Below, one piece after another: positions 1 through 21,029 of a stretch of 21,029 bases of DNA. This DNA comes from a virus. Every line of letters starts with the position of its first letter. Within the stretch, counting starts at the first letter, position 1. The translations under genes were made by a program, and so were the position numbers. The notes below the pieces were generated by a model. The model did no database searches and was not told where the DNA came from. It was given only the letters and a program-made list of their open reading frames with translations. The stretch covers positions 1 through 21,029 of the IMG/VR virus record IMGVR_UViG_3300044630_001513; one strand, given 5' to 3'.

Positions 1-42
1 AGTCTCTGCTGCTGTACCTTTAGTCTTACTTGGGTTTGCCAC
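1..42 (-). CDS. Probable Holliday-junction-resolvase-like nuclease, N-terminal end only (partial)
   Basis: Fourteen codons are visible before the gene leaves the window. A GTG start (42-40) overlaps the TAG stop of the SSB gene by one base, giving VANPSKTKGTAAET. Many actinophage PD-(D/E)XK proteins annotated as resolvase-like begin with an NPSK-x-KGT-x-AE motif, and the KG-x-x-AE element also resembles the first helix of archaeal Hjc resolvases, which cut four-way DNA junctions. A role beside SSB, helicase and exonuclease fits recombination. The AAGAAG stretch within the last SSB codons could serve as a weak ribosome binding site. The assignment rests on a short motif only; the catalytic part lies outside the window. 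Confidence 0.55.
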   Translation of the reverse strand, partial: MANPSKTKGTAAET

Positions 43-374
43 TAAAACTTCTTAACTGGTGCTGAAACTGTATTAGCAGAGATCTCATCAACAGTTTTAT
101 TTATACCCTCTTTGTTGGTATAACTACGTTGTTTAAGTTCTCCAGTAATAATAATGGAATCTCCTTTTTTAAAAGTGTTAGCTGTGTTTTCTGCAGCTTT
201 GCCCCAAACACTTCCACTCAAGTAAATAGGATCTGTGTTAACCCATTCACCTGTTTCTGTTTTCTTTCTTGAATTGCAAGCTATACGAAAATTAGCACAA
301 GCTTTTTCGTTATAAAACTTTAATTCAATATCGTCTACTAGATTTCCTTCTGCAACTATTGTTGGGTATGGCAT
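42..374 (-). CDS. ssb: Single-stranded DNA-binding protein (OB fold)
   Basis: A 110-residue protein that would coat single-stranded DNA during phage replication and recombination. The sequence follows the bacterial/phage SSB pattern: an N-terminal strand (TIVAEGNLVDD), the FRIAC strand, a KKTETGEWVNTDP loop followed by a WGKAAENTANTFKKGD segment, and a GELKQRSYTNKEG strand. Unlike cellular SSBs (about 160-180 residues) it has no glycine-rich linker and no acidic DDIPF-type tail; it ends with the basic tail APVKKF. A TAGGAG ribosome binding site lies about 7 nt before the ATG. It sits last in the visible replication operon, and its stop overlaps the start of the next gene. Confidence 0.9.
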   Translation of the reverse strand: MPYPTIVAEGNLVDDIELKFYNEKACANFRIACNSRKKTETGEWVNTDPIYLSGSVWGKAAENTANTFKKGDSIIITGELKQRSYTNKEGINKTVDEISANTVSAPVKKF

Positions 375-384
375 TCTTTTTCTC

Positions 385-453
385 CTATATTAGCTTCGTT
401 GTTGCACGTGCAGTACCAGATAGATGAACAGATATGACATCTGCCTTCTCCAT
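385..453 (-). CDS. 22-residue ORF between helicase and SSB genes
   Basis: ATG at 453-451 begins 3 nt after the helicase stop; the ORF (MEKADVISVHLSGTARATTKLI) ends with a TAG that is itself part of the SSB ribosome binding site TAGGAG. It fills the only gap between two tightly spaced genes, which is its main support. Its own ribosome binding site is weak (GAAAG). No recognised motif. It could simply be a translational bridge or spacer rather than a functional peptide. Confidence 0.35.
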   Translation of the reverse strand: MEKADVISVHLSGTARATTKLI

Positions 454-456
454 CTT

Positions 457-1248
457 TCAAATTACTGCTCTTTCTGGATCCGATATAAACATACGCTCAG
501 GTTGAAACTCAAGCATATGAACTGCTTTACCAGTTGGATCTGCCTTACCATAACGATTCTTAACACTGGCTACTCCGAGATAACCACCATTAGGATCTTG
601 TCCAATAGTTAGAATCAAAGCTGGTAACTGATTTACCATTCCTTGAATCGCTGCTCTTGGTTGACAAGGAGTTCCTTCATATGTTTCTTTTGTATGATGA
701 AGAACTATAACTGCAGCATTGGTTTCCCTTGCTAAAAATTTTAGTTCTTTCATTGCTGAACGCATACCAGACCACTCTTCTGCACCATCCATAGCAACAT
801 CCATCAAGTTATCTACGACAATCATTGATGGTGACTCTCCCCATAGTTCTTCGAATGCAAGAACATTCTGGTAAAGATCATCTAAGTTTGGAGCTGACTC
901 AAACAACCAATAGATATGTTTAGAACAATCTAGTTTTTGTTTGAAAGCTTCTGGTTCTTGTTCCATAGTACGCTCTGAATCAATCTGAGTAACACCAGTA
1001 ACCATTGAATACAATCGCATTGCCATTGTATGTAGGTTTGTATCAGCAGAGACATAAAGTGTTGGCACGTTTGCTCTTAATGCAATAGCTAATGCCAATG
1101 TACTTTTACCAGCACCAGGTGTTCCTGCTACTAGAGATACTTCTGCTCTTCTGAATATGATGTTGTTATTGGAAAGTGTTGTGAACACTGTAGGAATAGG
1201 TTCTCCACCAATGTCTTGCTTGCCAACAGATCTAATCAGTGTGCGCAT
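457..1248 (-). CDS. DnaB/RecA-superfamily replicative ATPase (helicase-like)
   Basis: A 263-residue RecA-fold ATPase. Walker A is GTPGAGKST (residues 42-50), Walker B is MIVVDNL (142-148), followed by a VLHHTKE element (183-188) and a KNRYGKADPTG segment (230-240) like the Lys/Arg-Gly motif of DnaB and RepA-type hexameric helicases. It corresponds to the C-terminal motor domain of DnaB alone (DnaB is about 450-470 residues), with no N-terminal primase-interaction domain. Probable role: unwinding DNA at the phage fork or loading a recombinase. The ATG abuts the TAA stop of the upstream zinc-ribbon gene and has no clear ribosome binding site, so expression probably depends on translational coupling. 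It could also be a RecA-like recombination ATPase. Confidence 0.8.
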   Translation of the reverse strand: MRTLIRSVGKQDIGGEPIPTVFTTLSNNNIIFRRAEVSLVAGTPGAGKSTLALAIALRANVPTLYVSADTNLHTMAMRLYSMVTGVTQIDSERTMEQEPEAFKQKLDCSKHIYWLFESAPNLDDLYQNVLAFEELWGESPSMIVVDNLMDVAMDGAEEWSGMRSAMKELKFLARETNAAVIVLHHTKETYEGTPCQPRAAIQGMVNQLPALILTIGQDPNGGYLGVASVKNRYGKADPTGKAVHMLEFQPERMFISDPERAVI

Positions 1249-1686
1249 TTAAGCATTCACACTCTTACATTGCGATTGCCCTTTAGGCATCGAGCAAGAA
1301 TAGAATGCTGGATATCCTTTACCTGTTGTCTTAGACATTCCACCTTTAACAAATCGCATTGGACCGTGTTCGCACATTGGTACGACACCAGTCGGTGCGT
1401 TAGTTGGGACTGGGCTGAAGCCAGCAGGTCTTACTGGTGCAGGAGGAGTTGGCTTACTAGCCAATGGATCTGGAATTACAGTCCCATTAAATGCAGCTTG
1501 TATCTCTGCAACAGAAGTTGGTTTAAACTTTTGTTGTAATGAACTAATCATTTCGATTAGTACTTGATCATCGTGCAAGTTTGCAAGGTTAAGTGCAAAC
1601 TCATCTTTAGTGTCCCCTCTAACAGTTAATAGATCTCCATTAACTTTAGTAGTAAAGGAATATGTTGCTTCTGTTGTATTAGCCAT
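1249..1686 (-). CDS. Hypothetical protein with C-terminal zinc-ribbon
   Basis: A 145-residue protein. The N-terminal ~65 residues are mixed alpha/beta, a proline-rich linker follows (~residues 72-102), and the C-terminus carries a C-E-H-G...C...C pattern (CEHGPMRF...YSC...QCK) typical of a small zinc-binding module found in many actinophage replication operons. It lies between the exonuclease and helicase genes and overlaps the exonuclease fragment by 8 nt; GGAGAAATGA serves as ribosome binding site from inside that gene. The position suggests a DNA metabolism role, such as a loader or adaptor, but no catalytic motif is visible. Confidence 0.75.
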   Translation of the reverse strand: MANTTEATYSFTTKVNGDLLTVRGDTKDEFALNLANLHDDQVLIEMISSLQQKFKPTSVAEIQAAFNGTVIPDPLASKPTPPAPVRPAGFSPVPTNAPTGVVPMCEHGPMRFVKGGMSKTTGKGYPAFYSCSMPKGQSQCKSVNA

Positions 1687-2332
1687 TCATTTCTCCAATT
1701 GTGTGTGCTAACGATCCATTCCTCCACTTGCAATAATCTGTTCGAGAACACATCTTGCAGTTAGTTAAGTTAGGAATATATAAGTTAGCTTTCCTTGCTC
1801 TATTAAATTCCTTGATTAAATATTCTACTGTTGAAGTAGGTACTAAATCAAGATCTAATGGAACACCTGTACCACCTTGACGAGCCATCCAGTAGGTTCC
1901 CCAGCGAGGTCTAATTCCGAATGTCTGCTCCATTCCAGCAGCGTAGAACGCAAGCTGTAGGTCAGATGATGGAGTGTTCCTTCCAGTTTTAATATCCAGG
2001 ATAATTAATTCACCTTCAGGATTTACCATCACTCTATCAAGAACCATCTTGACAAGAGTGTTATCAAACTTTGGTGTTAAACCAAGTTCAATAGCTGGAT
2101 CTCCATTAGGTGTTTCCCAGATCTTCCAACCAGAATTTTTTTTCCAGTTAATCCAAGAGTTAACAAAGTCAATACCATTGTTGAACCACCAATCGTAGTT
2201 CTCGCCACCTGGATTTGCTTTTGTTGTTCTTACTGATTGCCTGAAATCTTCTTTAGCTACCTTGTCGTAGCCTCTGTCTTTAGATTCATAGTCCCAGGCT
2301 TCACGCCATATATCTTGAATGTCTAAGACCAT
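1679..2332 (-). CDS. Cas4/RecB-like PD-(D/E)XK exonuclease, C-terminal fragment
   Basis: A 217-residue protein holding most of a RecB/Cas4-family nuclease: E82 (IELG), D99 (MVLDRV), the catalytic D113-x-K115 (ILDIKTG), the QLAFY element (Q126, Y130) and three C-terminal cysteines, C192-x2-C195-x5-C201, expected to ligate an Fe-S cluster. It lacks the N-terminal part of the family: the first cluster cysteine and the motif-I histidine. Both are encoded by the separate ORF at 2705-2911, with another gene in between. It begins IQDIWREAWDYE, which would follow naturally after the end of that N-terminal fragment. The start overlaps the middle gene by 10 nt and is served by AAGGA. Probable role: DNA end processing or recombination, as two subunits if functional. 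Confidence 0.8.
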   Translation of the reverse strand: MVLDIQDIWREAWDYESKDRGYDKVAKEDFRQSVRTTKANPGGENYDWWFNNGIDFVNSWINWKKNSGWKIWETPNGDPAIELGLTPKFDNTLVKMVLDRVMVNPEGELIILDIKTGRNTPSSDLQLAFYAAGMEQTFGIRPRWGTYWMARQGGTGVPLDLDLVPTSTVEYLIKEFNRARKANLYIPNLTNCKMCSRTDYCKWRNGSLAHTIGEMNG

Positions 2333-2712
2333 AACTTGAATCCTTTTTCAATAGGTAAGTAACCAACTATCTTAGTTACTTTTTCTTGGTTCTCAAAGTC
2401 TGTAGTTGCAGGAAGATTCTTTTGTTCTGCAAACTCTACATCCATAGTTAGTAAGTTAAATCCCCAAGCACCTTTAGGTGTGGCATTGAAGTAAGCAGGA
2501 ACTAATCTTTTAGTACTTGCTTCTTCTAGTAACCTGGCATACTTAGAGTATTCGATTAACAAAGTATCGTAATGGGTCATTCGACATTTAAGTTCTATGT
2601 ATGCACCAAGTTGTTTTGATGTGCAGTCATTAGTTGAAAACTTATTATCACTCTTAACTAGATCAGGGATAACTGCTTTTAACTTATCAAAAAATTCTTG
2701 TTCGTTATACAT
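2323..2712 (-). CDS. PD-(D/E)XK nuclease-like protein inserted between exonuclease halves
   Basis: A 129-residue protein located between the N- and C-terminal fragments of the Cas4-like exonuclease, overlapping the first by 8 nt (ATGTATAA) and the second by 10 nt. The sequence has a possible nuclease core: D22/D29 upstream, then AYIELKCR with E40-x-K42, followed by a helix with YDTLLIEYSKYARLL and a YFNATPKGAWGFNL segment. Similar IELK-R...LIE-KY proteins occur in environmental phages and look like small PD-(D/E)XK endonucleases. Placement inside a split gene resembles free-standing phage homing endonucleases, but homing activity is inference. It could equally be an independent nuclease or a partner subunit. 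Only a weak ribosome binding site is seen, so translational coupling is likely. Confidence 0.65.
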   Translation of the reverse strand: MYNEQEFFDKLKAVIPDLVKSDNKFSTNDCTSKQLGAYIELKCRMTHYDTLLIEYSKYARLLEEASTKRLVPAYFNATPKGAWGFNLLTMDVEFAEQKNLPATTDFENQEKVTKIVGYLPIEKGFKLWS

Positions 2713-2911
2713 TCTTGGATGCTTCCCATTCTCTCAAGTCATAAAGTTCAGTTGCCTTATGCACTGCTGATCCACCTAAGTTCCAGATAGCTGGTGTCTC
2801 TGGTGTGTCCACAATCCTTGACAGAAAGTACAACCATCCACACTCTAACCAAGTTGTGAATGCAGAATAACTAACGTGCTCAGGTATTTTGTAATCATCA
2901 ATTTCAATCAT
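2705..2911 (-). CDS. Cas4/RecB-like exonuclease, N-terminal fragment
   Basis: A 68-residue ORF that matches only the start of Cas4/RecB-type nucleases: IPEHVSYSAFTTWLECGWLY supplies the family's S-x-S...W-x-x-C-x3-Y element, with C24 as the expected first Fe-S ligand, and NLGGSAVHKATELYD supplies the G-x3-H motif with H51. It stops after LREWEASKNV, exactly where the family continues into the region encoded by 1679-2332. It has the strongest ribosome binding site of the block (AAAGGAGG, 8 nt before ATG), and that site lies in a predicted hairpin. It is the first gene of the leftward replication unit. It may be a functional small subunit acting with the C-terminal fragment, or a decaying remnant. 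Confidence 0.75.
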   Translation of the reverse strand: MIEIDDYKIPEHVSYSAFTTWLECGWLYFLSRIVDTPETPAIWNLGGSAVHKATELYDLREWEASKNV

Positions 2912-2971
2912 TTATATTTCCTCCTTTAGGAGGGGAGCTGTACCTCAAGGAGGAGGAAGAGATACAGCTAC
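2912..2971 (-). promoter_or_regulatory. Structured leader hiding the ribosome binding site of the exonuclease fragment
   Basis: In the minus-strand RNA, CCUCC-UAAA-GGAGG (plus coordinates 2920-2933) forms a 5-bp stem whose 3' arm is the Shine-Dalgarno sequence of the gene at 2911. Just upstream, UCCUCCUCCUU (2947-2957) is complementary to the same Shine-Dalgarno, and lies in the loop of a second hairpin, AGCTGTA/TACAGCT (2936-2942 with 2963-2969). This gives competing structures able to mask initiation. Regulation is inferred from the pairing only. Confidence 0.45.
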
Positions 2972-2993
2972 GACCCAGACAGAAAAGATCTTA

Positions 2994-3133
2994 CCACACA
3001 AACCAGTGTGGGAGAAGTTATCAGCGTGTTGCTGATAGCTTTGCTATAGCATAGCTATAGCTAGCAATTCGCCTCAAAGCGAATTGCTTGCTAGGGTAGC
3101 ATACTATTTCGTTATTGTAAAACCAACACGCTG
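2994..3133. repeat. Cluster of inverted repeats in divergent intergenic region
   Basis: Several stem-loops are packed between the leftward exonuclease unit and the rightward lysin unit: CCACAC/GTGTGG (2994-2999, 3006-3011); TATCAGC-gtgtt-GCTGATA (3019-3037); the 8-nt palindrome GCTATAGC twice, 11 nt apart (3043-3050, 3054-3061); and GCAATTCGC-ctcaaa-GCGAATTGC (3064-3087), a 9-bp stem. CAGCGTGTTG (3022-3031) is complementary to CAACACGCTG (3124-3133), which would enclose the whole set and compete with the second hairpin. There are no T-tracts as in intrinsic terminators. The cluster may hold operators, an origin, or RNA structure. Confidence 0.6.
3098..3126 (-). promoter_or_regulatory. Possible leftward promoter for the replication unit
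   Basis: On the minus strand TTGGTT, a 17-nt spacer and TATGCT give a weak sigma-70-like match (plus positions 3121-3126 and 3098-3103). Transcription from here would produce a leader of roughly 180 nt containing all the hairpins before the exonuclease start at 2911. The hexamers are poor, so this is tentative. Confidence 0.25.
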
Positions 3134-3183
3134 CTATGGTGTGTCAGGTTTTATGTGCTATTCTAGTCTACGTTAGGAGGCAA

Positions 3184-3531
3184 ATGCTATTTCTAATACC
3201 ACCTATTGACTTGCCTGTCGAAAGCCAGCCTTTCGTACGCACCTGGTCACCACCAGCCTCTCGTTCATATGTCAGATTTTATGTTCGAGGATTAGGTTGG
3301 AATGATGAAGAGTGGAAGTGTCTTGATGAGCTCGTTAATCGTGAGTCTCGTTGGGATATGAGAGCAGATAACCCTAAGTCTAGTGCTTTTGGTTTATTCC
3401 AAGTTCTTAAAACTAAGGAAGACTCAACACTTCAAGACCAGGTAGAAGCAGGTCTTAGATACATTGACTCCAGGTATGACGGCTCAAGTTGTGAAGCTTT
3501 ACGCCACCATAACAGGAGGAATTGGTATTAA
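3184..3531 (+). CDS. Lytic transglycosylase-like peptidoglycan hydrolase (small endolysin)
   Basis: A 115-residue protein when started at the ATG at 3184, which is preceded by AGGAGG (3175-3180); the frame is open to an ATG at 3136, but that start lacks a ribosome binding site. Residues ~38-115 fit the lysozyme-like SLT fold: LGWNDEEWKCLDELVNRESRW with the presumed catalytic E54, then NPKSSAFGLFQ, then QVEAGLRYIDSRYDG and a C-terminal HHNRRNWY. Such enzymes cleave the glycan strand of peptidoglycan and serve in phage lysis or cell entry. No signal peptide or membrane segment is evident (the N-terminal MLFLIPPI stretch is short and proline-broken), so a holin or virion association would be needed. 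It lies divergent from the replication genes, with a zinc-ribbon gene directly downstream. Confidence 0.75.
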   Translation: MLFLIPPIDLPVESQPFVRTWSPPASRSYVRFYVRGLGWNDEEWKCLDELVNRESRWDMRADNPKSSAFGLFQVLKTKEDSTLQDQVEAGLRYIDSRYDGSSCEALRHHNRRNWY

Positions 3532-3738
3532 GTGATAGACCCTAGAGGTATTCCCACTGCAACTTGCCCTAATTGTGGGTGCGATCTTATATGGATCGTG
3601 GCTACATTTGATCAAGAGACTTATGAAGTGTCAGGATATCTTCTAGATAACGCTAAGTGCTTTCATTGTGAGACTCCTCTTACTGCGCCTTGTAATGAAG
3701 ACGCAGTAAGTAGGGGTCTTCCTGAAGCTAGTCTTTAG
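3532..3738 (+). CDS. Small zinc-ribbon protein
   Basis: A 68-residue protein beginning with GTG immediately after the TAA of the lysin gene (TAAGTG); AGGAGG lies 12 nt upstream, somewhat far. It carries two knuckles, CPNCGC (residues 12-17) and CFHC (43-46), separated by a FDQETYEVSGYLLDNAK segment, and starts with MIDPRGIPT, as in small zinc ribbons of actinophages. Probable Zn-binding; function unknown. Its last 11 nt overlap tail-to-tail with the convergent small gene at 3728-3865. Confidence 0.75.
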   Translation: MIDPRGIPTATCPNCGCDLIWIVATFDQETYEVSGYLLDNAKCFHCETPLTAPCNEDAVSRGLPEASL

Positions 3739-3865
3739 ACTTACGATAGAGCAGATACTCTTCGTAATCAAAGTCAATCTTCTTCTTTATTTCTTTTCTT
3801 AATCTTCTATTATCAACAGCTAGTCCGATAATAGTTATCAGTGCTATGTATGCCATTAGCTCCAT
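3728..3865 (-). CDS. Small single-pass membrane protein (45 aa)
   Basis: ATG 3865-3863 to TAG 3730-3728, overlapping the upstream stop by one base (TAATG) and preceded by AAAGGA. The N-terminal MELMAYIALITIIGLAVD is a short hydrophobic segment suited to a membrane span, followed by a basic region (NRRLRKEIKKKID) and a Tyr/Glu-rich tail. By the positive-inside rule the C-terminus is probably cytoplasmic. It could be a membrane anchor or holin/antiholin-like peptide; no family was recognised. It is the last gene of the leftward accessory array and ends inside the convergent zinc-ribbon gene. Confidence 0.6.
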   Translation of the reverse strand: MELMAYIALITIIGLAVDNRRLRKEIKKKIDFDYEEYLLYRKSKD

Positions 3866-4002
3866 TACATATCCTTTAATGAGTTCTTAGCCCCACATAG
3901 AGCACAATCATCAGTGAGGTCGTAGTCTATGTCGTTATACATCTCTTCGCAGACATAGCATTTAACCCATTGGATCTTTAGTTTAATATCTCCAAAGCTC
4001 AC
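3865..4002 (-). CDS. Zinc-ribbon miniprotein (45 aa)
   Basis: A GTG start (4002-4000) overlaps the TGA of the preceding gene (GTGA), and the TAA stop overlaps the next ATG. The 45-residue product has two CXXC knuckles, C15-x2-C18 and C33-x2-C36, separated by an acidic loop (EEMYNDIDYDLTDD). This is the expected layout of a minimal zinc ribbon. Function is unknown; similar miniproteins occur several times in this operon. The coupled overlaps on both sides support it as a real gene. Confidence 0.6.
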   Translation of the reverse strand: MSFGDIKLKIQWVKCYVCEEMYNDIDYDLTDDCALCGAKNSLKDM

Positions 4003-4184
4003 AGATACTCCATATTTATTTTAGCTTCTTTATTAGTATCTAATAGCTCTGGACTAATGAAGCGATCCTTAATGAACTCTTCGATAGTGTTAGAGGTTAT
4101 TGGATAATCTAAGCTCCAGGATTTTATCTCTGGCATTAGTTTATCTATGTCATAAACCATAGAATAAGTTATCTTAATCTTCAT
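3999..4184 (-). CDS. Hypothetical protein, 61 aa
   Basis: A small soluble protein starting MKIKITYSMVYDIDKLMPEI, with no recognised domain. Its ATG overlaps the TAA of the upstream gene by one base (TAATG), and its TGA overlaps the following GTG. The MK(I/V)K(I/V) beginning is shared with its two upstream neighbours (MKVKVTDLHEYKEA and MKIEVKSHADFKRV), which suggests the three adjacent genes may be diverged relatives. No ribosome binding site independent of coupling is obvious. Confidence 0.65.
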   Translation of the reverse strand: MKIKITYSMVYDIDKLMPEIKSWSLDYPITSNTIEEFIKDRFISPELLDTNKEAKINMEYL

Positions 4185-4339
4185 TATTGCACATCATCAC
4201 AATAAACAAAGCCGACCATTTCTAGCTCATCAAGTAGATCATAAAGATTACTTAAAGCTTTACTCATATTGTCACTTGTTGGATAACTTAATTTTACAGC
4301 TTCTTTATATTCGTGTAGATCTGTTACTTTAACTTTCAT
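4184..4339 (-). CDS. Hypothetical protein, 51 aa
   Basis: ATG 4339-4337 to TAA 4186-4184, preceded by AAGGAGG inside the last codons of the upstream gene and overlapping it by 4 nt (ATGA). The product starts MKVKVTDLHEYKEAVKLS and ends in an acidic, leucine-rich helix (LYDLLDELEMVGFVYCDD). It resembles its neighbours at the N-terminus. No function can be assigned. Confidence 0.65.
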   Translation of the reverse strand: MKVKVTDLHEYKEAVKLSYPTSDNMSKALSNLYDLLDELEMVGFVYCDDVQ

Positions 4340-4638
4340 CTTTCCTCCTTGTTAATTAGTCTATATGAATAACCATATAATTTATTAGCAACTACATCTT
4401 CATTGAAGATCCATTCAGTAGCCTTACCATAATCTAAGAATGATCCTCTAGTATTAGAAGTATCTTCCTCAAACTTTAGATACACTCCAACACTATTAGC
4501 TATATTTATATATCTAATATCTCCTACTTTTAATCTATTACCTACAGCATTATTAACTAAAGTTAATGTCTCTAGTAATACATTCTTTCCTTGCAACACA
4601 CGCTTAAAGTCAGCGTGCGACTTTACTTCAATCTTCAT
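4336..4638 (-). CDS. Hypothetical protein, 100 aa
   Basis: A 100-residue protein starting MKIEVKSHADFKRVLQGK, with a predicted alpha/beta character (KVGDIRYINIANSVGVYLKF; LDYGKATEWIFNEDVV). AAGGAGGAGCA precedes the ATG. The start overlaps the stop of the DnaJ-type zinc finger gene (ATGA), and its own final codons (NKEER) contain the ribosome binding site of the next gene. No family recognised. Confidence 0.7.
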   Translation of the reverse strand: MKIEVKSHADFKRVLQGKNVLLETLTLVNNAVGNRLKVGDIRYINIANSVGVYLKFEEDTSNTRGSFLDYGKATEWIFNEDVVANKLYGYSYRLINKEER

Positions 4639-4766
4639 TGCTCCTCCTTGTTAGTTGTTTCATCTTGCTCATCTAAATACCCAGTTGCTCTACACAATAG
4701 GCATATAGAAGTTTTATTTATGAAGTTAGTTATATATCCCTTGCCATTACAGGCTGGACACCACAC
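4635..4766 (-). CDS. DnaJ-like zinc-finger miniprotein (43 aa)
   Basis: A GTG start at 4766-4764 inside the preceding gene (20-nt overlap) gives a 43-residue product with CPACNGKGY (residues 3-11) and CLLCRATGY (22-30). These two C-x-x-C-x-G-x-G-like knuckles resemble half of the DnaJ central zinc-binding domain, as in small phage and plasmid zinc fingers of unknown role. A TGA stands in frame upstream of the GTG, so the start cannot be much earlier. The C-terminal codons (TTNKEEQ) form the ribosome binding site for the next gene. Likely folds around one zinc ion; possible protein or nucleic-acid adaptor. Confidence 0.6.
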   Translation of the reverse strand: MWCPACNGKGYITNFINKTSICLLCRATGYLDEQDETTNKEEQ

Positions 4767-4986
4767 TATTCTTCACCTCTTCCTCGCAGTCTTCGTGCTC
4801 ATACTTACATTCCTTACACACTATTGAACAGCAAGAGAAGCACGCCTGGTCAGCTTCTTTACAGCACTGAATGATTATGTAGTCTTGATCTTCATCAGTG
4901 TATTGTGAAATTATTTTCATACCTTTATAGCTAGGTAATAATAATCTGTCTGGCGTTATGTTAATTACATTCTCGCACTTCTTCAT
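4747..4986 (-). CDS. Cysteine-rich protein, 79 aa
   Basis: A 79-residue protein with nine cysteines, eight of them between residues 41 and 67 (QCCK...ACFSCCSIVCKECKYEHEDC). The spacing includes C49-x2-C52, C57-x2-C60 and H64, compatible with binding one or two zinc ions. The N-terminus carries no signal peptide, so this is more likely a cytoplasmic metal-binding protein than a secreted disulfide protein. The ATG overlaps the upstream stop by 4 nt (ATGA), and the 3' end overlaps the next gene. Function unknown. Confidence 0.7.
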   Translation of the reverse strand: MKKCENVINITPDRLLLPSYKGMKIISQYTDEDQDYIIIQCCKEADQACFSCCSIVCKECKYEHEDCEEEVKNSVVSSL

Positions 4987-5177
4987 CTTGAAGCCTCCAT
5001 AGTTTCAGTGTGACCTATCTCCTGCCATTCCTCAGCTCTAGCTTCATAGTTATTTATATGAGCATTGACTAAGTGTTTTCTAATTCTTCTTGCAATCTCC
5101 TCATCTGGAATGTCTGTCTCTTCTCCAGTTGTTTCAATCTCGAATGCTTCTAACCATTCAGCTTGATCTTTTTGCAC
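4983..5177 (-). CDS. Hypothetical acidic protein, 64 aa
   Basis: A GTG start (5177-5175) sits inside the 3' end of whiB (20-nt overlap), preceded by GGAGAAAAG. The product is strongly helical and acidic (EWLEAFEIETTGEETDIPDEEIARRIRKHLVNAH...). It ends HTETMEASR, where ACTATGGAGGC provides a ribosome binding site for the following ATGA-overlapped gene. No domain was recognised. Co-translation with WhiB suggests linked dosage. Confidence 0.65.
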   Translation of the reverse strand: MQKDQAEWLEAFEIETTGEETDIPDEEIARRIRKHLVNAHINNYEARAEEWQEIGHTETMEASR

Positions 5178-5394
5178 CTTTTCTCCACCTTAAATTGTTT
5201 CTTTCTAGAGTGGAAGTTCCACCCCATATTCCTACTAGATCTATATTCTCCATTGCATATTCCCTGCATTCCTGGATCAAAGGACATCTTCTACAGACCC
5301 ACTTAGCATATGTTGTTAGATACGCTTCGTGCTTTTCTGGAAAGAAAATATCGCTTCCGATCTCTTTACATAGTGCATTAGTTGTATCGAACAT
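5158..5394 (-). CDS. WhiB-family Fe-S transcription regulator
   Basis: A 78-residue protein with the full WhiB signature: four cysteines C9, C34-x2-C37-x5-C43 to bind a [4Fe-4S] cluster, followed by the G-I-W-G-G turn (residues 55-59) and a basic C-terminal tail (RNNLRWRKGAKR) likely to contact DNA. In actinobacteria Wbl proteins bind the principal sigma factor region 4 and redirect transcription; phage copies (for example in mycobacteriophage TM4) down-regulate host Wbl genes. Its presence is the best evidence for an actinobacterial host. It is in the middle of the leftward early array, after a 70-nt gap with a hairpin; its ribosome binding site (AAAGAGAG) is weak. Confidence 0.93.
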   Translation of the reverse strand: MFDTTNALCKEIGSDIFFPEKHEAYLTTYAKWVCRRCPLIQECREYAMENIDLVGIWGGTSTLERNNLRWRKGAKRSS

Positions 5395-5417
5395 TCTCTC
5401 TCTTTAGTTGTAATAGG

Positions 5418-5449
5418 TGAGCCCCAGCTAGGGAAAGGACTAGGGCTCA
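5418..5449. repeat. Intercistronic inverted repeat upstream of whiB
   Basis: TGAGCCC (5418-5424) pairs with GGGCTCA (5443-5449) around an 18-nt loop that itself contains two CTAG palindromes. It lies in the 70-nt gap between the Api92-like gene and whiB. There is no T-tract, so it is unlikely to be a strong intrinsic terminator. A TATAAC box at 5451-5456 (minus strand), without a recognisable -35, would place the hairpin in a whiB leader; this is speculative. Confidence 0.45.
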
Positions 5450-5464
5450 GGTTATATGTAACGA

Positions 5465-6067
5465 CTAGCTTTTTAATACTTCCGATCTTACAACAGGGCA
5501 ATCAGAATATGGTGCTTCTTCCACTTCTGTATTATCTAAACTCACACAATAACATTCTTCACCCATAATTATAGTTGATAAGTGAGACATATCCCCAGAA
5601 GTAGAACTTAATTCTTCTCCACCTCTAATTATATGTACACCATAGAAGCCCATTCCTGGTTCATCATACTTAACTATGAGAGTAGCTCCTGGATATTGTT
5701 TAGACAATTCCATATACACATTCATAGGAGGACTCCACGCCGTATCAAAAGAATAAACCAGTGAGTCTATTCTCTCTTTTAATAGAGCTTCGCAAGAGTC
5801 CCACTTAGTATCCCAATTATCTAATCTCCACTGATACCAGTCTTCATCCTTATTCTTTTCATCAGGCATTGGCACTATATTTTGGAAAGAAAATACCAGT
5901 TCCCCAGTGTCTTCTTCGTGCCATTCTCTCTTCCATTGCTGGGACTCAATATCAAATTTCATAGTGAACCCTTTATGAATATAAGACTTACTTACCTGCT
6001 TCTTTATAGCTTCAAGATCTTCTTCACTAGCTTTAATCTCCACACTATTATTGCACCAGTTAGGCAT
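5465..6067 (-). CDS. Api92-like protein with ferredoxin-like fold (DUF1281-type)
   Basis: A 200-residue protein beginning MPNWCNNSVEI, the hallmark start of the Api92/YubB-like family found on plasmids and phages. Other matching elements are FSFQNIVPMPDE, YQWRLDNWDTKWDS, YSFDTAWSPPMNVYMELSKQYPG and a VKYDEPGMGFYG segment. The family has a predicted ferredoxin-like fold of unknown biochemical role; it recurs on mobile DNA, which hints at host interaction or DNA-related functions. The start overlaps the upstream TAA by one base and is preceded by AGGAGGA. It is the largest gene of the accessory array. Confidence 0.8.
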   Translation of the reverse strand: MPNWCNNSVEIKASEEDLEAIKKQVSKSYIHKGFTMKFDIESQQWKREWHEEDTGELVFSFQNIVPMPDEKNKDEDWYQWRLDNWDTKWDSCEALLKERIDSLVYSFDTAWSPPMNVYMELSKQYPGATLIVKYDEPGMGFYGVHIIRGGEELSSTSGDMSHLSTIIMGEECYCVSLDNTEVEEAPYSDCPVVRSEVLKS

Positions 6068-6213
6068 TAGTTCCTCCTTTTATTTTGTTTATTGTGATAC
6101 TTAATAGACTCTTCTAATTCTTTAATTAGATTAGTCTTCTTAACTAGGTTAATTTTGTATTGCTTAATTAACCTGGCTAATTCTTTATTATCTTCTTTAG
6201 TTAATATCTTCAT
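6067..6213 (-). CDS. Basic coiled-coil miniprotein (48 aa)
   Basis: ATG 6213-6211 to TAA 6069-6067, with GGAGGAG just upstream and ATGA/TAATG overlaps on both sides. The lysine-rich helical product (MKILTKEDNKELARLIKQY...LVKKTNLIKELEESIKYH) shows heptad-like leucine/isoleucine spacing suggesting a short coiled coil. The C-terminal NKRRN is encoded by the AAAAGGAGGAAC that acts as ribosome binding site for the Api92-like gene. Function unknown. Confidence 0.6.
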   Translation of the reverse strand: MKILTKEDNKELARLIKQYKINLVKKTNLIKELEESIKYHNKQNKRRN

Positions 6214-6299
6214 AGCTCCTCCGAACATAGTTCGCAATTACAATTACGAGCACATAATTCGCACCCATTCTGGCAATCTCCTAAATGAATAGTTGTCAT
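6210..6299 (-). CDS. Six-cysteine microprotein (29 aa)
   Basis: ATG 6299-6297 to TGA 6212-6210, with GGAGG 7 nt upstream and ATGA overlaps with both neighbours. The 29-residue product has cysteines at positions 9, 13, 16, 20, 22 and 25 (DCQNGCELCARNCNCELC). Such density suggests a metallothionein-like or zinc-knuckle peptide. There is no signal peptide. The double coupling and good ribosome binding site support translation; no family was recognised. Confidence 0.55.
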   Translation of the reverse strand: MTTIHLGDCQNGCELCARNCNCELCSEEL

Positions 6300-6457
6300 T
6301 CTTCTTCCTCCATAGAGTCTTCATAATCATTCATTCCGACACGATAGGCAATAGGATCAACAGCTTTTAGCACCTGGCTAGGTGAGTATTCTAAAGTTCC
6401 TATCTTAATGACTTCATAGATATCATCTAGTAGGTCATCATATTCTTCTTCTGTCAT
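6296..6457 (-). CDS. Hypothetical acidic protein, 53 aa
   Basis: ATG 6457-6455 to TGA 6298-6296, preceded by AAGGAG. The product is acidic at both ends (MTEEEYDDLLDDIYEVIKIG... EDSMEEEE), with a central SPSQVLKAVDPIAYRVG segment. ATGA overlaps join it to its neighbours. It could be a DNA-mimic-sized acidic peptide, but nothing specific supports that. Function unknown. Confidence 0.6.
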   Translation of the reverse strand: MTEEEYDDLLDDIYEVIKIGTLEYSPSQVLKAVDPIAYRVGMNDYEDSMEEEE

Positions 6458-6576
6458 TGCTTCTCCTTAGAATTTGCTTTTAAGTATGAATAAGCACATT
6501 TGCCACACAATTTATATCCAGTGAAAAAAAACCAAAAGTCGCTTTTGTTTTCACATTGAACACATTTGTTACCCAT
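6454..6576 (-). CDS. Zinc-ribbon miniprotein (40 aa)
   Basis: ATG 6576-6574 to TGA 6456-6454; AAGGAGG lies 9 nt upstream. The product contains C5-x2-C8 and C24-x2-C27 with an aromatic FWFFFTGY turn between them, a minimal zinc-ribbon layout. The phenylalanine run is encoded across an 8-nt homopolymer (T8 on the coding strand), a possible slippage site. Ends overlap neighbours by 4 to 8 nt. Function unknown. Confidence 0.6.
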   Translation of the reverse strand: MGNKCVQCENKSDFWFFFTGYKLCGKCAYSYLKANSKEKQ

Positions 6577-6643
6577 TCTTAACTTCCTCCTTAGTGTCTT
6601 CTTCTTCCTTGTATCCGTACCAGCTCCTCCAGGTTAGCTCCAT
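6569..6643 (-). CDS. 24-residue ORF bridging two genes
   Basis: ATG 6643-6641 to TAA 6571-6569. It overlaps the upstream 78-aa gene by 10 nt and the downstream zinc-ribbon gene by 8 nt, with AGGTGG upstream. Product MELTWRSWYGYKEEEDTKEE plus four residues. It fills the only gap at this point in the array, and its last codons contain the AAGGAGG of the next gene. It is short, without recognised motifs, and could be a translational bridge. Confidence 0.4.
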   Translation of the reverse strand: MELTWRSWYGYKEEEDTKEEVKNG

Positions 6644-6870
6644 TCCTGCCACCTATATTCTGGACTAGCCTTAACACGATAAGTCAGGTGCACAATATCG
6701 TCAATAGCTTTTAAGTCATTAGGAATAACCCAGAAGCCACTAGGCTTATCCGATCTTGACCAGATAATGCCCGACTTCTTAACTTCTTCCTTTAGCCAGG
6801 AGATAGAAGCACCCTCGCGAGGAGCTCCAGCTTCCAGCTTCTTCTGTAATTCTTCTGCTCTCTTACTCAC
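6634..6870 (-). CDS. Hypothetical protein, 78 aa
   Basis: A GTG start (6870-6868) preceded by AAGGAGG at 7 nt; the start overlaps the upstream TGA (GTGA). The product has a charged N-terminal helix (SKRAEELQKKLEAG), a PREGASISWLKEEVKKSGI segment and a C-terminal beta-rich part (SGFWVIPNDLKAIDDIVHLTYRVK). No family recognised. Confidence 0.65.
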   Translation of the reverse strand: MSKRAEELQKKLEAGAPREGASISWLKEEVKKSGIIWSRSDKPSGFWVIPNDLKAIDDIVHLTYRVKASPEYRWQEWS

Positions 6871-6998
6871 TTAGTAGCCTCCTTAAATAGTCTTACAGCT
6901 TCCCTCTTAGTGTAAAAATAATACCTATGACACACGCGATAACCTCTAATTATGTCGGAGATTACCCACGCATCCTCGTAATTCTTCTCAATTATCAT
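6867..6998 (-). CDS. Hypothetical protein, 43 aa
   Basis: ATG 6998-6996 to TGA 6869-6867, with GGAGGTAGGAAT before the start. The product reads MIIEKNYEDAWVISDIIRGY...YYFYTKREAVRLFKEATK: a small strand-strand-helix unit whose TKREAVRLF element looks conserved rather than random. Overlaps of 4 nt on both sides support it. Function unknown. Confidence 0.6.
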   Translation of the reverse strand: MIIEKNYEDAWVISDIIRGYRVCHRYYFYTKREAVRLFKEATK

Positions 6999-7156
6999 AT
7001 TCCTACCTCCATAGTTTCAATATAGCCAGCGAAACCCACTAATGCAAGAAGCGCGAGCAAGAATAATGCCTCCATTATTAGCGTGCCTCTTCTAGTTAGC
7101 TTCCAGCTTCCGATAGTTAGTTTATTATCGAACTCATTATATTTTATTTTGATCAT
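6995..7156 (-). CDS. Small membrane protein (53 aa)
   Basis: ATG 7156-7154 (ATGA overlap with the upstream gene, GAGG 9 nt before it) to TGA 6997-6995. Residues 1-27 are polar and basic (KLTIGSWKLTRRGT) and residues ~28-46 form a hydrophobic helix (MEALFLLALLALVGFAGY). A start at the internal ATG (7075) would give only the 26-residue hydrophobic part. Topology is probably N-terminus in. It ends YIETMEVGI, with the ribosome binding site of the next gene embedded. Function unknown. Confidence 0.6.
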   Translation of the reverse strand: MIKIKYNEFDNKLTIGSWKLTRRGTLIMEALFLLALLALVGFAGYIETMEVGI

Positions 7157-7353
7157 AAACTAGCCTCTATATAGTCCTGGTCATTAAGAGCCAGCGTGGA
7201 GAATGCTTCCTCAATAGCTTTATGAAAGGACACATCTTTAGCTTCTGCTAATGGCATAGTCATAATTCCGTCTTGATTAACTATCTCGACTAAGTAATGA
7301 CCCTCTTCATACTTAACCAGCACATTAAATTGTGCCTCTAATTCATTGCTCAT
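7153..7353 (-). CDS. Hypothetical protein, 66 aa
   Basis: The ATG at 7353 is chosen because AGGAGGAACT directly precedes it; the frame extends to a GTG at 7371, but that would place the ribosome binding site inside the gene. The product is a small alpha/beta protein (SNELEAQFNVLVKYEEGHYLVEIV...AIEEAFSTLALNDQDY). No domain recognised. It follows the largest structured gap of the array. Confidence 0.65.
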   Translation of the reverse strand: MSNELEAQFNVLVKYEEGHYLVEIVNQDGIMTMPLAEAKDVSFHKAIEEAFSTLALNDQDYIEASL

Positions 7354-7390
7354 AGTTCCTCCTCCTATCACTAGCCCTCGCTAGATCCAG

Positions 7391-7429
7391 GGAGAAGCAT
7401 TCTAGAATTAAACTAGAATGCGACTCTCC
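7391..7429. repeat. Two-part stem-loop in intercistronic gap
   Basis: GCATTCTAG (7397-7405) pairs with CTAGAATGC (7413-7421) around AATTAAA, and GGAGA (7391-7395) pairs with TCTCC (7425-7429) outside it. It occupies the 80-nt gap between the ArdC-like gene and the 66-aa gene. There is no T-tract on either side. Possible roles are mRNA processing, stabilisation, or partial termination. Confidence 0.6.
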
Positions 7430-7433
7430 AGCA

Positions 7434-7796
7434 CTAGATAGTTAATTCTTCTGTCTGGCTAATATCGAACACATAGTCCGACTTAAACCCGATCTTCTCC
7501 TCTTCTTTAGCATTCTTATACACTAACGGCACAAGAATAAACATTCCAGACTCACCACGCCGAACACATCTTCCTTGCTTCTTCCATTCCATAAACCCAG
7601 CGCATATTGTAGCCCCTGGATCTTGAAGCTTTATGAGTAAAGAATTACGCGCCGAATATGGCTCTTCGATATTCGACAACTTAATGACACGCTCTATATC
7701 GTCATTCTTCGCGATATATTCCGTAGTTAATGCCACTAATTCCTTGATCCATTCGCGCTTCTGTCGTGCTTCCTCTTCGGTTAATTGCTTCTTCAT
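7434..7796 (-). CDS. Stand-alone ArdC-type N-terminal domain (antirestriction-like)
   Basis: A 120-residue protein when started at the ATG at 7796 (GAGG 4 nt upstream, TAATG overlap with the previous gene). Residues ~48-116 match the N-terminal ssDNA-binding domain of ArdC antirestriction proteins: SARNSLLIKLQ (48-58), ATICAGFMEWKKQGR (62-77), RRGESGMFILVP (79-90) and VFDISQTEEL (109-118). The C-terminal HExxH metalloprotease-like domain of plasmid ArdC (about 300 residues in total) is absent, and the gene ends cleanly. In plasmids ArdC protects incoming DNA from restriction; here only the DNA-binding part is kept, so anti-restriction is plausible but unproven. Confidence 0.75.
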   Translation of the reverse strand: MKKQLTEEEARQKREWIKELVALTTEYIAKNDDIERVIKLSNIEEPYSARNSLLIKLQDPGATICAGFMEWKKQGRCVRRGESGMFILVPLVYKNAKEEEKIGFKSDYVFDISQTEELTI

Positions 7797-7993
7797 TATT
7801 CCTCCCCTTCTAGCCATTCATTAGGTGCTTCATATTGCTTCCACAATTCGGCAATATCCACGCCCGACTTCTTCAAGGCTAACTCTACTATCGCCGTCTT
7901 CCACGCTTCCTCTTCAATATCCAAATAGTCCTCGCGCCAGAATGCAACATTCACGCGTGCTTCTCGCTTTATGTCTTCAATATCTAGTTCCAT
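7796..7993 (-). CDS. Hypothetical protein, 65 aa (paralogue candidate of 8272-8385)
   Basis: The ATG at 7993 is chosen because AAGGAGGATGTA precedes it; an earlier in-frame ATG (8011) would contain that site. The acidic helical product (MELDIEDIKREARVNVAFW...) ends near SGVDIAELWKQYEAPNEW. The GV-x-D-x-x-ELWKQY segment and the 16-nt translation start region recur in the gene at 8272-8385, suggesting duplication followed by divergence. Function unknown. Confidence 0.65.
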   Translation of the reverse strand: MELDIEDIKREARVNVAFWREDYLDIEEEAWKTAIVELALKKSGVDIAELWKQYEAPNEWLEGEE

Positions 7994-8023
7994 TACATCC
8001 TCCTTAGTCATAATCTAGCCTAA

Positions 8024-8063
8024 TTCTAGGACTAGAAGAAGAGCCCCAGCGCGTAAGTCTGGG
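8024..8063. repeat. Inverted repeats in intercistronic gap
   Basis: TTCTAG-GA-CTAGAA (8024-8037) is followed by CCCAG (8045-8049) pairing with CTGGG (8059-8063). They fill the 85-nt gap between the genes at 7796-7993 and 8079-8279. The stems are short and no T-tract follows. Confidence 0.4.
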
Positions 8064-8078
8064 ACTAATCTCCAGGCA

Positions 8079-8279
8079 CTAGCCTCTTAATGCGTTCCTG
8101 GTATCTCTAATCTTCTGCTCGAACACTTCAAGATTGAAGCGAGGGTTTAAGTCCTTAGCCACTTCCTCGAACTTAAACACAGCGAGCCACACAGCATATG
8201 ACTCATTACTTTCATCCTTACACTTCGACAATACTTCGCCGAATGCTTCGGCAATTTTAATAAAGTGCTTCTTAGTCAT
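8079..8279 (-). CDS. Hypothetical phage protein, 66 aa (NPRF family-like)
   Basis: ATG at 8279 with GGGGAGAG upstream, overlapping the previous gene by 8 nt. The product starts MTKKHFIKIAEAFGEVLS and contains AKDLNPRFNLEVFEQKI. An MTKKHF start with an NPRF-x-x-x-x-F element is seen in many small actinophage proteins of unknown role; I recognise the pattern but not a function. All-helical, soluble. Confidence 0.7.
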   Translation of the reverse strand: MTKKHFIKIAEAFGEVLSKCKDESNESYAVWLAVFKFEEVAKDLNPRFNLEVFEQKIRDTRNALRG

Positions 8280-8385
8280 TACTCTCCCCTTTATATTGCT
8301 TCCATAGTTCGGTGTCTTTTACACCCTCGAATAGTTCGGCTAACTCTTCCAGGGCTACGATAACGCCTTTATCGAAGTCATCCAT
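8272..8385 (-). CDS. Small acidic protein, 37 aa, first gene of leftward accessory array
   Basis: ATG 8385-8383 to TAA 8274-8272, preceded by AAGGAGGATGTA, the same start region as the gene at 7796-7993. The product (MDDFDKGVIVALEELAELFE...) ends with GVKDTELWKQYKGESND, sharing ELWKQY with that gene. It is the promoter-proximal gene of the array, about 38 nt downstream of a good -10 element. Function unknown. Confidence 0.65.
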   Translation of the reverse strand: MDDFDKGVIVALEELAELFEGVKDTELWKQYKGESND

Positions 8386-8422
8386 TACATCCTCCTTATG
8401 CTCTTCTTGCTCTTATTCTATG

Positions 8423-8452
8423 AGTGTAATGCCTGGACTTTAATAATGTCAA
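8423..8452 (-). promoter_or_regulatory. Leftward promoter of accessory array
   Basis: On the minus strand TTGACA (8452-8447) is a perfect consensus -35, followed by an 18-nt spacer and TACACT (8428-8423) as -10. The first gene starts at 8385, leaving a leader of about 30 nt with the AAGGAGG site. This looks like a strong sigma-70 (early) promoter recognised by host polymerase and could drive the whole 23-gene array. Confidence 0.6.
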
Positions 8453-8595
8453 GGACATCCATAAACTATTTTAATAATCTCCGAAGCTTCGGAAGAAGTC
8501 CCGAAGTTCCTGGAGATCCTAGAAGTAAAGAAGATCTTAAAAGTAGCGAAGATCTAACAACTAGCAGAATGCAATTACTTAATAGCAGAATGTAG
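8446..8595 (+). CDS. Doubtful 49-aa ORF with internal repeats, antisense to promoter
   Basis: The frame from ATG 8446 to TAG 8595 encodes MSRTSINYFNNLRSFGRSPE... with repeated elements SKEDL/SSEDL and TSRM/NSRM, reflecting DNA repeats GAAGATCT (twice) and TAGCAGAATG (twice). No good ribosome binding site is present and the ORF begins inside the leftward -35 box. It may be a real small gene, a degraded gene, or chance coding through regulatory repeats. Confidence 0.2.
   Translation: MSRTSINYFNNLRSFGRSPEVPGDPRSKEDLKSSEDLTTSRMQLLNSRM
8480..8493. promoter_or_regulatory. Perfect 14-nt palindrome, operator candidate
   Basis: TCCGAAGCTTCGGA is a perfect palindrome located 27 nt upstream of the leftward -35 element; a half-site CCGAAG recurs at 8501-8506. 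The size and position fit a dimeric regulator binding site, though as an activator or upstream operator rather than one covering the promoter. Confidence 0.4.
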
Positions 8596-8724
8596 GCACT
8601 TAATTAAAAGAAGCAGGGAGGCTACTAATTCCTAGAATGCCCCAGGGAGAGAGCCTCCTTCCCCTTAGTCCTTGCAATTTGCACACATAGCAGACATAGC
8701 AGGCATACGCGACAAAACGGGCAA

Positions 8725-8749
8725 CCCCAGGTGCTTAAATGCGCTGGGG
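8725..8749. repeat. CCCCAG/CTGGGG stem-loop
   Basis: CCCCAG (8725-8730) pairs with CTGGGG (8744-8749) over a 13-nt loop. It is a GC-rich island followed by AT-rich DNA. No T-tract directly follows on the plus strand, so it is at best an imperfect terminator. Confidence 0.4.
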
Positions 8750-8903
8750 GCTGTATATGTACACTCTCATTTTAATTTTTGCATATCATTTGGGGTAGCT
8801 TATTTGGCTAAATGCTGTGATTTACGTCACTTTTAACGGCGTGTTGCAAAGTATTTTAACGAACTCGCTCCGTAGGTCGTTTTTGGAAGGGTTATATATA
8901 GTG

Positions 8904-8949
8904 AGGGCTCTTTTAAGAGCCCTGCAAAGTGTGACCCTTTAGGGGTCAC
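8904..8949. repeat. Two tandem hairpins upstream of terminase
   Basis: AGGGCTC-TTTTAA-GAGCCCT (8904-8923, palindromic to 9 bp) is followed by GTGACCC-TTTAG-GGGTCAC (8931-8949). Each hairpin is followed by CTGCAA. A TATATA stretch (8893-8900) lies directly before the first, so a late transcript could begin at or in the first hairpin. Possible roles: 5' mRNA stabilisation, terminator pair between modules, or part of a packaging/cohesive-end site. Confidence 0.6.
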
Positions 8950-9011
8950 TGCAAGCTATGCTACGCCTTGTTACAAGATGGGGCTGGTTGACGTGACGGT
9001 GGGTGTATTAG

Positions 9012-10901
9012 GTGGTTGCTAAAAAAGGTAATTTGAACCATAACAGGATCAATCTTGTTGAAGATAAGATGAAGTTTCTGGAACTGGTTAAGTTGGGGTG
9101 GGATCCTTCTGAAGCTATGGTCAGGATCCACAGAAAGTCTGATACTCTTCGTCAATGGGTTTTCAGGGACAAAGCTTTTGCTGCCGAATTTGAATCGGCA
9201 CGCCAAGATGCAAGTAAAGTAAATGTGGACCGTTTAGGCGGCGACAAGTTCAATATAGATTTTTCTACCTTCAGTCAAGAATACCTTGAGTCTAAGGTTT
9301 TCCCTCATCACCAGTCTTGGGTTGATGTGGTTGAAGGTAAAGAACCTTCCTGGGTTGACCCAGCTATGGTTTACGAAAAAGGAAGCCCACGAAGACTTCT
9401 AATCAACGTACCGCCTGAACACGCTAAGTCAACTATCTTAACGATTAACTACCCTTTGTACCGTATTGCTATGAACCCTAATGTTCAGGTAGTCATTGTG
9501 TCTCAGACTCAGACTAGGGCTAAAGAATTTTTGTACGCGATTAAGCAGAGATTGACCGAACCTCAATGGACTAAAATGCAGACTGTCTATGGACCTGCTG
9601 AGGGTTGGAAAGACACTGCTGACCAATGGCGTGATGACCGCATTTATATTAAACGTGAGTCAGAACGAAAAGATCCTACTGTTCAAGCTATCGGTATGGG
9701 TCAACAGATTTATGGCACACGTGCCGATCTGATAATCCTAGATGACGTGATAACCACCAGCAACTCCCACGAATGGGAAAAACAACTTAACTGGCTGCAA
9801 AAAATGGTTATCACTCGTCTTGGTGCTACTGGTATGTTAATGATTGTTGGCACACGTGTTGCCTCTATTGATTTGTATAAAGAGTTAAGAAACCCAGATC
9901 ATTGGTCTGGTGGTAAATCACCGTTTACGTATATGGCTATGCCAGCAGTTTTAGAATTTGCAGATAAGCCAGATGATTGGCGTACCCTGTGGGCTAGGTC
10001 TGATAGACCTTGGGATGGTGCTGAGGGTGAACTTGCTACCCCTGATGCTGATGGTCTTTACCCTAAATGGAATGGTAAACAATTATTCGAACGGCGCTCG
10101 GAAGTAGGGGCGCATACTTGGGCTTTGGTGTATCAGCAACAAGATGTTGAAGAAGATGCCATATTCCCACCTATTCACGTTTATGGGTCAGTTAATAAAC
10201 AAAGACGTATTGGTTTAATAGATCCTAAAAAAGTGGGGCACCCTAAGCTTTCAGATTCTGTGTACACCATTATGGGTCTTGATCCAGCTATGACTGGTAA
10301 GACTGGTGCAATAATGTATGCCATAGATCAAAGAACTCAGATGCGTTATGTTCTTGATGTTTTCAATATGGTTGATCCTACCCCAGGTAAGATTCGTGCC
10401 TTGATGGAAGACTGGATTGATAGGTATCATCCTAATGAGTTGCGTATTGAAATCAATGCTCATCAAAAATCTTATGCTTTAGATGAAGAGTTAAGAATAT
10501 GGTTAGGCTCAAAAGGCGTAGCTATGAGAAGTCATTTCACTGGTAAAAACAAATGGGACACTTCCTTTGGTGTTGCTGGTATGAGTGGGCTCTTTGGTAC
10601 TTCAGAAGATAACAAACACGATGGTAATAACCTTATTGAATTACCATCACACGAAAACAATGAACACGTTAAAGCTTTAATTAACCAACTTATAACTTGG
10701 AAAGCTGAAACTAAAAGTCCTACAGATTTAGTTATGGCTTTATGGTTCTGTGAGATTAGAGCAAAAGAAATGCTACAACACGGACAGTACCAAAAAAGTC
10801 ATTTACACAACAGGTACGCATCCAGAAAATCTCTGGGTCAAAGAGGTTCAGTTAACTTAGATGAATGGGCTTCTGAAAATATTGACACACTTTATGTATA
10901 G
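9012..10901 (+). CDS. terL: Terminase large subunit (ATPase-nuclease) with N-terminal TerS-like helix-turn-helix
   Basis: A 629-residue DNA-packaging motor protein. Residues ~14-70 resemble the DNA-binding helix-turn-helix of small terminase subunits (VKLGWDPSEAMVRIHRKSDTL, then QWVFRDKAFAAEFESAR). The ATPase follows: PPEHAKST (134-141) as the divergent Walker A of large terminases, ADLIILDDV (238-246) as Walker B with the DD pair, and IVGTRVA (278-284) as motif III. The nuclease domain begins at MGLDPA (D424), with IEINAHQKS further on and a late acidic residue in DLVMALWF. The start is GTG at 9012 with GGTGGG upstream; no better start is visible. No separate small-subunit gene lies upstream. 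It is the first gene of the rightward late operon, with portal directly after. Confidence 0.95.
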   Translation: MVAKKGNLNHNRINLVEDKMKFLELVKLGWDPSEAMVRIHRKSDTLRQWVFRDKAFAAEFESARQDASKVNVDRLGGDKFNIDFSTFSQEYLESKVFPHHQSWVDVVEGKEPSWVDPAMVYEKGSPRRLLINVPPEHAKSTILTINYPLYRIAMNPNVQVVIVSQTQTRAKEFLYAIKQRLTEPQWTKMQTVYGPAEGWKDTADQWRDDRIYIKRESERKDPTVQAIGMGQQIYGTRADLIILDDVITTSNSHEWEKQLNWLQKMVITRLGATGMLMIVGTRVASIDLYKELRNPDHWSGGKSPFTYMAMPAVLEFADKPDDWRTLWARSDRPWDGAEGELATPDADGLYPKWNGKQLFERRSEVGAHTWALVYQQQDVEEDAIFPPIHVYGSVNKQRRIGLIDPKKVGHPKLSDSVYTIMGLDPAMTGKTGAIMYAIDQRTQMRYVLDVFNMVDPTPGKIRALMEDWIDRYHPNELRIEINAHQKSYALDEELRIWLGSKGVAMRSHFTGKNKWDTSFGVAGMSGLFGTSEDNKHDGNNLIELPSHENNEHVKALINQLITWKAETKSPTDLVMALWFCEIRAKEMLQHGQYQKSHLHNRYASRKSLGQRGSVNLDEWASENIDTLYV

Positions 10902-10910
10902 AGGAAATTA

Positions 10911-12653
10911 ATGTTAAATAACGAGCAGATCGCAATGAAGGTTCACGCTCTTAAACTCAAGTACGCTGACCGTGATTCACGTATGGCAGATGTATTAGAG
11001 ATTAGACGTGGCAATATGGTTAACGTTGCCCCTGAGTTCTTCCCAGAGGGTATGAGCAAACCAATGATTGCTAACTTCATTGATGTTGCTGCACGCGATA
11101 TTTCAGAAGTGTTAGCCCCTCTTCCTTCTTTTAACTGCCAAACCACAAACATAACTTCTGATCGTGCTAAGAAGAACGCTGACACTAGAACAATGATTGC
11201 AAACAATTATGTTCAGTTTGCCAGACTTCAAACACAAATGTACACAGGTGCAGATTATTATGGAACCTATGGGTTCCTGCCAATAATTGTTGAACCTGAT
11301 ACAGACGCAAGACTTCCACGCATTCGCATAGAAAACCCTATAGGTGCTTACCCAGAATTTGATCGCTATGGTCGAATCGTGGCTTACTCAAAGCGTTATG
11401 TTAAAACCATTGCAGAATTACTTGTTGACTTCCCAGAGTACTCTCGTCAAATTTTAAATGGTAACTCAGTTGAAGATGTTGATGTTTATGCAACATTGGA
11501 AATGATTCGCTATGAAGATGCTGAACAAATTACTTTATTCTTACCTACTAGAGAAAACCTAGTTTTAAGAACTACACCTAACCCAATGGGTGAAGTGATG
11601 GTTCGTATTGCTAGACGACCTGGTGTGGATGATGAACCAAGAGGTCAATTCGATGACATTCTTTGGGCTCAAATTGCACGTGCACGTTTTGCTTTACTTG
11701 CAATGGATGCTGCAGAGAAATCTGTTAACGCACCATTAGCTATCCCTAACGATGTGCAAGAATTTACTTTCGGTCCAGACGCAATCTTGCGTTCCCAAAA
11801 CCCTCAAGCAATTAGACGTGTTGGGTTAGAAGTTCCACCTGCAGCATTCCAAGAAGCAGCTTTACTGCAACAAGAAATGCGTATGGGTGCACGTTACCCT
11901 GAAGGTCGTTCTGGAACTATTGATGCTTCTGTTATCACTGGTCAAGGTGTGCAAGCATTACTTGGTGCATTTGATACCCAAGTAAAAACTGGTCAACAAA
12001 TTTTAGCTGACATCTTTGAAGATGTATTATCACTTTGCTTTAAGATGGATGAAAAACTTTTTCCTGGTGAAAAGACAATCAATGGTGTTAACAATGGTTC
12101 ACCATATGAATTGAAATATGATGCCAGAAAAGACATTAAAGGTGAATACTCAATCCAAGTACGTTACGGATTAATGAGTGGACTTGATCCATCACGTGCT
12201 TTAATCTTCTCACTACAAGCTCTAGGTGCAGATCTTATTTCAAGAGATTTCATTATGAGAGAATTACCTTGGTCAATGAATGTGACTGGGGAACAAGAAA
12301 GAATTGACATTCAAAAGATGCGAGATAACTTAAACGCATCTATGAACGCTTTAGCTCAAGCCATTCCACAAATGGCTACACAGGGACAAGATCCTTCAGA
12401 CATAGTTTCTAAAATGGCACAGGTCATTAAGGAACGCCAAGCAGGTACTTCTATTGAAGATGCCGTTGGAAAAATCTTTACTCCAGCACCAGCCCCAGAG
12501 ATGGCTCCACAAGCCGCTCCTGGAGAGTTAGTGTCTCCAGTTGAGCAAATGTCTGTCCCACAAAATGCTCCTGTTGAGGCTGCTCCAGGAGCACCCCAAG
12601 CACAACAAGCACCACCAAACTTACAAGCGATCCTCGGACAGTTAGCAGGTTAA
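10911..12653 (+). CDS. Portal protein
   Basis: A 580-residue protein 9 nt after terL with AGAGGAAA upstream of its ATG. Position and sequence fit a phage portal: an N-terminal helix, a segment PMIANFIDVAARDISEVLAPLPSF typical of portal wing/stem proteins, a tyrosine/glycine-rich QMYTGADYYGTYGFLPIIVEPD and IRIENPIGAYPEFDRYGRIV, a long helical stem (QEAALLQQEMRMGARYPEGRSG), and a C-terminal proline/alanine/glutamine-rich tail (about residues 524-572). It would form the dodecameric DNA channel at one vertex of the head and dock the terminase. The low-complexity tail is unusual but common in actinophage portals. Confidence 0.85.
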   Translation: MLNNEQIAMKVHALKLKYADRDSRMADVLEIRRGNMVNVAPEFFPEGMSKPMIANFIDVAARDISEVLAPLPSFNCQTTNITSDRAKKNADTRTMIANNYVQFARLQTQMYTGADYYGTYGFLPIIVEPDTDARLPRIRIENPIGAYPEFDRYGRIVAYSKRYVKTIAELLVDFPEYSRQILNGNSVEDVDVYATLEMIRYEDAEQITLFLPTRENLVLRTTPNPMGEVMVRIARRPGVDDEPRGQFDDILWAQIARARFALLAMDAAEKSVNAPLAIPNDVQEFTFGPDAILRSQNPQAIRRVGLEVPPAAFQEAALLQQEMRMGARYPEGRSGTIDASVITGQGVQALLGAFDTQVKTGQQILADIFEDVLSLCFKMDEKLFPGEKTINGVNNGSPYELKYDARKDIKGEYSIQVRYGLMSGLDPSRALIFSLQALGADLISRDFIMRELPWSMNVTGEQERIDIQKMRDNLNASMNALAQAIPQMATQGQDPSDIVSKMAQVIKERQAGTSIEDAVGKIFTPAPAPEMAPQAAPGELVSPVEQMSVPQNAPVEAAPGAPQAQQAPPNLQAILGQLAG

Positions 12654-12654
12654 T

Positions 12655-13086
12655 ATGGCAGAAGTTGTTTCAGGCGTAGGAAAAAGCGCTAAAAGAACTG
12701 ATATGAATACATCTAGCAAATTAACACAAGGTATGAAAGATCGTATTCCACCAACTTATTACGGTGAACAAACAGATCTAAATCAAATACAAGCAGGTGC
12801 TGACCTACAAGGTCCTTCTTACAAGATACCTAAGATGGGTCCAATAATTCCTGTTACCCCCAATACTCCAACTGTTCCATTTTTTGCTGACACTTTAAGA
12901 CCAGAGGAAGCTCCAGAAACAGGGATGGACATTAACGTAGGAACAATGTCTCCAGGTCCAGAAGTATTAATTGGCACAAATTATCAATCCCCAAAATTAT
13001 CTGACCGTGTAGCTCCTGCAGCTCAAACAGATCCTAATCCAGAGATTCAAGCATTCTACGATTTTCTTGTTGAACGTGGGTTGTAA
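12655..13086 (+). CDS. Small proline-rich probable virion protein
   Basis: A 143-residue protein beginning one base after the portal stop, with CAGG as a modest ribosome binding site. It is polar, rich in Pro, Thr and Gly (KIPKMGPIIPVTPNTPTVPFF; EAPETGMDINVGTMSPGPEV) and largely without predicted structure, ending in a short amphipathic helix (NPEIQAFYDFLVERGL). The extended character and place between portal and the giant protein suggest a structural adaptor or head-internal protein. No family recognised. Confidence 0.75.
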   Translation: MAEVVSGVGKSAKRTDMNTSSKLTQGMKDRIPPTYYGEQTDLNQIQAGADLQGPSYKIPKMGPIIPVTPNTPTVPFFADTLRPEEAPETGMDINVGTMSPGPEVLIGTNYQSPKLSDRVAPAAQTDPNPEIQAFYDFLVERGL

Positions 13087-16000
13087 ATGTCTGATGATAG
13101 CATCGGCTCATTAATTTGGAACACTTCACCGCAAGTTTATAATTCATTAAATCAATCAAACGCTTCTGATGATACAAAAAAACGTGCTGCAGTAGCATCT
13201 AAATTAGTTCAACAACATAAATCTTTTATTGGTATGCCAGATGCAGAAGCTCGTACTGCGTTTCAAAGACTTCCTGAAACTAATCGTCAAGCTTTAATTG
13301 ACTTTTATCCAGAACAAAACTATAGCAAAGCTAAAGTATCTACTTGGCAAAAACTTAAATCTGCTACTAATATACCTAGCTTTGGTGAATTACTTAACGG
13401 TTTTCAAAAATATGCTTGGACTCAAACCAATCTTTATAGAGTTTCAAACTTAAAACAAGAACAACTAAGAACAAGTCCAGAAGAACAAGCAAGATTTGCT
13501 GGTGTTCAAGAAAGAGTTGCTGCCACACCATTAGTTCCTGGTGGTGGAATGTTTCCTGCTGGTATTCAGATTGTTCCTCCTGCTAGAGATAACAAAAAAA
13601 CTCAACAATCCTTTGAAGCATTCTTAACTGATGACCAATGGAACACCACATTCAACGGTGAACAATATTTTGATAAACAAAAAGAAGCTGAAGTAGTATC
13701 TAAATACTCTCCAGCAGTTTCTAAAGTAGCAAAACTCTGGGCAATGGGTAAAGCTCCTCAAGAAATTATGGCTTTAGTAGAAACCCCTGAAGAAGAACAA
13801 GCTTTAATTGCCTATATGGACCCTCAAAAGGGTAAAGAAAGCGAAGTCTTTAAAGCTATTAATGATTTTGACCACGCTAAAGTAAGCCCTGGTAGAGATC
13901 TTGCTTATGGTTTAAGAGAATATGATCGTTATAGTAAAATTCCAGACAGATATGATGTTGTTTCTGGTCTTACTGATGCTGCATTTTTAATTGCAACTGA
14001 TCCAAGCGTTGTATTAACCAAAGCATTATCTGCTATTAAGGTAGCTCGTTTTGGTTTAATGAAACTTGCTGGTGCTGATGGTATTAAATTATCAACAGGA
14101 CTAGACAAAATGTTTAAAATTGGTAGTGTTAAAAATTATTGGAATGAAGTTGGTGCAAAAGTTGGACAATACGCTGACAGTAAAAGCCTTGAAGCCAGAG
14201 GACAGATTGCTGCTGAGTTAAGTAAAGACTTTGGTATTGATGTTAGCAAAAAAGTAGTAGATGATGCTAGTGAAATAGTTGCTGTTGATTTCATAGATCA
14301 ATTAGCAAAAGCTGGTGTAAGAGATGCAGACTCTGCATTAAACTACTTTAAGAATGCTGGGATAACTGAACTTCTAACTATGGGTCGTGCAGGTGGCGTT
14401 GAGCCATTAATGCCACGTAAAACTGTATTTGCAAGCACAGGTAAAAATTTACGCAATGCTACAGCAGCTTTAATGGGACTACGTAAAGCTCCAGATCTTC
14501 CATCAATGTGGAATAACACAGAAGAATTAGCGCGTAATTTTGAAAACATTGAAGACTTTAAAACATTTAGAACTGCAACTGGTAACTTAAATAAAATCTT
14601 TAGCAAAGCAGTAACTGGTAAAGAGATTGTTCTCGATACTGCTGAATCAGCCACTGACATATTCAGAATGGCTAGATTAATTGTAGATCCATATTACGCT
14701 AACATAATTAAACAAGCTTGGCGTGAAGGTGATGTTGCTACTCGTTTAAGATTATTTGATGGTATTGCCATTAACGTTGGTAAAAAGTTTGGTCTTACTG
14801 ACGATGAAATAGGTTCACTGTATAGTCGTACTGGTACACAGTTATATGCAGAAGACTTAACAGCATTCTCAAAGAATGCCACCGCACTAGGTAGAGTATC
14901 TAATCTAGGTAGACGTACTGGTTTAACTGAATCTCAATTAGCATCTACTGCTGCCTTATCTAAAGGTGCATTAGCAGATCTTAATCAACAATTAAAAGAT
15001 GCTCGTACAATGAAGAAAGATCTTAAAGTTAAACTAAAAGATCTTGAAGCCAAGAATGCTACTTTTGTTGAAATTGATGCACTTAAAGTACAGATAGATA
15101 ACCTTGATAAAAAAATAGGTGGTCTATTTAATAAGACTAAAGTGTATAAGAAGGCTACTGGTGATGATGTTTCTAAAGAAATTAGAGGCGCATTATTCCG
15201 TGCTGGTTATTCAACAGATGATGTTAATACTTATACCGATATTTTACGTAAAGGCGTATTAGAAGACGCTGATGAATATCAATTCCAACAAATACTTGGA
15301 ACTGTATACGATGCAATCACTAATGATCCTAAACTTGCACAACAATTAAGTAAGAATATTGATGGCTTTGAAGTAGTTGACTTCGATGCTGTTTATGGAT
15401 ATGTAGCAAAAGCGTTTCCAAGTGCAGAAGAAATTGCACAACGCTTAGGACAAACTGCTTACAATCCAGCACAATTAGGTGACTCACAATATGCTTTAGG
15501 TTACTGGCAATTAAGCAACAAGGTTGCTATGCCTAACTTTGCTCAATGGTCAATTGAAGCTAACTCTAAACTTGTGGGAACAAGTAGATACTTAGGACAA
15601 AAAATAGTTAATGGTTGGTCTTGGGCTACCCTTATTCCACGTTTAGGTATTAGATCTGCTATTGAAGAACTAGGTTTATTTGGTATTGCAGTTCCATTTG
15701 GTGACTTGCATAGAATCTTAATTGGTAAAAAGATTTCAAATGAATACCGTTATGCTACTTATGGTGAAGCTGGTCTTGGTTTTATTAACCGTATGTTTGC
15801 AACATTCCTACGCTCTGGTGAATCAAAGATTACTCCAGCACAAAGAAAACTTTTACAACAAGACCCAAGTCAATTACCAGCATTAGTTGCTAAAAACGTA
15901 GCTCGTAATAAAGCAGTTATGGTATTAAGTGGCTTTGATACTAAAACAGTAGAACGCTGGGTTGATGATTGGTTCTCACTACCTTATGGTAATGCTGCTC

Positions 16001-18456
16001 TTGATGAAATTAATGAAGGTGCTTTAGCAACCTTAAACTTGAGTGAAACTGCTGCTGACAAATTAGCATTAAGAGCACAAAAGATTTATGGTCCTATTAC
16101 TGAATGGAACATTAGAGCAGCAGAAGCTGCTGCTAAATTAAAATCAACTGGCGAATTTAACTCCATTAGAAATGGCGATTACGGATTTGATATTAGTTGG
16201 TTAACTCAAATTAAATTGAGGTTAAACCACACAACCAACTTAGGTTGGGGCAAAATTGTTATTGCTAATATCTACAATGAAGATAAAGCTGTTAAAGCTT
16301 TAGTTGAGAACTTTAAAAAGAACCCAGAAGTAATGAATAAGTTTGTTCTTTATAAAGCTGTTGGTCCTGAAGAGTTTGCTAGAAGACAATACAAGTTCAT
16401 TGTACATCCGTTTACTAAACAGAATGGTTTATTAAACGATAAGCTTATCTCTAAAGTACGCAAGAGTATTATTGATCCAACAACAGGTAAATCAAGATTA
16501 GAAATAGATGCTGATAAATTAACACTTAGAGATCTTGATGAATTTGTTAGACTTGAAAGACCTGAAACAGTATTAGGTAAAACATATATACCTACTACAG
16601 CAGCTACTAATCTAGTTGAAGCTTGGGGCAAAGGAATGTCCTGGGCTATGAACTGGATGGGTAAGCAAATCAGTGTATTAGGTCGCGAACCTGCACTGTT
16701 TGCAAATTATCAAGTGTATCGTAAACGTTTAATATCTGCTGAATCAGATATAGCTCAACGTTATATGGATCAAGGAATGTCTAAAGCTGCAGCAGAATCA
16801 GTTGCAAGTAAATGGGCATCTAATATTGCTGGTGATTTGGCTACAAATAGAACATTACAATATGTAGATAATCCAAATGTTAGAACAAATCTTGCATTCA
16901 CTATGCGTAACCTTGCTCGTTATTACAGAGCAACAGAAGATTTTTATAGAAGAGCTGGAAGAGTAGTTCGCTACGATCCGTTAGCAATTGCTAAGTTCAG
17001 ATTACTTACTACAGGTTTAGAAGACACTGGTTGGATTCACAGAGATGATGAAGGTGAACCATACTTTGTTTACCCTGGTGATGAAATAATCTACACTGCC
17101 GTTGGTTTAGGTATGAGATTATTAGGTCAAGAGAACGCATTAAGACAACCACAGCCAGCACAACTTACTGCCAAGATGTCTATGCTTACTCCATCATTAG
17201 ATCCTGAAGCTGGTATTCCAACACTTAGTGGACCTATATCTGCTGTAGCAATATGGGCTATTGAACAATGGTTACCTGAATCAGAACAAATGGCATTTAG
17301 AAAGAAGATTCTTGGTAAGTATTCTGTAGATAGAACACTTCCTGAATTATTACTTCCAACTACTATTAATAGATTTAATAATGCATTCTTAAACTATGAT
17401 GAGAAATCATCTCAATATGCATCTGCTGTACGTAAAGCTCATATGTATTATGCAGCTAATGGTATAATGAAAAAGTTTATTGATCAAGCAGTTAAGGGTG
17501 GAGAAGAACGCGCTGCTGCTGTATTAAAGTACAATCAATATGTAAATGCAACTGCACGAAACATTGTAGTTGCTAGAAATATGTTTGGTTTAGTAGCACC
17601 TGCTTCTCCTCAAGTTGATTTTGGTTTAGATGTTCCTGATTGGGTACGTGAAACAGGAAATATTACTAACTTAAAACCTGAGTTCCAAAAGCTAGTTGAA
17701 CAATATGGTAATGATCCATTAGCTATTGATAAAGCTCAATATAAATGGAGTAGATTATTTCCAGGTAAAGCTATCTATACATTAACAGAATCTGAAAAGA
17801 CTGGCATTGGTACAGTTAAAGCTACCCAAGAAGCTGTTGAATGGGTTAAGGGCAATAAAAGATTAGTTAATGCTTATCCAGAAGCAGTAAGATTTATTGT
17901 TCCTGCTAATGGTAAATATGATTTAGAAGCCTATGCTTTCTTACAGGATCAAGGCTTTAGTGAAATGAAGACTATTGAAAAGTTTGCTACTGAAGCAAAT
18001 ACTTTTGAAGACTACTTCTACTGGAGACAAGTTAAAAACTTTTCTGATTTAGATATTGCTAATGCACAAGCTCCTGCTGAGAAGAAAGCATTACAAGCTA
18101 GATGGGAATCTTGGTCTAAACAATACAGGACTCAGAATCCACACGTTCAAGTTTACTTAGACAATATCGTTAGAAACGATCAGGCTAAGAAAAATACAAT
18201 TACTGAACTTTATAATATGTACCAAAAGGGCGATATGCCTAACACTGGTTCAAATCAAAAGTTAGTAAAGATGTTAAAACTCTACAATGAGTTCACATCA
18301 AAACTTCAAGCAGTTCAAGGTAGAACCGATGAGGAAGTTGCTTATCGTAAGAACCTTAGAAAAGATGCTTTAGATTTAATGCTCGAATATGCAGGAAGCG
18401 ATGATCAAGCTTTAGCTGCATACAGAACTTTGTTTGATCCACTAATAGGAGAATAA
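13087..18456 (+). CDS. Giant (1789 aa) probable virion-internal or ejected protein
   Basis: The largest gene in the window, a quarter of its length, starting at ATG directly after the TAA of the previous gene. It is mostly helical. Visible parts: a charged N-terminal region; a coiled coil at about residues 630-680 (LKDARTMKKDLKVKLKDLE, then KVQIDNLDKKIGGLF); hydrophobic or amphipathic stretches near 841-875 (GWSWATLIPRLGIRSAIEEL, LFGIAVPFG) and 1328-1396 (IIYTAVGLGMRLLG; ISAVAIWAIEQWL). I see no protease, polymerase, ADP-ribosyltransferase or lysozyme motif. The place between portal and scaffold argues against a tape measure, which normally follows the major tail protein; an internal head protein delivered with DNA, as in podoviruses, is more likely. 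Function remains unknown. Confidence 0.8.
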   Translation: MSDDSIGSLIWNTSPQVYNSLNQSNASDDTKKRAAVASKLVQQHKSFIGMPDAEARTAFQRLPETNRQALIDFYPEQNYSKAKVSTWQKLKSATNIPSFGELLNGFQKYAWTQTNLYRVSNLKQEQLRTSPEEQARFAGVQERVAATPLVPGGGMFPAGIQIVPPARDNKKTQQSFEAFLTDDQWNTTFNGEQYFDKQKEAEVVSKYSPAVSKVAKLWAMGKAPQEIMALVETPEEEQALIAYMDPQKGKESEVFKAINDFDHAKVSPGRDLAYGLREYDRYSKIPDRYDVVSGLTDAAFLIATDPSVVLTKALSAIKVARFGLMKLAGADGIKLSTGLDKMFKIGSVKNYWNEVGAKVGQYADSKSLEARGQIAAELSKDFGIDVSKKVVDDASEIVAVDFIDQLAKAGVRDADSALNYFKNAGITELLTMGRAGGVEPLMPRKTVFASTGKNLRNATAALMGLRKAPDLPSMWNNTEELARNFENIEDFKTFRTATGNLNKIFSKAVTGKEIVLDTAESATDIFRMARLIVDPYYANIIKQAWREGDVATRLRLFDGIAINVGKKFGLTDDEIGSLYSRTGTQLYAEDLTAFSKNATALGRVSNLGRRTGLTESQLASTAALSKGALADLNQQLKDARTMKKDLKVKLKDLEAKNATFVEIDALKVQIDNLDKKIGGLFNKTKVYKKATGDDVSKEIRGALFRAGYSTDDVNTYTDILRKGVLEDADEYQFQQILGTVYDAITNDPKLAQQLSKNIDGFEVVDFDAVYGYVAKAFPSAEEIAQRLGQTAYNPAQLGDSQYALGYWQLSNKVAMPNFAQWSIEANSKLVGTSRYLGQKIVNGWSWATLIPRLGIRSAIEELGLFGIAVPFGDLHRILIGKKISNEYRYATYGEAGLGFINRMFATFLRSGESKITPAQRKLLQQDPSQLPALVAKNVARNKAVMVLSGFDTKTVERWVDDWFSLPYGNAALDEINEGALATLNLSETAADKLALRAQKIYGPITEWNIRAAEAAAKLKSTGEFNSIRNGDYGFDISWLTQIKLRLNHTTNLGWGKIVIANIYNEDKAVKALVENFKKNPEVMNKFVLYKAVGPEEFARRQYKFIVHPFTKQNGLLNDKLISKVRKSIIDPTTGKSRLEIDADKLTLRDLDEFVRLERPETVLGKTYIPTTAATNLVEAWGKGMSWAMNWMGKQISVLGREPALFANYQVYRKRLISAESDIAQRYMDQGMSKAAAESVASKWASNIAGDLATNRTLQYVDNPNVRTNLAFTMRNLARYYRATEDFYRRAGRVVRYDPLAIAKFRLLTTGLEDTGWIHRDDEGEPYFVYPGDEIIYTAVGLGMRLLGQENALRQPQPAQLTAKMSMLTPSLDPEAGIPTLSGPISAVAIWAIEQWLPESEQMAFRKKILGKYSVDRTLPELLLPTTINRFNNAFLNYDEKSSQYASAVRKAHMYYAANGIMKKFIDQAVKGGEERAAAVLKYNQYVNATARNIVVARNMFGLVAPASPQVDFGLDVPDWVRETGNITNLKPEFQKLVEQYGNDPLAIDKAQYKWSRLFPGKAIYTLTESEKTGIGTVKATQEAVEWVKGNKRLVNAYPEAVRFIVPANGKYDLEAYAFLQDQGFSEMKTIEKFATEANTFEDYFYWRQVKNFSDLDIANAQAPAEKKALQARWESWSKQYRTQNPHVQVYLDNIVRNDQAKKNTITELYNMYQKGDMPNTGSNQKLVKMLKLYNEFTSKLQAVQGRTDEEVAYRKNLRKDALDLMLEYAGSDDQALAAYRTLFDPLIGE

Positions 18457-19646
18457 TGGCAGACGTAAACCTAGATGGTTTAGATGATGTAACTGGAGAA
18501 CCAGTTATTATTCCAGACGATGCAAGTACTGAATTACCTCCTGTTCCTGTTGTTGGATCAGATGGTTCTGGTAAGTCTTATTATAAGGTTGTAAAAAGGT
18601 ATGCAGGTAATCAATTAGTTACTCAAATTGTTCCAGTAACTACTACCGAAGCTCTTGGATTATTCTTTAATCAAACTCCAGAAAAGATTAAAGTAGTTCA
18701 GAATCAATTCATTAAAGCTGGCTACAAGAACATTAAAGCTACTGGTAAACTAGATACTCAACAACAAGTTGATAACTATAGAAAAGCAGTTCTTGATGCT
18801 TGGGATGCTTATTCAACTTTAGTTAGTGCTAATCCTGATGGCGCACCTGATGATATTGCTAAGTTTGTTGATAACTCTGCTGTGCAAGGTGGTAAAGGTG
18901 GTGGATCATCTGTTTATGAAACACTTTATCTTACAGACAAACAAGAAGCACTTCAATACTTTAATCAATTTTACACAGACCTAACAGGTCAAGTTGCTAA
19001 TCCAGCAAAGGCTGAAGAGTTTTATAAGAAACTTAATGCTGCAGAAAAAGCAAATGTTCAAACTCAAACCACAACTACTGCTGGTGGTAAAACTAGGACA
19101 GTAGTAACCAAAGCTGGTGTAGATGAAGCAGATAAAGAACAAGTAGCTTTAGATATTGTTGGCAGAGATGTAACAATTGAATCCTTAGCAGGAGTCGGTG
19201 GACAACTAGGAACTAACTTAAAACAAGTTGATACATTGTTATCAGATTATAATGTTACAGTAGATCCTAAGACCAGACTTGAGTATCTTCTTAATACTAC
19301 TAAAAGTAAAACTGGTTTACAGGATACTGCTTTAAAGATTAAAAAATTATCTGCTTTACAAAACCCTGCATTAGCTCCATTTATAGAAGCTGATTATAAA
19401 CCTTCTGAAGTTTTTGGTGGATTAAAAACATTCAAAGAACAATATTATGGACAACCATCATTAAGTCCTAACCCTTGGGATGATGAAGATTTAAGATGGG
19501 CTGCTAAACAACAAAAACTTCCAAGTTATGATGAATGGCAAAGTTACTTAGGTAACAAACCAGGTGCTGAATTTACTCCTGGGTTTAGACAAAAATCAGC
19601 AACTTTTAGTTCTCAAGTTCTAGCAGAATTAGGAATGCAAAAATAA
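18456..19646 (+). CDS. Probable virion structural protein, 396 aa
   Basis: The ATG overlaps the stop of the giant gene by one base (TAATG), with AGGAG at 4-5 nt, so the two are translationally coupled. The N-terminal ~45 residues are acidic and proline-rich, followed by a helical domain (TTTEALGLFFNQTPEKIKVV...GYKNIKATGKLDTQQQVDNYRKAVLDAW), a glycine-rich break (GGKGGGSS, ~145-152), a Thr-rich segment (~202-220) and a C-terminal domain with Trp-rich NPWDDEDLRWAAKQ. The LDTQQQVDNYRKA part is reminiscent of peptidoglycan-binding-like helical repeats, but weakly. Position implies a head- or connector-associated protein. Confidence 0.75.
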   Translation: MADVNLDGLDDVTGEPVIIPDDASTELPPVPVVGSDGSGKSYYKVVKRYAGNQLVTQIVPVTTTEALGLFFNQTPEKIKVVQNQFIKAGYKNIKATGKLDTQQQVDNYRKAVLDAWDAYSTLVSANPDGAPDDIAKFVDNSAVQGGKGGGSSVYETLYLTDKQEALQYFNQFYTDLTGQVANPAKAEEFYKKLNAAEKANVQTQTTTTAGGKTRTVVTKAGVDEADKEQVALDIVGRDVTIESLAGVGGQLGTNLKQVDTLLSDYNVTVDPKTRLEYLLNTTKSKTGLQDTALKIKKLSALQNPALAPFIEADYKPSEVFGGLKTFKEQYYGQPSLSPNPWDDEDLRWAAKQQKLPSYDEWQSYLGNKPGAEFTPGFRQKSATFSSQVLAELGMQK

Positions 19647-20810
19647 ATGGCAACTGATTATAAGAAGAATGCTCAAGAGGCTAAAGCAATTGCCAAGTCT
19701 AATCCTGCTGCTGCAAAAGTTATTGCTCAAGCAACTAAGACTGGTCAAGGTCTTAGCAATAATGAGTTAGCTTTTATTAAAAATAATGCATCTAGTATTA
19801 CAGCTAAAACAAATCCTGTTGCATTTCTTGGAACTTTACAATCAAGACTTGATGCTAATAAGGCTGCTGCTGCAGGAACTCCAACTGGTGGAGGAGGTTC
19901 AACTGGTGGAGGTAATGTAGATGATCCAAATATAGCTTATGCTCAAGCAAGAGATGCTGCAGAGCGCCGTAGTGCTTATGCAATTTTAGAAGATACATTC
20001 AAAGCTTATAATCTAGAAGAATTAGTTCCAGAAATTAAGAAGTACTTACAACAAAATTTAAGTGCAGCAGAAGCCACATTACAACTTCGTCAAACTCCAA
20101 CTTATAAAACAAGATTTAAAGGCAATGAAGGTCGCCTAGCTAAAGGATTGCCAGCATATTCTCCAGCAGAATATTTACAAGCTGAAGAGACTTATGCAAA
20201 CTTACTTAACTCTAATAACCTATCTGGTTTATCTAACAAACAAACTTTCTCTAAACTAATCTCAGGTGGAGTATCCCCTGCAGAAGCACAAGACAGAATC
20301 AATAATGTATTCAATAAGATTGATAATGCTTCTGATGATGTGAAGAATGAACTAGGAAGATACTTTAGCCAATTTGGTGTTGGAGATGCAACAGTTCAAA
20401 GAAATCAAATTGCCGAAGCAATTTTGTCTGGTGAAGATCCAGCAATGAAACTTGAATCAAATATAAAGAAAGCACAATTACGTGCTGGAGCTACTGCTGC
20501 TAAATATACTCTTCCAGAAGAACGTGTTGCAACAGTTGAGAAGTTATTGTCTGAAGCTGGTGTAAGTAACACTTATGCAGCAGGTCAACAAGGCTTCCAA
20601 ACTTTAGCTCAAATAGAACCTCAAGCACAAACACTTTCCGAAAGATATCAGATGGAAGCAGCAACTCAAGAAGAACTTCAAAAAGAAGCATTCTTAGGTT
20701 TGAAATCTGAACGTAGAAGAAAAGCGGAAGAATCCGAGAAGGCAGCCTTTAAAGGTGCTGCTGGCACAACCCAAGCATCCTTAGCTCAACAGAGTAAAGG
20801 AAGCTTCTAA
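19647..20810 (+). CDS. Probable phage structural/internal protein, 387 aa
   Basis: Begins directly after the previous TAA. The N-terminal ~75 residues are Ala/Lys-rich and helical, then a Gly-rich linker (GGGGSTGGG, ~80-90). The central part has features I associate with structural proteins encoded near portal genes of actinophages: YAILEDTFKAYNLEELVPEI, LQLRQTPTYKTRFKGNEGR, LPAYSPAEYLQAEETYANLL, and a second GVSPAEAQDRIN unit. The C-terminus is Lys/Glu-rich and probably coiled coil (SERRRKAEESEKAAFKG). Function unknown; internal head protein or connector component is likely from context. Confidence 0.75.
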   Translation: MATDYKKNAQEAKAIAKSNPAAAKVIAQATKTGQGLSNNELAFIKNNASSITAKTNPVAFLGTLQSRLDANKAAAAGTPTGGGGSTGGGNVDDPNIAYAQARDAAERRSAYAILEDTFKAYNLEELVPEIKKYLQQNLSAAEATLQLRQTPTYKTRFKGNEGRLAKGLPAYSPAEYLQAEETYANLLNSNNLSGLSNKQTFSKLISGGVSPAEAQDRINNVFNKIDNASDDVKNELGRYFSQFGVGDATVQRNQIAEAILSGEDPAMKLESNIKKAQLRAGATAAKYTLPEERVATVEKLLSEAGVSNTYAAGQQGFQTLAQIEPQAQTLSERYQMEAATQEELQKEAFLGLKSERRRKAEESEKAAFKGAAGTTQASLAQQSKGSF

Positions 20811-20826
20811 AACCCCCTAGCAGGAT

Positions 20827-20899
20827 CTACCAGCCCCTGCAGGCGTATAAGACTGGTAGCAAGAGCCACAATATTTTCCCCGATTTATTGTGAGGCTTG
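20827..20899. repeat. Two stem-loops between structural gene and scaffold gene
   Basis: CTACCAG (20827-20833) pairs with CTGGTAG (20853-20859). The second repeat, CAAGAGCCACAATA (20860-20873) with TATTGTGAGGCTTG (20886-20899), forms a 7-bp core extended by GCC/GGC and CAAG/CTTG with a bulge. They occupy the 120-nt gap before the scaffold gene. No T-tract follows either stem, so attenuation, processing or mRNA stabilisation before the highly expressed capsid genes is more likely than full termination. Confidence 0.5.
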
Positions 20900-20930
20900 C
20901 GACTAACCAAAAAGAAATGGGAGCGTTGCA

Positions 20931-21029
20931 ATGAGCAACAATTATCAAGACTGGGAAGATGACGAAGATCAAGAACTGGATAACGATAGCCAGGAACCAA
21001 ATGATCTTGTTAAAAAACTTCGCAAAGTA
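20931..21029 (+). CDS. Probable capsid scaffolding protein, N-terminal end (partial)
   Basis: ATG at 20931 with GGGAG 8 nt upstream; 33 codons run to the window edge. The start is very acidic (MSNNYQDWEDDEDQELDNDS) and then turns into a basic, helical segment (NDLVKKLRKV). An acidic disordered start followed by a long coiled coil is the usual layout of actinophage scaffolding proteins, and the place after portal and internal proteins is where scaffold and major capsid genes normally lie. Only a tenth or so of the gene is visible. Confidence 0.6.
   Translation, partial: MSNNYQDWEDDEDQELDNDSQEPNDLVKKLRKV

Follow-up and report, generated by a model that had tools for sequence, protein, structure and literature searches.

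Two complementary genes of freshwater actinophages encode halves of a Cas4/RecB-like exonuclease that very probably assemble in trans

The question raised by this locus was whether two small genes of a viral genome, each carrying part of the motif set of a Cas4/RecB-like exonuclease, jointly specify one enzyme. It was considered very likely that the two proteins assemble in trans into a single PD-(D/E)XK nuclease of this type with an Fe-S cluster at their interface; the division into two genes is shown by the sequence, and the assembly, the cluster, the activity and the biological role are inferred. The relevant features of the window (the whole 21,029-nucleotide stretch of viral DNA analysed) were as follows.

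42..374, minus strand: single-strand DNA-binding protein (SSB), on the same strand as the exonuclease genes (Pfam SSB, 6.4e-20)
457..1248, minus strand: DnaB-like helicase, same strand and gene run (phrog_243, 9.3e-74)
1249..1686, minus strand: downstream neighbour, 145 aa, matching the mycobacteriophage L5/D29 gp49 family (Pfam PF25690, 6.4e-8)
1679..2332, minus strand: C-half gene, 217 aa, with the PD-(D/E)XK core and three Fe-S cysteines, C192, C195 and C201
2323..2712, minus strand: slot gene M, 129 aa, a predicted Hjc-like PD-(D/E)XK protein, between the N-half and the C-half
2705..2911, minus strand: N-half gene, 68 aa, with helices that bear C24, the N-terminal Fe-S cysteine, and the histidine of motif I (GGSAVH51)

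The three minus-strand ORFs of 68, 129 and 217 aa were consecutive with short overlaps, slot gene M overlapping both the stop of the N-half (ATGTATAA) and the start of the C-half (ATGGTCTTAG), and the start of the 145-aa neighbour overlapped the C-half stop. A strong Shine-Dalgarno sequence, AAGGAGG, was located 8 nt 5' of the ATG of the 68-aa ORF, and the 217-aa ORF had its own, AAAGGA. The ORF positions, the distribution of residues over the two ORFs and the ribosome binding site of the first gene had all been claimed in a sequence-only reading of the window, and all held.

Elsewhere in the window, an inverted repeat (tagcaattcgcctcaaagcgaattgcttgcta) was located at about 3030-3110, between the minus-strand exonuclease run and divergent plus-strand genes. 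By eye, a lysozyme/transglycosylase-like motif (ESRWDMRADNPKSSAFGLFQV) was recognised in a 131-aa ORF (3136-3531, plus strand), which was followed by a 68-aa zinc-ribbon-like ORF (3532-3738). A 78-aa ORF (5158-5394, minus strand) had a WhiB-like cysteine pattern, WhiB-like genes being a marker of this actinophage family (PMC10202952), and a 127-aa ORF (7434-7817, minus strand) resembled the N-terminal domain of ArdC-type anti-restriction proteins, both again by eye.

The exonuclease profile phrog_1870 matched the 68-aa ORF at 5e-8 (profile positions 11-66 of 313) and the 217-aa ORF at 2.5e-46 (77-291 of 313), E-values at which neither match can be due to chance. The two matches were collinear and complementary, without overlap and with about 10 profile positions between them. 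Pfam PDDEXK_1 matched the N-half at 0.006 (profile positions 1-49) and the C-half at 3.5e-6, and Cas_Cas4 matched the C-half at 2.6e-4, just under Pfam's cut-off. All RecB motifs were present, with the motif I histidine, the GxxD-type aspartate of motif II, the D-x-K of motif III and the Q-x3-Y motif found as H51, D99, D113-x-K115 and Q126-x3-Y130, respectively, together with four conserved cysteines, one N-terminal (C24) and three C-terminal (C192/195/201), as in Cas4 (PMC4176176). These elements were spread over two ORFs, unlike the single polypeptide that is the usual form of the family, though not a stated requirement for it: the 68-aa ORF held G-x3-H51 and C24, its sole cysteine, and the 217-aa ORF held E82, D99, D113-x-K115, Q126-x3-Y130 and exactly three cysteines, C192/C195/C201. 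The earlier claim that neither ORF alone is complete and that together they carry exactly four Fe-S cysteines was thus confirmed, as one plus three. Since Cas4 proteins build their cluster with one N-terminal and three C-terminal cysteines (PMC4176176), a cluster formed alike here must be shared between the chains.

An intact relative of 283 aa (L088) was modelled (pLDDT 84) and showed a helix with GGxAxH at 41-60, a loop at 61-70 and the next helix at 71-86. By alignment, the splits fall at this loop, between two helices, so that no core element is lost. Overlap of the two fragments or loss of core strands, either of which would have refuted the sequence-only reading, was therefore found in neither form, the profile matches being 11-66 and 77-291 and the split lying in a loop. 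In Foldseek searches the L088 model matched ACE1 (1.4e-8), AdnAB, AddB, Dna2, Cas4 and EXO5, from which a RecB-like fold is predicted for the family. The structure models were of single chains only, with trimmed C-half pieces in the folding alignment, and the prediction, resting on a one-chain relative, does not cover the two-chain assembly.

Alignments of the C-half and the middle gene served as queries in scans of viral contigs, and phage and bacterial loci were added. The identical three-gene arrangement was found in four close relatives, and the same split in 159 further virus records. After removal of same-contig loci, 184 loci had both halves, 159 of them split and 25 intact; these numbers are not prevalences, because the search patterns that steered the sample were built from split members. 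Loci from bacterial genomes (Streptomyces, Herbidospora) were intact in 6/6 cases. Two of the split records were cultured lytic phages of 'Ca. Planktophila' strain LanE-43 (ct2KA10; OX376640 and OX376641), in which the exonuclease halves are 61 and 202 aa long and their genes overlap directly. The main text of the source paper for these phages (PMC10202952) mentions no exonuclease, Cas4 or split.

The window is a metagenomic virus record, and its divided gene could in principle be a product of faulty assembly or sequencing, or a pseudogene in decay. Such an explanation was all but excluded by the recurrence of the split with intact frames in the 159 further records, the two cultured phage genomes among them, and by dN/dS values well below 1: among close relatives these spanned 0-0.12 (N-half), 0.03-0.20 (C-half) and 0.06-0.19 (middle gene). 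Both halves are thus under purifying selection. Each of 14 whole records (26-40 kb, two being the cultured phage genomes) had one N-half and one C-half, and no intact exonuclease copy was found in any of the 14; in three of them a single search hit spanned the N-half, the slot and the C-half and contained stop codons. Decay and assembly error were ruled out on the basis of these counts, the low dN/dS and the invariant residues described below. The remaining two outcomes named beforehand as fatal to the sequence-only reading, an intact copy elsewhere and a middle ORF created by misassembly, were accordingly not met. With two ORFs and no intact copy in the whole records, the system was filed as a split variant of the phrog_1870 family.

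Residue conservation extended over both chains. Cys24 and His51 of the N-half, and Asp99, Asp113, Lys115, Gln126, Tyr130, Cys192, Cys195 and Cys201 of the C-half, were invariant in 160/160 split pairs (window included), and the invariant N-half residues also included helix residues around Cys24 and His51. That catalytic and Fe-S residues are invariant on both chains in every pair speaks for a joint function; the heterodimeric nuclease with a cluster across its interface, proposed in the sequence-only reading, is supported by this invariance, with assembly, cluster and activity remaining inferred. Alternatively, the large protein might work alone, the small one being a relic or having another job, e.g. 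as a regulator. In favour of this, the large protein contains the entire D/DxK/QxxxY core, and cysteine mutations in Pcal_0546 and SSO1391 left DNA cleavage intact (PMC4176176). Against it, purifying selection on the small gene is strong, and the invariant residues of its product include the ligand cysteine, the motif I histidine and the helix residues around them. Nor is it ever absent given enough upstream sequence: the only partnerless C-halves lay about 200 nt or less from the end of a contig, and an N-half was always present where a C-half had more than about 200 nt upstream. A large protein acting alone was therefore judged very unlikely. The distances of N-halves and C-halves correlated (r 0.81-0.87), as genes inherited together would; common ancestry contributes to this no less than interaction, and the same value in intact proteins shows that the correlation is by itself no evidence of contact.

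The slot between the halves was empty in 99 of the 159 split loci, the two genes overlapping or abutting, mostly with overlaps of 8, 17, 20 or 1 nt and in two different frame relations. In the others it held the 129-aa family (10 loci), DUF7004 (3), phrog_18407-like genes (18), a small ORF family (23, assigned on weak matches of 34-50 bits), DUF7004 together with the 129-aa gene (1), the 129-aa gene together with a phrog_18407-like gene (2) or other content (3, including a 41-aa zinc-finger-like ORF in locus L199). None of the slot genes (129-aa family, DUF7004, phrog_18407-like genes and small ORFs) was recognised as a homing endonuclease, and none gave a convincing match to anti-phage defence models. 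The L199 ORF is located at 2083-2208 of its locus, and the near neighbour L200 has none; as the exonuclease C-halves of the two are near-identical and their slots differ, turnover of the slot can be a recent event. The sequence-only reading noted neither the conservation of the middle ORF as a gene nor the presence of other genes, or of none, at its position in other phages.

The content and frames of the slot also bear on whether the halves are joined after all, as a single fused protein made through programmed frameshifting, ribosome bypassing, an intron or an intein. The frames of empty-slot forms overlap by 1-20 nt, and a frameshift could in principle join them. However, the relative frame of the two halves differs between lineages, being either +1 or +2, filled slots hold one or two whole genes that would have to be skipped or read through, and the C-half has its own start and Shine-Dalgarno sequence. 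An Rfam scan of the window gave no match (intron or other structured RNA), and in the empty-slot forms neither an intron nor an intein could be accommodated. Production of a fused protein was considered very improbable because the frame relation varies by lineage and many lineages have whole genes between the halves; taken together, the variety of slot contents and of junction frames speaks against frameshift, intron and intein, and equally against decay and assembly error.

The 129-aa slot protein had no match in Pfam or PHROG. Its AlphaFold model (pLDDT 89) gave, in Foldseek, archaeal Holliday junction resolvases Hjc as best PDB matches (E 3.8e-4, TM about 0.6, rmsd 4.8), and D29 and E40-x-K42 were invariant. 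It resembles Hjc in predicted fold, size and the D and ExK residues, and differs in that identity is only about 10-17% in the best matches and no activity is known for it. We regard the 129-aa ORF as a conserved gene in its own right, for which an Hjc-like resolvase identity is a model-based possibility without a sequence-level family match. A homing-endonuclease identity was rejected, given the absence of Pfam and PHROG matches and the fold match to Hjc.

A related proposal concerns the origin of the split, namely that insertion of a homing endonuclease, the 129-aa ORF, broke the gene as mobE did in Aeh1 nrdA; such an origin would not exclude a working two-chain enzyme. For it speak the predicted PD-(D/E)XK nuclease fold of the 129-aa protein, its location exactly in the split, and the precedents of Aeh1 nrdA and phage 25 gene 43 (PMC2988022). 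Against it, the slot is empty in most of the split relatives sampled (99/159) and holds unrelated genes in others, the ct2KA10 homologue of the 129-aa gene lies outside the slot, about 3.6 kb downstream, and the folds most similar to that of the 129-aa protein belong to Holliday junction resolvases rather than to homing endonucleases. This origin was judged unlikely.

The history of the split was addressed in a tree of 37 split and 12 intact representatives, in which the split rows formed one side of a branch with support 80/83, recovered in 78% of bootstrap trees. On this tree one change suffices between the intact and split states, and slot content needs at least 16 state changes; 'M' and 'M+P' were scored as different states, so that 16 is a count of state changes and not of insertions. 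In a smaller tree a single origin of the split was neither shown nor rejected (AU p 0.42). One fission in an ancestor of these freshwater actinophages is thus likely, on moderate support (80/83), after which the slot lost or gained content on at least about 16 occasions. The intact one-chain relative nearest the split clade, on a long branch, is L034 (113-988); it is the best pointer to the pre-fission state, or might conceivably represent a re-fusion.

For the preferred two-subunit reading the following mechanism is proposed. The small subunit would supply the motif I histidine and one cluster cysteine, and the large subunit the other three cysteines along with the aspartates that bind metal, the lysine and the QxxxY motif. 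The subunits are inferred to bind through helices that form one uninterrupted layer in intact relatives, and the four cysteines would then close an Fe-S cluster at the interface, stapling the subunits together. The cluster might be [2Fe-2S] rather than the [4Fe-4S] type named in the sequence-only reading, by analogy with Cas4 proteins, in which both occur (PMC4176176). The enzyme would probably trim DNA ends while phage DNA replicates or recombines, alongside the DnaB-like helicase and SSB. Fission probably occurred once, and the new gene boundary would then have become a landing slot for unrelated genes, here the putative Hjc-like resolvase gene. In a bolder form, which we hold to be likely, the nuclease is an obligate two-subunit enzyme whose cluster, completed only when the subunits meet, acts as an assembly staple, and which arose once, was kept through wide divergence and left its boundary as a recurrent acquisition slot.

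Whether the cluster of iron-staple nucleases is structural glue remains an open question, because cysteine mutations matter for activity in one Cas4 and not in others (PMC4176176), and the split pair offers a natural system for asking it; a cultured phage-host pair carrying the split exists. It also indicates that a fixed gene fission can leave a lasting slot, open to the gain and loss of other genes, with no homing endonuclease recognisable.

Both the actinophage Cas4 exonuclease family and split phage enzymes that reassemble were known already; no report of a split RecB/Cas4 nuclease with divided Fe-S ligands and active site was found in the open-access literature searched. The closest known proteins are the actinophage Cas4-family exonucleases of phrog_1870 (Obama12 gp69, Phrankenstein gp56), which share about 30% identity with the C-half, the same motifs, the four cysteines and a nearby DnaB-like helicase gene, but form one chain of about 263-269 aa rather than two chains from two genes. 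CRISPR Cas4 (SSO0001, Pcal_0546) and the Argonaute-associated ACE1 share the RecB-like fold, motifs II and III, QhXXY, and one N-terminal and three C-terminal cluster cysteines, and differ in being single chains of weak sequence similarity; no CRISPR adaptation protein was found among the window proteins examined. The iron-staple nuclease domains of AddB, AdnAB, Dna2 and EXO5 are alike in fold, as matched by the intact relative L088. Unlike the split pair, these domains lie on one chain, mostly with a helicase. In Aeh1 NrdA, phage 25 gp43A/B and T4 topoisomerase, one enzyme likewise consists of two reassembling polypeptides, with DNA between the halves that varies by phage (PMC2988022), assembly of the split chains being assumed for T4 topoisomerase (PMC2988022). 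The comparison with Aeh1 NrdA made in the sequence-only reading held in part: the exonuclease too comprises two adjacent complementary ORFs that are intact in relatives, but no homing endonuclease gene was found in its split, and its slot is often empty or holds varied genes. The splits of those enzymes contain homing endonucleases or untranslated DNA, whereas the exonuclease combines diverse other genes in its slot with an Fe-S site divided between two chains.

Follow-up and report, generated by a model that had tools for sequence, protein, structure and literature searches.

Which came first, the split of an enzyme gene or the nuclease gene lying between its two parts? The question is raised by a viral DNA stretch of 21,029 nt (IMG/VR record IMGVR_UViG_3300044630_001513, positions 1 to 21,029; hereafter, the window), in which a 129-aa ORF (2323..2712, − strand) is lodged between the two parts of an exonuclease. 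This ORF starts with ATG and, as described in the original prediction, shares 8 nt with the upstream exonuclease N gene (2705..2911, −; 68 aa) and 10 nt with the downstream exonuclease C gene (1679..2332, −; 217 aa); it has the sequence IELK at residues 39-42, the codons of E40-L41-K42 being found by translation at 2587..2595 (−). The flanking pieces are indeed two halves of one exonuclease, as had been proposed from the sequence alone, with consecutive parts of phrog_1870 matched by the N half (positions 11-66, E 5e-8) and the C half (positions 77-291, E 2.5e-46); PF12705 matches both halves, with an E value of 3.5e-6 for C and a match below the Pfam cut-off for N. Further downstream in the same operon are a gp49-like gene (1249..1686, −; PF25690, E 6.4e-8) and a DnaB-like replicative helicase gene (457..1248, −; phrog_243, E 9.3e-74).

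The 129-aa ORF is a real gene and not a chance ORF, since the same gene order, with the ORF at 93-98% identity, is kept in four further contigs, relatives are encoded in at least 153 viral contigs, and dN/dS ranges from 0.06 to 0.20 among the copies of the window clade. The start of the exonuclease N gene is preceded by a strong AAAGGAGG site, and plausible ribosome sites are located inside the preceding gene both for the ORF (GGAAG) and for exonuclease C (AAAGGA). Taken with the overlapping starts and stops, these sites make translational coupling across N, the ORF, and C likely. A possible hairpin with the AAAGGAGG ribosome site was also noticed just 5' of the exonuclease N gene (2912-2960, −).

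The guess that the ORF encodes a protein with a nuclease fold held up well. Across 20 aligned relatives, among which are copies from two contigs of Bacteroidota MAGs (L092 and L093), residues D29, E40, K42, R44, T46-H47-Y48, E54, and K57 are invariant and E6 nearly so, and the AlphaFold2 model (pLDDT 89.9, pTM 0.81) has the order of elements of a PD-(D/E)XK-like fold. Among solved structures, archaeal Holliday-junction resolvases come closest to this model (2wiw_A, Z 13.0, rmsd 2.5 over 106 residues; 2wcw_B with Foldseek, E 1.3e-4), while the PD-(D/E)XK homing endonuclease I-Ssp6803I gives a Z of 7.1; in BFVD, several uncharacterised phage proteins and one named endonuclease share the fold. 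At the sequence level, neither Pfam nor PHROGs holds a family for the ORF; a sequence search of the PDB returned nothing for the single protein and one chance-level match for the profile; the Hjc family PF01870 picked up one of the 20 members, at an E of 0.2 that did not reach the cut-off, and had no match in a search of five phage records. The predicted structure thus supports an Hjc-like fold for the ORF product, and membership of the Hjc family is unsupported because the PF01870 sequence test failed and cleavage activity is only putative. The two MAG-derived relatives (39-42% identity) come from contigs that binning had placed in Chitinophagaceae and Aequorivita; given its gp49-like and tail-type genes, L092 is probably a phage contig binned in error.

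The ORF product would act separately from the exonuclease; most likely, it is a structure-selective endonuclease that serves replication and recombination by cutting branched DNA. A separate phrog_244 resolvase of 111 aa, with no sequence similarity to the ORF, is encoded in G002, a 40-kb genome of the window clade, so that the ORF would be the second such nuclease there. More broadly, the ORF family appears as a widespread group of uncharacterised Hjc-fold nucleases that are candidates for activity on branched DNA.

The original prediction further held that insertion of the ORF had created the split, and it is on this point that related phages are most informative. In the cultured Planktophila phage F5 (OX376641; PMC10202952), the exonuclease is encoded by two frames that overlap (L006, 8658-8473 and 8489-7881), no gene intervening, and the ORF homologue (44% identity) is found at 4300-3905, flanked by a DUF1599/MazG-like gene and a sigma factor; the arrangement is the same in the cultured Planktophila phage E7 (L007). 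These two phages belong to a set of 42 loci where the exonuclease is split and the ORF homologue lies 3.4-4.8 kb downstream, not between the halves; a different 71-aa gene separates the halves in two of them (L027 and L028), and the halves overlap or adjoin in the remaining ones. A wider search with the C half yielded loci L094-L172, nearly all split, among which 17 split-exonuclease records gave no match to the ORF family; one has to keep in mind that metagenomic contigs may be incomplete, but 11 of these 17 are genomes of 34-41 kb, and the ORF family was detected in seven of seven positive records. The split exonuclease in the 42 loci and in these 11 genomes means that the split does not need the ORF, and the claim that the ORF made it is not supported. 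Nor did we see, in close relatives without the ORF, the undivided exonuclease gene predicted as its homing target: the sole intact freshwater relative, L119, stands on its own long branch and is known from one 4-kb contig whose place in the tree is uncertain.

These data weigh heavily against the scenario in which a free-standing homing endonuclease entered an exonuclease gene that was still whole, divided it in the way mobE divided nrdA in phage Aeh1 (PMC2988022), and later left most lineages. Besides the mobE precedent, this scenario can call on the nuclease fold of the ORF, on its precise position with overlaps on both sides, and on its presence in one and absence from the other of the near-identical L098 and L099. 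The last comparison is not clean, however, as some 20 nt around the insertion also differ between the two; moreover, most relatives are split without the ORF, the ORF is usually located elsewhere, and unrelated genes that do not encode nucleases are found at the same point. We regard this scenario as quite improbable.

The same genomes speak to the suggestion that the ORF is an obligate third subunit of a three-part exonuclease. Its co-direction and overlap with both halves in the window clade, a near-adjacent position in L100-L102 and L107, and the purifying selection acting on it would all suit a subunit. Yet the split exonuclease is found without any ORF match in the 11 genomes of 34-41 kb, the ORF is also carried by L023, a phage whose exonuclease is intact and of a different kind, and it occurs in contig L093, where neither the N nor the C half was detected in the 10 kb examined. 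A third subunit is, therefore, highly improbable. In L023, which is the same kind of phage, the different exonuclease is an undivided one of Cas4 type (phrog_1674; 1801-2757) placed where the split one would be, and the ORF homologue comes further on, behind the sigma factor.

If the ORF did not make the junction, what else is found there? Across the split-exonuclease loci, at least nine unrelated families of inserts occupy the N|C boundary: the 129-aa ORF itself, DUF7004, a 162-aa protein of phrog_18407, a 60-aa protein with a relative at window 3999-4184 (53% over 45 aa), an SLT transglycosylase whose relative is encoded at window 3136-3531 (41%), and further ORFs that encode 71, 62, 35 (zinc-ribbon-like), and 26 aa. 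Near-identical phages differing by one insert are found in four pairs (L098/L099, L105/L111, L143/L138, and L014/L027). As for the two window genes with relatives among the inserts, the SLT transglycosylase-like gene (3136-3531, +) is divergent from the exonuclease N gene and has its relatives inside N|C of L137, L152, L161, and L168, and the 61-aa ORF (3999-4184, −) has its relative as the N|C insert of L111. The 162-aa gene (5516-6001 in L104) takes the place of the ORF at the junction in L103, L104, and L122-L124 and is also present away from the exonuclease in about 20 further contigs; an IEVRR motif, spotted by eye, suggests that its product may be another PD-(D/E)XK nuclease.

Many of the 118 split copies are near-identical, and inserts were counted in 50 representatives differing by more than 5%, with the C|gp49 and gp49|helicase boundaries of the same representatives as controls. 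An insert was present at N|C in 15 of 50 representatives, at C|gp49 in 9 of 50, and at gp49|helicase in 10 of 48 (p 0.15-0.36), and those of at least 45 aa were commoner at N|C (14 versus 6 and 5, p 0.019). N|C largely behaves like an ordinary gene boundary, and a strong claim that it is an insertion hotspot is weakened by the control counts. Programmed frameshifting from N to C was also considered; it is impossible where other genes intervene and unlikely elsewhere, the overlap or gap varying between −19 and +54 nt.

Recent turnover at a single site could also be expected of a homing endonuclease or mobile nuclease that entered the already split gene and now homes into N|C, and a seg endonuclease has perhaps entered an already split gene 43 in such a way (PMC2988022). 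However, genes that do not encode nucleases use the same place equally, the fold of the ORF is nearer to resolvases than to a PD-(D/E)XK homing endonuclease, and copies located away from the junction make up most of the ORF family, all of which leaves us with little belief in active homing.

In the tree built on N plus C, the window groups with L098, L099, L100, L103, L107, and L122 at 85/96 support. Four of these seven rows have the ORF in the junction (in L098 together with DUF7004), two have the 162-aa gene instead, and L099 has DUF7004 alone. The junction copies of the ORF may form one clade (p-AU 0.23), and the test does not reject a split that arose once, L119 being outside (p-AU 0.1). 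Such trees cannot tell gain from loss of the ORF; that it split the gene early and then departed from most lineages is nevertheless unlikely.

We are, thus, largely convinced that the window carries an old two-gene (N plus C) Fe-S exonuclease of the RecB/AddB/Cas4 type, of freshwater actinophages, and that the ORF is a nuclease of Hjc-like fold that is autonomous, entered a junction already in existence, and works separately. In most relatives the exonuclease is kept as two distinct frames between which no gene lies, and various small genes, the ORF among them, are found at the N|C boundary. The ORF most likely moved there in the ancestor of the window clade, or more than once; in other phages its gene has a different place within the same replication module, as in F5. 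Once in place, overlapping starts and stops would couple the translation of the neighbouring genes; N and C would assemble as the exonuclease, and the ORF product would cut branched DNA apart from it, alongside a resolvase of the phrog_244 type.

The two-gene Fe-S exonuclease is a more interesting object than the ORF itself. In all 118 split copies, S14, S16, C24, H51 (the motif His), and E55 of N are invariant, as are E82, D99, D113 and K115 (D113-x-K115), Q126 and Y130 (Q126xxxY130), and C192, C195, and C201 of C. The four putative Fe-S cysteines follow a 1 plus 3 pattern (C ... CxxCx5C), the first one, C24, being on N and the other three on C, and three intact homologues keep the same motif residues and cysteines of both halves. 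L119, the intact freshwater homologue (282 aa), has the same gene neighbourhood, and its predicted fold matches AdnA (Z 12.0), Dna2 (11.4), the Cas4-family ACE1 (11.1), and AddB (10.7); the break point of the split copies maps in this model to a loop (73-79) between two helices. AddB and Cas4 hold a structural Fe-S cluster with a 1 plus 3 cysteine pattern. We infer that N and C assemble into one enzyme whose active site and 4Fe-4S cluster are built from both chains. We lean slightly towards a fuller reading, where one active site and one cluster are formed by two polypeptides, the cluster stapling the 60-70 aa peptide that bears the motif His and the first Cys to the remainder, and where the split is old enough for the junction to have become a landing place for unrelated cargo genes, including an Hjc-fold nuclease. 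No split phage exonuclease of such a type was found in the literature searched, which is weak evidence. As the two-gene enzyme is present in cultured phages (E7 and F5), one can test whether an Fe-S cluster is able to join two subunits and what maintains the enzyme in split form.

How does this locus compare with known systems? The ORF product resembles the archaeal resolvases Hjc and Hje in its predicted fold, over nearly the whole protein, and in a conserved E/D/E-x-K residue set (E6, D29, E40, and K42), compared at the level of the whole set; unlike them, it is found in phages, and it has no significant sequence match to them. As regards gene order, the contrary case is that of phage Aeh1, where mobE, an HNH endonuclease gene, is taken to have made the split in nrdA (PMC2988022). 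In both systems the two halves of an enzyme gene flank a nuclease gene, and the frames overlap or adjoin, but here the split exists without the ORF, and the ORF is of the PD-(D/E)XK type. A nuclease gene between gene halves need not be the cause of the split; when relatives are numerous enough, one can examine which came first, and in the present case the split is found without the nuclease. The precedent that comes nearest is the DNA polymerase of the Aeromonas T4-like phages 25 and 44RR, whose split genes 43A/43B a seg endonuclease may have entered once they were already divided (PMC2988022): there as here, a replication gene is kept as two coding regions with different junction elements in different phages, whereas the gene concerned here is an Fe-S exonuclease and its junction receives many unrelated cargo genes, mostly not endonucleases. 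As for the enzyme itself, N plus C shares its fold, motif residues, and 1 plus 3 cysteines both with Fe-S exonucleases of the AddB/AdnA/Cas4 type and with the undivided phrog_1870 exonucleases of mycobacteriophages and Rhodococcus phages; it differs from all of them in being encoded by two genes, one of which supplies a piece of 60-70 aa carrying the motif His together with the first Cys.
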